From NCBI GenBank assembly GCA_019694795.1, contig JAIBBF010000017.1:1-57938 (forward strand): a stretch of 57,938 nucleotides of DNA, in the 5' to 3' direction. Below are positions 1 to 57,938 of this stretch, piece after piece; positions within the stretch are counted from its first letter, which is position 1, and the number at the start of each line of letters is the position of its first letter. A program made the translations under genes and the position numbers. Source of the stretch: Flavobacteriales bacterium (lineage in GTDB: Bacteria; Bacteroidota; Bacteroidia; Flavobacteriales_D; UBA2798). The notes beneath the pieces were generated by a model. It saw only the letters and a list, made by a program, of their open reading frames with translations. It was not told the DNA's origin and ran no database searches.

Positions 1-13
1 GGTAATCGATACG

Positions 14-1684
14 ATGGCAAGGATATATCACTCTTTTACGATTGAAATTACGGATCAGGCTTTTGTTTCCGGCGAATTTCAGTATAAGCAAACCGCAATA
101 GTTCATTTTCTGAATCGCAATCAGAAAATTATTGATACTGAAAAATACGGAGTAGCCGACACCAATCTGCTCTATCAAACGCTGCACGACGAGGGAATTT
201 TGGATCTCAGCAATTGTTACGTAAAAAATTTCTCGCTTAACGACTACCGCTCCCGCTTCGATATCGGTAAGCTGGATGTGGTGCACATTAAATCGTTTTC
301 TGCCATCAATACCTTTTTCGACAGCGAGGACATCAGCGATTTTTCGCATGCCGAATTTGATGGTGTTTCGGCGGATTTTGTGAACACCCACTTTGCCAAT
401 GGAGCAGTTTCCTTCTATAAATCGAAATTTCACGATATAGATGTCGATTTCTCGAATGTGAATTTCGGAATGGAAAACGTGAATTTCCAGTTTACTTCAT
501 TTGGGAAAGGCAACATCAGTTTTGAAAATACCGTTTTTGGGGATGGAGATGTTTCTTTTGTGAATACCTCATTTGGAGAAGGGAAAGTCAACTTTAAGAA
601 TGCAGATTTCGGACTGGGGAATGTCGATTTCCACTTTGCGCGATTTGGAAAGGGAGATATCAGTTTTGACAAAGCCAATTTCGGTGGAAAAAAAATCGAT
701 TTCAGGAGAGTGGAATTTGGCGAGGGAAAACTGGAATTTACGCGGACTTATTTTGGCGACGGAGAAATTTCATTTGAAGAAAGTGAAGGCGGTAAAGGAC
801 GGAAATCGTTTAAAAAAGCCATTTTCGGAAATGCGAATGTATCGTTTGAACTTTGTCATTTCGACGAAGAACTGAATTTTGAAAACGCCGAATTTGCCGG
901 TGGAAAAATCAATTTTTTTAAAGCACAGGTAAAAGGGATTTCTTTTCGGAATTGCCAGTTAAATAACTACCTGGATTTGCGTGTTGACCGTTGTGAAATT
1001 CTGGATCTTTCCAATACGATTATCAAAGACATTATCGATTTAAAACCCGGATTTTCGAAGGTTGAAATCAGTACACTTTTATTAGTCGGAGCCCGTAATC
1101 TGGGTAAGATTTTTATTGATTGGGAAGAGAATAGTGTTTATCATTTAATAACGAGTCAGGCCGACAGCAGCGCGCTCGAAAAAGCAGAACAGTTCCGCAT
1201 GCTGAAGGAAGACTTTAATGCGAGTGGTCAGTATAACGACGAAGATGCCGCCTACGTTGAATTCAAACGTTTTGAATTAATGCATTCCAAAGCCGAACGC
1301 ATTCGTAAACATCCATCGCAAAAGTGGATGATCATTTTTTCTACTCAATTACAAAAACTGCTTTTCGATAAAATGGGATTGTACGCTACCTCTCCCATCC
1401 GTGTATTAAGCAGCATGCTCGTTGTGTATTTATTTTTCACCGCTATTTACGCCCTGGTTCCCTATACCGGCTGGGGAGAAATACAAACGGGACTCAGCAC
1501 TCCGGAGCCGCTCAGTCAGACTATCATTTCATTTTATTTTAGTGCCGTTACTTTCTTCACCATTGGTTATGGCGACTACTTCCCTTATGGTTTATTACGG
1601 TGGATTGCCTGCGTGGAAGGATTTGCAGGTGTATTTATGATGGCCTATTTCGTGGTAGCCTTTGTGCGAAAAATGTTACGCTGA
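14..1684 (+). CDS. Two-TM potassium channel with N-terminal 12-residue-repeat domain
   Basis: Probable K+-selective pore protein of the inner membrane. The C-terminus has TM1 (about residues 457-483), a pore helix with the K+ selectivity filter TIGYGD (516-521) and TM2 (530-554), the arrangement of simple two-TM channels. Residues about 150-303 form at least twelve repeats with a near-constant 12-residue period of the type FGxGxxxFxxxx (FGKGNISFENTV, FGDGDVSFVNTS, FGEGKVNFKNAD). This looks like a beta-solenoid related to pentapeptide-repeat folds. Residues 385-440 are probably a helical linker. The ATG at 14 is the first in frame, but the frame is open to the window edge, so a longer N-terminus cannot be excluded. 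The stop abuts the stop of the convergent DUF218 gene. The channel assignment is firm; the ligand or role of the repeat domain is unknown. Confidence 0.85.
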   Translation: MARIYHSFTIEITDQAFVSGEFQYKQTAIVHFLNRNQKIIDTEKYGVADTNLLYQTLHDEGILDLSNCYVKNFSLNDYRSRFDIGKLDVVHIKSFSAINTFFDSEDISDFSHAEFDGVSADFVNTHFANGAVSFYKSKFHDIDVDFSNVNFGMENVNFQFTSFGKGNISFENTVFGDGDVSFVNTSFGEGKVNFKNADFGLGNVDFHFARFGKGDISFDKANFGGKKIDFRRVEFGEGKLEFTRTYFGDGEISFEESEGGKGRKSFKKAIFGNANVSFELCHFDEELNFENAEFAGGKINFFKAQVKGISFRNCQLNNYLDLRVDRCEILDLSNTIIKDIIDLKPGFSKVEISTLLLVGARNLGKIFIDWEENSVYHLITSQADSSALEKAEQFRMLKEDFNASGQYNDEDAAYVEFKRFELMHSKAERIRKHPSQKWMIIFSTQLQKLLFDKMGLYATSPIRVLSSMLVVYLFFTAIYALVPYTGWGEIQTGLSTPEPLSQTIISFYFSAVTFFTIGYGDYFPYGLLRWIACVEGFAGVFMMAYFVVAFVRKMLR

Positions 1685-2341
1685 TTAGTGGAACCAGTAA
1701 TAGATTTTTTTCATCCATTCATTGTTAAAGGCAATTAATCCTTCTTCCGTTTTCCACCATTCGTATTCCTTGTATTTAATGCTTGGAGCACCCACCAAAC
1801 AATATTCAATTCCCGAATCTTCCAACTCATTATCGAATACCGATCGCATACGGGATGTGTGGTAGAGCGATGACAATAACATGATTTTTTTTAATCCGTG
1901 TTCCTCACAAAAACGATGAATCACTTTCGCTTCTTCGAGTGTAGAAGTGGATTGATTAATCACAATAATATTCTCCTTTGGAATACCTTCTTTTTCCAGG
2001 TAAAAAGCCGTGGCCTCTGCCTCGGTCATTTTCGTCCCCACCGCCTCCAAAATAGAAGGCACATTTTCTCCGGTGCAAACAAAATAGCTGGCAAATCCTT
2101 CTTTATACATTTTTAAAGCATGCTTACCCCGCTCCAATGAACCTCCTCCCATAATGAAACAATAATCCACTTTTTCCGGTTCATCTGCAGAAATTAAACA
2201 AGATGCCATTCCGCGCATAATGGGAAAACGCAGCAAGAATAAGATCACGATTATACCCAGGTAAATACTCCAGCGGATCATTCGTCTGCGATGGAAAAAG
2301 TTCCGGATTAGGTCCATCACCCTGGTGGTCCAATTTTTCAT
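1685..2341 (-). CDS. DUF218 / YdcF-SanA-like membrane-anchored protein
   Basis: An N-terminal basic stretch (FFHRRRMIRW) is followed by one membrane anchor at about residues 25-45. A DUF218 domain follows, with FIMGGGSLERGKHALKMY, the TEAEATAFYLEKEGI segment and LLSSLYHTSRMRSVF. These match the YdcF/SanA/ElyC family, whose members act in envelope maintenance, for example polysaccharide carrier-lipid metabolism or vancomycin resistance in E. coli. The biochemical activity of this member is unknown. The length of 218 residues is normal for the short membrane-anchored type. It is transcribed toward the K+ channel gene with no gap between the stop codons and divergently from mpg (42 bp). Confidence 0.8.
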   Translation of the reverse strand: MKNWTTRVMDLIRNFFHRRRMIRWSIYLGIIVILFLLRFPIMRGMASCLISADEPEKVDYCFIMGGGSLERGKHALKMYKEGFASYFVCTGENVPSILEAVGTKMTEAEATAFYLEKEGIPKENIIVINQSTSTLEEAKVIHRFCEEHGLKKIMLLSSLYHTSRMRSVFDNELEDSGIEYCLVGAPSIKYKEYEWWKTEEGLIAFNNEWMKKIYYWFH

Positions 2342-2383
2342 TCCGTAAATTTAAGCAATGTGTACGCTTCGTATATTTAAAAC

Positions 2384-2962
2384 ATGAAACTGAGCAGCGA
2401 TTTTTTTATTGACGAAAACGTGGTGGATCTGGCACAACAACTTTTAGGCAAGGTGCTGGTTACCCGAATCGATGGGAAAATTACTTCGGGTATTATTTCA
2501 GAAACCGAAGCCTATAACGGAATTTCGGATAAAGCCTCGCATGCCTATGGTGGAAGAAAAACCGCCCGGACTTCAACGATGTATGAAAAAGGAGGAATTT
2601 CATATGTGTACCTCTGCTATGGAATTCATCACCTGTTCAATGTGGTTACGGGTCCAAAAAACAATCCGCAGGCCATTTTAATTCGTGCCATTCAGCCACT
2701 GGAAGGTAAGGAGGAAATGATGCGGAGGAGAAAATCGAAAAAACTCAGCACCGGTGGACCCGGCACTTTAAGCCAGGCATTGGGAATTGGAATACAACAT
2801 AATGCCATCTCACTTTGTGGTCCGCTGATTTATATCCGGGATGAAAACATCCGTGTATCTCCTTCTTCCATTGCTATTGGTCCACGCATCGGGGTTGATT
2901 ATGCCGGAGAAGATGCATTGCTCCCGTATCGCTTTTTATTGACGAAAGATTATACGCATTAG
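2384..2962 (+). CDS. mpg: DNA-3-methyladenine glycosylase (AAG/MPG family)
   Basis: Base-excision repair enzyme that removes 3-methyladenine and other alkylated purines from DNA. The signature SETEAYNG (residues 39-46) carries the catalytic glutamate at about 42. It is followed by ASHAYGGRKTARTSTMY and ISYVYLCYGIHHLFNVVTG, both typical of the monofunctional AAG fold. Length (192) is normal for bacterial members. It stands alone between the divergent DUF218 gene and ubiE. A second alkylation-repair-like protein lies at 33744, but the two are not linked in an operon. Confidence 0.93.
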   Translation: MKLSSDFFIDENVVDLAQQLLGKVLVTRIDGKITSGIISETEAYNGISDKASHAYGGRKTARTSTMYEKGGISYVYLCYGIHHLFNVVTGPKNNPQAILIRAIQPLEGKEEMMRRRKSKKLSTGGPGTLSQALGIGIQHNAISLCGPLIYIRDENIRVSPSSIAIGPRIGVDYAGEDALLPYRFLLTKDYTH

Positions 2963-3015
2963 TCAACAAGAGGGCATTTCGCTTGTTTTATCCTAGCTAA
3001 ATCGCACGAAAAGGT

Positions 3016-3023
3016 TAATTTTG
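3016..3023 (+). promoter_or_regulatory. -7 element (TAATTTTG) of ubiE promoter
   Basis: TAATTTTG matches the Bacteroidota -7 consensus TAnnTTTG and lies 16 nt before the ubiE start codon. No good -33 TTTG is present at the expected distance, so only the -7 box is supported. Confidence 0.4.
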
Positions 3024-3039
3024 CAATTCACTTCAATTC

Positions 3040-3771
3040 ATGGGTACACAGGTTAAGCCGTATAATCAGAGTCAGGGTAAAAAGGAGCAGGTTGCTCAAA
3101 TGTTTAACAACATATCCGGCAAATATGATTTTTTAAATCATTTCCTCAGCATGGGTATCGATCACCTCTGGAGAAGAAGGGCGATTGGTATGTTGCGTAA
3201 AGAACAACCAAAAGAAATGCTCGATATTGCCACCGGTACCGGTGATTTTGCCATTGCAGCCTTAAAACTGAATCCGAAAAAAGTGACCGGCATAGATATT
3301 TCCGTAGGCATGCTGGAAAAAGGCCGTGAAAAAATGAAGAAGAAGGGCTACGACGACCGTATTGAAATGCTGGAAGGCGATTCGGAAAATCTTCCATTTG
3401 CAGATGCTTCGTTTGATGCCATTACAGTTGGATTTGGCGTACGTAATTTCGAAAATCTGGAAAAGGGATTAGGCGAAATGCTCCGCGTTTTGCGTCCCGG
3501 TAAAACCGCCATCATTTTGGAATTTTCCAAGCCGCGTCGTTTTCCCGTTAAACAAAGTTTTAATTTTTATTCGCGCCGTGTTATTCCTTTTATCGGAAGA
3601 ACCATATCTAAAGATAAAGCGGCCTATACCTATTTACCGGAATCGGTTGCGGCATTTCCGGAGGGACAGGACTTTCTGGATATCCTAAGCAAAGTGGGAT
3701 ACACCGATGTAAAATCCAGAACGGTATCCGGTGGAATTGCCACTATTTATTCGGGCAGAAAAAAATCTTAA
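3040..3771 (+). CDS. ubiE: Demethylmenaquinone methyltransferase
   Basis: SAM-dependent C-methyltransferase for the last step of menaquinone synthesis. Motif I, MLDIATGTGDF, lies at residues about 60-70. VTGIDISVGML (motif II region), GFGVRNFENLEKGL and LRPGKTAIILEFSKP are hallmarks of UbiE/MenG. The C-terminal GGIATIYSGRKK is also typical. Length (243) is normal. Since Bacteroidota respire with menaquinone, the MenG role is the likely one. It lies 50 bp upstream of porT on the same strand, an arrangement often seen in this phylum, and the two are probably co-transcribed. Confidence 0.95.
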   Translation: MGTQVKPYNQSQGKKEQVAQMFNNISGKYDFLNHFLSMGIDHLWRRRAIGMLRKEQPKEMLDIATGTGDFAIAALKLNPKKVTGIDISVGMLEKGREKMKKKGYDDRIEMLEGDSENLPFADASFDAITVGFGVRNFENLEKGLGEMLRVLRPGKTAIILEFSKPRRFPVKQSFNFYSRRVIPFIGRTISKDKAAYTYLPESVAAFPEGQDFLDILSKVGYTDVKSRTVSGGIATIYSGRKKS

Positions 3772-3821
3772 GCAACAAAGTCATGATTTTTTCGTTTCTG
3801 AATCCGGAGGTACGCAATTGC

Positions 3822-4559
3822 ATGAATGAGCATCATTTTTGGAAGAAACAAATTATCCTGATTGTATTTATTCTTTTTATCCCCTTTTCTATCCGGGCTC
3901 AAAAAGAAAAAGTAAACAACCTGCGGAATTTCGATAACAAACCTTATCACTTTGGTTTTATTCTGGCTTACAACTCAGCCAACTTTTATATGGATTTGTA
4001 CGATGTATTTCCCACATCCGATTCATTGATGAATGTCACCTGCGAAAAACAACCCGGATTTGATTTGGGTCCGCTCGCCTCATTGAATTTCAGCAAAAAC
4101 ATTTCTCTTCGTTTTATACCCGCTATTTCGTTTCAGGACCGCAAGTTGCTTTACGATTATTACAAATACAAAAACGGAAAACTGCAACACGATTACGTAA
4201 CACGCAGAGTGGAATCTACCTTCATCAATCTTCCGCTCAACCTGAAATTAAGAACCGACCGCGTAAATAATTTCGCTGCTTATGCCGTTTGTGGTTATCA
4301 GTTCAGCATCGATATGCAATCGCAAAAAAATGTAAGTAATAGCGGACCTCAAGCCATTGTAAAAATTAAAAACATTGATCAGGCATGGCAAGTAGGTGGC
4401 GGACTGGATTTTTTCCTACCCTATTTTAAATTCGGTGTTGAATTAAAATTATCGCATGGTATTCCCAATCTTTTAATTCAGGACGGAACCATGTATTCGT
4501 CTCCAATCGACAAACTGCGGAGTAAGACCTGGTTATTGTCGCTCACCTTCGAAGGTTAA
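3822..4559 (+). CDS. porT: PorT-type outer-membrane beta-barrel protein (type IX secretion)
   Basis: The chosen start at 3822 gives a clean signal peptide (MNEHHFWKKQIILIVFILF ending SIRAQ) and lies 12 nt after GGAGG at 3806. The longer frame from 3783 would bury that signal. The mature protein begins with NLRNFDNKPYHFGFILAYN, the hallmark of PorT, followed by alternating aromatic/hydrophobic strands of an eight-stranded-type barrel. PorT is needed for assembly of the type IX secretion system and hence for gliding or exported virulence factors in Bacteroidota. The position immediately after ubiE supports the assignment. Other T9SS genes are not in the window. Confidence 0.85.
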   Translation: MNEHHFWKKQIILIVFILFIPFSIRAQKEKVNNLRNFDNKPYHFGFILAYNSANFYMDLYDVFPTSDSLMNVTCEKQPGFDLGPLASLNFSKNISLRFIPAISFQDRKLLYDYYKYKNGKLQHDYVTRRVESTFINLPLNLKLRTDRVNNFAAYAVCGYQFSIDMQSQKNVSNSGPQAIVKIKNIDQAWQVGGGLDFFLPYFKFGVELKLSHGIPNLLIQDGTMYSSPIDKLRSKTWLLSLTFEG

Positions 4560-4564
4560 ATACT

Positions 4565-6118
4565 GTGGCACGTACCTTACAACTTTCAGTTCTTCCGGAA
4601 GACACGCAAGATGATGAGCATTTGCTTCGTGCCATTGTACGCCAAAATGGAATTCCTCAGCATGAAATCGGATCGTTTCATGTGGACCGCAAATCGGTGG
4701 ATGCGCGAGGAAGAACCGTTAAATTTCAACTAAAAGTTACTGTGTATTCACCCGGTGAAATTCCGGATGAAAAACCTTTTGTATTTGAAGGGAAAAATGT
4801 TTCGAATGCAGAACCGGTGCATATTATCGGGGCTGGACCAGCAGGATTATTTGCGGCTTTGCGTTTAATTGAATTAGGTAAAAAACCAATTGTATTTGAA
4901 CGCGGTAAAAACGTGCGAGATCGCCGCAGAGATTTGGCCGCCATTAACAAAGAGCATTTGGTGAACCCCGAATCGAATTATTGTTTTGGTGAAGGTGGTG
5001 CAGGAACCTACTCCGACGGAAAACTGTACACGCGTTCAACCAAACGAGGTGATGTAAACCGTATTCTGCAATTATTGGTTCACCATGGTGCAGGCGAACA
5101 TATTTTAGCAGAAGCTCATCCGCATATTGGTACGAATAAACTTCCTAACATCATTGTAAAAATCCGCGAAACGATTTTGGCACACGGAGGGGAAGTCCAC
5201 TTTAACAGCAAACTCACGGATATTATTTTTTCGGGTGATTCGATTCGTCAAATCGAAATCAACAACAATGAAAAACACGATATCAAGTTTTTAATTCTGG
5301 CTACGGGTCATTCTGCCCGCGACATTTTTTATTTACTCGACCGCAAAAAAATTCTCATCAAAGAAAAACAATTTGCATTGGGCGTGCGCGCAGAACATCC
5401 GCAGGAATTAATTGACCGTATTCAATATCATTGCAAGGTCCGTAATCCCTATTTACCTCCTGCCTCCTATTCACTCGTTGAACAGGTGAAAGGTTTAGGT
5501 GTATATTCGTTTTGTATGTGTCCGGGCGGAATCATTGCCCCCTGCGCTACGGGTCCCGAAGAAATTGTCACCAATGGTTGGTCGCCCAGTAAACGCAACA
5601 ATCCCTTTGCCAATTCCGGAATTGTAGTGAGTGTATCCGATGAAGAACTTGCTCCCTACCGAAAATTCGGTGCATTGGCAGCGCTTAAATTTCAGGAAAG
5701 TGTTGAACGGATGTGCTGGTCCACCGCCGGAAAAACCCAAACTGCTCCTGCGCAACGCATGGTTGATTTCAGCAGAAAAAAAATCTCTGCCGATTTGCCC
5801 TCATGCTCCTATCAACCCGGTATTGTTTCTACCGATTTACATCAGGTTTTACCACAGGGAATAGCGCAACGTCTTGCACAGGGATTTGAATTGTTTGGTA
5901 ATAAAATGAGAGGCTATTTTACCAATGATGCTGTATTGGTAGCTCCTGAAAGCAGGACATCTTCCCCCGTTCGCATTCCACGCGATAAGGACAGTCTTCG
6001 TCACCCCCAACTCATCAACCTCCTTCCATGCGGAGAAGGGGCCGGATATGCCGGCGGAATCGTTTCTGCGGCCATTGACGGAGAACGCTGTGCGGAGTCC
6101 TGCATTTTGAATTCATAG
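4565..6118 (+). CDS. FAD-dependent dehydrogenase, COG2509-type
   Basis: Starts at GTG 4565, six bases after porT. An N-terminal 70-residue ferredoxin-like region precedes the dinucleotide fold IIGAGPAGLFAALRLIELG (about residues 87-105) and IVFERGKNVRDRRRD. NYCFGEGGAGTYSDGKLYTR is the glycine-rich signature of the uncharacterised FAD-dependent dehydrogenase family (COG2509). The C-terminus ends with LLPCGEGAGYAGGIVSAAID, the second FAD contact. No membrane segment is visible. The substrate of the family is unknown. It is widespread in Bacteroidota and Firmicutes. The close spacing to porT suggests co-transcription rather than shared function. Confidence 0.88.
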   Translation: MARTLQLSVLPEDTQDDEHLLRAIVRQNGIPQHEIGSFHVDRKSVDARGRTVKFQLKVTVYSPGEIPDEKPFVFEGKNVSNAEPVHIIGAGPAGLFAALRLIELGKKPIVFERGKNVRDRRRDLAAINKEHLVNPESNYCFGEGGAGTYSDGKLYTRSTKRGDVNRILQLLVHHGAGEHILAEAHPHIGTNKLPNIIVKIRETILAHGGEVHFNSKLTDIIFSGDSIRQIEINNNEKHDIKFLILATGHSARDIFYLLDRKKILIKEKQFALGVRAEHPQELIDRIQYHCKVRNPYLPPASYSLVEQVKGLGVYSFCMCPGGIIAPCATGPEEIVTNGWSPSKRNNPFANSGIVVSVSDEELAPYRKFGALAALKFQESVERMCWSTAGKTQTAPAQRMVDFSRKKISADLPSCSYQPGIVSTDLHQVLPQGIAQRLAQGFELFGNKMRGYFTNDAVLVAPESRTSSPVRIPRDKDSLRHPQLINLLPCGEGAGYAGGIVSAAIDGERCAESCILNS

Positions 6119-6140
6119 TCGAATAGCGGATATTGCATTC

Positions 6141-7082
6141 ATGATTCGGAAAGATATTTTACAATTCATCGTTATTGCATTTGGACTCGCATGGATTATT
6201 GCCTGGCTATTATATGTAACGGGGACAACCTACGGCGGATTATCTTCCCAGATTCTGGTGGCTGTTTATTACATGTGGGCTCCTGCAACGGCTGCTATCC
6301 TTGTTCATTCCTTCGGTAAAAAAGAAGCGTTAAAATCCATCGGCTGGAATTATGAATCGCGCACCAATGAATGGTTGTATCTCACACCAATGATTGTTAC
6401 CGGTACCTATCTTTTATACCTCCTTATTTTATTCCTCGGCGGAAATGTATTTTGCATTGAAGGGTTTGGTCACCTCGATTTTAGCAATACTGCTCTATCC
6501 ATTAAAATGTGGGAACTCAGCGGGGCGGATCCTTCTACACCGGCAGTTAGTTTACCTTTTCCTGCATGGGGAATGTTTATTGTTACCTTTTTCACGGGAT
6601 TAATGGCGGGTTCCACCATCAACCTGGTGTTCACCTTTGGTGAAGAATTAGGCTGGCGCGGATTTTTACTTAAGAACATTCAGCATCTCGGCTTTTGGAA
6701 AACAACGTTCATTAGTGGAATCATTTGGGGATTATGGCATGCTCCATTGGTGGCTATGGGACATAATTTTCCGGGAACACCCATCTCTGGAATTTTCATT
6801 ATGACGGCCGGTTGTCTGGCCCTGACTCCCCTGTTTAATTATGCGATGCATAAAAGCGGCAGTATTCTTATTCCCTCCGTGTTACATGCCATCATAAACG
6901 GAACCGTTAATGCTACGCAACTTTATTTATACGATAACGATCCGCGTTACACCCACTTTTTAGGATTGGCCGGAATCATCAGTATTTTAATTGTTACTGT
7001 GGTCATTTTCCTTTTGGATCGAAACTACATTTCAACATTCAGTTCCTATAATCAGGAAAAATTGTCACAACCCACCGAGTGA
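6141..7082 (+). CDS. CPBP-family intramembrane glutamic protease (CAAX/Abi)
   Basis: Integral membrane protein with about eight hydrophobic segments. The diagnostic motifs are FGEELGWRGFLL (motif 1, EExxxR, about residue 170), IIWGLWHAPLVAMGH (motif 2 histidine) and SVLHAIINGTV (motif 3 His/Asn). These residues form the active site in the Rce1/CPBP family. Bacterial members process peptides or act in bacteriocin self-immunity; the substrate here is unknown. It lies 22 bp downstream of the dehydrogenase on the same strand and is probably the end of the ubiE-porT run. Confidence 0.88.
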   Translation: MIRKDILQFIVIAFGLAWIIAWLLYVTGTTYGGLSSQILVAVYYMWAPATAAILVHSFGKKEALKSIGWNYESRTNEWLYLTPMIVTGTYLLYLLILFLGGNVFCIEGFGHLDFSNTALSIKMWELSGADPSTPAVSLPFPAWGMFIVTFFTGLMAGSTINLVFTFGEELGWRGFLLKNIQHLGFWKTTFISGIIWGLWHAPLVAMGHNFPGTPISGIFIMTAGCLALTPLFNYAMHKSGSILIPSVLHAIINGTVNATQLYLYDNDPRYTHFLGLAGIISILIVTVVIFLLDRNYISTFSSYNQEKLSQPTE

Positions 7083-7142
7083 TAAAGACATTTTTTCATT
7101 CTTTGGAATGAGGAACCTGTAAATATTTCCGCTTTTTTCTAT

Positions 7143-7157
7143 TGGCACATCCCTTGC
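7143..7157 (+). promoter_or_regulatory. Sigma-54 (RpoN) -24/-12 promoter of hsp20
   Basis: TTGGCAC-ATCCC-TTGC matches the sigma-54 consensus TGGCACG-N4-TTGCA, with GG and GC in the exact spacing. Predicted transcription would start about 12 bases after the GC, giving a leader of roughly 45 nt before the hsp20 ATG at 7216. No TAnnTTTG box is visible in the same interval. An RpoN and an enhancer-binding protein would be needed and are not in the window. Confidence 0.75.
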
Positions 7158-7215
7158 GCAATTCCATTTCAGAGATCGCGAACTCTTGAACGTTAAACAT
7201 TAAAAAAAAATCACC

Positions 7216-7662
7216 ATGAGCCTGATTAGAAAATACAACAGCTTTCCATTTTTTCCGAGCGTATTCGACGATGAACTTACACGCTCGATGAGCAAATGGC
7301 CCGGCACTATGCATTATAGTGCAAGTATTCCCGCAGTGAATATAACAGAAACAGAAAATCAATTTCAGATTGAAGTTGCAGCTCCGGGAATGAACAAAGA
7401 AGATTTTAAAGTGGAGCTTGAAAACAACATTCTCACCATTTCTTCAGACAAAGAAGAGAAAAAAGAAGTGAGTGACGAAAAAGGAAAATTCACCCGCAAA
7501 GAATTCAGTTATCATTCCTTTACACGTTCCTTTTCCATTCCAGAAAAACTGATTGAACAATCGAAAATCAGCGGTAAATATGAAAATGGAATTCTGCAAA
7601 TTCTATTGCCGAAAAAGGAACATCAGATTGAAAAACCGAACAAACAAATTCAAATTCAATAA
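7216..7662 (+). CDS. Small heat-shock protein (Hsp20/alpha-crystallin)
   Basis: ATP-independent holdase chaperone of the cytoplasm. An N-terminal variable arm of about 40 residues is followed by an alpha-crystallin domain from PAVNITETENQFQIEVAAPG (about residue 36) to ENGILQILLPKK (about 130), with the conserved AAPGMNKEDFKVELENNIL and GxLxxxLPK-type end. The tail after it is short and polar (EKPNKQIQIQ). Length (148) is typical. A run of A residues and a predicted sigma-54 promoter precede it. Single-gene transcript closed by a hairpin shared with mnmD. Confidence 0.94.
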   Translation: MSLIRKYNSFPFFPSVFDDELTRSMSKWPGTMHYSASIPAVNITETENQFQIEVAAPGMNKEDFKVELENNILTISSDKEEKKEVSDEKGKFTRKEFSYHSFTRSFSIPEKLIEQSKISGKYENGILQILLPKKEHQIEKPNKQIQIQ

Positions 7663-7664
7663 AG

Positions 7665-7689
7665 AAAAGGGGGCTCAGCCTCCTTTTTT
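7665..7689. terminator. Bidirectional terminator between hsp20 and mnmD
   Basis: AAAAGGGGGCTCAGCCTCCT followed by TTTTT forms a G+C-rich stem flanked by A and T tracts. It can serve hsp20 on the plus strand and mnmD on the minus strand. Confidence 0.7.
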
Positions 7690-8380
7690 ATTTTCTTGCC
7701 CGCGTCATTTCCCGTTTACCGGGCGGGCCAGGCAATGTTTCCACTGTAAACCCCGCCGTTTTTAAATTGCGTTTTACTTCGCCTTTTGCGCAATAGGTTA
7801 CCAATACGCCTCCGGTTTTCATTAGAGAATAAATTTTTTCGAAAATAGAAATGGTCCATAATTCCGGCTGAACACGCGGTGCAAATGCATCATAAAACAC
7901 AAGATCTGCATTCTCAATTCCAATTATCTCTTCAATTCCTTGGTCCATTTTCTCCAATGAAAAGTATTCGTCCAGTTTCACCGTTTCATTCCATTGGCAG
8001 GTGTGAAGCTGTTTAAATTCATCTTCCATTGCTACTTTTTCACCATAGTGCAGTGCGGAAAAAATGCTTTCATTCAATGGAAATTTTTCGCTGCTGCAAT
8101 AGTGTATTTTCACACGGTGACTGCGTGCAAATTGCCAACTGAGCAATGCATTTAATCCTGTACCAAATCCAATTTCCAAAATAGAAATGGAGGACTGTTG
8201 GTGGGAAATAGGTTTTAATCCCGCATCAATAAAAACATGCAGCGATTCGGTAAGTGCTCCGTTTACGGAATGATAGGTTTCATCCTTATCCGGCAGATAA
8301 AGTGTCACCGTTCCATCAGCGGTAAGTACCGTTTCAATAGTGGATTGATTTTTCAGAAAAAGGTCGTTTTTACGATGCAA
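7688..8380 (-). CDS. mnmD: tRNA 5-methylaminomethyl-2-thiouridine methyltransferase
   Basis: SAM-dependent methyltransferase that finishes the mnm5s2U modification at wobble position 34 of tRNAs. The N-terminal DETYHSVNGALTESLHVFID matches the opening segment of the MnmC/MnmD methyltransferase domain. ISILEIGFGTGLNALL (about residue 65) is the SAM motif. DLVFYDAFAPRVQPELW (about residue 160) and LMKTGGVLVTYCAKGEVKRNL are diagnostic. The protein lacks the FAD oxidase half of E. coli MnmC, which is the normal form (MnmD) in Bacteroidota. Convergent with hsp20. Confidence 0.9.
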   Translation of the reverse strand: MHRKNDLFLKNQSTIETVLTADGTVTLYLPDKDETYHSVNGALTESLHVFIDAGLKPISHQQSSISILEIGFGTGLNALLSWQFARSHRVKIHYCSSEKFPLNESIFSALHYGEKVAMEDEFKQLHTCQWNETVKLDEYFSLEKMDQGIEEIIGIENADLVFYDAFAPRVQPELWTISIFEKIYSLMKTGGVLVTYCAKGEVKRNLKTAGFTVETLPGPPGKREMTRARK

Positions 8381-8504
8381 CGGTTCAAATTTACCGATAA
8401 AAGGAACATGGATAAAAGCAAGGGTTTAAAAGGTGAAATAGGCAACACAACCCTTCGACACAGGCTTACGTTTTAAGAACAAATGGACATTAAAACGATA
8501 AGCC

Positions 8505-8579
8505 ATGACTGATAAATCAACCGCCTATGCTTTCCTTGTGATTGGGATTTTCACAATGATCGCGATCTTTGTGTGCTAA
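8505..8579 (+). CDS. Candidate 24-residue single-TM peptide
   Basis: A short frame encodes a polar start (MTDKSTAYA) followed by a continuous hydrophobic stretch FLVIGIFTMIAIFV ending in Cys, with one clean stop and a rho-independent hairpin 29 bp later. It sits in a 328-bp interval between the divergent mnmD and ybjN-like genes that holds nothing else recognisable. The composition and its own terminator suggest a real small membrane protein. There is no strong ribosome-binding site and no clear promoter, and I do not recognise the family. Confidence 0.4.
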   Translation: MTDKSTAYAFLVIGIFTMIAIFVC

Positions 8580-8607
8580 GCACGCTCTCTCCTCTATCGA
8601 TATAGAT

Positions 8608-8640
8608 TCCCGGTTCGATGAATTTTCGACCGGGATTTTT
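8608..8640 (+). terminator. Rho-independent terminator after the small membrane ORF
   Basis: TCCCGGTTCGA and TCGACCGGGA pair around a loop TGAATTT, with one bulged T, and are followed by TTTTT and further T-rich sequence. Confidence 0.7.
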
Positions 8641-8708
8641 GCTTTTGTGGGATATTAGTTTACATTTATAGGGTTAACAATCAACCACAACCAAAAAAAA
8701 TTTTAGTT

Positions 8709-9143
8709 ATGTCAATTGAAAACTACTACAACATCGTAGAAAATTGCATCCGCAATCTCGGTGTTGACCCGGCTCTTTGCCGTGGCGAAAATCCCGGACA
8801 ATGGAGTCTGGTTAAAGGATCTGCAAAAGTGTGGATCGATGTATGGTATATTGAAAGAGAACAACGGGAATACATCCAGGTGATGTGTCCTGTGATGGAA
8901 GTTAACACTTCTAATCCACAAGATTTATACAAAGAGCTTTTAGAAATCAACGATAAGTTATTCGGATGTGCATTTACCATTTACAACAATTGGGTATGGT
9001 TAAAAGTCATTCGCGAATGTGCAGGTATCGATGAAGCTGAAACTTCTGCAATGATTCTGAGAATCGGAAATTACAGCGATCAGTACGACGATTACCTCAT
9101 TGGTAAATACAGCACTGCATCTGCAGGTAATCAGGCACCCTGA
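8709..9143 (+). CDS. YbjN / type III-chaperone-like fold protein
   Basis: Soluble 144-residue protein without signal peptide. The pattern of a helix (YYNIVENCIRNLG), a strand set (SAKVWIDVWYIEREQREYI QV split over two strands) and closing helices (NPQDLYKELLEINDKLFG, IDEAETSAMILRIGNYSDQY) matches the YbjN/CesT-like alpha-beta fold common in Bacteroidota. The function of this group is unknown. A poly-A stretch just before the ATG is typical of efficient initiation in this phylum. Monocistronic, closed by a strong terminator. Confidence 0.7.
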   Translation: MSIENYYNIVENCIRNLGVDPALCRGENPGQWSLVKGSAKVWIDVWYIEREQREYIQVMCPVMEVNTSNPQDLYKELLEINDKLFGCAFTIYNNWVWLKVIRECAGIDEAETSAMILRIGNYSDQYDDYLIGKYSTASAGNQAP

Positions 9144-9162
9144 TTATTCCCAACGCATTGAG

Positions 9163-9194
9163 AAAGCCATTCCCCCCGGAGTGGCTTTTTTTTT
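9163..9194 (+). terminator. Rho-independent terminator of the YbjN-like gene
   Basis: AAAGCCATTCC and GGAGTGGCTTT pair (one G-T wobble) around a CCCC loop and run into a nine-base T tract. Confidence 0.85.
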
Positions 9195-9235
9195 ACCGCT
9201 TATCCAAAAATGAACATTTCTTATTTTCCCTTTGT

Positions 9236-9243
9236 TATTTTTG
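9236..9243 (+). promoter_or_regulatory. -7 element (TATTTTTG) of the DUF5916 gene
   Basis: TATTTTTG matches TAnnTTTG and ends five bases before the ATG at 9249, which implies a very short leader. It lies downstream of the alternative ATG at 9210 and so argues for the later start. Confidence 0.4.
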
Positions 9244-9248
9244 TCGAC

Positions 9249-11459
9249 ATGAAGTTTCTCCAGGCGATAGGGCTATTTCTTTTGGTACTCACCTCTTATG
9301 CACAGGGTGAGAACAATCAGCGCTCTATCCGTGCCACGCATTCGGGAACTAAAATTAAAATCGATGGTGTGCTGAATGATTCCATTTGGCAAAACAGCGA
9401 GAAGCAAAGTCAGTTTTACCAACAATACCCCTTCGATTCATCACGTGCCGTTTCCCGCACCGAGGTGATGGTCAGTTTCGATGATGAACACCTTCACATT
9501 GCGGCCATTTGTTATGATGATTTACCGGGTGAACACGTCATTCAATCGCTTAAACGCGATTACGATCCCACGCTCAGCGATGGATTTTATGTGTATATCG
9601 ATCCCTTTTCGGATCAAACCAACGGATTTGTTTTTGGTGTAAATCCGCATGGTGCGCAATTGGAGGGACTTTTACAATATGGCGGTTCCATGGGCATTTC
9701 TACGGTTTGGGATAACAAATGGTATTCGGAAGTAAAGCAGTATCCCGAAGAGGGAAAATGGGTGGTAGAAATGGCTATTCCGTTTAACACTCTACGTTAT
9801 CCGGAAAAAGTTCTGGAATGGAAAATCAATTTTTGTCGCTACGACCTAAAGCGAAACGAAATCTCCGTCTGGTCGCGCGTGCCCCGGAATTTTCCTCCAA
9901 CATCATTGGCCTTTACCGGAAATCTTCAATGGGAAAAATCGCCCGAAAAAAAGGGTGCAAATATTTCGCTGATTCCTTATCTCATTGGAACAGGATCGCA
10001 GGATTATTCCGGAAATAATAAAGCGGAAGGGAAACCCAATGCGGGTATGGATGCAAAAATTGCGGTGAGTTCATCCCTCAACCTCGATCTCACTGTTAAT
10101 CCCGATTTCGCCCAGGTAGAGGTGGACCGGCAGGTTACCAATCTTTCGCGTTTTAGTTTGTTTTTTCCTGAGCGAAGAAATTTCTTTCTCGAAAATTCCG
10201 ATTTATTTGAGCGCTTCGGATTCCGACAGATTCGTCCCTTTTTCTCCAGGCGGATTGGTCTTTCCAACGGAAGAGCGGTGCCCATTTTATTCGGTGCACG
10301 TTTAAGCGGAAAAATAAACCGCGATTGGCGAATTGGTGTAATGAATATGCAAACCGAGGGCGGATCGCAGGAGGGATTAAATCCGCAGAATTATTCGGTT
10401 GCGGCTGTCACTTACCAATTAAAAGGAAGATCTAATCTATCTGCCATTTTAGTGAACCGGCAGGGATTTGAAAAGAACAGTGTGAATTGGTCGGACTACA
10501 ACCGTATTGCGGGTATCGACTGGAACATTGCTACGGTAGATAATAAATTAATGGGAAAATTATTTTTCCATCATTCCTTTTCGCCCGATCAAAAAGACAA
10601 TGCCTTTGCGCATGCTTCGTGGTTGCATTATGAAACACCGAAAGTCACCTTTGAATGGAATCACGAATACGTGGGGAATAATTATGCAGCCGAAACCGGA
10701 TTTGTACCGCACATTGATTTTTACAATCCGAATACCGGCGAAATTGAAAAGCGTTCGTATTTGCGTTTAGAACCCTATGCATCGTATTCGTTTTATCCGA
10801 AATCTGCCATCGTTAATAATCATGGTCCAGCCGTGTACATGAGTCAGTATTTCGACGGCACCTACAAACAAAATGAGCGTTTGTTATCCTTTCAATACAT
10901 TGTCAATTTTCAAAACTCTGCCATTGCCGGTGTAGAAGCGAATAACAATTTTGTGTGGTTGTATTTCGATCAGGACATCACCTTTTCCGATAATACACCT
11001 GTGGCTGCGGGTGCTTATACCTTCAATAATTTTTATCTCTATTACAATTCGAACAAACGGAAAAAATTCAGTTTTAATTCGGGACTCGAATACGGTACTT
11101 ATTATTCGGGTACAAAATTCACTTTAGAAGAAAGCATCAATTTCCGTAAACAACCCTGGGGAATTTTCAGTTTAACGGCCCAATACGATCACATTGTGAT
11201 GCCTGAAGGATATAAGGATGTTGAGTTATTGTTGTTATCACCGCGGGTGGATTTATCATTTACAAAATCCTTGTTCTTTACCACTTTTGTGCAGATCAAT
11301 ACGCAAATAGAAAATGTAAATATCAATTCCCGTTTACAATGGAGATTTCGTCCGATGTCGGACCTCTACCTGGTTTACACCGAAAACTATAATCCCTACA
11401 ACATCTCCATTAAAAACAGAGCTCTGGCGGTGAAATTGGTTTGGTGGATTAATGTGTAA
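9249..11459 (+). CDS. DUF5916 outer-membrane protein with N-terminal carbohydrate-binding-like domain
   Basis: Start at 9249 gives a signal peptide (MKFLQAIGLFLLVLTSYAQ); the longer frame from 9210 adds 13 unrelated residues. Residues about 25-220 form a family-9 carbohydrate-binding-like domain (KIDGVLNDSIWQNSEKQSQF, VVEMAIPFNTLRYPEK). The DUF5916 region follows with LNLDLTVNPDFAQVEVDRQV and FFPERRNFFLENSDLFERFG, then about 400 residues of alternating strands ending in an aromatic C-terminus (VKLVWWINV), as in outer-membrane barrels. The family is frequent in Bacteroidota, and its substrate or role is not established. It ends 11 bp from the convergent epimerase gene. Confidence 0.85.
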   Translation: MKFLQAIGLFLLVLTSYAQGENNQRSIRATHSGTKIKIDGVLNDSIWQNSEKQSQFYQQYPFDSSRAVSRTEVMVSFDDEHLHIAAICYDDLPGEHVIQSLKRDYDPTLSDGFYVYIDPFSDQTNGFVFGVNPHGAQLEGLLQYGGSMGISTVWDNKWYSEVKQYPEEGKWVVEMAIPFNTLRYPEKVLEWKINFCRYDLKRNEISVWSRVPRNFPPTSLAFTGNLQWEKSPEKKGANISLIPYLIGTGSQDYSGNNKAEGKPNAGMDAKIAVSSSLNLDLTVNPDFAQVEVDRQVTNLSRFSLFFPERRNFFLENSDLFERFGFRQIRPFFSRRIGLSNGRAVPILFGARLSGKINRDWRIGVMNMQTEGGSQEGLNPQNYSVAAVTYQLKGRSNLSAILVNRQGFEKNSVNWSDYNRIAGIDWNIATVDNKLMGKLFFHHSFSPDQKDNAFAHASWLHYETPKVTFEWNHEYVGNNYAAETGFVPHIDFYNPNTGEIEKRSYLRLEPYASYSFYPKSAIVNNHGPAVYMSQYFDGTYKQNERLLSFQYIVNFQNSAIAGVEANNNFVWLYFDQDITFSDNTPVAAGAYTFNNFYLYYNSNKRKKFSFNSGLEYGTYYSGTKFTLEESINFRKQPWGIFSLTAQYDHIVMPEGYKDVELLLLSPRVDLSFTKSLFFTTFVQINTQIENVNINSRLQWRFRPMSDLYLVYTENYNPYNISIKNRALAVKLVWWINV

Positions 11460-11470
11460 TAAAGCGAAAA

Positions 11471-12460
11471 CTACAGCGTAGTATTTTTCCATTGATGAAC
11501 ATAAAATTCAGCCGCTTCCTGTAATCCGCGTTCCAAATTATATTCCGGCGCATATCCCAACACTTGTTTTGCTTTATCAATGCTGGCCAGCGAATGTGGA
11601 ATTTCGCCCACACGTTCCGATTTATAAACCGGAGAAAGATGCGCCACGTCGGGTTGATAGTGTTGTAAAATGCTTTTTAAATTCCCGATTAAATCATTCA
11701 GCGTTGTACGTTCGCCATAAGCCACATTAAACACTTCACCGAATGCATTGGACTCCGAAGTAAATGCTGCTTTTTCGTTGGCTTGAATTACGTTTTTGAT
11801 ATAGGTAAAATCGCGCGAGTTATTTCCGTCGCCATAAATCTCGGGCGATTGCTTATTGAGCATTAACTGAATAAATTTCGGAATTGCCGCTGCATAAGCC
11901 CCGTTTGGATCCTGGTTTTTTCCGAACACATTAAAATAGCGCAATCCGATTATTTCCATGCCGTACAACTGATGAAAAACACCGGCATATAATTCGTTGA
12001 CGTATTTGGTAACCGCGTAGGGCGATAATGGTTTTCCGATGTTCTCTTCCACTTTCGGTAATTCTTTGCTATCGCCATAGGTGGATGAACTGGCCGCATA
12101 AACAAAACGACGAATCCCTTCGCGATGGGCCGACTGCAACACATTGAGAAATCCACTGACATTAATTTCGTTGGTAGTAAGCGGATCGTTAATGGAACGG
12201 GGCACCGAACCAAGTGCAGCCTGGTGAAGAACAATCTCCATTCCTTTCACCGCTCGTTCGCAGGTGGAATAATCGCGGATATCACCGGTGATTAATTCAA
12301 ATTGCGGATGCGAATAAAAGTCGGCAATATTAGAAGGTTTTCCGGTGAGGAAGTTATCGAGAACACGAACGGAATGTCCTTTAAAAAGAAAATACTCAAC
12401 CAGATTTGAACCGATAAAACCGGCACCACCTGTGATGAGTATTTTCTTTGAATCAGTCAT
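11471..12460 (-). CDS. NAD-dependent sugar epimerase, WbpP/UDP-GlcNAc C4-epimerase type
   Basis: Extended short-chain dehydrogenase. The Rossmann motif GGAGFIGS is at residues 11-18, SSSTYGD near 128 and the catalytic YAVTK near 148. LHQAALGSVPRSINDPLTTN is characteristic of the WbpP/TviC group that interconverts UDP-GlcNAc and UDP-GalNAc (or the uronic acids), rather than GalE. Length (329) is normal. Role: precursor supply for surface polysaccharide. It lies 14 bp downstream of rny on the same strand and may share its transcript. No other polysaccharide genes flank it here. Confidence 0.85.
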   Translation of the reverse strand: MTDSKKILITGGAGFIGSNLVEYFLFKGHSVRVLDNFLTGKPSNIADFYSHPQFELITGDIRDYSTCERAVKGMEIVLHQAALGSVPRSINDPLTTNEINVSGFLNVLQSAHREGIRRFVYAASSSTYGDSKELPKVEENIGKPLSPYAVTKYVNELYAGVFHQLYGMEIIGLRYFNVFGKNQDPNGAYAAAIPKFIQLMLNKQSPEIYGDGNNSRDFTYIKNVIQANEKAAFTSESNAFGEVFNVAYGERTTLNDLIGNLKSILQHYQPDVAHLSPVYKSERVGEIPHSLASIDKAKQVLGYAPEYNLERGLQEAAEFYVHQWKNTTL

Positions 12461-12474
12461 GAACGACCGAAAAT

Positions 12475-14016
12475 TTATTTTGCGTAGTTAACAGAACGCT
12501 TTTCGCGGATAACAGTAATTTTTACTTGTCCGGGATAGGTCATTTCCGTTTGAATTTTCTGAGAAATATCGAATGAAAGTTTGTCTACATCCGTATCGCT
12601 CACCTTTTCACTTTCGCAAATCACACGAAGTTCTCTTCCTGCCTGAATTGCGTAAGCACTACTCACTCCGTTATAGGAAAGCGCAAGTTGTTCCAGTTCT
12701 TTAATCCGTTTAATGTACGACTCAACAATTTCGCGACGTGCGCCAGGACGAGCACCTGAGATGGCATCGCACACCTGCACAATGGGGGCGTAAAGTGTGG
12801 TCATTTCTACCTCATCATGGTGAGCTCCGATAGCGTTGCATACATCCGGTTTTTCACCGAATTTTTCGGCGAGTTTCATACCCAGAATAGCATGTGGTAA
12901 TTCCGGTTCTTCATCCGGCACTTTCCCGATATCGTGCAGTAATCCGGCACGCTTCGCGATTTTGGGATTGAGTCCGAGTTCCGAAGCCATAATGGCGCAC
13001 AAATTGGCGACTTCACGGCTGTGTTGTAATAAATTTTGACCGTAAGAAGAACGATACTTCATCCGACCCACCATGCGGATTAATTCAGGATGTAAACCAT
13101 GAATTCCAAGGTCGATAGTGGTACGTTTTCCGATTTCAATTATTTCTTCATCGAGTTTGTGTTTGGTTTTAGCCACCACTTCCTCAATACGCGCAGGATG
13201 GATTCGTCCGTCGCTCACCAATTGGTGCAATGCTAAACGGGCAATTTCGCGGCGAATAGGATCGAAACAGGATAGGATAATGGCTTCCGGCGTATCATCC
13301 ACAATAATCTCAACTCCGGTTGCTGCTTCCAGCGCACGGATATTTCTTCCTTCGCGGCCGATAATTCTTCCTTTCAATTCATCATTTTCGATATTGAAAA
13401 CAGAAACTGCATTTTCTACTGCTTGTTCGGTAGCAACGCGCTGAATGGTTTGAATTACGATACGTTTCGCTTCTTTGTTTGCGGTTAATTTGGCTTCATC
13501 CATGATTTCTTTCACGTGAGCCATTGCATTGGTGCGTGCTTCAGCTTTGAGTGCTTCAACCAATTGCGCTTTCGCCTCTTCTTTGCTGTAACCGGAAATT
13601 TTCTCGAGTTCTGATACTTGTTTCTGATGTGCTTTATCGAGTTCTTCCTGACGCTTTTTAATTTTTTCGTTTTGAGCATTCAATTGCTCGCGCTGATTGA
13701 GAATATCCTTTTCGGTGCGGGTAACGTCTTCCATTTTTCTGGAGAGTTCCTTTTCCTTACTTTTAATTCGGTCTTCAGCACTTTGAATTTTGCGATCGCG
13801 CTCGATCACCGCTTTTTCATGTTCTTCTTTGAGTTGAAGAAACTTTTCTTTGGCCTGGAGGATTTTGTCTTTCTTGATGTTCTCGCCTTCTTTTTCTGCT
13901 TCGCGGATTAATTCCTGACGTTTGTTTTTCATAACGCCATTTAGAATAACCCACACCAGAATTCCGCCGAGAACCAGTCCTGCTCCGATACCAATCATTA
14001 AACTCACTGGTTCCAT
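12475..14016 (-). CDS. rny: Ribonuclease Y
   Basis: Membrane-anchored endoribonuclease that initiates mRNA decay. The N-terminal TM (residues 5-27, [19 protein letters not shown]) is followed by a long charged coiled coil (30-190). The KH domain has [19 protein letters not shown] at about 213-231 and the HD domain has [13 protein letters not shown] (about 335) and the metal-binding HDIGK (about 362). Length (513) matches the family. It lies 69 bp downstream of zapA on the minus strand, an order seen in other Bacteroidota. Confidence 0.97.
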
Positions 14017-14085
14017 TTGTGTATATAAAATTTTAGTTCAACAAAGGCTGATCATTCACCTTCGAAGCAGAACACGTGCAGAAAA

Positions 14086-14370
14086 TCAGAGACGCTCCAG
14101 ATAAGCATCGAGCATGCGATTCACCTCCTGCAATTCGCTTTGGTCGGCAGGAACATTCTCCCCCTTTTTATTGCGCAATTGTGTAGCGAGCTGAAGAGCG
14201 GTCATGGCTAAAAGATCCTGAATATCTTTTACTGCGTAATTCTCCTGAAGCATACGAATGTTATCGTTGACTTCCTGCGCAGCCGCACGAATCAATTCCT
14301 CTTCTCCCGGATTCACCGAAAGTGGATAGGTCCGTGTACCGATTTGGACTTTTATGGAGATTTCGCTCAT
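14086..14370 (-). CDS. zapA: Cell division protein ZapA
   Basis: Small FtsZ-ring stabiliser. The N-terminal strand region EISIKVQIGTRTYPLSVNPG and EELIRAAAQEVNDNIRMLQ are the ZapA signature, followed by the coiled coil with QDLLAMTALQLATQL. Length (94) is normal. It follows the coiled-coil gene at 14379 with 8 bp between them, so the two are very probably co-transcribed and may act together at the division site. Confidence 0.9.
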   Translation of the reverse strand: MSEISIKVQIGTRTYPLSVNPGEEELIRAAAQEVNDNIRMLQENYAVKDIQDLLAMTALQLATQLRNKKGENVPADQSELQEVNRMLDAYLERL

Positions 14371-14378
14371 AGTGACCT

Positions 14379-14711
14379 TTACTTGCTCAATAACGTAATA
14401 CAGTTATCGATTTCCCGCATGAGTTCATTGATCTTCGTTTTCATCTCGACCGATTTCTCGTCCGACCGGTTCAATGATTCAGCGTTTTTTAGCACTTCCA
14501 GATTTTGAGATAAACGCGCGATTTCGGATTGGCGCTGGTCGAGTTCGGTATGAAGCTGGCGAATAAATTGCTGCAACTGTTCGCGCTCGGACTCCAATGC
14601 GGAAAGCCTGCCCTGCATTTGGCCGGCAGTTACTTTCAGTTGTTCACAATGGTTGATGAGATTTTCAACCTTTGTTTTAACCGAAGTACCCAAATCACCT
14701 GATCCTGTCAT
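14379..14711 (-). CDS. ZapB-like coiled-coil protein upstream of zapA
   Basis: 110 residues, almost entirely heptad-like helix (KVENLINHCEQLKVTAGQM, LESEREQLQQFIRQLHTELD, IARLSQNLEVLKN) with no TM or signal. The position immediately before zapA in a two-gene unit, and the composition, suggest a division-associated coiled-coil partner comparable to ZapB. Similarity to ZapB itself is only general, so the name is inference from size, fold and neighbour. Confidence 0.6.
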   Translation of the reverse strand: MTGSGDLGTSVKTKVENLINHCEQLKVTAGQMQGRLSALESEREQLQQFIRQLHTELDQRQSEIARLSQNLEVLKNAESLNRSDEKSVEMKTKINELMREIDNCITLLSK

Positions 14712-14838
14712 CGTTAGTAACTCCTAATCGGGAGTGCAGATACAAAGTTAACAAAGGGTAGCAATAAGCCCAACTTTTTTAGGTCTTTCCTGTGGAAATC
14801 TTAAGCAGCAAGGCATTCAGGCATAATTCATGCTGGGG

Positions 14839-14846
14839 TATTTTTG
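14839..14846 (+). promoter_or_regulatory. -7 element (TATTTTTG) of the M23 peptidase gene
   Basis: TATTTTTG matches TAnnTTTG 43 nt before the ATG at 14890. No convincing -33 TTTG is seen 19-21 nt upstream. Confidence 0.45.
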
Positions 14847-14889
14847 TATCACCCCTGGTGACGGGCAGTAAAAACAGATCGATTCTCCA

Positions 14890-16647
14890 ATGAAAACCAG
14901 ATTTCTATATAGCAAGCGCATGTTGATGGTCCTCAGCATAATGATGTTTCAACAAGTTTATGCACAAAACTATCCCAAAGGCTATTTCAGATCTCCGCTC
15001 GATATCCCCCTTTACCTCTCCGGTAGCTTCGGGGAATTAAGGGCTAATCATTTTCATACGGGACTCGACATCAAAACCCAGGGCGTGGAAGGCCTGAAAG
15101 TGTATGCCGTGGCCGATGGATACGTTAGCCGAATCAGGGTATCGCATTATGGGTACGGACTGGTGATGTACATCAATCACCCCAACGGTTACACGAGTGT
15201 ATATGCACATTTGAGTCAGTTTAACACGGTACTTGGGAAATACGTGAAGGATAAGCAATATGAACTGCAAACCGAGGAAATTGATCTGGATTCGCTACCT
15301 GAAGGAAAATTTCCGGTGAAAAAAGGTGAGGTCATTGCCTTATCGGGTAATTCGGGAAGTAGCGGTGGACCCCATCTCCATTTTGAAATTCGTGAAACAG
15401 CAACGGAAAAAGCCTTGAATCCATGGTTGTTTGGTTTTGACATCAAAGACGATGTTCGTCCCACTATTCATGATATCAAAATCTATCCTTTATCCGACAA
15501 AAGCGTGATTTCGGGTCAAGGCCAGGAAAAAACATTTTTAGCAAAAGGAAGTAATGGTCATTATCAGTTGAAAGATTCGGTGGTAAAAGTGAGAGGTGAA
15601 GTCGGATTTGCCATTCACACGATTGATCTGACCACCGGCTCGGGAAATTTATGCGGTGTGTATGAAGTTGAATTATACATGAACGACAGTTTACTCTGGA
15701 AACAACAAATGTCCTGCATCGACTTTTCCACCAATCGCTACATCAATGCGCATATGGATTATCTGGAACATCGCGACGACAAAAGCAGTTATCACAAATC
15801 ATTTATCAGTGGCAATAATCAATTAGAAATTTATCCCGTTAAAGTGAACAATGGCTGGGTGACCATTAAAGCCGGTGAACGAAAAAAAATGAAGTATGTG
15901 GTGAAAGATATTAAAGGGAATTTATCGCAATTGAATTTCACCATCGAAAGTGATTCCACCCTATTAAAAACTGAAAAAGCTGAACCATGTAAGGCACCCA
16001 AATCGGGTGAATTCGGATTGTTTCCCATTCACTGGGATCATCCTAACGTGATTAAGTTTATGGATTTTGAAGCTTTGATTCCCATTTTCGGTATCTATGA
16101 AAATCAATGTGTAGTGGTAGAACGATTAGCCCGGAGAACAAATGCTTTGTCCTTCACCTACAAAATCGGCGACCCGAACAAACCGATGCAGGATTATATG
16201 GAAATTGCATTACCAACGGATAGTATTGCCGATTCGCTTCGTGCATTTGCTTTAGCGGTTTACATCAATGGAAAAGGAAGAATCAGTTCGGAAGGCGGTA
16301 AATGGGAAAACGGACATTTAAATTTTAAAACCCGAAGTTTCGGAAGTTATGCAGTTATGCTGGATACCGTTGCACCTGTGATTAGTCCCGTAAATATTTC
16401 GGAAGGGAAAAACACTGCTGCACTAAAAGAGCTGCAATGGAAAGTGGCCGATAATTTATCCGGTGTTGCACAATACAGTGCGTTTATCGATGGGAAATGG
16501 ATTTTACTTCATTACAACGTTAAAAAGGGAAGTCTGCATTTAAACCTGCAGGAAGAAAAATTGGAAAGCGGATCTCACCGTGTTGAAATTGTTGTGAAGG
16601 ATGAAAGGGGAAATCGTGCTACATTTGCCTGCAGCTTTACACGATGA
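14890..16647 (+). CDS. M23 family metallopeptidase, secreted
   Basis: The signal peptide MLMVLSIMMFQQVYAQ begins a few residues in. The LytM/M23 domain occupies about residues 35-190, with the zinc ligands in RANHFHTGLDIKT (HxxxD) and GPHLHFEIRE (HxH), plus YTSVYAHLSQF. These are peptidoglycan cross-link endopeptidase features with all ligands present. The remaining 390 residues form beta-rich repeats that may bind wall or partner proteins. The last four bases (ATGA) overlap the start of miaA, so the two genes are translationally coupled. Probable role: wall remodelling in the periplasm. Confidence 0.9.
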   Translation: MKTRFLYSKRMLMVLSIMMFQQVYAQNYPKGYFRSPLDIPLYLSGSFGELRANHFHTGLDIKTQGVEGLKVYAVADGYVSRIRVSHYGYGLVMYINHPNGYTSVYAHLSQFNTVLGKYVKDKQYELQTEEIDLDSLPEGKFPVKKGEVIALSGNSGSSGGPHLHFEIRETATEKALNPWLFGFDIKDDVRPTIHDIKIYPLSDKSVISGQGQEKTFLAKGSNGHYQLKDSVVKVRGEVGFAIHTIDLTTGSGNLCGVYEVELYMNDSLLWKQQMSCIDFSTNRYINAHMDYLEHRDDKSSYHKSFISGNNQLEIYPVKVNNGWVTIKAGERKKMKYVVKDIKGNLSQLNFTIESDSTLLKTEKAEPCKAPKSGEFGLFPIHWDHPNVIKFMDFEALIPIFGIYENQCVVVERLARRTNALSFTYKIGDPNKPMQDYMEIALPTDSIADSLRAFALAVYINGKGRISSEGGKWENGHLNFKTRSFGSYAVMLDTVAPVISPVNISEGKNTAALKELQWKVADNLSGVAQYSAFIDGKWILLHYNVKKGSLHLNLQEEKLESGSHRVEIVVKDERGNRATFACSFTR

Positions 16648-17546
16648 GTCAGGAAAAAATTTTATTGGTCGTTTTAGGTCCCACCGCTTCCGGTAAAACC
16701 GATCTGAGTATTCGATTGGCATCTTTTTTTTCGACCGAAATCGTATCTGCGGATTCCCGGCAAGTATTTCGCGAAATGAAAATCGGAACGGCGCGTCCGG
16801 ATGAATCCGAGTGGCAGCATGTTCCCCACCATTTACTTGGTCACCGCTCCATTCACGAAACCTACAATGCCGGCATTTTTGAAGAAGAAGCTTTGGCCTG
16901 CATTGCATCGATCCACCAAAAAAACAAGACGGCGATTTTATGCGGTGGAACGGGTTTTTATATTCAATCGGTACTCGAAGGTTTTGATGATGTTCCCTCG
17001 CGCGATGAAGAAATTCGTTCGAAACTGACGCAGGAATATGAGTCGGCCGGAATTGAATTCCTGCAACAAAAACTACTGCAATTGGATCCTGCTTTTTATC
17101 AGGTGGCCGAACTGCAAAATCCACAGCGATTAATTCGCGCATTGGAAATTATTTTAGTAACGGGCAAATCGCCATTGGAATTACGCAGCGGAAAAGCGAA
17201 AGATCGTCCATGGAGAAGCATCTACATCATGCCTGATCTTCCGCGTGAAGTTTTATATGACCGGATCAATAAACGGGTGGATCAAATGATTGAAGCGGGA
17301 ATGGAAAATGAAGCGAGGAATTTATTTCCTTATCGACATTTAAATGCTTTGCAAACGGTAGGTTATTCGGAATGGTTTTCTTTTTTTGAAGGTGAAATTT
17401 CGAGAGAAAAAGCCATTGAACTTATCAAACAACATACCCGGAATTATGCTAAACGTCAACTGACCTGGTTCAGAAAATTACCGGATGTTCATCTGGTGGA
17501 TCCGCATTTACCGATTGAAAAAATTGTTCAACAAATCGGATTATAA
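16644..17546 (+). CDS. miaA: tRNA dimethylallyltransferase
   Basis: Adds the isopentenyl group to A37 of tRNAs that read UNN codons. The P-loop GPTASGKTD is at residues 12-20. ADSRQVFREMKIGTARP, YNAGIFEEEALACI, LCGGTGFYIQSVLEGF, QNPQRLIRALEI and KQHTRNYAKRQLTWFRK are the standard MiaA blocks. Length (300) is normal. It overlaps the M23 gene by 4 bases and the following MFS gene by 1 base (TAATG). Confidence 0.97.
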   Translation: MSQEKILLVVLGPTASGKTDLSIRLASFFSTEIVSADSRQVFREMKIGTARPDESEWQHVPHHLLGHRSIHETYNAGIFEEEALACIASIHQKNKTAILCGGTGFYIQSVLEGFDDVPSRDEEIRSKLTQEYESAGIEFLQQKLLQLDPAFYQVAELQNPQRLIRALEIILVTGKSPLELRSGKAKDRPWRSIYIMPDLPREVLYDRINKRVDQMIEAGMENEARNLFPYRHLNALQTVGYSEWFSFFEGEISREKAIELIKQHTRNYAKRQLTWFRKLPDVHLVDPHLPIEKIVQQIGL

Positions 17547-18775
17547 TGCGGAATTGGTTTGCTTCGTATAAAAACATCGACCGCTCTGTTTTTCTATTGA
17601 TCATTGCAGAATGTTGTCTGCAATTAATCAATGCTGCTTTTATGTTGATTTTATTAATCTACATGCAAAAAAGCGGCTATCCCGATTATAAAGGCGCCGA
17701 TTTTATCAAGTACCGATTCCTCTCCGTTTTATTGTTTTCGGTACCGGTTGGATTGTACATCCGCAACCGCCCGATTCGTCCCTTGTTTTATTTTGCTTCA
17801 CTGGTAGTCCCCATTTCTTCTCTGGTTATTTTATATGCGGTGGAACATCATTACGACTACCTCATATACGGCGCTCAATTCATTTGGGGAATAGGATTTT
17901 CCTGTATACAAATTGCAGCACTTCCTTACATACTCCGGAATTCGAGTCCGGGCACCATTACCGAAGGGATTTCGTTGAGTCATGCCACATGGAGTATCGC
18001 CGGATTATTTTCCGGAATTTTAATTTATGCATTGCATGGTTATGATCCCGTTTCATTTCATGAACGGAATTTACTTTTTCTGTTTGCCATTGCCGGATTC
18101 GCTGCTGCATTGTTTGTAGCGATGATGGACAAAAACGAAAAACTGAATGATCCGGAAGCTGTGGATTCGGAAAAAAATAAAAATTACGACTGGAATCTAA
18201 TTATTGAAGCATCAATTCCGATTGTGATTATTGCCGTTGGAGCAGGATTAACCATTCCGTTTATTTCTCTTTTCTTTTTTAATATACATGGCATCGATTC
18301 GGATCGTTTTTCACTGATTGCTGCACTGGCATTGGGTTTAGTGGTTACCGGCACCATGCTCGTACCTCAGATAAAAAATCGTTTAGGTTATCGTTTAGCT
18401 GTACCCCTCACCCAATCGCTCGCCGTGCTTTCTCTTATTGCTCTTGCATTTACCGAATTGTGGAAAGGAAATTCCTGGGCATTGTATCTGGCGATTTTCT
18501 TTTATGCTATTCGTCAACCTCTCATGAACATGGCAGGACCAATGACCTCGGAAGTCACCATGAATTACGTAGGCAAACGCAACCAGGAAATGATGAGCGC
18601 ACTCAGTGCCAGTATTTGGAGCGGGAGTTGGTTTATTAGCGCCTACATGTTTGAACTCCTGCGAAAAAACGACATCAGTTACATGAGTATATTCCTCATT
18701 ACATCCGGTTTATATGCAGTGGGCATTATCGCTTATGTACTTTTATTCCGAAAGCACGAGCAGAAAAATGCATGA
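17546..18775 (+). CDS. MFS-type transporter
   Basis: About 12 hydrophobic helices over 409 residues, with a soluble central loop near residues 192-215 (DKNEKLNDPEAVDSEKNKN) that separates the two halves, as in the major facilitator superfamily. Substrate not predictable. The start codon overlaps the miaA stop (TAATG), so it is in the M23-miaA operon. No drug-export motif was recognised with certainty. Confidence 0.8.
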   Translation: MRNWFASYKNIDRSVFLLIIAECCLQLINAAFMLILLIYMQKSGYPDYKGADFIKYRFLSVLLFSVPVGLYIRNRPIRPLFYFASLVVPISSLVILYAVEHHYDYLIYGAQFIWGIGFSCIQIAALPYILRNSSPGTITEGISLSHATWSIAGLFSGILIYALHGYDPVSFHERNLLFLFAIAGFAAALFVAMMDKNEKLNDPEAVDSEKNKNYDWNLIIEASIPIVIIAVGAGLTIPFISLFFFNIHGIDSDRFSLIAALALGLVVTGTMLVPQIKNRLGYRLAVPLTQSLAVLSLIALAFTELWKGNSWALYLAIFFYAIRQPLMNMAGPMTSEVTMNYVGKRNQEMMSALSASIWSGSWFISAYMFELLRKNDISYMSIFLITSGLYAVGIIAYVLLFRKHEQKNA

Positions 18776-18852
18776 AAATTATTTATGGATTACATGAATA
18801 AAATTTCTGCCCAAATCATTGCACTGTAATATTTGTACCTACATTTGTCGCG

Positions 18853-20040
18853 ATGAATAAAGAGCGCGTATTACTGATCATGCTGGCCAGCCTGCAGTTC
18901 ACCAACATTATTGATTTTATGATTATGATGCCTCTGGGCAAACAGATCATGGAGCTTTTCCGGATAGAGACTTCGCAGTTCGGTGTGGTGGTGGCTTCCT
19001 ATACGCTTTCGGCATGGGCTTCGGGTATGGTGGCTTCTTTGTTTTTAGATAAGTTCGATCGTAAATCATCCTTGTTGTTTACATATTCCGGATTTATCAC
19101 CGGTACTTTTTTATGCGCACTTGCACCCAATTATGAATTGTTGGTAGGAGCGCGGATTCTGACCGGAATTTTCGGCGGAATTTTAGGTGCTCAGGTTTTA
19201 GCCATTGTTGCAGATACGGTTCCTTTTGAGCGAAGAGGTACTGCAATGGGGATTATTATGGCCGCTTTTTCACTGGCTTCTGCATTGGGAGTTCCTATTG
19301 GAATTTTTATTGCCAAACACTGGAACTGGCAAATGCCTTTCATTGTAATCGGATCGTTGGCATTTATCATCTGGATCATTGCTTTTTTTGTACTTCCTTC
19401 CATGCGGGCACATTTACAAAATGTGAAAAAAGAAAGTCCCTTTTTACTTTACAAAACCGCTTTCACCAACAAATATCAGCGCAATGGTTTGCTCATGATG
19501 ATCATCATGATGTTTGGTCACTTTATGATTGTCCCCAACGTTGCCACCTACTTGCAGTACAATGTTGAGTTCAGCGAAGAAAGCCTGATGTGGGTTTATC
19601 TCTGTGGTGGAATAATTTCGATTTACTCGAATCCTTTAGCGGGACGTTTAGCGGATAAACATGGTAAGGAAAAAATATTTATTGTGTTTGTCCTCCTCAC
19701 TACTCTCCCTGTTTTTCTCATCACCCATTTGGGTGTGGTTCCGGTTTATGTAGCAGTTGGAATTACGACTTTGTTTTTCGCTTTTTCGGGTGGAAGATTT
19801 TCTCCGGCTCAGGCTCTGATTTCGGAAACGGTAAATCCGCAACACCGGGGCAGTTTTATGAGCTTTGTTTCCGCCATGCAGCAATTGGGTGCCGGACTAG
19901 GCGCTTTGATTGCAGGCATCATTATGAGTACGGGTCCCGACAAAAAAATCCAGGGTTTCAACGTGGTAGGTTACGTGGCCATTGGGGTAACCCTCTGTTC
20001 CCTCTTTTTCATCCACCGGATAAGGCCTCCCAAAGCCTGA
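18853..20040 (+). CDS. MFS transporter, DHA1-like
   Basis: 395 residues, 12 predicted TM helices. Residues 1-45 (LQFTNIIDFMIMMPLG) and the motif-A-like loop LFLDKFDRKSSLLF between TM2 and TM3, plus LAGRLADKHGKEKIF between TM8 and TM9, are typical of the DHA1 proton-antiport group (efflux of arabinose- or drug-like compounds). GVPIGIFIAKHWNWQMPFI is the usual TM5 region. It is separated by 77 bp from the preceding transporter. Substrate unknown. Confidence 0.85.
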   Translation: MNKERVLLIMLASLQFTNIIDFMIMMPLGKQIMELFRIETSQFGVVVASYTLSAWASGMVASLFLDKFDRKSSLLFTYSGFITGTFLCALAPNYELLVGARILTGIFGGILGAQVLAIVADTVPFERRGTAMGIIMAAFSLASALGVPIGIFIAKHWNWQMPFIVIGSLAFIIWIIAFFVLPSMRAHLQNVKKESPFLLYKTAFTNKYQRNGLLMMIIMMFGHFMIVPNVATYLQYNVEFSEESLMWVYLCGGIISIYSNPLAGRLADKHGKEKIFIVFVLLTTLPVFLITHLGVVPVYVAVGITTLFFAFSGGRFSPAQALISETVNPQHRGSFMSFVSAMQQLGAGLGALIAGIIMSTGPDKKIQGFNVVGYVAIGVTLCSLFFIHRIRPPKA

Positions 20041-20054
20041 TTTCGTCAGGATTT

Positions 20055-20090
20055 ATAAGCCTTTCATAAGCCTTTCAACAGAGGTTGAAA
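20055..20090 (+). repeat. Tandem 11-bp repeat and hairpin between MFS gene and rpoD
   Basis: ATAAGCCTTTC occurs twice back to back (20055-20065 and 20066-20076) and runs into TTTCAAC-AGAG-GTTGAAA (20073-20090), a perfect 7-bp stem with a four-base loop. No T tract follows, so it is not a typical terminator. It could be a processing or stability element in the rpoD leader. Confidence 0.4.
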
Positions 20091-20189
20091 ACTTTCTGCA
20101 TCCCGTTCCCTCATTCCTTCGTCTTAGGTGTAACAAAAGCTCTAAATCTTTCGTTTAGAAACTGTAAAGCCTAAAATCAGACATATAGA

Positions 20190-21062
20190 ATGAGGCAGTT
20201 AAAAATCACAAAACAGGTTACTAACCGTGAGACTTTGTCTCTCGACAAGTATCTCCAGGAGATTGGACGCGTTGAGTTAATCACCGCAGAAGAAGAAGTG
20301 GAGCTTGCTCGCCGTATCAGGGAGGGTGACCAAAAAGCATTGGAAAAACTGACCAAAGCGAATCTTCGTTTCGTAGTATCGGTTTCCAAGCAGTACCAGA
20401 ATCAGGGATTGACCCTGCCGGATTTGATTAACGAGGGGAACCTTGGTTTGATCAAAGCCGCACAGCGTTTTGATGAGACCCGCGGATTTAAGTTTATTTC
20501 TTATGCCGTATGGTGGATTCGTCAATCGATTCTTCAGGCCCTTGCAGAACAGTCGCGTATTGTTCGTTTGCCGCTCAACAAAATTGGTTCGATCAATAAG
20601 ATCAACAAAGCATTTGCAAAGTTGGAGCAAACCTACGAACGTATTCCGACCGATGATGAATTGGCAGAAGTATTGGAATTAACCCCTGAAGAAGTTAAAC
20701 AATCGATGCGGTATAGTGGTCGACATGTATCCATGGACGCTCCTTTAAAGGAAGGCGATGACGACAGTTCGAGCATGTATGATGTATTGGTTGGAGAAGA
20801 CAGTCCGAGTCCCGAAGGTGGATTAATCAAAGACTCGCTTCGTCGTGAAATTGAACGATCGCTCACTACCCTCACTCCCCGTGAAGCAGATGTGGTGCGA
20901 CTTTATTTCGGATTGGGTGGAGAACATCCTTTAACCCTTGAAGAAATCGGAGAACGTTTTGATTTAACCCGCGAACGTGTTCGACAGATTAAAGAAAAAG
21001 CGATTCGTCGTTTGAAACACACTTCGAGAAGTAAATTATTAAAAGCTTATCTCGGTCAGTAA
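20190..21062 (+). CDS. rpoD: Primary RNA polymerase sigma factor (RpoD/SigA)
   Basis: Housekeeping sigma factor. Region 1.2 ([17 protein letters not shown]), region 2 ([18 protein letters not shown] through [13 protein letters not shown]), region 3 (residues about 125-200) and region 4 ([36 protein letters not shown]) are all intact. Region 1.1 is absent and the length is 290, the standard form of the Bacteroidota primary sigma that recognises TTTG/TAnnTTTG promoters. The last base of its stop is the first base of the next gene (TAATG). Confidence 0.97.
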
Positions 21063-21772
21063 TGATTTTCTTAAAACAAATTTTGGCAATGGCATGTCTG
21101 AGCGGCATGCCATTGATCTTTTCAGCAATGATGGTGCACACCAATACGACAGGTCCGATTTCTTCGGACGGGAAAATTGAATTAAAAGCCTTTGAAAATA
21201 AAAAAGGTAAAATCACTGAATTCAGTGATTATTATTTCAACACCGGTAAACAATCCTACTTTATTCAACCCTGCGGAAATTCCTTATTCAGCAATGGAGT
21301 GATCCGCAGAATAGTTGGAGAAAAAATTCACATTATCGGTGAACTAAAAAACGGACAATGGGATAATTGTTCCAGTGAAATGGTTCAAAGCAGAACCGGG
21401 GAATACCTCATTATTTCTACGATTGAATTATTGAATGATCCGGAATATTTTATTTCCGACGGAAGCGGAAATGCTTATGATTTGCGACAAAATCAAATTC
21501 ATTATATCCCTGTAAAACCCGAAAATTCTTCATCTGGAATGTATTCGGGAGGCGAGGAAAAAACAACTTCGATTGATTTGTTATCCTACCTGGATTTACG
21601 CGATCAGATAAAAACGCTGTGCATGGATAAAGCATTGCACATTAAAAATCGCGTTAAAGGAAGCGTGGGAATTCGTTGGAAGGAAAACAATAAGATAAAA
21701 TCGGTGATTGTTTCCGACGAAAGCGGTGCAAAAATTCTTCAATCCTTAAAATCGGCTTTACACGGAAGATAA
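21062..21772 (+). CDS. Secreted protein of unknown function overlapping rpoD
   Basis: 236 residues with an N-terminal hydrophobic signal ([20 protein letters not shown]). The rest is soluble and beta-rich, with only two Cys (in FIQPCGNS and WDNCSSE) before a third near 185. I recognise no domain. The ATG overlaps the rpoD stop by one base, so translation is probably coupled. The next gene starts 35 bp later, so rpoD, this gene and the hydrolase could form one transcript. Confidence 0.6.
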   Translation: MIFLKQILAMACLSGMPLIFSAMMVHTNTTGPISSDGKIELKAFENKKGKITEFSDYYFNTGKQSYFIQPCGNSLFSNGVIRRIVGEKIHIIGELKNGQWDNCSSEMVQSRTGEYLIISTIELLNDPEYFISDGSGNAYDLRQNQIHYIPVKPENSSSGMYSGGEEKTTSIDLLSYLDLRDQIKTLCMDKALHIKNRVKGSVGIRWKENNKIKSVIVSDESGAKILQSLKSALHGR

Positions 21773-21807
21773 GCTTGCTTTATGTATTTTTGAAAAAATA
21801 CTCCTGC

Positions 21808-23913
21808 ATGCGTTTTATCTTTTTATTGCTTTTGAACATTTCATTTCTGCAACTACATGCACAATCGAAATTGTTCACGATTAGCGGATCAATTTCTAAA
21901 TCAACCTACACTGTTTTAAAGCACCAGAAAGTTGAATTCGGCTTGAAACCGGATCCTGCCATCTTGCATCAGATTGAAGATTATCTAAAGACAAAAAAAG
22001 GTGGTATCAATCCTTATGCAGAGGAAGATATTACCATTCGTTGTTCTTTTTTATCTCCCTCCGGAAAAGTACGTGAAATCGACGCCTTTTATTTTGTTCC
22101 CTATAAACGCGATTTGAATCAAAATAAATGGAACAAGGATAGTACCTCTACTCCATTCCGCATTCGCTTTGCACCCAATGAAACCGGAAAGTGGGCCATG
22201 GCTGTGCGAATCATGATAAAAGGTGAGGTAAAAGAAATACTTCCTGATTTCAACTTTCAGGTAGAGGCATCTTCCTCCAGAGGTCATCTCCAGTTACCCG
22301 GGAAAAAGAGTCCGAATCAACGCCAGCTGATTTGTTCGGAAGATCAAAAAAGTTTTTTTGCCATTGGAGAAAACATCACCCATTCCAACTACATCCAACT
22401 CGACCCGATCAGCCATGAACGTCATAAAAAATGGATTCGTCAGATGGCCGATAATGGCGGTAATTTTTTGAGAATGGAATTTGGAGCTCAAAATTTTTTA
22501 ATCGACTGGCTGGATCTGGAGGATTATTCCGGAAGAATGAATTACGCCATGGCTTTTGATGAAATTGTGGATTTATGCAGCGAGCGCGATATTTATTTTA
22601 TCATGTTTAATCACCATGTTGAATACGATGCAGCGGAAGTGGATAAAGGCTGGCTGGATCGTCCGGTACAATGGAAAAAAAATCCCTACCACACGCAATT
22701 GGAAATTGAAAATTCGGAGGACGTATTTACTTCTGAAAAGGCATGGACCTATTTAAAACGCAGGTACCGATATATTTTTTCCAGATGGGGATATTCGCCA
22801 CAATTCAGTATTTACGAATTTTCGGAAGGCGATAACGTATTCGGAAAAAATGCAGAAGGAAAATCGAAATACCACAACGATAAATCGATCCGGAAATCCT
22901 TTAATGAATTTATAACCCGGCTTAAAACATACATTCAAAAAGACCTTGGCTATTCGGAAAAAATAGTAGGCGTTAGCTTTGCATCCAATCCCGACGAACG
23001 CGCCATGGAGCAGCATATTTATTCCATTGCGGATATGTGTTTCGTTCACAAATACGGAGAACAAAAAGATGAGAATTTCATTCAACGCTGGGGAATGATG
23101 GATCGATTGTTTGCTTCTTTTTCCAAACCTTGCTTAATGGAGGAAATGGGTCCGAACGATGGTAACCTTTATTGCTGTTCTAAAATTCAATACCACAACG
23201 ATATGTGGTCGACCGCCTTTATGGGTGGAATTGGTTGTGGTATGCATTGGTGGTGGGACCGTGGTATTCACGATAATGGTTATTATACCGACTTAAAAGC
23301 CTTATCGAAATTCTGGCAGAATGAGGATTTGAGCGACCGCGAATATTTTCCAAGAAAAACATCCGATAAAATGTCGTTCACCGTTTCTGCACGCAAAAAA
23401 AGGAAAATAGAAACTTTCTATTTACGCGATAAAAGTGGCGATCGTATTTATGGCTGGACCCACAACGCTACGGCATTTTGGTGGAACGAAAGCAATGCCT
23501 GCATGGATGAACTGAAAGCGAAAAAATATTTAAGTAAACCCTGTAAAATGGAAGATGGAGCAGAATTAGGTTGCGCTCCACCTTGCGCTGCGTGGATCGA
23601 TTATGGAAGTGATCGTTTTAAAGATGATTACGGAAAAATTATTCCGCTGGAAAAAGAAATCATCGTTATTCCCGGATTAAAAATGAGTCCCCTCTTTGGT
23701 AAACACCACTACTACCAGGTGCAATGGTTTTATACCGGCGGAAGCGGGGGATTAATGCAGGAAGCGGTGATTGGTACAGATGCAGGAGGAAATCTGAGTA
23801 TCAGAGTCCCGAAGATGGGTCCCGATTTACCCTATAACGATTATGCATTTAAAATCCGTTATGTGGGTTTACAAAAAGGAATAAAGGCAGGTCCATCCAG
23901 TGGTCCCTTTTAA
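21808..23913 (+). CDS. Secreted DUF5060-domain glycoside hydrolase-like protein
   Basis: Start at 21808 gives the signal peptide MRFIFLLLLNISFLQLHAQ; the longer TTG frame adds 11 residues before it. Residues about 30-160 match DUF5060 (TPFRIRFAPNETGKWAMAVRI), a beta-sandwich found before GH5-like barrels. The barrel follows with WIRQMADNGGNFLRMEFG, FDEIVDLCSERDIYFIMFNH, FSIYEFSEGDNVFG (candidate acid/base Glu) and PCLMEEMGPNDG (candidate nucleophile Glu). Predicted action on a polysaccharide outside the cell; substrate unknown. It overlaps the convergent sensor kinase by 4 bases at the stop codons. Confidence 0.8.
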   Translation: MRFIFLLLLNISFLQLHAQSKLFTISGSISKSTYTVLKHQKVEFGLKPDPAILHQIEDYLKTKKGGINPYAEEDITIRCSFLSPSGKVREIDAFYFVPYKRDLNQNKWNKDSTSTPFRIRFAPNETGKWAMAVRIMIKGEVKEILPDFNFQVEASSSRGHLQLPGKKSPNQRQLICSEDQKSFFAIGENITHSNYIQLDPISHERHKKWIRQMADNGGNFLRMEFGAQNFLIDWLDLEDYSGRMNYAMAFDEIVDLCSERDIYFIMFNHHVEYDAAEVDKGWLDRPVQWKKNPYHTQLEIENSEDVFTSEKAWTYLKRRYRYIFSRWGYSPQFSIYEFSEGDNVFGKNAEGKSKYHNDKSIRKSFNEFITRLKTYIQKDLGYSEKIVGVSFASNPDERAMEQHIYSIADMCFVHKYGEQKDENFIQRWGMMDRLFASFSKPCLMEEMGPNDGNLYCCSKIQYHNDMWSTAFMGGIGCGMHWWWDRGIHDNGYYTDLKALSKFWQNEDLSDREYFPRKTSDKMSFTVSARKKRKIETFYLRDKSGDRIYGWTHNATAFWWNESNACMDELKAKKYLSKPCKMEDGAELGCAPPCAAWIDYGSDRFKDDYGKIIPLEKEIIVIPGLKMSPLFGKHHYYQVQWFYTGGSGGLMQEAVIGTDAGGNLSIRVPKMGPDLPYNDYAFKIRYVGLQKGIKAGPSSGPF

Positions 23914-26900
23914 TTTCCATCCACTGCAATCCTGATAATGACCCGCGTGCCTGCTGCTTGATTTTTTTCATCGAATAAATCCTCGATCTGTATGGCACCG
24001 GAATCTTTGATATCGCCGCTTTGTTGATTGAGAAGTGCCAGTCGTTCCTGTGTTACGATTAAGGCCATGGATTTATGCTGTGCATCTTTTTGCATTTTAT
24101 TTTCGAACGCCTGTTTTCTTCCAATGCCATTATCCTCTACCATGCATTCAAGAATTTTTCCGTGCAGACGAAACTCAATTTTAATATGTCCCCTTCGTTG
24201 TAGTCCGCTGAAACCATGGATCAGTGCATTTTCTACAAAGGGTTGAAGTAAGAGTGAAGGAATCATGATTTCAGAAGTATCGATGGATTCATCCGTGATA
24301 ATTTCGAAATCGAAAGAATCGTTGCGGGTGAATCGTTCGAGCAGGAGATAATCTTGCAGGGTTTCTACTTCTTTTTCGAGGGGAATTAATTGTTCTCTTG
24401 AATTTTCGAGAATGGAACGCATTAAGCGGGAAAATTTTGCCAGATAACTTCGCGCTGTCTTTTCATCCTTTTGAGTGATGAGTCCCTGAATAGAATTCAA
24501 TGCATGAAAAATAAAATGCGGATTCATTTGCAAACGCAGTGCTTTCTGTTCCAGCTCCACCATTTGTTTTTCCACCTTTAATTTTTCGCGCAGTGCTTTA
24601 TGCCGTAAACGCGACCGGCGGGTAATGAGGATAATGACAGATGCAATAATTATTACGAAAAATAAAATCAATAATAATCGAAACCACCATTGTTGCCAGA
24701 AGGGTGGATGAATGAAAAATGAATACTGCAAAGGCTCGGTGGAAACTACTCCGTCTTCATTGATGCCCCGGACCATAAATACATAATCGCCGGGAGGAAG
24801 ATTGGAATAGGTGACCTCACGCTTAAGTGAAAGCGGCGACCATTCTTCATCGACCCCATCCAGTTTCCATTGGTATTTTACGGAAACCGGACTCCGCTGA
24901 TCGATTCCTATAAATTCGAAACCAATATGGTTTTCATCATAATTCAATTGCAAATCGTCGTCGATCTCTCCCCATTTCGATACGTGATCTGCAAAGCGTG
25001 TATTGGCAATGGGCTGATAAAAAAGATTGATTCCGGTAAACCGCATGCGTGGTGCAAAATTATTTCGCTCCGAACTGCGGGGATCGTGTCGCGTTAATCC
25101 GTTGATCGTGCCAAACCAAAGCGAACCATCGCGTGTTTTGGTAACGGAATTCTGACATGTTTCTATGCCTTGAAATCCTTCTGACTTTCCATAATGTTTT
25201 TTTTCGGTGACTTCCGAATTCTCATTGAGAATTAAATGATCCACTCCATTATCTGAACCCGCCCAGAGATTATTTTGGTCGTCGATTTCGAGCAGGTAAA
25301 GGTTGTCGGAACTTAGTCCGTTATCTTTAGTAAACCGTTCAATTTTTGCGCTGCGGTAAATATCTACGCGACTCAATCCTCCTCCACCGGTAGCCACCCA
25401 GAGAAATCCGTTTTTATCCTCACGCATTCCTCTAACAATCGCGCTGCTTAATCCTTCTTCGAGCGAATAGTTTTTAATGGATTCATCGCTGATTACGCCA
25501 ATTCCTCCGCCTTCGGTACCATACCAAATTCTTCCATTCTGATCCTGATGTAAACAATTCACCCTGCTTTTACTTAAACCATCGCCTTCTGAAATTTTGC
25601 GTGCTGTAAATGGATGTTCATTCGTAATTACAGTAATTCCTCCTCCTGCAGTGGCCAACCATAATTTACCGCTTTTGTCACGTAAAATATCTTTAATCCA
25701 GTTACTGCTTAATCCATCACGCGTGGTGAAATTTTTAAATCCGCTGCTATCTTTTCTCCACAATCCTTTTCCCTCCGAACCCAACCATATTACACCGTTA
25801 TTATCGCAGAAAATGGATTTTACTTTTTCATCCACAAATCCCGAATCGGCATTGTAATGGATGATCTCTCCATTTCGCAAATTCATTTTTAAAACACCCT
25901 TTACGGAAGTTCCCATCCATAAAACGGAATCACCCTGGTGACAAAGCGAAAAAATATAATTTCCTGCTAATCCGTTTTTCTCCGTATAGTGAATAAACTG
26001 CTCGCCGGAATAGCGGGATACTCCTCCTCCACTTGTTCCCACCCAAATATTTCCCCAACTGTCCTCGTACAAGGTACTCACATGATCATTGGCCAATCCT
26101 TCCTGCACACCAAAATGGGTGATGAGTGAATCGCTTAACCGAATGCGATAAATTCCTGCATCATAAGTGGCAATCCAGCAATTTCCTTTTTTATCGTACA
26201 ACACATCGTGAATGATATTGCTTTCGAAATTTTCATTCAGTATTGAAGGACTAGCCTTCGATCCGGAAAAGAGTTGGAGTCCGCCGCCATACGTCGCCAC
26301 CAGTAATTCTGATTTTCCCCATGAACGAATGCTACGCACCAGCACATTGGTAAAACCATCTTTACGGCGATAAGTAGTTGCCGCGAGCGAGCGGTTCACA
26401 GAATCCAAATGATTTAATCCGAAATCATCGCCATACCAAACCGAATTTTTTCCATCGATAAATACCGAAGAAATCATATCGCGGTTGAGGGCATGCTTGC
26501 AACTCACACAGGTGTATTCACCATTTTTAAATACGTACAATCCTTTATTGGTGGCCAGCCAGAGAATTCCGTTTTTATCTTCGGCAATGGCGTTGATGGG
26601 AACCGGATTGGATTTATACTCGAGTGGATAATTTTGAAATTTCTTTCCATTGTAAACCGAAATTCCGACCGCTGTTCCAATGATGATTTCTCCTTTTTTA
26701 TTTTTAATAAAACACGAGATAAAATCATTGATTAAACCATCACGGGTTGTGAGCTGACGAAAACTGACGCCATCGAACTTGCTGATTCCTCCTCCACGCG
26801 TACCGAACCAAATGTATCCTTCGGGATCTTCGATGATGGCAAACACCTGCGATTGAGCGAGACCTTCACCAACGGAATAGTTCCTGAAATTGACCTGCTG

Positions 26901-26954
26901 TGCGGCCAAACCGGAACACCAAAGCAAAAGACATATGGAAAAGTAATTTCTCAC
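23910..26954 (-). CDS. Propeller-type sensor histidine kinase (reg_prop, Y_Y_Y, LytS-type kinase)
   Basis: 1014 residues. The signal peptide MRNYFSICLLLWCSGLAAQ is followed by some 14 two-component-regulator propeller repeats (WFGTRGGGISKFDGVSF, WVGTSGGGVSRYSGEQF and others, residues 25-640) forming two periplasmic beta-propellers. A Y_Y_Y domain lies near 680-745 and one TM near 750-776. The kinase domain is of the LytS/His_kinase type: LQMNPHFIFHALNSIQGLI (phospho-acceptor His near 814), then LLLQPFVENALIHG (N box, about 908) and VEDNGIGRKQAFE. It has no receiver or DNA-binding domain, unlike hybrid HTCS regulators, so it needs a separate LytTR-type regulator, which is not in the window. 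Confidence 0.92.
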   Translation of the reverse strand: MRNYFSICLLLWCSGLAAQQVNFRNYSVGEGLAQSQVFAIIEDPEGYIWFGTRGGGISKFDGVSFRQLTTRDGLINDFISCFIKNKKGEIIIGTAVGISVYNGKKFQNYPLEYKSNPVPINAIAEDKNGILWLATNKGLYVFKNGEYTCVSCKHALNRDMISSVFIDGKNSVWYGDDFGLNHLDSVNRSLAATTYRRKDGFTNVLVRSIRSWGKSELLVATYGGGLQLFSGSKASPSILNENFESNIIHDVLYDKKGNCWIATYDAGIYRIRLSDSLITHFGVQEGLANDHVSTLYEDSWGNIWVGTSGGGVSRYSGEQFIHYTEKNGLAGNYIFSLCHQGDSVLWMGTSVKGVLKMNLRNGEIIHYNADSGFVDEKVKSIFCDNNGVIWLGSEGKGLWRKDSSGFKNFTTRDGLSSNWIKDILRDKSGKLWLATAGGGITVITNEHPFTARKISEGDGLSKSRVNCLHQDQNGRIWYGTEGGGIGVISDESIKNYSLEEGLSSAIVRGMREDKNGFLWVATGGGGLSRVDIYRSAKIERFTKDNGLSSDNLYLLEIDDQNNLWAGSDNGVDHLILNENSEVTEKKHYGKSEGFQGIETCQNSVTKTRDGSLWFGTINGLTRHDPRSSERNNFAPRMRFTGINLFYQPIANTRFADHVSKWGEIDDDLQLNYDENHIGFEFIGIDQRSPVSVKYQWKLDGVDEEWSPLSLKREVTYSNLPPGDYVFMVRGINEDGVVSTEPLQYSFFIHPPFWQQWWFRLLLILFFVIIIASVIILITRRSRLRHKALREKLKVEKQMVELEQKALRLQMNPHFIFHALNSIQGLITQKDEKTARSYLAKFSRLMRSILENSREQLIPLEKEVETLQDYLLLERFTRNDSFDFEIITDESIDTSEIMIPSLLLQPFVENALIHGFSGLQRRGHIKIEFRLHGKILECMVEDNGIGRKQAFENKMQKDAQHKSMALIVTQERLALLNQQSGDIKDSGAIQIEDLFDEKNQAAGTRVIIRIAVDGN

Positions 26955-27050
26955 GGATAATTGCCAAAAGGCTACACAAAGTAAGAAACTGTTTTCGTTT
27001 TTTCGAATACTTGGGAATTTGATTGAAGCCGGCTTATATTTATCCTGAAA

Positions 27051-29426
27051 ATGATACGCAGATGGATATCGGGCACCTGGAGGTGGATGAAAAGGTACAA
27101 ATACCTGCTTTCGGCTATTGTGCTGATTTTATCCGTCTGGTATTATAACTGTCTTCCGGCGGAACTTTTTAGCGACCCCACCTCTACGGTTTTGTATGAT
27201 AAAAACGGGGATATCCTTGGAGCACGAATCGCCGAAGATGGTCAATGGCGTTTTCCGCATAATCCGGAAGTGCCGGAGCGTTTTGCAAAATCGATTGTTC
27301 AATTCGAGGATCGCACTTTCTATTCCCATTGGGGAGTGAGTCCAAGCGCGATTGCACGTGCCGTGAAACAAAATTTTTCGGCAGGAAAAGTGGTAAGTGG
27401 AGGAAGCACCATCACCATGCAAGTGGTGCGGTTAATGCGCAAAGGAAAAGGAAGAACGTTTTACGAAAAAAGTGTAGAAATGATTTTAGCTACACGCATG
27501 GAATGGTCCTATTCCAAAAATGAAATTCTTGCATTGTATGCATCCAATGCACCTATGGGAGGGAATGTGGTGGGACTCGATGCTGCAGCCTGGCGCTATT
27601 ATGGAAGAACACCCAATGAATTGAGTTGGGCAGAATCGGCAACCCTGGCCGTATTACCCAATGCACCAAGTCATATTTTCCCCGGAAAAAATCAGGCAAA
27701 ACTTAAAGCGAAACGCGATCGTGTATTGAATCGCTTATTTGAAATTGGAGAAATTGATTCGACAACCCTCATCACTTCATTGGCGGAACCATTGCCACAA
27801 TCGCCACCCGATCTTCCGCAATTGGCTCCGCATTTAATGGATCGCTTAATTTCATCGGGTTATAAAGGTCAACGGATTTATACCACCATCGATGGAAAAT
27901 TACAGGAACAGATCACAAAAATTCTTGAACAACATCATCAGCGTTTAATGGATGATGAAATATACAATGCCGCTTGTCTGGTAGTGGATGTCACCACCGG
28001 TGATGTGGTTGCGTATATCGGAAATGTAGAAAACGATGATCCGGAACACGGTAGTGATGTAGATATTATTCCCGCACCGCGAAGTTCCGGTTCCATTTTA
28101 AAACCGTTGTTATATGCCGGAATGCTCAATGACGGATTGATAACACCCACTATGTTATTTCCCGATGTGCCCACACATATTTCCGGTTATTCACCTAAAA
28201 ATTATAATCAACGTTACGATGGAGCAGTTCCTGCTAATCGTGCCTTATCGCGTTCGCTAAATGTTCCTGCCGTTCGGATGTTGCAACAATTTGGTATTCC
28301 AAAATTTCATTATCTGCTGAAAAAACTTGGAATGCAGACTTTGTATTTTCCTTCTTCGCATTATGGTTTATCACTCGTGCTTGGAGGTGCAGAGACATCA
28401 CTATGGGATCTGGCTCATATTTATGCCATGATGGCGAGAACGCTGAATGAATATCCGGAATTCAAAAAAGATTTAAATGCGCGTCCACATTTTTTCCACT
28501 CCGAAAAATTCAATCAGTTGCAAGCGGAATTTCAAGTGGAAGAGCCTATTTTGAATCCTGCCTCGGTGTATTTCACCTTTCAGGCGATGATAGAAGTTGC
28601 TCGTCCGGAAGATGAAGCACAATGGCAAAATTTTTCGAATGCACGCCGGATCGCATGGAAAACAGGAACCAGTTTTGGATTCAGAGATGCCTGGGCCGTT
28701 GGTGTAAATCCGAAATACGTTGTAGCGGTTTGGGCAGGAAATGCAGATGGTGAGGGTCGACCCGGCTTAGTGGGCGTACAAGCTGCGGCTCCCATTTTAT
28801 TCGATGTTTTTTCTCGTTTACCGAATGCAGGTTGGTTTCGCGTTCCTTATGACGATATGCAAAAAACTGCGATTTGCAGATTAAGCGGACATCGTGCTTC
28901 TCCGTTGTGTTCACCGATAGATACCACATGGATTCCATTGTCCTCCCTGAACACTACGGTTTGTCCGTATCACCAGATTTTACATTTAGACCCGCAGAAA
29001 AAATTTCGTGTCACCAGCGATTGCATGGATCCTTCTGAAATGGTAAACGAATCGCGTTTTGTATTGCCACCGGTGATGGAATATTATTACAAAAGCAGAA
29101 ATCCCACCTATAAAGAAATTCCTCCATTTCGAACCGATTGCATGGAGCAGTCGGAAGAATTGCAAATGGAAATTCTATATCCGAAAAAACCGAGTAAAAT
29201 TTTTATTCCGGTTGGGATTGATGGTTCCATTGGTAAAACAGTGTTTGAAGTAACCCACCGCGATCCGAATGCTGAAATATACTGGCATCTCGACGAAGAT
29301 TTTCTGGGGACTACTTCCGGAATTCATCAGATGGAGTTGAGTCCTGCATTGGGAAAACATCAACTTACGTTGATCGACAATAACGGAAAACGGATTAGTC
29401 AGACCTTTGAGGTCATAGGTAAATAA
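27051..29426 (+). CDS. pbpC: Penicillin-binding protein 1C
   Basis: Bifunctional class A PBP. TM anchor at residues 17-34. The glycosyltransferase domain (about 50-235) has VQFEDRTFYSHWGVSP and GGSTITMQVVRLMRK. The transpeptidase domain has SGSILKPLLYAG (SxxK near 347), SRSLNVPAVRML (SxN near 402) and AWKTGTSFGFRDAW (KTG near 537). The C-terminal BiPBP_C domain (about 695-790, IFIPVGIDGSIGKTVFEV) identifies PbpC. Length (791) is normal. Its stop is immediately followed by the stop of the convergent DUF4328 gene. Confidence 0.95.
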   Translation: MIRRWISGTWRWMKRYKYLLSAIVLILSVWYYNCLPAELFSDPTSTVLYDKNGDILGARIAEDGQWRFPHNPEVPERFAKSIVQFEDRTFYSHWGVSPSAIARAVKQNFSAGKVVSGGSTITMQVVRLMRKGKGRTFYEKSVEMILATRMEWSYSKNEILALYASNAPMGGNVVGLDAAAWRYYGRTPNELSWAESATLAVLPNAPSHIFPGKNQAKLKAKRDRVLNRLFEIGEIDSTTLITSLAEPLPQSPPDLPQLAPHLMDRLISSGYKGQRIYTTIDGKLQEQITKILEQHHQRLMDDEIYNAACLVVDVTTGDVVAYIGNVENDDPEHGSDVDIIPAPRSSGSILKPLLYAGMLNDGLITPTMLFPDVPTHISGYSPKNYNQRYDGAVPANRALSRSLNVPAVRMLQQFGIPKFHYLLKKLGMQTLYFPSSHYGLSLVLGGAETSLWDLAHIYAMMARTLNEYPEFKKDLNARPHFFHSEKFNQLQAEFQVEEPILNPASVYFTFQAMIEVARPEDEAQWQNFSNARRIAWKTGTSFGFRDAWAVGVNPKYVVAVWAGNADGEGRPGLVGVQAAAPILFDVFSRLPNAGWFRVPYDDMQKTAICRLSGHRASPLCSPIDTTWIPLSSLNTTVCPYHQILHLDPQKKFRVTSDCMDPSEMVNESRFVLPPVMEYYYKSRNPTYKEIPPFRTDCMEQSEELQMEILYPKKPSKIFIPVGIDGSIGKTVFEVTHRDPNAEIYWHLDEDFLGTTSGIHQMELSPALGKHQLTLIDNNGKRISQTFEVIGK

Positions 29427-30086
29427 TCAATGTTGTTTCAAATTGTTATCCTGCATGCGGGTGACATCTCTCATTATGAGAAAAAGTAAAACTGCAGGGA
29501 CAAATAACAGCAACGCAAAAACGGGTCCCTGCCAGGAATTCTCGATTAAAAAATAAATCTGCGAAGATTCTTCCTGTGGAGCACGAAATCCGATGATAAT
29601 GGAAAACAATGTCGGCAACCAGTAAAACAACCACCAGGCTAAAATTCGGGGATCATCATAAATTTCACGACGATCCAATTGTAAACTGCGGGAAAAAATT
29701 TCGCGCATTACACGAAGCGGAATATAAAAACAAGCTACCGGTACAAAAAACCATCCCACAGCCCAGGATGGTTTAAATTCCAAATCATCGAAATGTAGCC
29801 AGAGATTATCATTGGCTCTGTAGAACCATAAGCAAACAGCTACAATGGCCAGAATGGTAAAAAAGGCATAGAGGTTGAACATTTGGGTCCACCACCCATT
29901 TTCCGCTTTTAATTTAACCATATCCTGATACGTAGCAGGAGGAGCATCGGCGAGTGAGGACATGAATTGGTAGTCGACCCAATTAAACGCAACATTAAAA
30001 ACACAGCTCAACAACAAAGCAATTGCAGCGAACCGGGTGCGAATGATTAATGGTGTTTGAAAAGATGGAATACCTGTAGTCTTCAT
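29427..30086 (-). CDS. DUF4328 membrane protein
   Basis: 219 residues with about five TM helices. The DUF4328 signature is visible in LWFYRANDNLWLHF, PSWAVGWFFVPVACFYIPLRVMREI split over two segments, and LAWWLFYWLPTLFS. The function of this family is unknown. Its start overlaps the symporter stop by 4 bases, so it is the last gene of the minus-strand group that begins at 33684. Confidence 0.8.
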   Translation of the reverse strand: MKTTGIPSFQTPLIIRTRFAAIALLLSCVFNVAFNWVDYQFMSSLADAPPATYQDMVKLKAENGWWTQMFNLYAFFTILAIVAVCLWFYRANDNLWLHFDDLEFKPSWAVGWFFVPVACFYIPLRVMREIFSRSLQLDRREIYDDPRILAWWLFYWLPTLFSIIIGFRAPQEESSQIYFLIENSWQGPVFALLLFVPAVLLFLIMRDVTRMQDNNLKQH

Positions 30087-31495
30087 ACGTGTAATTCGCT
30101 TTTAGTCGATGAAGGTTGAAGGTAGGTCCCGATTACCATTCCCAATATAGAAACACCTAAAGCCGGAAGAAAAGGTTCCAGTTCGGGATCAACAATAAAA
30201 TATAAAATCAAATAGGTAATCATTCCCGAAAACATGGAAACCATGGCTCCGGTGGCTGAGGATTTTTCCCAATACAAAGCGGCAACCATCGGTACCAGCA
30301 AAGAAACAATTCCCAATACGGAACTCATACTTACCAATTCGAAAATATCGTTACCACCCAGAGCAAGAACAGTAGAAATAACCGACATAATAACAATACT
30401 CCAACGCACCAATGCTAAAAATTCTTTGTCGGAATATTCTTTTTTACTCAATGGTTTAATCAGGTTTTCGGACAAGATACTTGCAGGTGCCAAAAGTGCG
30501 CCACTGCATGTTGAAAGCACAGCACTTAACAATGATCCGAAAAAGAAAACCTGAACGAAGACCGGTGTATGCATGATCACCAAACGCGGAATGACCTCCT
30601 GCGTTTCTTCATAATTTTCATTGGGATACATTACTCTCGCAGCTAAAGCAATAAACAATGGAAGCATGGCAAAAACGAGATATAATCCTGCGCCGATATA
30701 AGTAGAACTTACAGCTGCCCGTTCGGATCGCGCAGAGTTTACCCGTTGAAAAATATCCTGAGAAGCCAGTGAGCCTAATCCCAATGTTAACCACATGGCG
30801 ATCCAGTTCGACCAACCCAATCCGTTGTTTTCCGGAAAAAAGGTAAATGTATCAGCTGGTGCTTCATGAATAATTTTCTCCCATCCACCGGCTTCCGATA
30901 CCAGGAAAAAACAAAGAATCAGCATTCCCGCCACAATAAAAATACTTTGAATAAAATCGGTGATGGACACCGCCCACATTCCTCCGATGAAAGTGTAAAA
31001 GGTCACCAAAACAGCACAACACACAATGAGAAAGGAAAGGTTTACATCGAGTCCGCTAACCGATAATACCGATTTTAAAATTAAACCCAGAGCAATCAGC
31101 TGCGCTGCGATGTAACCGAAAAATGTGATAAGCATAAAAAAAGAAGAAACGATTTCGACTTTTTCTCCGAAGTGTTTACGGAATAAATCGCCAATGGTGA
31201 GCAAATTGAGCCGATAAAGTTTACGAACGAAAAACACTGCAAAAAGTAAAAGACATAATACCCCACCAAATGGATCTTCGATGGTTCCGATTAATCCATG
31301 TTGCAAAAATTCGGAGGAAGCGCCAAAAACGGTTTCCGAACCAAACCACAATGCAAATAAGGCCGTGGCATTAAAAAAAGGAGGCAAACTTCTACCCGCC
31401 TGCACGAAATCGGAACTCGAACGAATCCATCGAGTGGCTACAAAACCAATGGCCACCGTTAACAAAAGATAAAGCAGGGTAAAACCGAAAAGCAT
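30083..31495 (-). CDS. Sodium:solute symporter (SSS family)
   Basis: 470 residues and about 13 TM helices. LPPFFNATALFALWFGSE, FGYIAAQLIALGLILKSV, TFYTFIGGMWAVSITDFIQS and GSLASQDIFQRVNSARSER match SSS-family transporters of the proline/choline/sialic acid type. The G-G-x-W-A-V-x-x-T-D-x-x-Q motif near residue 170 is diagnostic. The substrate is not predictable. It follows the glycosyltransferase genes by 45 bp and overlaps the DUF4328 gene, so the four are probably one operon. Confidence 0.88.
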   Translation of the reverse strand: MLFGFTLLYLLLTVAIGFVATRWIRSSSDFVQAGRSLPPFFNATALFALWFGSETVFGASSEFLQHGLIGTIEDPFGGVLCLLLFAVFFVRKLYRLNLLTIGDLFRKHFGEKVEIVSSFFMLITFFGYIAAQLIALGLILKSVLSVSGLDVNLSFLIVCCAVLVTFYTFIGGMWAVSITDFIQSIFIVAGMLILCFFLVSEAGGWEKIIHEAPADTFTFFPENNGLGWSNWIAMWLTLGLGSLASQDIFQRVNSARSERAAVSSTYIGAGLYLVFAMLPLFIALAARVMYPNENYEETQEVIPRLVIMHTPVFVQVFFFGSLLSAVLSTCSGALLAPASILSENLIKPLSKKEYSDKEFLALVRWSIVIMSVISTVLALGGNDIFELVSMSSVLGIVSLLVPMVAALYWEKSSATGAMVSMFSGMITYLILYFIVDPELEPFLPALGVSILGMVIGTYLQPSSTKSELHV

Positions 31496-31540
31496 GAAGT
31501 AAAAATAGAAGAAAATAGAGTCCGAAAAATAAAAAGGGAA

Positions 31541-33004
31541 TTATTTGCGGGAATAATGAATCACCGAAGTGAAAAATACAAAGGCAAAACCAAAGCAAAG
31601 CATCAGGAAAAAAGGAAGGGATAAATAATTTTGCAGGCATAGCGACATCAGAAATCCGGCCCCAAACACCAGCATAAATAATCCTTCCAGCCAAACGATC
31701 AGTGGAATATGATGGAGGCGGTAAGCAGAACCGGTCCACTTCCCGCTATTCCCCCGTATTCCAAATTTAGGCGTACGGACAAAAGCCGATTTTTTACCGA
31801 GATAACCTTCCACTACCCCAAGCGCGTTGTAAAGACTCATGCCCAGTGATACAGATAAAAACAAGGGAAACAAATACAAAAACTGAAACAGCGATTTTAC
31901 TTTCTGTTTGGAAATAGACAATTCGGAAACCAGATAAAAAACGGAAATAAAGAACAATCCGAAATAATAAATAAACATCCAGGAATACACCGATTGATGT
32001 TCAGGATAATGATGAACGATTAAAATAACAGGGATACTTAAAACACCAATGGCGAAAACACAGATGAATAAAAAACTGTTGAGCAAATGAAAAACCGAAA
32101 TAACTTTTGTCCCTAATGAAATCTCTTTATTACGCAACACCTTTCCAAGATTTTTCCTTGCACATTCGGCAGCGCCTTTCGACCATCTGAATTGCTGTGC
32201 ATTTAAAGCATTCATTTCAGGAGGTAATTCGGCAGGACAATCCAGTTCATTGCGATAAATAAATTTCCATCCGCATAACTGTGCCCTGTAGCTGAGATCT
32301 AAATCTTCGGTGAGCGTATCACTTTGCCAACCTCCGCTTTTTTCGATGCATTCCTTTCGCCAAACTCCTGCGGTACCGTTGAAATTAATAAAATGATTAC
32401 CCGCGTTTCTGCCGTTCTGCTCAATGGAAAAATGAGCATCCAGCGCAAAAGCCTGCAGTCGGGTTAAGAGCGAATAATTTTTATTGAGATGTCCCCACCT
32501 CCCCTGAACCACGCCTACATTTTCCTGTTGAAAAAAGGGAATACTCTTTTTCAGAAAATCGACCGGCGGTAAAAAGTCGGCATCAAAAATGGCAATGAAT
32601 TCACCTTTCGCCAGGGATAATCCATAAGCCAAGGCTCCTGCTTTATATCCAATTCTGTTTTCACGTTGCAGATGGGTTATCAAAAATCCCATTTCCCGGA
32701 ATTCTTCACTTAATGCACGCATCAGTTCCACCGTTTCATCCGTGGAATCATCCAGCAGTTGAATTTCCAGTTTATCTTTTGGATAATCCATAGCAGCAAC
32801 CTGACGCAACAAGCGCTCGGCGACGTATTTTTCATTGTATAAGGGTAGCTGTATGGTAACCATGGGCCATTCTACCGGATCGGGGAATGACTTCACCTGT
32901 TTCCGGAATGCAAAACGAATGACCAAATACAACTCGACGATACTGTAGAGTAAAATAAAGGTCAGAAACAAACCATAAATGAAAACCGGAATTAATTCCA
33001 TCAA
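31541..33004 (-). CDS. Membrane glycosyltransferase family 2 (cellulose-synthase-like)
   Basis: 487 residues. One N-terminal TM (8-30), a GT-A domain with QLLDDSTDETVELM (about 85) and the DxD-type IAIFDADFLPP (about 140), the TED-like DTLTEDLDLSYRAQL (about 225) and the acceptor motif QQFRWSKGAAECARK (about 270). Four or five C-terminal TMs follow. This is the processive-synthase architecture that makes beta-linked polysaccharide or a lipid-linked glycan. Its start overlaps the upstream GT2 gene by 4 bases, so the two enzymes are translationally coupled. Confidence 0.9.
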   Translation of the reverse strand: MMELIPVFIYGLFLTFILLYSIVELYLVIRFAFRKQVKSFPDPVEWPMVTIQLPLYNEKYVAERLLRQVAAMDYPKDKLEIQLLDDSTDETVELMRALSEEFREMGFLITHLQRENRIGYKAGALAYGLSLAKGEFIAIFDADFLPPVDFLKKSIPFFQQENVGVVQGRWGHLNKNYSLLTRLQAFALDAHFSIEQNGRNAGNHFINFNGTAGVWRKECIEKSGGWQSDTLTEDLDLSYRAQLCGWKFIYRNELDCPAELPPEMNALNAQQFRWSKGAAECARKNLGKVLRNKEISLGTKVISVFHLLNSFLFICVFAIGVLSIPVILIVHHYPEHQSVYSWMFIYYFGLFFISVFYLVSELSISKQKVKSLFQFLYLFPLFLSVSLGMSLYNALGVVEGYLGKKSAFVRTPKFGIRGNSGKWTGSAYRLHHIPLIVWLEGLFMLVFGAGFLMSLCLQNYLSLPFFLMLCFGFAFVFFTSVIHYSRK

Positions 33005-33684
33005 CGGTATTTTAAAATGGTTTTAATGATTTTATATCCGGCCATTATGGTCCCTTTCACGGTGCCACTCACTTTGGAAACACCAATTCGTTTTCGGTAA
33101 TGGACTTCCACCTCCTGAAAAGGAATTTTTTGTTTGGCTACTTTAATCTGCATTTCAACCGTCCAGCCATAATTCCGGTCCACCATTCCAATTTGCTTTA
33201 AGGTATTAAAATCGATTGCACGGAAAGGACCCAAATCAGTGTATTTAACGCGATAAATTTTCCGCATTAAGAAAGTGGCCAGCCAATTGCCAAAAACCTG
33301 CTGAGGCGTCATGGAACCTTTTTCCCTGAATTTTTTCACGCGTGAACCAATCACCATTTTCGCATCTCCATTGAGAATGGGTTGAATTAATTGATCCAAT
33401 TCAGTGGGATGATCGGAATAATCGGCATCGAGAAAAACCACTATATCGGGAGAATCCGTTTTAGCAGCGAGATAGGCAATGCCTTTTAAACAAGCAGCAC
33501 CGTAACCACGTTCCTCTTCACGCAACACCGTAGCTCCTTGTTCCCGACTCCTTGCTGCCGTTTGATCCGTAGAACGGTTATCCACCACCACAATTTCCCT
33601 CACCAGGGAACGGGGAATATCCCGAAGCACAAGAGCTATGGAAGATTCTTCGTTGTAGGCGGGTATAATGACGTCGACTTTCAA
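33001..33684 (-). CDS. GT2 glycosyltransferase, dolichol/polyprenyl-phosphate mannosyltransferase-like
   Basis: 227 residues, soluble GT-A fold: DVIIPAYNEESSIALVL at the N-terminus, VVDNRSTDQTAARSREQGA, VVFLDADYSDHPTELDQLI (DxD) and VIGSRVKKFREKGSMTPQQ. These place it in the DPM1/GtrB-like group that loads a sugar on polyprenyl phosphate. No C-terminal TM pair is present. It is the first gene of the minus-strand group and overlaps the processive-type transferase by 4 bases, so it probably supplies a glycolipid or surface glycan pathway. Confidence 0.88.
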   Translation of the reverse strand: MKVDVIIPAYNEESSIALVLRDIPRSLVREIVVVDNRSTDQTAARSREQGATVLREEERGYGAACLKGIAYLAAKTDSPDIVVFLDADYSDHPTELDQLIQPILNGDAKMVIGSRVKKFREKGSMTPQQVFGNWLATFLMRKIYRVKYTDLGPFRAIDFNTLKQIGMVDRNYGWTVEMQIKVAKQKIPFQEVEVHYRKRIGVSKVSGTVKGTIMAGYKIIKTILKYR

Positions 33685-33743
33685 TGCTGTAAATCTAAGT
33701 GAATCTACATAGTTTTTTTATATTGGTGACCAATACTTTTAAT

Positions 33744-34826
33744 ATGCCCTCAGCACTCAAAGATTTATTTTCGGCCGGACTGGTAAAGCAATTGGGAAAA
33801 TCCATTGCGTTAAATGCGCGTGAATTCGATGTAAAGGCATTCGAAAAAAAAGTGCTCGACAAACAATGGAAAGAGCTTGAACTGAAACAACGCATGCGAA
33901 AAATCTCCACAACATTGGGAGAGTGTTTGGATATTCCCTATCAACAACAATTGACGGTACTAAAAAAATCAGCATCGCAGTTTAATGGATTATTCGGAAT
34001 GGTATTTCCGGATTTTGTGGAGGTATACGGACAAGCACATCCGGATTTATCGCTCGATGCGCTTGAATTTTTCACTCCATTTTCCTCTTCCGAATTTGCC
34101 ATTCGTCCCTTTCTGCTCCATTACCCTGAACTTACCCTAAAACGAATGATGGAATGGTCGAAAAGCAAAAATTATCATGTCCGCCGCTTAGCCAGTGAAG
34201 GATCCCGTCCGCGACTCCCCTGGGCCATGGCAATTCCTGCGTTAAAAAAAGACCCCTCTCCTGTTCTTCCCATTCTCGAAAATTTAAAAAATGATCCGGA
34301 AGATTATGTCTACCGCAGTGTAGCCAATAATCTAAATGATATCAGTAAAGATCATCCGCAACTGGTACTTACACTCTGCAAAAAATGGAAAGGACAATCC
34401 AAATCGGCCGATTGGGTGGTTAAACATGCATTAAGGACATTGCTCAAAAAAGGAAATCAGGAGGCGCTTCAGTTATTTGGTCACCACGATAAAAACAATG
34501 TGGCCATAGAATCATTTTCGCTGAATAAAAAAAGCTATTCCATTGGAGAACAGATGTCCTTCCGCATAAGCATAAAAAACAGCGATAAGAAAAAACATTC
34601 TTTCCGCCTCGAATACCGCATGCACTACGTGAAGGCCAACGGAAAAACCAGTCCGAAAACCTTCCTCATCCGAAAAACAGAATTATCCGGCGGCGAATCC
34701 CTCTCCATTAGTAAATCGCAGTGGCTCAAAGACTTCAGCACGCGAAAACATTACAGTGGCAAACACAGTATTGAATTGATAATCAACGGCGTGGTCAAGA
34801 GCAAAATCGATTTTAACCTGAAATAA
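33744..34826 (+). CDS. AlkC/AlkD-like HEAT-repeat DNA alkylation repair protein
   Basis: Start 33744 (MPSALKDLFSAGLV) fits the AlkC-like N-terminus; the GTG frame from 33699 overlaps likely promoter sequence. Helical HEAT-like repeats cover residues about 15-245 (KSKNYHVRRLASEGSRPRLP, PSPVLPILENLKNDPEDYVYRS, VANNLNDISKDHPQLVL). The W-x(n)-R-R-L-A-S-E-G-x-R-P-R-L-P-W segment is typical of AlkC-type glycosylases for 3-methyladenine/3-methylcytosine. A beta-rich tail (about 265-360, SYSIGEQMSFRISIKN) looks Ig-like, as known in some AlkC proteins. Activity is inferred. Confidence 0.8.
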   Translation: MPSALKDLFSAGLVKQLGKSIALNAREFDVKAFEKKVLDKQWKELELKQRMRKISTTLGECLDIPYQQQLTVLKKSASQFNGLFGMVFPDFVEVYGQAHPDLSLDALEFFTPFSSSEFAIRPFLLHYPELTLKRMMEWSKSKNYHVRRLASEGSRPRLPWAMAIPALKKDPSPVLPILENLKNDPEDYVYRSVANNLNDISKDHPQLVLTLCKKWKGQSKSADWVVKHALRTLLKKGNQEALQLFGHHDKNNVAIESFSLNKKSYSIGEQMSFRISIKNSDKKKHSFRLEYRMHYVKANGKTSPKTFLIRKTELSGGESLSISKSQWLKDFSTRKHYSGKHSIELIINGVVKSKIDFNLK

Positions 34827-34862
34827 TTTCAGCTTTAAATTTTGGTCATTTTTTTTATTTAG

Positions 34863-34874
34863 TATGCATGCATA
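34863..34874. promoter_or_regulatory. Perfect palindrome TATGCATGCATA, candidate MarR operator
   Basis: A 12-bp perfect palindrome 13 bp upstream of the -7 box of the MarR gene and 28 bp before its ATG. It covers the place where a -33 element would lie, a usual position for an autorepressor. The regulator-operator pairing is inference. Confidence 0.5.
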
Positions 34875-34887
34875 ATAAATATTCTGC

Positions 34888-34895
34888 TATATTTG
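34888..34895 (+). promoter_or_regulatory. -7 element (TATATTTG) of the marR-fad operon
   Basis: TATATTTG matches TAnnTTTG and ends six bases before the ATG at 34902, implying a very short leader. The TTG that could start the longer frame lies inside this element, so ATG 34902 is preferred. Confidence 0.5.
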
Positions 34896-34901
34896 ACTGA
34901 A

Positions 34902-35357
34902 ATGAAGCCTGAAGAAACAATCGATTTTCATATCCGCTGGGCCTGGCACAGTATCGCGCGCTTGTATAATGGACAAGCTGAAAAACACGATTTGAGCATG
35001 TCCACCGGTTACGTCCTGCTCAACATCGATCAGCGCAGTGGAACACCCTCCACCAAGCTGGGTCCGAAAATGGGAATGGAACCCCGCAGTTTAACGCGGA
35101 CCCTCAAAGCCATGGAAGAGGATGGATTAATTATGCGCAAGAGTGATAAAAGTGATAAGCGAATGGTGCGCATTCATTTAACGGAACTGGGCAGAAAAAA
35201 AAGAGAGATTTCGAAACAGGCAGTGATTCGTTTTAATGAATATATCGGCGATCGTATTTCGAAAACCAAACTCCAGCATTTTTTCGACGTGATGGAGCAT
35301 CTCAATCATATTTTAGAAGAAGAAACACCCGAACATTTATTCGGTAAAAAACAATAA
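34902..35357 (+). CDS. MarR-family transcriptional regulator of the beta-oxidation operon
   Basis: 151 residues from ATG 34902. Winged-helix region: GYVLLNIDQRSGTPSTKLG, MEPRSLTRTLKAMEEDGLI (recognition helix) and the wing MRKSDKSDKRMVRIHL. N- and C-terminal helices form the MarR dimer interface. It lies 21 bp upstream of the fadB-type gene and reads in the same direction, so it probably controls fatty-acid degradation, with acyl-CoA as a plausible ligand (inference from the neighbours). Confidence 0.88.
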   Translation: MKPEETIDFHIRWAWHSIARLYNGQAEKHDLSMSTGYVLLNIDQRSGTPSTKLGPKMGMEPRSLTRTLKAMEEDGLIMRKSDKSDKRMVRIHLTELGRKKREISKQAVIRFNEYIGDRISKTKLQHFFDVMEHLNHILEEETPEHLFGKKQ

Positions 35358-35378
35358 GAACCAACAACAGCACATTGT

Positions 35379-37781
35379 ATGCGTCACATTAAAAAAGTTG
35401 CAGTACTCGGATCGGGAATTATGGGATCACGTATTGCTTGTCACTTTGCCAACATCGGCTGCGAAGTCTTACTCCTCGATATTGTTCCACGCGAATTATC
35501 GGAAGAGGAAAGTAAAAAAGGACTCACACTCGAACATCCTGCCGTGAGAAACCGGATTGTAAACGCTGCTTTGCAGTCGACCCTCAAATCCAATCCTTCT
35601 CCGATTTATTCCAAAAAATTTATTAGTCGCGTTAAAACCGGAAACTTTGATGATGATATGCCGAAAATTGCGCAATGCGATTGGATCATCGAAGCCGTAG
35701 TGGAGCGTCTGGATATCAAACACCAGGTATTTACCAATGTGGAAAAATACCGCACACCTGGAACTTTAATTTCAACCAATACTTCGGGTATTCCTATTCA
35801 CATGATGCTCGAAGGAAGAAGTGATGATTTTAAAAAACATTTCTGCGGAACACACTTTTTTAATCCACCCCGTTATCTGAAATTACTGGAAATTATTCCA
35901 ACCCCTTCTACCGATCCTTCCATCATCGATTTTCTGATGGAATTCGGAAGCAGAAATCTGGGTAAAACAACTGTGCTTTGTAAAGACACTCCTGCATTTA
36001 TTGCGAACCGTATTGGTGTATATGGAATCATGGCCTTGTTTCACCTGGTGGAAGAAATGGGACTCAGCGTGGAGGAAGTCGATAAATTAACCGGACCCGT
36101 TTTAGGTCGACCCAAATCCGCTACCTTCCGCACCTGTGATGTAGTTGGATTGGATACCTTGGTGCATGTTGCCAATGGACTGGAACAAAACTGCAAACAG
36201 GATGAAGCGAATGCTTTATTTAAATTACCTGCCTATGTGGCCAAAATGAATGAGAACAAATGGCTGGGTGATAAAACCAAACAAGGATTTTACAAAAAAG
36301 TAAAAGGAGAAAACGGCAAAAGCGAAATTCTTGCACTCGATTTAAAAACACTCGAATACCGCGCTCAAAACAAAGTGAAGTTTGCAACCCTCGAAGGAGC
36401 GAAGCAAATTGATGCACTCGAACAACGTATTCCATTTTTGTTTGCCGGAAAAGATAAAGCGGGTGAGTTTTACAGAAAAAGTTTTTCCGGTTTATTCAGT
36501 TATGTTTCATTCCGCATCCCCGAAATTTCTGATGAAATCTACAAAGTAGACGATGCCATGAAAGCCGGATTCGGATGGTCGCAAGGTCCCTTCGAAATTT
36601 GGGATTGTGTTGGACTCAGCACTGCAGCTTCTGCTATGAAGGCTGCCGGTGTTTCCTATGCGGGCTGGATTGATGAAATGATTGCTTCCGGTGCTACTTC
36701 GTTTTATAAAATTGAAAACGGTGCACGCAAATACTTCGATATTCCATCTAAATCCTATAAAGTAATTCCAGGTACCGAAAGTTTAATTTCACTTTCTACC
36801 ATTCGTTCGTCCAATACCATTTGGAAAAACAGCGGCACTACCATCACCGATTTGGGAGACGGAATTTTAAATATTGAATTCCACACCAAAATGAATACCA
36901 TTGGCGGTGAAGTCATCGAAGGAATAAACAAAGCCATTGATCTCGCAGAAAAAAGTTATCGCGGACTAGTCATTTCCAACGACGGTGAAAATTTCTCTGC
37001 CGGTGCAAATCTGGGAATGGTATTTATGCTTGCGGTTGAACAAGAATGGGATGAACTTGATTTTGCTATCCGTGCTTTCCAAAATACCATGATGCGTGTT
37101 CGCTACTCTTCCATTCCGGTAGTTGTTGCTCCGCATAACCTGGTACTTGGTGGCGGATGTGAAATGTGTTTGCATGCCGATAAAGTGATTGCGCATGCAG
37201 AGACGTATATGGGACTCGTAGAATTTGGTGTTGGTGTAATTCCCGGTGGTGGAGGAACCAAAGAATTTGCGGTTCGCTTAAGCGATGAACTTCACGAAGG
37301 TGATGTTGAAATCAATCAATTCAGAAACCGCTTCCTCACCATTGGTCAGGCAAAAGTTTCAACTTCTGCTTACGAAGCATTTGAATTAGGATATCTGCGT
37401 CCAGGCATCGATGAAGTGATTGTTAGTCGCGCTTACCAATTAAGTTATGCTAAGGAAGTTTGTGTTTCACTTGCCGATAAAGGATACACCAAACCGGCGC
37501 AACGAAATGATGTCCGCGTATTAGGAAATTCCGCATTAGGCATTGTGAATGTAGGTGCACACTCCATGCTGAGCGGAAATTACATGAGCGAACACGATCA
37601 TAAAATTTCCATTGAATTAGGAACCGTGTTATCAGGTGGAGATTTATCGGTACCGTCCATGGTTTCGGAACAATACCTGCTCGATTTGGAACGCCGTGCA
37701 TTTTTAAAATTATGCGGAGAAAAGAAAACACTGGAACGAATGCAAAGTATTCTTACCGGTGGTAAAGTATTAAGGAATTAA
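35379..37781 (+). CDS. 3-hydroxyacyl-CoA dehydrogenase / enoyl-CoA hydratase fusion
   Basis: Trifunctional-type beta-oxidation protein (hydration and second oxidation step). The N-terminal NAD fold has VAVLGSGIMGSRIACHFANI (residues 6-25), then CGTHFFNPPRYLKLLEIIPT and the C-terminal dehydrogenase domain. The crotonase domain is at the C-terminal half: NDGENFSAGANLG (about 530), VLGGGCEMCLHADKVI and GLVEFGVGVIPGGGGTKE. This dehydrogenase-first order is opposite to E. coli FadB and is the form typical of Bacteroidota and many others. Length (800) is normal. It is followed after one base by the inserted nucleotidyltransferase gene. Confidence 0.94.
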   Translation: MRHIKKVAVLGSGIMGSRIACHFANIGCEVLLLDIVPRELSEEESKKGLTLEHPAVRNRIVNAALQSTLKSNPSPIYSKKFISRVKTGNFDDDMPKIAQCDWIIEAVVERLDIKHQVFTNVEKYRTPGTLISTNTSGIPIHMMLEGRSDDFKKHFCGTHFFNPPRYLKLLEIIPTPSTDPSIIDFLMEFGSRNLGKTTVLCKDTPAFIANRIGVYGIMALFHLVEEMGLSVEEVDKLTGPVLGRPKSATFRTCDVVGLDTLVHVANGLEQNCKQDEANALFKLPAYVAKMNENKWLGDKTKQGFYKKVKGENGKSEILALDLKTLEYRAQNKVKFATLEGAKQIDALEQRIPFLFAGKDKAGEFYRKSFSGLFSYVSFRIPEISDEIYKVDDAMKAGFGWSQGPFEIWDCVGLSTAASAMKAAGVSYAGWIDEMIASGATSFYKIENGARKYFDIPSKSYKVIPGTESLISLSTIRSSNTIWKNSGTTITDLGDGILNIEFHTKMNTIGGEVIEGINKAIDLAEKSYRGLVISNDGENFSAGANLGMVFMLAVEQEWDELDFAIRAFQNTMMRVRYSSIPVVVAPHNLVLGGGCEMCLHADKVIAHAETYMGLVEFGVGVIPGGGGTKEFAVRLSDELHEGDVEINQFRNRFLTIGQAKVSTSAYEAFELGYLRPGIDEVIVSRAYQLSYAKEVCVSLADKGYTKPAQRNDVRVLGNSALGIVNVGAHSMLSGNYMSEHDHKISIELGTVLSGGDLSVPSMVSEQYLLDLERRAFLKLCGEKKTLERMQSILTGGKVLRN

Positions 37782-37782
37782 C

Positions 37783-38181
37783 ATGGATTTTGAAGAATTA
37801 TTTTCCCAACTCGAAAAGAACAAAGTTAATTACGTTATCTGTGGAGGCTTAGCCGTGGCTCTTTATGGAATTCCACGTATGACGTTCGACATTGATTTGA
37901 TTATAGAAATGGAAAAACAAAATCTATTGCAATTTGAAAAGACCATGAATGAACTAGGTTATCAGTCTATTCTACCTTTTTCCTTAAATCAACTTATTGA
38001 AAAAGAATCCATATCAGATTTGATTAAAGACAAAAACCTAATTGCATTTGGTTTCTTTAATACAACCAGAAATAAAATGAATATTGATGTATTGGTCGAT
38101 GTACCTGTAAGCTATGAAAAAATTAGCTCAAAAAGGGTGCATAGACAAATAGGAAAAACAGGTTTTTATCTAATGAATTAA
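37783..38181 (+). CDS. Nucleotidyltransferase (AbiEii/DUF6036-like), frameshifted at its 3' end
   Basis: 132 residues. The nucleotidyltransferase signature is VNYVICGGLAVALYGIPR followed by MTFDIDLII (catalytic DxD near residue 37) and the third acidic strand MNIDVLVDVP. The fold is that of AbiEii/MNT-type enzymes, some of which are toxins of type IV systems. The frame ends early at 38181, while the adjacent frame continues with the conserved C-terminal helix (see 38151-38276). The gene begins one base after the fadB-type stop and is more A+T-rich than the fad genes, suggesting insertion into the operon. If the frameshift is real the enzyme is truncated. Confidence 0.7.
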   Translation: MDFEELFSQLEKNKVNYVICGGLAVALYGIPRMTFDIDLIIEMEKQNLLQFEKTMNELGYQSILPFSLNQLIEKESISDLIKDKNLIAFGFFNTTRNKMNIDVLVDVPVSYEKISSKRVHRQIGKTGFYLMN

Positions 38182-38276
38182 TTGAATTAAAAAAGTATGC
38201 CAACAGAATGCAGGATAAAAAAGACATTGAACAATTAATGGAATTAAAAAACAAAAAGAATCAGGATGGAATTTGA
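38151..38276 (+). other. Out-of-frame continuation of the nucleotidyltransferase
   Basis: In the -1 frame the sequence reads SNELIELKKYANRMQDKKD then IEQLMELKNKKNQDGI and stops at 38276. This matches the LIxLKKxAxRxxDxxDI ending of the family. The shift must occur near runs of A and T at 38153-38169. The following gene starts inside this tail (ATG 38266), as expected if the original reading frame ended at 38276. No canonical -1 slippery heptamer is in the correct frame. Confidence 0.6.
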
Positions 38277-38460
38277 ATATAATATTGACCCCAGGCATTT
38301 AGAAGACTTTAGTAAAAAAAGTGCTGAAGAAGTATTGCAACTGATTTCGGATACCTGGGTATTTATTACTTCAACGTTAAGTCCTTCTGAAAAGATTGAA
38401 TTTCTTAATCGAAAAAGAGAAAAAAAAATGAAAATGAACTCAAATCAACAACCAAAATAA
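38266..38460 (+). CDS. Small partner protein of the nucleotidyltransferase
   Basis: 64 residues, charged and helical (DPRHLEDFSKKSAEEVLQLI, LSPSEKIEFLNRKREKKMK), no TM. The start overlaps the frame-shifted end of the nucleotidyltransferase by 11 bases, and the stop lies just before the thiolase gene. It resembles the small second gene of two-gene nucleotidyltransferase modules. Family not recognised; partner status is inferred from the overlap. Confidence 0.55.
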   Translation: MEFEYNIDPRHLEDFSKKSAEEVLQLISDTWVFITSTLSPSEKIEFLNRKREKKMKMNSNQQPK

Positions 38461-38463
38461 ACT

Positions 38464-39639
38464 ATGGAAGCATATATAGTATCCGCATACCGAACTGCAG
38501 TTGGAAAGGCCGGAAGAGGCGGGTTCCGGTTTACACGTCCCGATGATCTCGCCGCTACCGTTATCCGTCACATGATGGAGCAATTACCGATGGTTGACAA
38601 AGAACGTATCGATGATGTAATTGTTGGTAACGCTATGCCTGAATCGGAACAGGGATTGAACATGGGACGATTTATTTCGCTTATGGGACTCGACACCGAA
38701 AAAGTTCCGGGAATGACCGTGAATCGTTATTGTGCATCGGGACTTGAAACGATTGCCATTGCCACTGCAAAAATTAAATCCGGATTGGCCGATTGCATCA
38801 TTGCAGGCGGTAGCGAGAGCATGAGCCTTATCCCTATGGGAGGATGGCGTGTTGTTCCTAATCCGGAAGTATCGAAAGAACATCCCGACTGGTATTGGGG
38901 AATGGGCTTAACCGCAGAAGCCGTTGCGAAGGAATATAAGGTGTCGCGCGAGGATCAGGATGCGTTTGCGTATCGTTCGCACATGAAGGCCTTAGAAGCG
39001 ATAAAAAGCGGTAAATTCAAGAATGAGATTGTCCCTGTTAAAGTAAAAGAAAATTACCTGGATGCGGATATGAAGAAAAAGGTGAAGGAATACATTGTGG
39101 ATACTGATGAAGGACCACGTGCCGACACCTCGCTCGAATCGCTGGCGAATCTGAAACCGGTTTTTGCCAATGGTGGATTTGTAACTGCAGGTAATTCCTC
39201 TCAAACTTCGGATGGAGCAGCATTTGTAATGGTTATGAGTGAACGCATGGTAAAAGAATTGGGTTTACAACCCATCGCCCGCCTTGTAAGCTACGCAGCT
39301 GCAGGAGTACCACCACGCATTATGGGAATTGGTCCCGTTGCCGCTATACCCAAAGCATTGCAATTAGCAGGATTATCGAAAAATGATATTTCGTTGTTTG
39401 AATTGAACGAAGCCTTTGCATCGCAATCACTCGCCGTTGTGCGCGAGCTCGATTTGAATCCGGAAATCATCAACGTCAACGGTGGCGCTATTGCATTGGG
39501 TCACCCCCTCGGTTGTTCGGGAGCAAAACTTTCCGTGCAATTATTTAATGAATTAAAAAGAAGAAATCAGAAATACGGAATGGTGACCATGTGCGTGGGT
39601 ACGGGACAAGGCGCTGCCGGAATTTTTGAAATGTTATAA
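38464..39639 (+). CDS. fadA: Acetyl-CoA acyltransferase (3-ketoacyl-CoA thiolase)
   Basis: Last step of beta-oxidation. VNRYCASGLETIAIA has the acyl-accepting Cys (about residue 90), AGGSESMSLIPMGG follows, GNSSQTSDGAAFVMVMS is near 245, and the C-terminal NVNGGAIALGHPLGCSGAK (His) and MCVGTGQGAAGIFE (Cys) complete the catalytic set. Length (391) is normal. The thiolase follows the fadB-type dehydrogenase in this operon, as expected, except that the nucleotidyltransferase module separates them. Confidence 0.95.
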   Translation: MEAYIVSAYRTAVGKAGRGGFRFTRPDDLAATVIRHMMEQLPMVDKERIDDVIVGNAMPESEQGLNMGRFISLMGLDTEKVPGMTVNRYCASGLETIAIATAKIKSGLADCIIAGGSESMSLIPMGGWRVVPNPEVSKEHPDWYWGMGLTAEAVAKEYKVSREDQDAFAYRSHMKALEAIKSGKFKNEIVPVKVKENYLDADMKKKVKEYIVDTDEGPRADTSLESLANLKPVFANGGFVTAGNSSQTSDGAAFVMVMSERMVKELGLQPIARLVSYAAAGVPPRIMGIGPVAAIPKALQLAGLSKNDISLFELNEAFASQSLAVVRELDLNPEIINVNGGAIALGHPLGCSGAKLSVQLFNELKRRNQKYGMVTMCVGTGQGAAGIFEML

Positions 39640-39674
39640 ATCACGAAGTATACGAACATCTAAATAACCGATTC

Positions 39675-41453
39675 ATGAGTAATCCAATTAAAGGTGGAGA
39701 ATTTTTAATCCGCGAAACCGAAGCCAAGGACATTTTCATTCCCGAAGAATGGAATGAAGAACAAAAAATGATTGCCCAAACCTGCAGAGATTTTCTGGAG
39801 CAGGAAGTATTTCCGAACCTGGAACGTATCGACCATCAGGAAGAAGGTTTAATGGTGGAATTGCTGAACAAAGCAGCAGAATTAGGAATGCTCGGAATTA
39901 CCGTGCCGGAAGAATACGGCGGATTCGGAAAAGATTTCGTTACGGGAATGCTAACCACTGAGGTTACCGGGGCGGGACATTCCTTCGCTGTTGCCTTAGC
40001 TGCGCATGTTGGAATCGGAACTTTACCTATTCTGTATTACGGAAACGAAACACAAAAACAAAAATACATTCCCAAACTGGCCAGCGGAGAATGGAAAGCA
40101 GCTTATTGCTTAACCGAACCCGGATCAGGATCTGATGCTAATAGCGGAAAAACAAAAGCGGTACTGGATGCCGATGGAAAAAATTATACGCTGAACGGAC
40201 AAAAAATGTGGATCACCAATGGTGGATTTGCAGATGTATTTACCGTTTTTGCAAAAATTGATAACGATGAAAATCTTTCTGCATTTATTGTTGAAAGAAG
40301 CTGGGAAGGAATTTCGTTTAATCCCGAAGAAAAGAAAATGGGAATTAAAGGATCGTCGACCCGACAAATCTTTTTCAATAATGTGAAAGTCCCGGTAGAA
40401 AACATGTTATCGGAGCGCCAGAATGGATTTAAGATTGCGCTCAATATTTTAAATATTGGTCGTATTAAATTAGCCGGTGCTGCATTGGGTGGCGCTAAAG
40501 AAGCCATCACCAAATCGGTGCAATACGCCAATGAACGTCAGCAATTCGGAAGACCCATTTCCAAATACGGAGCCATCCGCCACAAATTGGGCGAACAGGT
40601 GATTCGTGCTTTTGCTGCAGAATCTGCAACCTATCGCTGCTCGCAAAATGTAGAAGATGCTATTGATGCTTTAAAAGCCGGTGGAATGGAAAAAGAAAAA
40701 GCCATTCTGAAAGGTGTAGAACAATTTGCTGCTGAAGCTGCCATTTTAAAAGTGGCAGGATCGGAAGCGCTCGATTATGTAGTGGATGAAGGTGTACAAA
40801 TTTACGGCGGAATGGGATATTCTGCAGAAGCACCGATGGACCGTGCTTACCGCGATTCACGCATCAACCGTATTTTCGAAGGAACCAATGAAATCAACCG
40901 TATGTTGATTGTAGATATGTTACTTCGTAAAGCGATGAAAGGTGAATTGGATTTGATGGGTCCCGCTATGAAAGTAGCACAGGAACTGATGTCGATTCCC
41001 GATTTCTCTTCTGAAGAAGAAACTGCATTTTCGAAACAGAAAAAATATGTGCGTCAGTTTAAAAAAGCCGTGTTAATGGTAGCAGGAGCAGCAGCACAAA
41101 AGCTCATGAACAACCTCGCTAAAGAACAGGAAGTGCTGATCAATATTGCAGATATGATTATTGACACTTACGTTGCTGAAAGTACCTTACTGCGTGCCGA
41201 AAAAATTGCAAGCATGAAAGGCGAATCCGATGCTGCGGTGTATATTGATATTGCGCGTTGTTATATTAATGATGCTGCCGATCGTATCAATAAAAACGGT
41301 AAAGAAGCCATCAACAGTTTTGCAGAAGGTGATGAACTTCGTATGATGTTAATGGGATTAAAACGCTTCACCAAAATTGATTCGTTTAATGCCAAAGAAG
41401 CGCGCAGAAATGTAGCGGCTAAATTAATTGAAGCCAATAAATATTGCTTCTGA
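39675..41453 (+). CDS. Acyl-CoA dehydrogenase
   Basis: First oxidation step of beta-oxidation; FAD enzyme. LGITVPEEYGGFGKDF, YCLTEPGSGSDANSGKT (FAD/substrate signature, about residue 140), KMWITNGGFADVFTVFAK and YGGMGYSAEAPMDRAYRDSR (about 375, containing the catalytic Glu segment) followed by RIFEGTNEINRM. A C-terminal extension of about 170 helical residues makes it 592 long, the usual size of this Bacteroidota type. It is 35 bp after the thiolase, in the same operon. Confidence 0.94.
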   Translation: MSNPIKGGEFLIRETEAKDIFIPEEWNEEQKMIAQTCRDFLEQEVFPNLERIDHQEEGLMVELLNKAAELGMLGITVPEEYGGFGKDFVTGMLTTEVTGAGHSFAVALAAHVGIGTLPILYYGNETQKQKYIPKLASGEWKAAYCLTEPGSGSDANSGKTKAVLDADGKNYTLNGQKMWITNGGFADVFTVFAKIDNDENLSAFIVERSWEGISFNPEEKKMGIKGSSTRQIFFNNVKVPVENMLSERQNGFKIALNILNIGRIKLAGAALGGAKEAITKSVQYANERQQFGRPISKYGAIRHKLGEQVIRAFAAESATYRCSQNVEDAIDALKAGGMEKEKAILKGVEQFAAEAAILKVAGSEALDYVVDEGVQIYGGMGYSAEAPMDRAYRDSRINRIFEGTNEINRMLIVDMLLRKAMKGELDLMGPAMKVAQELMSIPDFSSEEETAFSKQKKYVRQFKKAVLMVAGAAAQKLMNNLAKEQEVLINIADMIIDTYVAESTLLRAEKIASMKGESDAAVYIDIARCYINDAADRINKNGKEAINSFAEGDELRMMLMGLKRFTKIDSFNAKEARRNVAAKLIEANKYCF

Positions 41454-41454
41454 T

Positions 41455-41802
41455 ATGTTCGAACACAAGAAGAAACCACTTCTTTCCCGTTCACAATATG
41501 TACAGCGGATCATCAGAAATTTTCTGTGGTCCGCTGTCATCGTTTTTATTTCTCTTCTCATTGGAATGATCGGTTATCATTTCATTGCGGGATTAGGTTG
41601 GATAGATGCTTTATTGAATTCGAGCATGATCCTGACCGGTATGGGTCCCGTTGATCCGATGCCCAATGATGCCTCCAAATTATTCGCCAGCTTTTATGCC
41701 TTGTTCAGCGGTGTTGCGTTTTTAACTACCATGACCATCCTCTTAGCTCCAGTTGTACATCGCTTCATGCACAAATTCCATCTCGAAGATGAAAAAGATT
41801 AA
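41455..41802 (+). CDS. Small two-TM protein with pore-loop-like segment
   Basis: 115 residues from ATG 41455, one base after the acyl-CoA dehydrogenase stop. Two TM helices (about 24-46 and 80-104) flank a short re-entrant-like stretch SSMILTGMGPVDPMPND. The arrangement TM-loop-TM recalls two-TM channels but lacks a K+ filter. The C-terminus is basic/acidic (HRFMHKFHLEDEKD). Conserved-hypothetical style; no function known to me. Its end overlaps the start of the next gene. Confidence 0.65.
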   Translation: MFEHKKKPLLSRSQYVQRIIRNFLWSAVIVFISLLIGMIGYHFIAGLGWIDALLNSSMILTGMGPVDPMPNDASKLFASFYALFSGVAFLTTMTILLAPVVHRFMHKFHLEDEKD

Positions 41803-42622
41803 CCGCTATTTAAGCACACTCGCTCTACCAGTTTTTGCCTTGTTCTTTTCCTCTTGCGGAAACGAATCGCCAACGAAAGAAAATGCTACCGATACACGTC
41901 AAACCTCAACGGCTGATACGCTCTTGTGGGAAAAAGCTATGGTAGAAAAATCGGAGGGCGACTGCAAAGCTGGAAATTGCATTCAGGTTTCATTTCAAAC
42001 ACTGAAGTTTATTTCCGGTAATAAAGTAATCGACGATGCGCTGAATGCCTGGCAGGAAAAAACAATGATTGAGATGAGCGGACAAAATGCAGCCGGAAAT
42101 TTAAATGAAGCAGGCGATAAACTCATCCATAATTTTCTGAATGAAATGGAATACGATCCGGAATATATGCAGTCCTGGGAAATGGAATGCGTAGCTTCCA
42201 TCGACTTTCAGGATACGGAAATCATTTCCTTATCGGTTTCTGCCTATACCTATTTCGGAGGTGCACATCCCAATTCGGATGTAGCTATGATCAGTGTTTA
42301 TAAATCGACCGGGAAAATGGTGACCTTAGAGGATCTTGTAAGCGATACCGCACAGTTGAGATCCATTGCGCAGGAAAAATTTAAAGCGGAATTCTGCAAA
42401 GAAACCAAAGGCGATTGTTCCGAAGCGGGATTCGATTTTGGAGAAGAAGATTTTCCGCTGGCGGCGAATTTTGAGGTCACCGAAAAAGGAATTTTATTTT
42501 TCTACAACCAATACGAAATTGCACCTTATGCAATGGGGACCTTCGATTTAACACTGGAATGGAAAGAAATCGAATCGATTTTAAAAGGGAAATTAAAAGG
42601 CGGGAAAAAATCCTCAGTTTAA
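41789..42622 (+). CDS. Lipoprotein with DUF3298/RsiV-like domain
   Basis: Start 41789 gives a lipoprotein signal (LSTLALPVFALFFSSCGNES; lipobox Cys at about residue 23), overlapping the previous gene by 14 bases. The mature protein has a PdaC/DUF4163-like part (FQTLKFISGNKVIDDALNA) followed by DUF3298 (SAYTYFGGAHPNSDVAMI, GKMVTLEDLVSD, FFYNQYEIAPYAMGTFDLTL). This fold is found in RsiV, the lysozyme-sensing anti-sigma factor, and in periplasmic proteins of unknown role. It overlaps the convergent gene at 42614 by 9 bases. Confidence 0.8.
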   Translation: MKKINRYLSTLALPVFALFFSSCGNESPTKENATDTRQTSTADTLLWEKAMVEKSEGDCKAGNCIQVSFQTLKFISGNKVIDDALNAWQEKTMIEMSGQNAAGNLNEAGDKLIHNFLNEMEYDPEYMQSWEMECVASIDFQDTEIISLSVSAYTYFGGAHPNSDVAMISVYKSTGKMVTLEDLVSDTAQLRSIAQEKFKAEFCKETKGDCSEAGFDFGEEDFPLAANFEVTEKGILFFYNQYEIAPYAMGTFDLTLEWKEIESILKGKLKGGKKSSV

Positions 42623-43096
42623 AAACTGCTTGTGCCAGCTTTCTGAAATCGGTAATTTAAATCCGGCTAAAAATTCTTTTTTATCCTTAACCAAAGGATT
42701 ATGCACTAAGGTATGATCCGTGATTTTTCCGGCTTGTTTTAAATCGGAAAGTGCATGAAGGGATACTAATTCAATTCCTGAATTTATTTCAACTGCCACT
42801 TTCATACGATCCATAAACGAAAGTTTTAAATCGTTCTCCATGGCGCGGACAAATGCCACACTTTTATCAATGGAACAACCCGAAGCAGAAGCATGATGTT
42901 CATCCACCATCACCATTAAAAATAAATGATCAATGATGTCGATATCCGCTTGTAAAGGTGTGCCGTGGGTGGACCATCCCTCTACAAATTGTTTCGCTGC
43001 GTTTTGAATGTGCGCAACCTCAGCATCGGTCAATAAACGATCGGCCTGGTAAATCCAAACGCGACTATCATCGGGTAAATTTTTCCAGTCGGCCAT
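42614..43096 (-). CDS. Conserved protein, commonly labelled ABC transporter ATPase in Bacteroidota
   Basis: 160 residues from ATG 43096. Conserved blocks: DSRVWIYQADRLLTDAEV, VEGWSTHGTPLQADIDI and HHASASGCSIDKSVAFVR. No Walker A or ABC signature is visible, so the ABC transporter ATPase name often given to this family is not supported by sequence. It starts one base after the stop of the upstream Fe-S gene and ends the minus-strand cluster 48374-42614. Function unknown. Confidence 0.65.
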   Translation of the reverse strand: MADWKNLPDDSRVWIYQADRLLTDAEVAHIQNAAKQFVEGWSTHGTPLQADIDIIDHLFLMVMVDEHHASASGCSIDKSVAFVRAMENDLKLSFMDRMKVAVEINSGIELVSLHALSDLKQAGKITDHTLVHNPLVKDKKEFLAGFKLPISESWHKQFLN

Positions 43097-43097
43097 T

Positions 43098-43892
43098 TTA
43101 TAAATCTGCTGCGTTGGCAATTAATTCGGCAATATCTAAAACCTGAATTTCTTTTTCCTTGTTGAAATTCTTCACACCGTCGGTCATCATGGTATTGCAA
43201 AACGGACAACCCGTTGCAATTACATTTGGCTGTAGCGATAACGCTTCTTCGGTGCGTTCGATGTTGACTTCCTTATTTCCGTGTTCGGCTTCTTTAAACA
43301 TTTGCGCACCGCCAGCACCGCAACAAAATCCTTTTTGTTTGCAACGCTTCATTTCTACGAGCTCTACATCGAGTTTGGCAATGAGTTCACGCGGAGCTTC
43401 GTATTCGTCGTTGGCGCGACCGAGATAACAGGGATCGTGAAAAGTAATTTTCTTTCCTTTAAACTCACCGCCGCCTTTAATTTTTAGTCGACCTTCATTA
43501 ATAAGCGATTGCACGAATTGTGTATGGTGCATCACTTCATAATTGCCGCCCAGTTCGGGGTATTCGTTTTTGAGGGTGTTAAAACAATGCGGACAAGCCG
43601 TCACAATTTTTTTCACTTCATACGCATTTAGCACCTGAATATTTTGCATGGCCTGCATCTGAAATAAAAATTCATTTCCGGCACGTTTGGCCGGATCGCC
43701 GGTGCAGGTTTCTTCGGTGCCCAATACAGCAAATTTTACATTGGCGCCATTTAATATTTTCACCAAAGCCTTGGTGATTTTTTTAGCGCGGTCGTCGAAA
43801 CTTCCTGCACATCCTACCCAAAACAACACTTCCGGAGATTCTCCCGAAGCCATGTAATCGGCCATTGTTTTTACATTCAAAGCATTGCTCAT
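43098..43892 (-). CDS. (Fe-S)-binding CCG-domain protein, HdrB/HdrD-like
   Basis: 264 residues with two CCG-type cysteine domains: CPHCFNTLKNEYPELGG, DPCYLGRANDEYEAPRELI, CKQKGFCCGAGGAQMFKE and ATGCPFCNTMMTDG. These bind an unusual 4Fe-4S cluster in heterodisulfide reductase HdrB/HdrD, LutA and GlpC. Together with the membrane 2x[4Fe-4S] protein at 44722-46047 it would form a split HdrD/HdrE-like quinone-linked reductase. Substrate unknown. Two unrelated genes separate the pair here. Confidence 0.85.
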   Translation of the reverse strand: MSNALNVKTMADYMASGESPEVLFWVGCAGSFDDRAKKITKALVKILNGANVKFAVLGTEETCTGDPAKRAGNEFLFQMQAMQNIQVLNAYEVKKIVTACPHCFNTLKNEYPELGGNYEVMHHTQFVQSLINEGRLKIKGGGEFKGKKITFHDPCYLGRANDEYEAPRELIAKLDVELVEMKRCKQKGFCCGAGGAQMFKEAEHGNKEVNIERTEEALSLQPNVIATGCPFCNTMMTDGVKNFNKEKEIQVLDIAELIANAADL

Positions 43893-43898
43893 GATCGC

Positions 43899-44324
43899 TT
43901 ATTTTTCGAAAACCTGAATGGTAACTTCTTTCTCGATTAAATCGGTAAATCTTCCTTCGTAACGTGTAGCACGCACCATGTGATTATCGATCCAGTGATA
44001 ATTTCCTCCACGTGGTTTACCCATCAGCAAAGCGTGGTATTTAAATCCGTTCTGTTGCAACCAGTTTTCGGTTACCTCGCGGTGTTCTTCGGTGCGCGAA
44101 GTGAAAAAGGTGATGATGTGACCTTCATCGTACCATTTGTTTAACGTAATCAGCGCTTCAGGATATAAAGCAGCGTCTTTCATTCTCCATGGTTCTTCAT
44201 TGGGAATGTCGTCGCAAATGGTTCCATCGATATCGATGAGGTAATTTTTAATGTGAGAAGGAAGAACGGGACTCAGATGTTTCCCGTTCTCCTCTAATGA
44301 AATCAGTTGAGAGTCGTTATGCAT
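43899..44324 (-). CDS. HAD-superfamily phosphatase-like protein
   Basis: 141 residues. Motif I YLIDIDGTICDDIP has the nucleophile Asp; ITFFTSRTEEHREVTENWL is motif II; LMGKPRGGNYHWIDNH supplies the Lys and acidic residues. It has no cap domain and resembles short HAD enzymes of the LNS2/phosphoheptose type. Bacteroidota genomes often label it phosphoheptose isomerase, which the motifs do not support. It lies within the amidase-MCE-Fe-S cluster with 6 bp to the next gene. Confidence 0.75.
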   Translation of the reverse strand: MHNDSQLISLEENGKHLSPVLPSHIKNYLIDIDGTICDDIPNEEPWRMKDAALYPEALITLNKWYDEGHIITFFTSRTEEHREVTENWLQQNGFKYHALLMGKPRGGNYHWIDNHMVRATRYEGRFTDLIEKEVTIQVFEK

Positions 44325-44327
44325 TGA

Positions 44328-44702
44328 TTATTGTAAATGGTATTGCGTGATTTGAGCGGCAGTTGGTGTTACTACTTTTACTTTTTTGCGCGCTACTTCT
44401 TTTTCTGTTCTTCCATCGGTGCTGTAAATGATCAGATCAATGGTCTGACCCGAAAGTTGTGATGGAACCTGCACATTGAAATCGGTGGTATTAGGTACCT
44501 GCGAAATACGGGCTGCATCAAAAACAACGCGGTAGGTTCCGGTGTTCATTTTCGATTTAACGGAAATAACATTGTTGTAACCAGCGAACAGGGTGTCCTT
44601 GCAATCTTTGAATTTTACGGTTACGCCGCTTACTTGTGGCGTTTGTGCTTTAACAGCGAAAGCTGCGAAGACGAAAAACAGAAATAATAATTTACTTTTC
44701 AT
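44328..44702 (-). CDS. Small secreted beta-rich protein
   Basis: ATG 44702 gives the signal peptide MKSKLLFLFFVFAAFAVKAQ, leaving a gap of 19 bp after the Fe-S gene, whereas the ATG at 44732 would overlap it. The mature part of about 105 residues is beta-rich (VSGVTVKFKDCKDTLFAGYN, VISVKSKMNTGTYRVVF, TIDLIIYSTDGRTEKEVARK), perhaps one Ig-like domain. Not recognised. It is placed between redox genes but is likely periplasmic. Confidence 0.6.
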   Translation of the reverse strand: MKSKLLFLFFVFAAFAVKAQTPQVSGVTVKFKDCKDTLFAGYNNVISVKSKMNTGTYRVVFDAARISQVPNTTDFNVQVPSQLSGQTIDLIIYSTDGRTEKEVARKKVKVVTPTAAQITQYHLQ

Positions 44703-44721
44703 ACGATTGGTTTTTATTTGG

Positions 44722-46047
44722 TTAGTTTTCATTTGCCCAGTTCAATCGATCTGCAGGCGAAAACTGCCATGGTGCTCCGTTGTTCTCAATATTGGTAAAC
44801 ATACCGGTGAGTTCAGCAGGGGCTTTGGATTCTTCCATAACCAGGTATCTCCGCAGATCAACGATGATCGAAAGGGGATCGATGTTCACCGGACATTCCT
44901 GCACGCATGCATTGCACGAGGTACAGGCCCACACTTCTTCTGCACTGATGTAATCTCCCAATAACGATTTACCGTCGTTATGTTCCTTACCAAATTTCCT
45001 GCCATTTGCTGCAACTTCCTCCAAACGGTCGCGGGTATCCATCATAATTTTTCGCGGAGAGAGCAATTTACCGGTCTGGTTGGCCGGGCAGGACGAAGAA
45101 CAGCGTCCGCACTCGGTACAGGTATAGGCGTCGAGCAATTGTTTCCAGGTGAGATCCGTAACGTCTTTAGCTCCGAAACGCTTCGGCTCCCCTGCTCCCT
45201 CAGCCGGTGCGGCATAAGGATTAGCGTTGGGGTCGAACATCAGCTTTACTTCGTTGGTAACGCTTTCGAGGTTATTGAATTTACCTTTCGGATTCAGGTT
45301 GGAGAAAAATACATTGGGGAAAGCCAGCACAATGTGGAAATGCTTGGAATAAGGCAAGTAATTCAACAAGGCAAAAATACCAATGATGTGGAACCACCAG
45401 CAGGCACGTTCAATCATGATTAAAGCCCCATCGCCGAGTCCGCTTAACATTGGTACCAGCAGCGACGAAACAGGAAACATACCGGCTTCGTGGTAGTGAC
45501 TCACATTCCTGCTTTGCAAAATACTGTCGGAGGCATCCATGAAGAGGAATGCACTCATCATTAAAATTTCTGAAATCAGAATGAGGTTGGCATCGCTCTT
45601 CGGGAATTTGGTCATTTCACGGTAGTGAAAACGCGCAACCTTAATCACGTTACGGCGAATGAGGAATACCGCACAGGCAATGATCACCAGGGTGGCTAAT
45701 ATTTCGAAAGAGGCAATGAGAAAATTATACAGCGAACCCATGAAGGACAATACACGATGTGTACCGGTAGCACCGTCGATCAGGATTTCTAAAAGTTCAA
45801 TGTTGATGATGATGAAACCGACGTAAACACATAAGTGCAGAAGCGCAGGTACGGGTCGGCTCAACATTTTTTTCTGACCTACCGCCACCAGCAACATCGT
45901 TTTCCAGCGCTCTTCTTTGCGATCGCTGCGATCGAGGGGGTGACCGATACGAATGGCCGCAATGATCTGGCGGACTTTCAACGTGAATAATACCGTAGCT
46001 GAAATCAGCAATAGAATAAAGGCGATGTTTTCTACTGTAATATGCAT
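44722..46047 (-). CDS. Membrane Fe-S protein (HdrE/HdrD N-terminal type, two 4Fe-4S clusters)
   Basis: 441 residues. The N-terminal half has about five TM helices resembling the haem-b NarI/HdrE subunit (ALLHLCVYVGFIIINIELLE, CAVFLIRRNVIKVARFHYRE). The C-terminal half has two cluster motifs, CTECGRCSSSCPANQTG (about residue 310) and CTSCNACVQECPVNIDP (about 380). With the CCG protein at 43098 it makes up the parts of a heterodisulfide-reductase-like complex that could pass electrons between menaquinone and an unknown cytosolic partner. The start overlaps the MCE gene by one base. Confidence 0.88.
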   Translation of the reverse strand: MHITVENIAFILLLISATVLFTLKVRQIIAAIRIGHPLDRSDRKEERWKTMLLVAVGQKKMLSRPVPALLHLCVYVGFIIINIELLEILIDGATGTHRVLSFMGSLYNFLIASFEILATLVIIACAVFLIRRNVIKVARFHYREMTKFPKSDANLILISEILMMSAFLFMDASDSILQSRNVSHYHEAGMFPVSSLLVPMLSGLGDGALIMIERACWWFHIIGIFALLNYLPYSKHFHIVLAFPNVFFSNLNPKGKFNNLESVTNEVKLMFDPNANPYAAPAEGAGEPKRFGAKDVTDLTWKQLLDAYTCTECGRCSSSCPANQTGKLLSPRKIMMDTRDRLEEVAANGRKFGKEHNDGKSLLGDYISAEEVWACTSCNACVQECPVNIDPLSIIVDLRRYLVMEESKAPAELTGMFTNIENNGAPWQFSPADRLNWANEN

Positions 46048-47072
46048 TACTTATTCAGAATTTCTTTCAGTTTCTTTTCTTCCTGGGCATCCAGTTTTAT
46101 ACCCTTCTCTTTTCTTCCTATAACAGAGAAATGCAGGTAACGGTTCGGATGTTCTTTAATATTTTCCAATAAACGATTCAGCTGATCGTTGGTCGACACC
46201 AATGCCATGTACAAGCTATCGCTCGATACGAGTTTACCCAAGGTTCCTTCACCCTGGTTCACTTGCGATAAAATGCCATTGAGGTCGGTTACGGTTTTGT
46301 TCAGGTTGCGCACGGTACCGGCTAAATCCGATTTAGCGAGACTATCCGTAATCACCGCCACATTGTCGAGGGTTTGATCGATGGAGTGATTGTTCTTCTG
46401 AATATTTCCGGTGATGGATTCGAGTTTGGAAAGAATAGCAGAAACTTTTCCGCTTTCATTATCCATCATCACATTGAGTTTATCGGTGATGGATTTTAAG
46501 TTGCGCAGCGATAATTTAAAACTTTCGATACTCGCTTCGAGATCGTCGGAATTGTCGCCCAGTACGCGGGATACTACCGAGACCATGGTATCGATGGAGC
46601 CCATCAGGTTTTCTGCTTTTTGTTTGATCGGAGCAATTTGCGCATCCACTTTCGAAGCGAGCGACATATCCTCTTCCGAAATTAGGGTATCGCCGTCCAT
46701 GGCAAATTCTTTTCCTTCGCCGGGTAAAATCTGAATGGCGCGGGTTCCGAATAAATCGGCAGAAATGAGTTTGGCGCGACTATTCTTCGGGAAATCCAGC
46801 ATGTCGTTATCGATGATGAAAGTAACCAACATCCGAAGCCGGCCCGTTTTGGAATCTTTGATGAGTTCTGTTTCTACTACCTGACCCACTTTTAATCCCT
46901 GGTATTGCACGGGACTCGCAGATGCCAGTCCGGCCAGGTCGTCGTATATCACATAGTACTGTCGTCCGTGTTTAAACAAATCAATTCCCTTGAGGTAGTT
47001 CACCCCATAGATGAGAAATGCAATAGCTGCTACAACTACGGCACCTACTTTAACTTCCTTACTGAGTTTCAA
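46047..47072 (-). CDS. MlaD-like MCE-domain lipid-transport protein
   Basis: 341 residues. The N-terminal TM (VGAVVVAAIAFLIYGVNYLK) anchors it in the inner membrane. The MCE domain spans about 35-115 with YDDLAGLASASPVQYQGLKV, GQVVETELI and SADLFGTRAIQILPG. The long helical tail (150-310) probably extends through the periplasm, as in MlaD/PqiB/YebT-like proteins. No ATPase or permease partner lies in the window. It sits between the amidase and the Fe-S gene with 9 bp and -1 bp spacing. Confidence 0.9.
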   Translation of the reverse strand: MKLSKEVKVGAVVVAAIAFLIYGVNYLKGIDLFKHGRQYYVIYDDLAGLASASPVQYQGLKVGQVVETELIKDSKTGRLRMLVTFIIDNDMLDFPKNSRAKLISADLFGTRAIQILPGEGKEFAMDGDTLISEEDMSLASKVDAQIAPIKQKAENLMGSIDTMVSVVSRVLGDNSDDLEASIESFKLSLRNLKSITDKLNVMMDNESGKVSAILSKLESITGNIQKNNHSIDQTLDNVAVITDSLAKSDLAGTVRNLNKTVTDLNGILSQVNQGEGTLGKLVSSDSLYMALVSTNDQLNRLLENIKEHPNRYLHFSVIGRKEKGIKLDAQEEKKLKEILNK

Positions 47073-47081
47073 AACGAGGTT

Positions 47082-48374
47082 TTATTGGTTGGCCATTTCT
47101 TTGGCTTTGTGGATATCGATCCGTTGTCCGTTTAGAAATGCAATGACAAATGCGCCCTTGTATCCCTTTTCCCGAACCTCGCTCTCCCACTTTTTTGCCT
47201 CGTCAAAATTATTACTTTTTCCGTAAGTATATTTATATAAACCGTCCGATTGATAGTAATCAACAGTTTCCAATCCCGGAAAATTCTGCGGATTGTTCTC
47301 AATGGGTTTGGATGATGTACGGATTTGCACTTTAAACACCACCTTTTCCTCGCTATAGGGATAAGCCGAAAGCGGACCCTTCACCACGGTGTTTTCTTTG
47401 TTTTCTTCCTTCTTGATTTCTTCTTTTTTTACCTGGTCTTTCTCTTTGTTTTCAGGCTGTTCCGTCTTCACTTCTTCTTTTTTCACCACGGTGTTCGTCT
47501 TTTTTCCGCTGATGATTTCATCGGGATTTCCGCGTTCTTTTACCTTCACGCCATTGGCGATGTCTACCGAATTTTTGTAATCGACAAAGGCTTTAAAAAT
47601 GGCTTTGGCAATATTGAACTGGTCCTCCTCACTGTTGAGAACTTTTTCTTCTTCCGGATTGGTCAGGAATCCGGTTTCTACCAATACGCTGGGCATGTTC
47701 ACCTGGTGAAGCACAAGAAATCCGGCCTGTTTAACACCGCGATTGATCACATTGGGAGTGCCGTCCACATAATTCTGAATACCTGCCGCAAAGGCCATGC
47801 TCTGATCGAGAAATGCACTGGCCATGATGGTGATACCGATATAGGCATCCGGATCTTTTACGTTAAAATTCTGGTATTTGGTCTGGTAATTATCTTCCAC
47901 CATGATTACTTCATTCTCGCGCTGGGCCACTTTCAGCTGGGCTTCACTCTTGTGCAAACCGAGCACATAGGTTTCTGTGCCCTTCGATCCCGTATTGGCC
48001 GACGCATTGGCGTGAATGCAAATGAATAAATCGGCTTTATTGCGATTGGCAATGCGGGCGCGTTCTGCCAGTTCTACAAACTTATCTTCGGTGCGGGTGT
48101 AAATCACTTTCACATCATCGCCGAAATAGGTTTTAATCATTTTACCCAGCTTCAGGGAAATGGAAAGCGCCACATCGGCCTCGTGCGAGAATTTACCCAA
48201 ACAGCCGGGATCTTTACCACCGTGACCCGGATCAATCACCACAGTGCGGATGCCCAATGAATCGCCCAGGCTTGCCTGAACCTGCGTAATGGCAAAAAAA
48301 CAAGCCAGCCACACAAGAAACCAGGCATTCATCCGTTTCGAAATGGCATGTTCAAGGTTGTTTTTCATCATCAC
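47082..48374 (-). CDS. N-acetylmuramoyl-L-alanine amidase with K/E-rich linker
   Basis: 430 residues; signal-like region at residues 14-35 (WFLVWLACFFAITQVQA). The Amidase_3 domain has VVIDPGHGGKDPGCLG (zinc His), ADLFICIHANASANTG and MPSVLVETGFLTNPEEE (catalytic Glu). All zinc ligands are present. A repeated K/E-rich linker (KEDQVKKEEIKKEENKEN) then leads to a SPOR-like beta domain (VVFKVQIRTSSKPIENN, VDYYQSDGLYKYTYGKS), which would target septal peptidoglycan. First gene of the minus cluster. Alternative starts are the next two Met codons. Confidence 0.9.
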   Translation of the reverse strand: MMMKNNLEHAISKRMNAWFLVWLACFFAITQVQASLGDSLGIRTVVIDPGHGGKDPGCLGKFSHEADVALSISLKLGKMIKTYFGDDVKVIYTRTEDKFVELAERARIANRNKADLFICIHANASANTGSKGTETYVLGLHKSEAQLKVAQRENEVIMVEDNYQTKYQNFNVKDPDAYIGITIMASAFLDQSMAFAAGIQNYVDGTPNVINRGVKQAGFLVLHQVNMPSVLVETGFLTNPEEEKVLNSEEDQFNIAKAIFKAFVDYKNSVDIANGVKVKERGNPDEIISGKKTNTVVKKEEVKTEQPENKEKDQVKKEEIKKEENKENTVVKGPLSAYPYSEEKVVFKVQIRTSSKPIENNPQNFPGLETVDYYQSDGLYKYTYGKSNNFDEAKKWESEVREKGYKGAFVIAFLNGQRIDIHKAKEMANQ

Positions 48375-48428
48375 CGAATATTAAATTGCGTAGTTTTGAG
48401 GCTTAATAACAAAATTAGTACCAAGGCC

Positions 48429-50951
48429 TTGCCACAGAGGAAACGCAGCTTAGTATTTTTCCCCGTTCGTGTGTTGATAAACGCAATTGCAGGGCTATTG
48501 GTTACACCCCTCCTGGCCCAACCGGCAGATACGGTGGCTATTCCAAAATCGCCCATTAAATCGGAAGTAAAATACAGCGCCCGCGATTCGATGCGTTTCG
48601 ATATGGCGGAACAAAAAGTGTATCTCTACGGCAATGCGCAGGTTTTCTTTGAGTCCACCTCCCTCAAAGCCGATTACATGGAATTCAGTTTTAAGGACAA
48701 CCTCGTGCTTGCGAGGGGAACTACCGACAGCCTGGGGAATGTGATTGGTCAGCCCACCTTTAGTGATAAGGGACAAGAACTCACTGCGGGAGAAATCCGA
48801 TATAATTTCGAAACCAAACGCGGCGTTATTCGCGAGGTGCGCACCCAACAGGGTGAAGGATACATCCACATGGGCGTATCGAAAAAACAAAGCAATGATG
48901 AAATCCATCTGGAGCACGGAAAATATACGACCTGCGAACTGGACCATCCGCATTATTATTTTAACCTGAGCAAGGCGATCATAATTCCCGACGACAAAAT
49001 TGTTTCGGGTCCGGTGAACCTGGTGGTGGCCGACATCCCCACTCCACTGGCATTGCCATTCGGATTTTTTCCGAATAAAAAACGGGAATCGAAAGGCATC
49101 ATTATTCCGCAATACGGACAATCGCCCACGCTGGGATTTTATTTGCTCAATGGCGGATACTACACGCCACTCGGAAAAAAAGGAAAAGCCGATTTGCAGA
49201 TTCTGGGCGATATCTATTCGCGCGGCAGCTGGGGAGGAAAAAGTATTTTGCGTTACAATTCGCGTTACCACAACAACGGATTGCTGAATTTATCCTACAC
49301 CAATCTGAAACGTAGCGATCCGGAATTTCCGGATTATTCCGAGAGCAAAGAATTTTTTATCCGCTGGCAACACAATCAGGATCCGAAAGCACATCCTTAT
49401 CGTCGCTTTAGTGCCAATGTAAATGCAGGAACACGAAATAATTTCCAGAACAACTTTAACACTTACGCGCAGGATTATCTCAGCAATACCTTTCAGTCGA
49501 ACATCAGCTGGTCCTACCTCATTCCGAATAAACCCATTAACCTTGCCGCTAACTTGCGCCATAATCAGAATTCACTTACGGGAATTGTGAATCTTACCTT
49601 GCCGGAACTGACCATGAACGTGAATCGTTTTTATCCCTTAGCCGGTTTGCGTAAAGAAGGCAGCAGTACAAAAAAATGGTACGAGAACATTGGTATGATT
49701 TACTCTACCAATCTGAAAAACGATGTTACCATTGCCGACAGTTTATTATCGCTCGACCGGCCCGAAGAAATTACTAAACGCATGCGCAATGGCATGAAAC
49801 ATTCGGGAAGTATTTCCACTTCGTTTAAAGTGTTTAAACAAAAATTCAGTTTTAATCCCGCCGCCAGTTTTACCGAGCGTTGGTATTTGCAAAGCATTTC
49901 TAAATCGTGGGATAATATTTCGCAGACTACGGTTACCGATACCATCAACGGATTTCGCCGTGCAGGTGATTATAGTTTTTCTGCATCGCTTACCACCAAG
50001 CTGTTTGGGATGTATGCCTTTAAAGGAAAAAAACAATTGAAAATCCGCCACGTCATTACACCGGCCATTAACTTTTCTTATCATCCCGATTTTAGCACGA
50101 AGGAATACGGTTATTTCGGAAGCAATGCCAGTTACTCCTCCTATTCGCCCTTCGATATCGGAATTTATGGTCAGCCCCCCGTTGGAGAAGCGGGATTGAT
50201 TGCATTGAGCCTAATGAATAATCTGGAGATGAAATACAAATCGGCCAGTGATACGGTGACCGGATATAAGAAGGTGGTGCTCATTGAAAATTTCACCTTG
50301 AACGGATCGTACAATATGTTTGCCGACTCCTTGAATTTCTCCATGATTTCACTGAGCGGAAGAACCACCATCTGGCGCAATTTGGGTGTGGTGTATTCGG
50401 GAACACTGGATCCTTACAACTACAACAACGGAAAACGCGTGAATGATCTGGCCTGGGCAAAAGGACAAATCGGAAATTTCATGAATCAAAATCTTGCCTT
50501 GTCGTGGTCGCTCAAAAGCAAGAATAAAAAAGAGCGGCACAGCATGGAAAAGATGAGCGAAGAAGACCGCAATGAAATTACACGCAACAGCGATGCGTAT
50601 GTGGATTTCACTTTGCCCTGGACCTTGAGCATCAATTACAACATTCGCAAGGACCGCTATTTTTACGAAGGCGGCGATTCATCGGACATTACGCAATCGC
50701 TTATTTTCCGCGGCGATTTGTTATTGACCGAAAACTGGAAAGTAGGATTTAATTCCGGTTACGATTTTACCAGTAAAGATTTCACCTATACCGAAATCAA
50801 CATCTTCCGCGATTTACATTGCTGGGAAATGCGTTTTAACTGGATTCCCTTCGGATACCGCAAAAGCTACATGATACAGATCAACGTAAAATCGTCGATG
50901 CTGCAGGATCTGAAATTAATGCGCAGAAGAAACTGGTTCGATACCTTCTGA
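48429..50951 (+). CDS. lptD: LPS-assembly outer-membrane protein LptD, Bacteroidota type
   Basis: Large beta-barrel protein that inserts lipopolysaccharide in the outer leaflet. The ORF is open from 48348, but that would overlap the divergent amidase start; TTG 48429 or GTG 48471 gives a signal peptide (LVFFPVRVLINAIAGLLVTP LLAQ split in two). Residues about 65-260 hold the OstA/LptA-like jellyroll (MAEQKVYLYGNAQVFFEST, EIRYNFETKRGVIREVRTQQ), then IPTPLALPFGFFPNKKRESK and about 580 residues of barrel strands. This start is uncertain; the family assignment is firm. Confidence 0.85.
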   Translation: MPQRKRSLVFFPVRVLINAIAGLLVTPLLAQPADTVAIPKSPIKSEVKYSARDSMRFDMAEQKVYLYGNAQVFFESTSLKADYMEFSFKDNLVLARGTTDSLGNVIGQPTFSDKGQELTAGEIRYNFETKRGVIREVRTQQGEGYIHMGVSKKQSNDEIHLEHGKYTTCELDHPHYYFNLSKAIIIPDDKIVSGPVNLVVADIPTPLALPFGFFPNKKRESKGIIIPQYGQSPTLGFYLLNGGYYTPLGKKGKADLQILGDIYSRGSWGGKSILRYNSRYHNNGLLNLSYTNLKRSDPEFPDYSESKEFFIRWQHNQDPKAHPYRRFSANVNAGTRNNFQNNFNTYAQDYLSNTFQSNISWSYLIPNKPINLAANLRHNQNSLTGIVNLTLPELTMNVNRFYPLAGLRKEGSSTKKWYENIGMIYSTNLKNDVTIADSLLSLDRPEEITKRMRNGMKHSGSISTSFKVFKQKFSFNPAASFTERWYLQSISKSWDNISQTTVTDTINGFRRAGDYSFSASLTTKLFGMYAFKGKKQLKIRHVITPAINFSYHPDFSTKEYGYFGSNASYSSYSPFDIGIYGQPPVGEAGLIALSLMNNLEMKYKSASDTVTGYKKVVLIENFTLNGSYNMFADSLNFSMISLSGRTTIWRNLGVVYSGTLDPYNYNNGKRVNDLAWAKGQIGNFMNQNLALSWSLKSKNKKERHSMEKMSEEDRNEITRNSDAYVDFTLPWTLSINYNIRKDRYFYEGGDSSDITQSLIFRGDLLLTENWKVGFNSGYDFTSKDFTYTEINIFRDLHCWEMRFNWIPFGYRKSYMIQINVKSSMLQDLKLMRRRNWFDTF

Positions 50952-52580
50952 TCAGAAACTCGGACTGGAAATAGTGCGGTACATGTTTTTATCCGCTTTA
51001 TTCACTTTCACATTTTTTCCCTTCGGATATTTCACCGTAAACGAAATCAGAAACTCCTTGCTCTCGCCCGCTTTGAGGTCCACATTCCATGTGAGTTTTC
51101 CGGTATAATCTTCCGTAATGGCATTGGAAATTTCGTGCACCTCCACGGTGATTTCAGAATTTTGCGACACGGGAAGCTGATCGTTTAATTCAACATGAAT
51201 GGGTGTTGAATTGGAATTTTTCATGCTGATTTTATAAGTGTAGGTTTCTTTTTTATTGGAGCCAATTACTTTTTGTGCATCCTTATCCTCCACTTTAATG
51301 CGGTTCACCACCACTTTATTATCGCGACCCATCGAGAGGTTCAAGGTATCGCCGTAGGTGTTGGGATCGATGTAGGATTTACCAATGAAGGTACCGCGGA
51401 AATAAACATTGCTCGGACCCTGAATTAAATTCAGTTTTTCCCAACCGGTTAACTGCGCTACTAAATAAGCACTGTTATCGATTTTAGGCACTGCTTTATA
51501 TTTAAACGTAGCATCCAGTTGATTGCTGTTTACATCGAGACGATACAGTTTGCTGTCGCTCGGAATAGTATATGAACCATCAATGGGAAAATCGACCGCC
51601 ACATTGGAAACTACAATTTCGCGATAGGCTACGTTGTCGAGAATTTTTACATCGCCATTGCGGGCTTGTGCTTCTTCTTTGCTTAACTGACGCTGCGAAT
51701 TCTGATTGTTACTTCCATAATTCAAATACCATGGCGCCAGATCCGGTAAATCCTGATTTTGTAAAGGATCGGAAGTACTCAATACTATTTTCACATTGTT
51801 CCAGTCCTCCCCGCTTTGGTTCATCACATTGGCGTTGTAGTCGAGACGAATGCCTTTATCTACGCCATCACTGTGAATATCGTATTGCGGAACCCATGCA
51901 GCGCCGCCTACGAGGTATTTTAAATTCATGTTGGTGCTTACAGGTCCGGGTGAATGCACCGTTATGCGTATCTGATAAAAATATTCCACCTTCACCACAT
52001 TGCGGATTTTTTGTATTTCCTCATTGTATTTTCCAATCAACCGATTCAAATCGGCCAGCGATTCGTTCGACATCCAAATTTGTTTGTACACTTCATTCAT
52101 GCGCGTACGGTAGAGTTCCGAGAGTTTGCTGAGTTCGGCAACGGTGACATTGTTTTGTCCGCTCAACAAATTAGAATTGGCGGTGATGGTCGCTTTTTCC
52201 GCTTCGAGTGCAGCAATGGACGCATTGAGCCGGCGTTTTTCTTTATCCACCAGCATGAGCGTATCCGAGATGCGGACGAGTCGCACAGAATCCTGTTTGC
52301 CCTTGGTAATTTTATCCTGCTCGAAATGGAGCGACAACACTTTTACGCCATTACCAAATTGAGCACGGATGCTTTCTTTGGAAACCTTCGAAGAAACATT
52401 TTTTACCACCAGCACATTGGAACCCTCGGCCAGCGAAACCGAAGCGCTCTGCTGAATTTCGGCACCGTTGATGTACACGGTGACTTTCTCGATTTTCGAT
52501 TTTAACACTTTTTCCTCATTGGCCCCCAGGGCGTTGAAGACAAATAACAAGAGTACGGAGCTGAGGAAATAGTTTTTCAT
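50952..52580 (-). CDS. DUF4139 (mucoidy inhibitor MuiA-like) protein
   Basis: 542 residues with signal peptide MKNYFLSSVLLLFVFNALGA. DUF4140 comes first (KIEKVTVYINGAEIQQSASV, NVLVVKNVSSKVSKESIRA), then a coiled coil (residues 90-190) and DUF4139 (LKYLVGGAAWVPQYDIHSDG to the end, with NWNNVKIVLSTSDP-like QSGEDWNNVKIVLSTSDP). MuiA-like proteins are exported and of unknown biochemical function. The stop abuts the lptD stop. Confidence 0.85.
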   Translation of the reverse strand: MKNYFLSSVLLLFVFNALGANEEKVLKSKIEKVTVYINGAEIQQSASVSLAEGSNVLVVKNVSSKVSKESIRAQFGNGVKVLSLHFEQDKITKGKQDSVRLVRISDTLMLVDKEKRRLNASIAALEAEKATITANSNLLSGQNNVTVAELSKLSELYRTRMNEVYKQIWMSNESLADLNRLIGKYNEEIQKIRNVVKVEYFYQIRITVHSPGPVSTNMNLKYLVGGAAWVPQYDIHSDGVDKGIRLDYNANVMNQSGEDWNNVKIVLSTSDPLQNQDLPDLAPWYLNYGSNNQNSQRQLSKEEAQARNGDVKILDNVAYREIVVSNVAVDFPIDGSYTIPSDSKLYRLDVNSNQLDATFKYKAVPKIDNSAYLVAQLTGWEKLNLIQGPSNVYFRGTFIGKSYIDPNTYGDTLNLSMGRDNKVVVNRIKVEDKDAQKVIGSNKKETYTYKISMKNSNSTPIHVELNDQLPVSQNSEITVEVHEISNAITEDYTGKLTWNVDLKAGESKEFLISFTVKYPKGKNVKVNKADKNMYRTISSPSF

Positions 52581-52682
52581 ACGAAGGATTTACATGTTTT
52601 GAACAATCAGTACAGTTGAAATGTTACAAGGTTCAAGCAAAAAAAAGAGAAAAAAGCACAAGGAAACTGTTTTTCACTTTTG

Positions 52683-52690
52683 TAGTTTTG
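52683..52690 (+). promoter_or_regulatory. -7 element (TAGTTTTG) upstream of the 52710 gene
   Basis: TAGTTTTG fits TAnnTTTG and lies 19 nt before the ATG at 52710. No clear -33 partner at 19-21 nt. Confidence 0.4.
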
Positions 52691-52709
52691 ATCATCAAAA
52701 ACCGGAATT

Positions 52710-53447
52710 ATGTTTGGGAATGTAGATATACAGCAGGAACTGGAGAAAGAACGCGCATACATTCAGCAATCGCTGTTAACGGAAACGGGACGCATCCTGC
52801 AGGAAGCGCGTGAGCAGGATTTGCGCATAGCAAAACGATTTTTCACCCAACGCGGCACGGCAGATTTACCCGATGCAGCAACACTCGATCCGAATCGCAT
52901 TTTTACTTTATCGGAAATCAGAAATATTTGCATTCGCTATCGCATGCGTTTTTTACCCACTTCGTTTTTTAAAGGCGATATTCCCTATGAAGCCATCATT
53001 GAAACACGAAAACTGGAACAAGCCAGCGGACTGTTACCTGATGATTATAAAATTTTAGCACCGCGCCGTTTGTTCGATCTTCCCGATGCAGATGCCGATC
53101 CGATGTTGTTTGCTCCCACTTCCGACGGAAGATATTATCTCATTCACAAATGGGGCACCGATATGAAATGGCATCGCCGAATGGTATCGCTGCCTTTGCG
53201 CTCGATGGAAAACATGCTCATCACCCTGGTGATAATGGCCGGAATAGTAGCATTGATTACACCAACCGGATGGATTGTACCCAGTTCGCCAATGACAGAT
53301 ACTTCCATGTTCGGCTATTGGGGATTTCACCGAATGGGTTATTTCATTCACGTATTAATTTTACTGATCGGATTTTCCATTATGGGATTTTTCACCTTTC
53401 ACCGCCATTTCAGCAATGCGGAGTGGGACCGGAAAACCTTTAACTGA
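52710..53447 (+). CDS. Membrane protein of unknown function, two C-terminal TMs
   Basis: 245 residues. The first 160 are soluble: a helical start (IQQELEKERAYIQQSLLTE), FTLSEIRNICIRYRMRFLP, DDYKILAPRRLFDLPDADAD and YYLIHKWGTDMKWHRRM. Two TM helices follow (about 170-188 and 212-232). I recognise no named domain. The cytosolic N-terminal part plus a TM hairpin suggests a membrane-attached sensor or scaffold, but nothing shows which. Convergent with the ClC gene, 2 bp between stops. Confidence 0.6.
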   Translation: MFGNVDIQQELEKERAYIQQSLLTETGRILQEAREQDLRIAKRFFTQRGTADLPDAATLDPNRIFTLSEIRNICIRYRMRFLPTSFFKGDIPYEAIIETRKLEQASGLLPDDYKILAPRRLFDLPDADADPMLFAPTSDGRYYLIHKWGTDMKWHRRMVSLPLRSMENMLITLVIMAGIVALITPTGWIVPSSPMTDTSMFGYWGFHRMGYFIHVLILLIGFSIMGFFTFHRHFSNAEWDRKTFN

Positions 53448-53449
53448 TA

Positions 53450-55252
53450 TTAATCGCCGAGTAAATCGGTGCTTGTTTTTAAGGACTCGCGGAAGGAGGC
53501 CAGCACGCTCATGCGTGATACGAAACCAATGAGTGTTCCTTTATTGAGCACAGGTAAATAATCGACATTGTAGGTATCGAATTTATACACCACCAAATCC
53601 ATCTGATCGCGAAAATCGATCCAGGTAGCAGGAATCACCATGATGTCTTTCGCCTGCAATTGCATCCAGTTTTCGGAATGCCGACCTAATTTCCGCAACT
53701 GATGATCGGAAAGGAGTCCGATTAATTTTCGCTCCTGATCGCAAACGGCCATTACTTTTACTTCGTCTCTGGTGAGCATCTCCATCACCGTGGTGACAGG
53801 TGTTTCGGGAGCAATACGCACAATGGAACGATCGATGATATCGGAAACTTTTAAATTGTTCAGCGAAATGAATTCGTGTTTGGTGGTTTCAATTTCCGCT
53901 GCCGATTTAGATCCTTTGAAGTGAATGGGAACGCGGTCGAAATATATTTTGGTGAAGAATGAAATAGCCGTGACCATCATTAATCCCACCAACAAATCGT
54001 AACTCTCGGTGACTTCCGCAACAAGGAAAATTCCCGTAAGCGGAGAATGCATTACACCGGCCAGCACGGCCCCCATGCCTAATAAAATATAATTGGTGGG
54101 ATGCAAAATTTCGGAATGCGGTAAAACCTGACGTGCTAATAAAAAGAAAAAGAATCCGGCGAAACCACCCGTTACAAACGAAGGAGCAAATTGTCCGCCT
54201 TCTCCACCGGAGTGAACCGTAACACTGGCCGCTAATGGTTTTAATAAAAGCAATGCACCAAATACCAGCATCATGGAAACGGGACTATCATTGAGCACAC
54301 CGAAAAAAGATTGCTGCCAGATTTTATGAAAATCGCCCGAGATGATTTGTGTGATGCCCACATATCCTTCTCCGAATAAAACCGGCAACATGTATACCAC
54401 CGTACCAAGAATTAATCCACCCACCACTGCACGTTTCCACTTATTGGAAATTTGCTGCAGCATGAATTTAGAGAGTGCAAAAATTTTGGTGTAATAGAGC
54501 GAAAGGAATCCGCAAAAGATACCCATGACAATGAGCAATGGAAATTCCGGCAAGGTAAAGGGAACTGCGCCTTCGATGCGGAAGAGAACATGATCGCCCA
54601 GGAAGAGTTCGGAAAAAAATGCTCCCGTAGCTGCTGAAATGAGAATGGGAATAAAAATGGTTGCAGAAAATTGCGGTAAGATCACCTCGGTGGCAAAAAT
54701 CACCCCGGCAATGGGTGCATTAAATATGGCCGAAATGGTAGCTGCCGTACCGCATCCGATAAAAAGGGTTCTGAATTTATAATTCAATCTGAAAAAACGC
54801 GCCGAGTTAGAACCAATAGCGGATCCCGTCACCACGGTGGGCGACTCCAAACCGCTACTGCCTCCCAGACCGATGGTAATTGCACCGGTTATCATTTGCG
54901 CGTACATGAGCGTATAATGCAAAATGGAAGAATGCTTGCGAATGGAATCGAGCACTCCGCCAATGCCATGAAAGCCCGCTGCCGATTTAAAAACACGTCC
55001 GTACAAACTCACCACAATGAGAATACCAATGGTAGGAAAAAAGAAATACATGATTTGCGGCAAGAAATCGATGCCATCCGTTTCGATAAAGTGGATGACA
55101 TACTTTAAAAACACCGCCGCCAGCGCTGCAAGAAATCCGACCTGTATGGCCAGCAAAACCATAAAAGCCCGATTACCGATATAATCCTTCCGGCGATTTA
55201 CCAGATTGAGATACAGTCTCTGAAATCGTTTCATGCCCTGTAAACTTAACAA
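53450..55252 (-). CDS. ClC-family chloride channel/antiporter with CBS domains
   Basis: 600 residues. The TM core has the anion-binding motifs GLGGSSGLESPTVVTGSAIG (about 125-144), SGGEGGQFAPSFVTGGFAG (about 351-369) and NAPIAGVIFATEVILPQ with the gating/proton Glu. The C-terminus carries two CBS domains (about 466-520 and 540-595), which often bind adenine nucleotides. Start at 55252 or the Met six residues later (55234). It stands alone, divergent from the tRNA-Val locus. Confidence 0.93.
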   Translation of the reverse strand: MLSLQGMKRFQRLYLNLVNRRKDYIGNRAFMVLLAIQVGFLAALAAVFLKYVIHFIETDGIDFLPQIMYFFFPTIGILIVVSLYGRVFKSAAGFHGIGGVLDSIRKHSSILHYTLMYAQMITGAITIGLGGSSGLESPTVVTGSAIGSNSARFFRLNYKFRTLFIGCGTAATISAIFNAPIAGVIFATEVILPQFSATIFIPILISAATGAFFSELFLGDHVLFRIEGAVPFTLPEFPLLIVMGIFCGFLSLYYTKIFALSKFMLQQISNKWKRAVVGGLILGTVVYMLPVLFGEGYVGITQIISGDFHKIWQQSFFGVLNDSPVSMMLVFGALLLLKPLAASVTVHSGGEGGQFAPSFVTGGFAGFFFFLLARQVLPHSEILHPTNYILLGMGAVLAGVMHSPLTGIFLVAEVTESYDLLVGLMMVTAISFFTKIYFDRVPIHFKGSKSAAEIETTKHEFISLNNLKVSDIIDRSIVRIAPETPVTTVMEMLTRDEVKVMAVCDQERKLIGLLSDHQLRKLGRHSENWMQLQAKDIMVIPATWIDFRDQMDLVVYKFDTYNVDYLPVLNKGTLIGFVSRMSVLASFRESLKTSTDLLGD

Positions 55253-55320
55253 ATCCCCCCGTTTTTTCCCTTGAAAAACCTACATTTTTCACTTTTTTTC
55301 ACGCTTTTTTAATTCCAAAA

Positions 55321-55338
55321 TTTGGAGATATCTCCAAA
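55321..55338. promoter_or_regulatory. 18-bp perfect palindrome overlapping the -33 box
   Basis: TTTGGAGATATCTCCAAA is its own reverse complement and includes the -33 TTTG. A dimeric repressor site is one explanation; none of the genes here can be linked to it. Confidence 0.6.
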
Positions 55339-55351
55339 GCCATTATATTTG
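55321..55351 (+). promoter_or_regulatory. Strong TTTG-N19-TAnnTTTG promoter of the tRNA-Val repeat locus
   Basis: TTTG at 55321-55324 and TATATTTG at 55344-55351 are exactly 19 bases apart, a full match to the Bacteroidota housekeeping promoter. The predicted start is near 55358, just before the first tRNA-like segment. Confidence 0.75.
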
Positions 55352-55364
55352 CACTCCCAATTCA

Positions 55365-55808
55365 GGGAGTTTAGTCTCTATTGGGCAATTGAAATATTGA
55401 AAAATAAAATGGGAGTTTAGCTCAGTCCTGACGCTTACGGTCAGGATCCCATAAGGGACTGGTTCCCGAGAGCATTGAAATAATAAATGGGAGTTTAGCT
55501 CAGTCCTGACGCTTACGGTCAGGATCCCATAAGGGACTGGTTCCTGAGAGCATTGAAATAATAAATGGGAGTTTAGCTCAGTCCTGACGCTTACGGTCAG
55601 GATCCCATAAGGGACTGGTTCCTGAGAGCATTGAAATATTGAAAAATAAAATGGGAGTTTAGCTCAGTCCTGACGCTTACGGTCAGGATCCCATAAGGGA
55701 CTGGTTCCTGAGAGCATTGAAATAATAAATGGGAGTTTAGCTCAGTCCTGACGCTTACGGTCAGGATCCCATAAGGGACTGGTTCCTGAGAGCATTGAAA
55801 TAATAAAT
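55365..55808 (+). repeat. Tandem array of tRNA-Val 5'-fragment repeats (one partial plus five units)
   Basis: Complete units start at 55411, 55489, 55567, 55653 and 55731; the real tRNA follows at 55809. Four periods are 78 bp and one (third unit) is 86 bp. Each unit is GGGAGTTTAGCTCAG (identical to tRNA bases 1-15), a 33-base insert beginning TCCTGACGCTTACGGTCAGG, then CTGGTTC-CTG-AGAGCAT (the tRNA D-loop and D-stem 3' side with three extra bases) and an A/T spacer. The insert folds as TCCTGAC/GTCAGGA and TCCC/GGGA. Units are essentially identical apart from CCCGAG in the first. A shortened degenerate leader unit lies at 55365-55410. No unit has an anticodon or T arm, so none is a tRNA. Confidence 0.9.
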
Positions 55809-55883
55809 GGGAGTTTAGCTCAGCTGGTTCAGAGCATCTGCCTTACAAGCAGAGGGTCGGCGGTTCGAATCCGTCAACTCCCA
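55809..55883 (+). tRNA. tRNA-Val (anticodon TAC)
   Basis: 75 nt. Acceptor GGGAGTT pairs perfectly with AACTCCC; D arm GCTC...GAGC; anticodon stem TCTGC/GCAGA with loop CTTACAA (anticodon TAC, valine GTA/GTG); T arm GGCGG-TTCGAAT-CCGTC; discriminator A. CCA is not encoded (ACTG follows). It is the last and only complete member of the repeat array and is followed by a terminator. Confidence 0.95.
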
Positions 55884-55900
55884 CTGAAAATCAATAAGTT

Positions 55901-55928
55901 AAAAGGAGTGCGAAAGTGCTCCTTTTTT
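55901..55928 (+). terminator. Terminator after tRNA-Val
   Basis: AAAAGGAG-TGCGAAAGTG-CTCC followed by TTTTTT: a short stem, which can extend by weaker pairs in the loop, and a T tract 18 bp after the tRNA. Confidence 0.75.
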
Positions 55929-55930
55929 CA

Positions 55931-55951
55931 TTTGCACACAATTTGCACACA
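55931..55951. repeat. Direct repeat TTTGCACACA x2 next to the tRNA
   Basis: TTTGCACACA at 55931-55940 and again at 55942-55951, one base apart. Its place just behind a tRNA would suit recombinase-arm or attachment-site sequence, but no integrase or second tRNA end is seen. From here to 56162 I find no gene. Confidence 0.45.
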
Positions 55952-56162
55952 TTTTTCCGGAATTGGATTTGTGACTGCCCTTTTTTCTTCTGCTCCTACC
56001 CACTTTGGCAGTGCCTCTTGACCATTTGACTGTTCTATTCTGCTCTATCCACTTAGGCATCATTTTGGTGATTCATTTCTAATTAAAAATTAATTCAACG
56101 AATGAACAAAAGCTTTACTCACCAAAACAGGATAACATCAACAAATTAAAAGAAACTCTATT

Positions 56163-56699
56163 TTAGAATTTAGATAAATAATGGAAGGCTTCACCTCCTG
56201 AATGTTGTATGCGTTTATTGCCCAACAATTCTTCAACAAATACACCAAAGGCATAATGGTTTTTTTCTCCATTGTTTAGCGTATCTCGCGTTAGCATTAA
56301 ATCAAATTCCTGTTCCCATCCTTTTTTCGGATGTAGAAAATATCCCATCCATCTGCTTAAATCGTTTGCTGTAGTATAGATGTTTGAAGCGCCGATGTCC
56401 TTACTGGTATTTTCCGCGACTGCAAATTTATATTTGCCAATCTCATTATAGGGTGTAGCAATTTTCGGGAGGAAATTTTGATTCGTTTCATCCACGTAAG
56501 TGTCATTTAAATTTAAGGGTAGAAAAATTTGCTCTCTCATCCATTGGTGAAATGGGGTATTTGTGATTCGTTCGATGATTAGTGCTAACAATACATAATT
56601 TGAGTTAGAATACATGTATTTTTCACCGGGGGTAAAGTTTAAAGTTCTTTGTTTACATAAATACCGGTAATCATCTTCTGTTGTAATATCATCCCCATC
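56163..56699 (-). pseudogene. Fragment of a serine hydrolase (beta-lactamase/PBP-like family)
   Basis: The readable frame covers the middle of a class C beta-lactamase-like domain: DGDDITTEDDYRYLCKQRTL, FTPGEKYMYSNSNYVLLALI (the Y-S-N catalytic motif), FLPLNLNDTYVDETNQN, and the late HSGG motif in NKRIQHSGGEAFHYL. The N-terminal SxxK helix is missing: two TGA codons stop the frame at 56700-56705. The C-terminus ends a few residues after HSGG. So both ends are lost. ATG 56615 would give a 150-residue remnant without catalytic Ser/Lys. It is probably decayed, and lies in the accessory segment after the tRNA. Between 56700 and 56924 I see no other gene. Confidence 0.75.
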
Positions 56700-56924
56700 T
56701 CATCATATTGCATATTTTTTTGTGTATTATGGCTGAGTGCAACCGAACGATTCAGAAGAAAAATACAGAGGAATTATCAGAGGAACAATCAGAGGAACAA
56801 AAAGAACAGATCAAAGAGTTTCACTGGTTGAGATGAACAAACAGAACCAACATAAAAACAAAAAGTTTCCCTAAAGAAACTCTTGCCGACCGAGAACACC
56901 TCAATCCAAATTCGTTAATAAAAC

Positions 56925-57104
56925 TTATGCGGGTGCGCCATGTTTGGCTAAAAACCTATTGGCTTTCTCCAGTTTCTTTGGGAAAAGAATTTTATTACTC
57001 AAAGCATTCAAGCTTTTGTCAATAGTAACATTAGGCTGTTGCTTCTTGCTATTTCCTTTTTTTTTGGAAGAACTTTTGGTAGTATGTTTTGTTGACTTTT
57101 TCAT
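56925..57104 (-). CDS. Small lysine-rich protein downstream of the DUF6934 gene
   Basis: 59 residues: a basic, serine-rich N-terminus (MKKSTKHTTKSSSKKKGNSK) followed by a likely helix pair (NVTIDKSLNALSNKILFPKK, LEKANRFLAKHGAPA). No TM. It lies on the same strand 68 bp downstream of the DUF6934-like gene and so probably belongs to one transcript. The hydrophobic frame on the plus strand over the same DNA is the shadow of this gene. Function unknown; the two may be partners. Confidence 0.55.
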   Translation of the reverse strand: MKKSTKHTTKSSSKKKGNSKKQQPNVTIDKSLNALSNKILFPKKLEKANRFLAKHGAPA

Positions 57105-57172
57105 TGCTTGTACAAATATACGAAAATTATCGCCTTTTGTTCACCATAAACGCCTCATAGTTAACACCCTTT

Positions 57173-57571
57173 TCAAATGGCTCCCAATGGCCGTTTGCAA
57201 ACCCCTTTAACATCAAGCATTTCGTTGATTTCCTCCAGATTATTGGCAATCCCTCTCTGATAAAGCCTGGTACGGGATGCGCTCAGTCCAATTGCGAACA
57301 CTTGAGCTTTTGGGTGCTTTTTCAAAAACATCAACGTAGTTTCGGCAACTGTTGCCAGGACTTTCTGGCTATCCCCGTTATCGGTAACCACCGAATCAGA
57401 AATTTCACCAGTTTCAGGGGCTTTATCGCCAAATGCCAGATTATAAGTATTTAGAATACCAGTTGGGCTATACTGAACAACTTTTACAATATCCCCTTTG
57501 ATTCCAGAACTGATAAATTCAAATTCAATCATAGCCTCAGAGGCGTGGATATTGTAACGTTCTAACTTCAT
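57173..57571 (-). CDS. DUF6934-like protein
   Basis: 132 residues, soluble. The N-terminal MKLERYNIHASEAMIEFEFI, the strand IVKVVQYSPTGILNTYNLAF and the C-terminal block VFAIGLSASRTRLYQRGIAN, NNLEEINEMLDVKG are as in a small Bacteroidota family, DUF6934, often found on accessory DNA. Activity unknown. It has its own promoter-like sequence 14-46 bp upstream and a small basic gene after it. Confidence 0.7.
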   Translation of the reverse strand: MKLERYNIHASEAMIEFEFISSGIKGDIVKVVQYSPTGILNTYNLAFGDKAPETGEISDSVVTDNGDSQKVLATVAETTLMFLKKHPKAQVFAIGLSASRTRLYQRGIANNLEEINEMLDVKGVCKRPLGAI

Positions 57572-57584
57572 TAAACAAACTTAA

Positions 57585-57617
57585 CAAAAATTACATCTGA
57601 AAAATTACGTTGACAAA
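57585..57617 (-). promoter_or_regulatory. Promoter of the DUF6934-like gene
   Basis: On the minus strand TTTG (57617-57614) is followed after 20 bases by TAATTTTTG (57593-57585), a one-base-long variant of TAnnTTTG, 13 bases before the ATG at 57571. Confidence 0.4.
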
Positions 57618-57763
57618 TGGTGATTTTTATCCTTTTTAAATCCATAAGAAAAATACTAATATTTATTGGTGCTTTCTAAAAAAGCATCTATTTGAATCTC
57701 GTTTTTTTCTATTTTTTTCCTTCAAAAAAAGTTCTTTGAATATGCTTGTAACTCTAAAGCCTC

Positions 57764-57938
57764 TTACGAATCAGCTACATTCAATAATATAGTTTCATTT
57801 GCTTGCTGAATTTCCACATAGAATATTCCTTCCTCCACCCTGAAACTGACATTTGCCTCATAAGGGGTTAAACCATTCAGTTTACCATCAGAGCAGTGAA
57901 TTAAGCAAAATAATTGCCAGAAAGTAAAACACTGACCA
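57764..57938 (-). CDS. 3' end of an unidentified gene running off the window
   Basis: The minus-strand frame is open from the window edge to TAA at 57764-57766, 58 codons. It reads LNGLTPYEANVSFRVEEGI, FYVEIQQANETILLNVADS at the end, an alternating-strand pattern that looks like real protein. The N-terminus lies outside. Family not recognised. The 190 bp from 57572 to 57763 holds only the DUF6934 promoter and A/T-rich sequence. Confidence 0.45.
   Translation of the reverse strand, partial: GQCFTFWQLFCLIHCSDGKLNGLTPYEANVSFRVEEGIFYVEIQQANETILLNVADS

Follow-up and report, generated by a model that had tools for sequence, protein, structure and literature searches.

Hairpin-plugged 5' copies of tRNA-Val in a Flavobacteriales genome: a possible scar of GIY-YIG homing at tRNA genes

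Few sequences in a genome are as conserved as tRNA genes, which are also favourite targets of mobile DNA. In the 57,938-nt stretch of DNA analysed here (the window), an intact tRNA-Val gene is preceded by a row of partial copies of its own 5' end, each interrupted in the D-loop. This raises the question of what produced the copies and whether they may be kept for a use of their own. Our preferred answer, to which we assign a probability of about 0.45, is that the array is the tandemly amplified scar of homing by a GIY-YIG endonuclease that targets tRNA genes. The interpretation offered by an earlier, sequence-only reading of the same DNA is partly supported.

Anatomy of the array in front of tRNA-Val

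The array is real. Five units of 78 or 86 bp, starting at 55411, 55489, 55567, 55653 and 55731 and spanning 55411-55808, follow a degenerate sixth unit and lead into the intact tRNA-Val(TAC) at 55809-55884, all on the forward strand. Each of the five opens with GGGAGTTTAGCTCAG, which is identical to bases 1-15 of tRNA-Val (15/15). The D-loop is then interrupted by two perfect hairpins, hairpin 1 of 21 nt (TCCTGAC-GCTTACG-GTCAGGA, 7-bp stem) and hairpin 2 of 12 nt (TCCC-ATAA-GGGA, 4-bp stem), which together make up the 33-base insert. The tRNA sequence resumes as CTGGTTC(CTG or CCG)AGAGCAT, where the D-loop remainder has one triplet (CTG or CCG) more than tRNA-Val, and an AU-rich spacer closes the unit. 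In unit 1 (55411-55488) the tRNA-Val segment occupies 55411-55425, hairpin 1 55426-55446 and hairpin 2 55447-55458, followed by the CCG triplet and a short spacer. The same layout is found in unit 2 (55489-55566; CTG triplet, short spacer), unit 3 (55567-55652; long spacer, 86 bp), unit 4 (55653-55730; short spacer) and unit 5 (55731-55808; short spacer), the last of which abuts the real tRNA. The degenerate sixth unit (55365-55410, forward strand) keeps GGGAGTTTAG and a long spacer and has lost the hairpins. This anatomy, read directly and recovered by TRF with an array score of 761-865, far above chance, bears out the earlier description of near-identical units that carry the first 15 bases of tRNA-Val, an insert in the D-arm and a return to the D-loop. 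TRF also reports a higher-order period of 242 bp (99% match) that corresponds to three units. Since short and long spacers alternate, it is a three-unit block that is repeated, as is typical of arrays that grow by recombination.

A Bacteroidota-type promoter, read directly, lies in front of the array on the forward strand (55321-55351), with a -33 TTTG (55321-55324), a 19-nt spacer and a -7 TATATTTG (55344-55351). A scan with an E. coli-type consensus did not see it and was uninformative here. A hairpin at the expected transcript start (ACTCCC-AATTCA-GGGAGT, 55353-55370, forward strand) is identical in the ortholog of a same-genus genome, G001, and its 3' arm forms the start of the first, degenerate tRNA copy. 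The -7 part of the promoter is kept in the same ortholog; a perfect 18-bp palindrome, TTTGGAGATATCTCCAAA (55321-55338), which overlaps the -33 box, is absent there. Behind the tRNA, a terminator-like stem-loop with a T-run is found at 55901-55926 of the forward strand, where 0.8 such sites would be expected by chance in the stretch scanned. With a promoter before the array and a terminator-like stem after tRNA-Val, a single precursor RNA would be expected. The claim of one transcription unit therefore holds as far as the layout can tell. Further downstream, four 12-bp tandem repeats (TCAGAGGAACAA) occupy 56752-56800.

At the gathering score Rfam gives no match in the window except tRNA-Val. 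A tRNA intron, group I or other, was considered and rejected, as Rfam matches nothing but the tRNA, the 33-nt insert sits in truncated copies and the intact tRNA is separate.

In E. coli, the distal repeats of the tyrT locus are 178 bp long, carry the 3' end of tRNA-Tyr and yield the rtT RNA. The parallel drawn to this locus in the sequence-only reading is sound, in that both are tandem partial copies of one end of a tRNA that adjoin that tRNA and, judging from the layout, lie in its transcription unit. The Val array, however, repeats the 5' end rather than the 3' end, lies upstream and has its D-loop interrupted by hairpins. Downstream repeats with a tRNA 3' end are not found at tRNA-Val but at other tRNAs of the group, and some of these, such as those at tRNA-Asn of the closed genome G004, are closely similar to tyrT in layout. 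Also unlike tyrT, similar units occur at many tRNAs in many genera, some of them with GIY-YIG ORFs. The array also resembles the product of integrative elements that enter and restore tRNA genes, in that a partial tRNA copy stands beside a complete one; it differs in that neither an integrase gene nor an att-type core is seen at the array, the 78-bp units are without genes and the breakpoints lie at loop apices. A paper on Prevotella repeats mentions insertion at tRNAs only for conjugative and mobilisable transposons.

Several contigs end at arrays of this kind, and some of the tRNA genes concerned contain NN gaps in the G001 assembly, as might be expected if the repeats were produced by assembly. 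On the other hand, the closed single-contig genomes G004 and G021 carry comparable partial-copy arrays at other tRNAs, and an independently assembled relative (L009/L123) has an orthologous Val array of two units. An artefact is thus largely refuted and very unlikely; five is the unit count in the present assembly.

Conservation between two species

The orthologous array in G001 has two units and lies beside the same chloride-channel-like gene as in the window. The Val and Ala loci of G001 match UBA2798, a Flavobacteriales metagenome assembly. The window genome (G000) and G001 share orthologous units at three tRNAs: Val, Ala(GGC) and Arg(TCT). Identity between the two species reaches 100% in the tRNA-like part and 95% in hairpin 1 at both Val and Ala, compared with 72% at the DNA level for the gene adjoining the Val array; for the Arg units it is 80% and 75%. 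Sequence in front of the promoter, behind the terminator and in the Ala spacer is no more similar than shuffled sequence, and the spacers at Val and Arg show moderate similarity (0.74 and 0.70). Differences in the hairpin stems are compensatory, as in TCCTGAC/GTCAGGA versus TCCAGAC/GTCTGGA, and none of 59 cells is unpaired. That both species keep the same stem letter at a given locus points to shared descent and to constraint, at two loci. The pairing, but not obviously the sequence, could be preserved if palindromes were repaired by template switching.

These observations are the strength of the main rival of the scar model, in which the units would be a selected leader RNA, that is, a functional part of the tRNA precursor that is either released as structured small RNAs or influences processing, antitermination or tRNA-Val output in cis. 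When the whole precursor is folded, hairpin 1 is predicted at a probability of about 1 in every unit, and a boxA-like GTTCTTT is present in spacers at several loci. The same prediction does not favour hairpin 2 within the array. However, the number of copies and the spacers are free to vary, template-switch mutation is another way in which palindromes can stay perfect, and the distribution is patchy: at least 4 of 399 genomes of the order match a model, R1, with 14 candidates scored per genome, so that this figure is a lower bound, and 2 of 395 genomes of the phylum match a strict pattern. The copies are also predicted to pair little with the tRNA 3' half, at probabilities of at most 0.12 for their strands compared with about 0.84 for the acceptor of the real tRNA. 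Simple sequestration would not be favoured by such values, nor would a decoy role in which the units compete for the tRNA 3' half. The conserved hairpins leave genuine scope for a selected leader RNA, which we nevertheless consider less likely than not.

At tRNA-Asp of G001 (L103, 1322-1470), about 70 nt, among them a boxA-like GTTCTTTAAAA, lie in the loop of hairpin 1, so that leader sequence is found inside a plug.

Partial copies at other tRNA genes

When about 85,000 genomes were scanned for TAGCTCAG with the hairpin 1 stem behind it, four sites came up, and at each of them a plugged 5' copy precedes a real tRNA. Two are in UBA2798, one is in Fluviicola (Arg) and one is at tRNA-Met of a bacterium whose gene content looks like Patescibacteria. 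Model R1 added tRNA-Phe of G009, with hairpins of other sequence, and the strict pattern added tRNA-Ala of G773, where two tandem units are plugged at the same nucleotide. Two scans of IMG/VR for carriage by phages gave no matches. The expectation that relatives would carry similar arrays is confirmed, at Val, Ala, Arg, Asp, Leu, Phe and Met tRNAs.

We also collected the tRNA loci of six genomes, two of them closed (G004 and G021), and compared each tRNA with its own flanks. Upstream 5' copies were found at 4 of 36 tRNAs in G000, 4 of 17 in G001, 2 of 35 in G004, 1 of 27 in G009, 0 of 29 in G021 and 1 of 20 in G217; the corresponding numbers for downstream 3' copies are 3, 2, 2, 2, 3 and 0. 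In all six genomes, with 1-7 tRNAs affected in each, the copies lie on the tRNA's own strand, 5' copies upstream and 3' copies downstream. Markov-shuffled controls gave no partial copies and the opposite strand gave one. The array is therefore recurrent rather than a one-off: partial copies flank many tRNAs in the order, including those of two closed genomes. At G004 tRNA-Asn, three identical 122-bp downstream 3' units are present in a closed genome.

The breakpoints cluster. By hand tally, 15 of the 17 catalogued loci with upstream 5' copies have the break in the D-loop (binomial 2e-13, loci taken as independent), and 10 of the 13 with downstream 3' copies have it in the T-loop (binomial 1e-7, loci again taken as independent). 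None of the recovered intact tRNAs has a plug. Many of the downstream 3' units share GAGAAGTTTATCCCGA..TCGGGA in the T-loop, a pattern that occurs in four genomes of the phylum and in none of the control, always at the 3' side of tRNA sequence.

The plugs could have come from independent palindromic elements of the REP, DHE or RPE type. Redundant tRNA copies would then be their insertion sites, and GIY-YIG enzymes would play no part. Like the double-hairpin and repetitive hairpin-forming elements of mitochondria (PMC2800124), the plugs consist of two short tandem hairpins, show complementary changes between copies and sit in gene regions tolerant of insertion. In G001 the core GACGCT..GGTC occurs 36 times compared with 10 for a reversed-pattern control, many of these occurrences being hairpins outside tRNA copies, and in one Val unit hairpin 1 has a further palindrome within its loop. 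In G000, however, the core is hardly dispersed (11 occurrences versus 9 in the control, 6 of the 11 in tRNA copies). Two adjacent perfect hairpins are present in the array, but dispersed copies of one family are seen only in G001. The mitochondrial elements form dispersed families (PMC2800124), whereas here it is one fixed nucleotide of partial tRNA copies that is plugged. This nucleotide stays constant while the hairpin sequences differ between genera (G009, G773 and the Leu copies), also unlike the mitochondrial elements, and one mobile family therefore does not explain them. Since a separate cause for the partial copies would still be required, we consider this explanation unlikely.

Dispersed palindromes of the form ATCCYGACGCT..GGTCRGGAT, some followed by CAGGCCGG or CAGGTCGG, were noted at L074-L077 and L087-L090; they are present in G001 and hardly in G000.

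Neutral local duplication, by slippage or unequal crossing-over, would account for the 242-bp higher-order repeat as ordinary array expansion, and template switching at the D- and T-arm dyads could make palindromes or keep them perfect. The position of the plugs at or near the apex of these dyads is consistent with this. What neutral duplication does not predict is a near-identical hairpin 1 in two species whose flanks cannot be aligned, nor the association with GIY-YIG genes described below, and we give it little credence.

Small GIY-YIG genes and the origin of the copies

Small GIY-YIG ORFs (PF01541) of 76-103 aa are encoded on the chromosomes of these bacteria. Their closest solved relatives are UPF0213 proteins, and NCBIfam names none of the small proteins above its cut-off. 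By our own count, 9 of the 11 matches in G000 and 8 of 14 in four other genomes lie at a tRNA, a tmRNA or a tRNA remnant, and none of nine UvrC or long GIY-YIG loci has a clear tRNA neighbour. Several small ORFs, four in G004 for example, likewise have no such neighbour. In three genera small GIY-YIG ORFs adjoin tmRNA (L285, L282 and L263, in G004, G217 and G001, respectively), which extends the association to another gene with a T-arm. Copies of 3' ends with hairpins in the T-loop or the anticodon arm flank GIY-YIG ORFs at Phe, Leu(CAA), Ala, Arg(CCG), Pro(GGG) and Lys, and at L266 a GIY-YIG ORF precedes an Arg copy that has a D-loop hairpin and lies downstream of its tRNA.

At the tRNA-Ala locus of G002 (L268), an upstream tRNA-Ala copy with an anticodon-arm hairpin is broken exactly at the T-loop GGTTC and is followed by a GIY-YIG ORF, a boxA-like sequence and the intact tRNA-Ala. 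The upstream Ala copy of G000 ends at the same GGTTC nucleotide with no ORF behind it, as if the ORF had been lost. At the Ala locus of G000 a GIY-YIG reading frame ends inside the next tRNA copy.

The phage T4/T6 protein SegB is a free-standing GIY-YIG homing endonuclease (PMC13096335). T6 SegB cuts within tRNA genes and prefers RAWTSGAAC, found at 23 of 83 mapped sites and so a preference rather than a requirement; it drives the formation of tandem repeats that contain tRNA-Tyr and a truncated segB, for which recombination genes are needed, and the 5' end of the tRNA shares sequence with the 3' end of segB (PMC13096335). On our reading, this motif (reverse complement GTTCSAWTY) would correspond to the tRNA T-loop. 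GTTCSAWTY is present in the T-loop of 71 of 161 collected intact tRNAs, among them the tRNA-Val of the window, where GTTCGAATC (55863) matches it. The loci described here thus resemble SegB loci in that GIY-YIG genes adjoin tRNA genes, tandem repeats involve tRNA segments, the preferred motif fits the T-loop and, at the G000 Ala locus, the tRNA 5' end resembles the 3' end of the nuclease gene. There are also differences. Each SegB repeat keeps a complete tRNA-Tyr and no hairpin plugs have been reported, whereas the Val units are plugged partial copies, and SegB is a phage enzyme, whereas the putative nucleases here are chromosomal proteins of 76-103 aa. A GIY-YIG gene is present at other partial-copy loci but not at the Val array; none was found on the contig of the window (C17), at the G001 Val ortholog or adjoining upstream D-loop arrays as a class.

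In the scar model a tRNA gene would be broken in one of its two universal loops, at CAG^YTGG in the D-loop or TTC^GA in the T-loop, and after repair an intact tRNA would be flanked by a partial copy, upstream if this is a 5' copy and downstream if it is a 3' copy. One or two hairpins would plug the breakpoint of the partial copy, which would then have no unbroken loop sequence, and the plugs may in this way remove the target of the nuclease. The units would multiply by unequal recombination, here as the 242-bp block of three units, and remain part of the tRNA precursor transcript. The most likely agents are the small stand-alone GIY-YIG endonucleases at tRNA and tmRNA genes, which are SegB-like in catalytic domain and location and would cut at tRNA loops. 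This account is well supported for the T-loop copies and extends to D-loop arrays such as that at tRNA-Val only by analogy. As no nuclease gene adjoins the D-loop arrays, we infer the nuclease step there, and the enzymes may have acted from another locus or have since been lost. GIY-YIG breakage of universal loops is the simplest account that covers breakpoints, plugs and neighbours together; the origin of the hairpins, the sparing of the intact tRNA and the conservation of hairpin 1 between species are left unexplained by it. Among the roles proposed in the sequence-only reading, a selfish repeat comes nearest to this evidence, but its form is a different one, with breaks in the D- and T-loops and a tRNA-associated GIY-YIG family adjoining. 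One could go further and regard hairpin-plugged tRNA halves as a distinct, recurrent tRNA-gene satellite (5' D-loop-plugged upstream, 3' T-loop-plugged downstream). They would be the products of a chromosomal GIY-YIG system whose targets are the universal loops of tRNA and tmRNA genes, and some lineages would have recruited them as selected leader RNAs; we put this forward as a tentative and rather doubtful proposal.

A nuclease family that breaks tRNAs at universal loops would represent parasitism of essential RNA genes without death of the host, and may also be the source of isolated curiosities such as the tyrT repeats. The small GIY-YIG proteins and their tRNA or tmRNA neighbours provide a defined enzyme and substrate, and a new leader-RNA role for tRNA fragments could be tested directly on the conserved hairpins. 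In the open-access papers searched, which covered partial tRNA copies, palindromes in tRNA genes and GIY-YIG proteins at bacterial tRNA genes, neither these arrays nor hairpin-plugged tRNA copies are described. The ingredients (tRNA-end repeats, GIY-YIG homing and double hairpins) are known; their combination is new.

Three further arrangements were noted in the course of the survey. At L084 (contig C74 of G000), where no tRNA was recognised, about ten copies of a repeat of about 70 bp (CAGAGCGGAGCGTGGAATCGGAT...) stand directly before a GIY-YIG ORF; with a match of only 13 nt, these were not counted as Leu 5' copies. The downstream 3' copies at L178 (1680-1941), L139, L219 and L250-L253 share a T-loop GAGAAGTTYA and a hairpin and often have their own terminator. 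Finally, L145 (1550-2640) contains a chain of four downstream tRNA-Ala copies with hairpins in the D-, anticodon and T-arms; full and truncated GIY-YIG ORFs lie between the copies, and the last codons of the ORF read into a tRNA copy.
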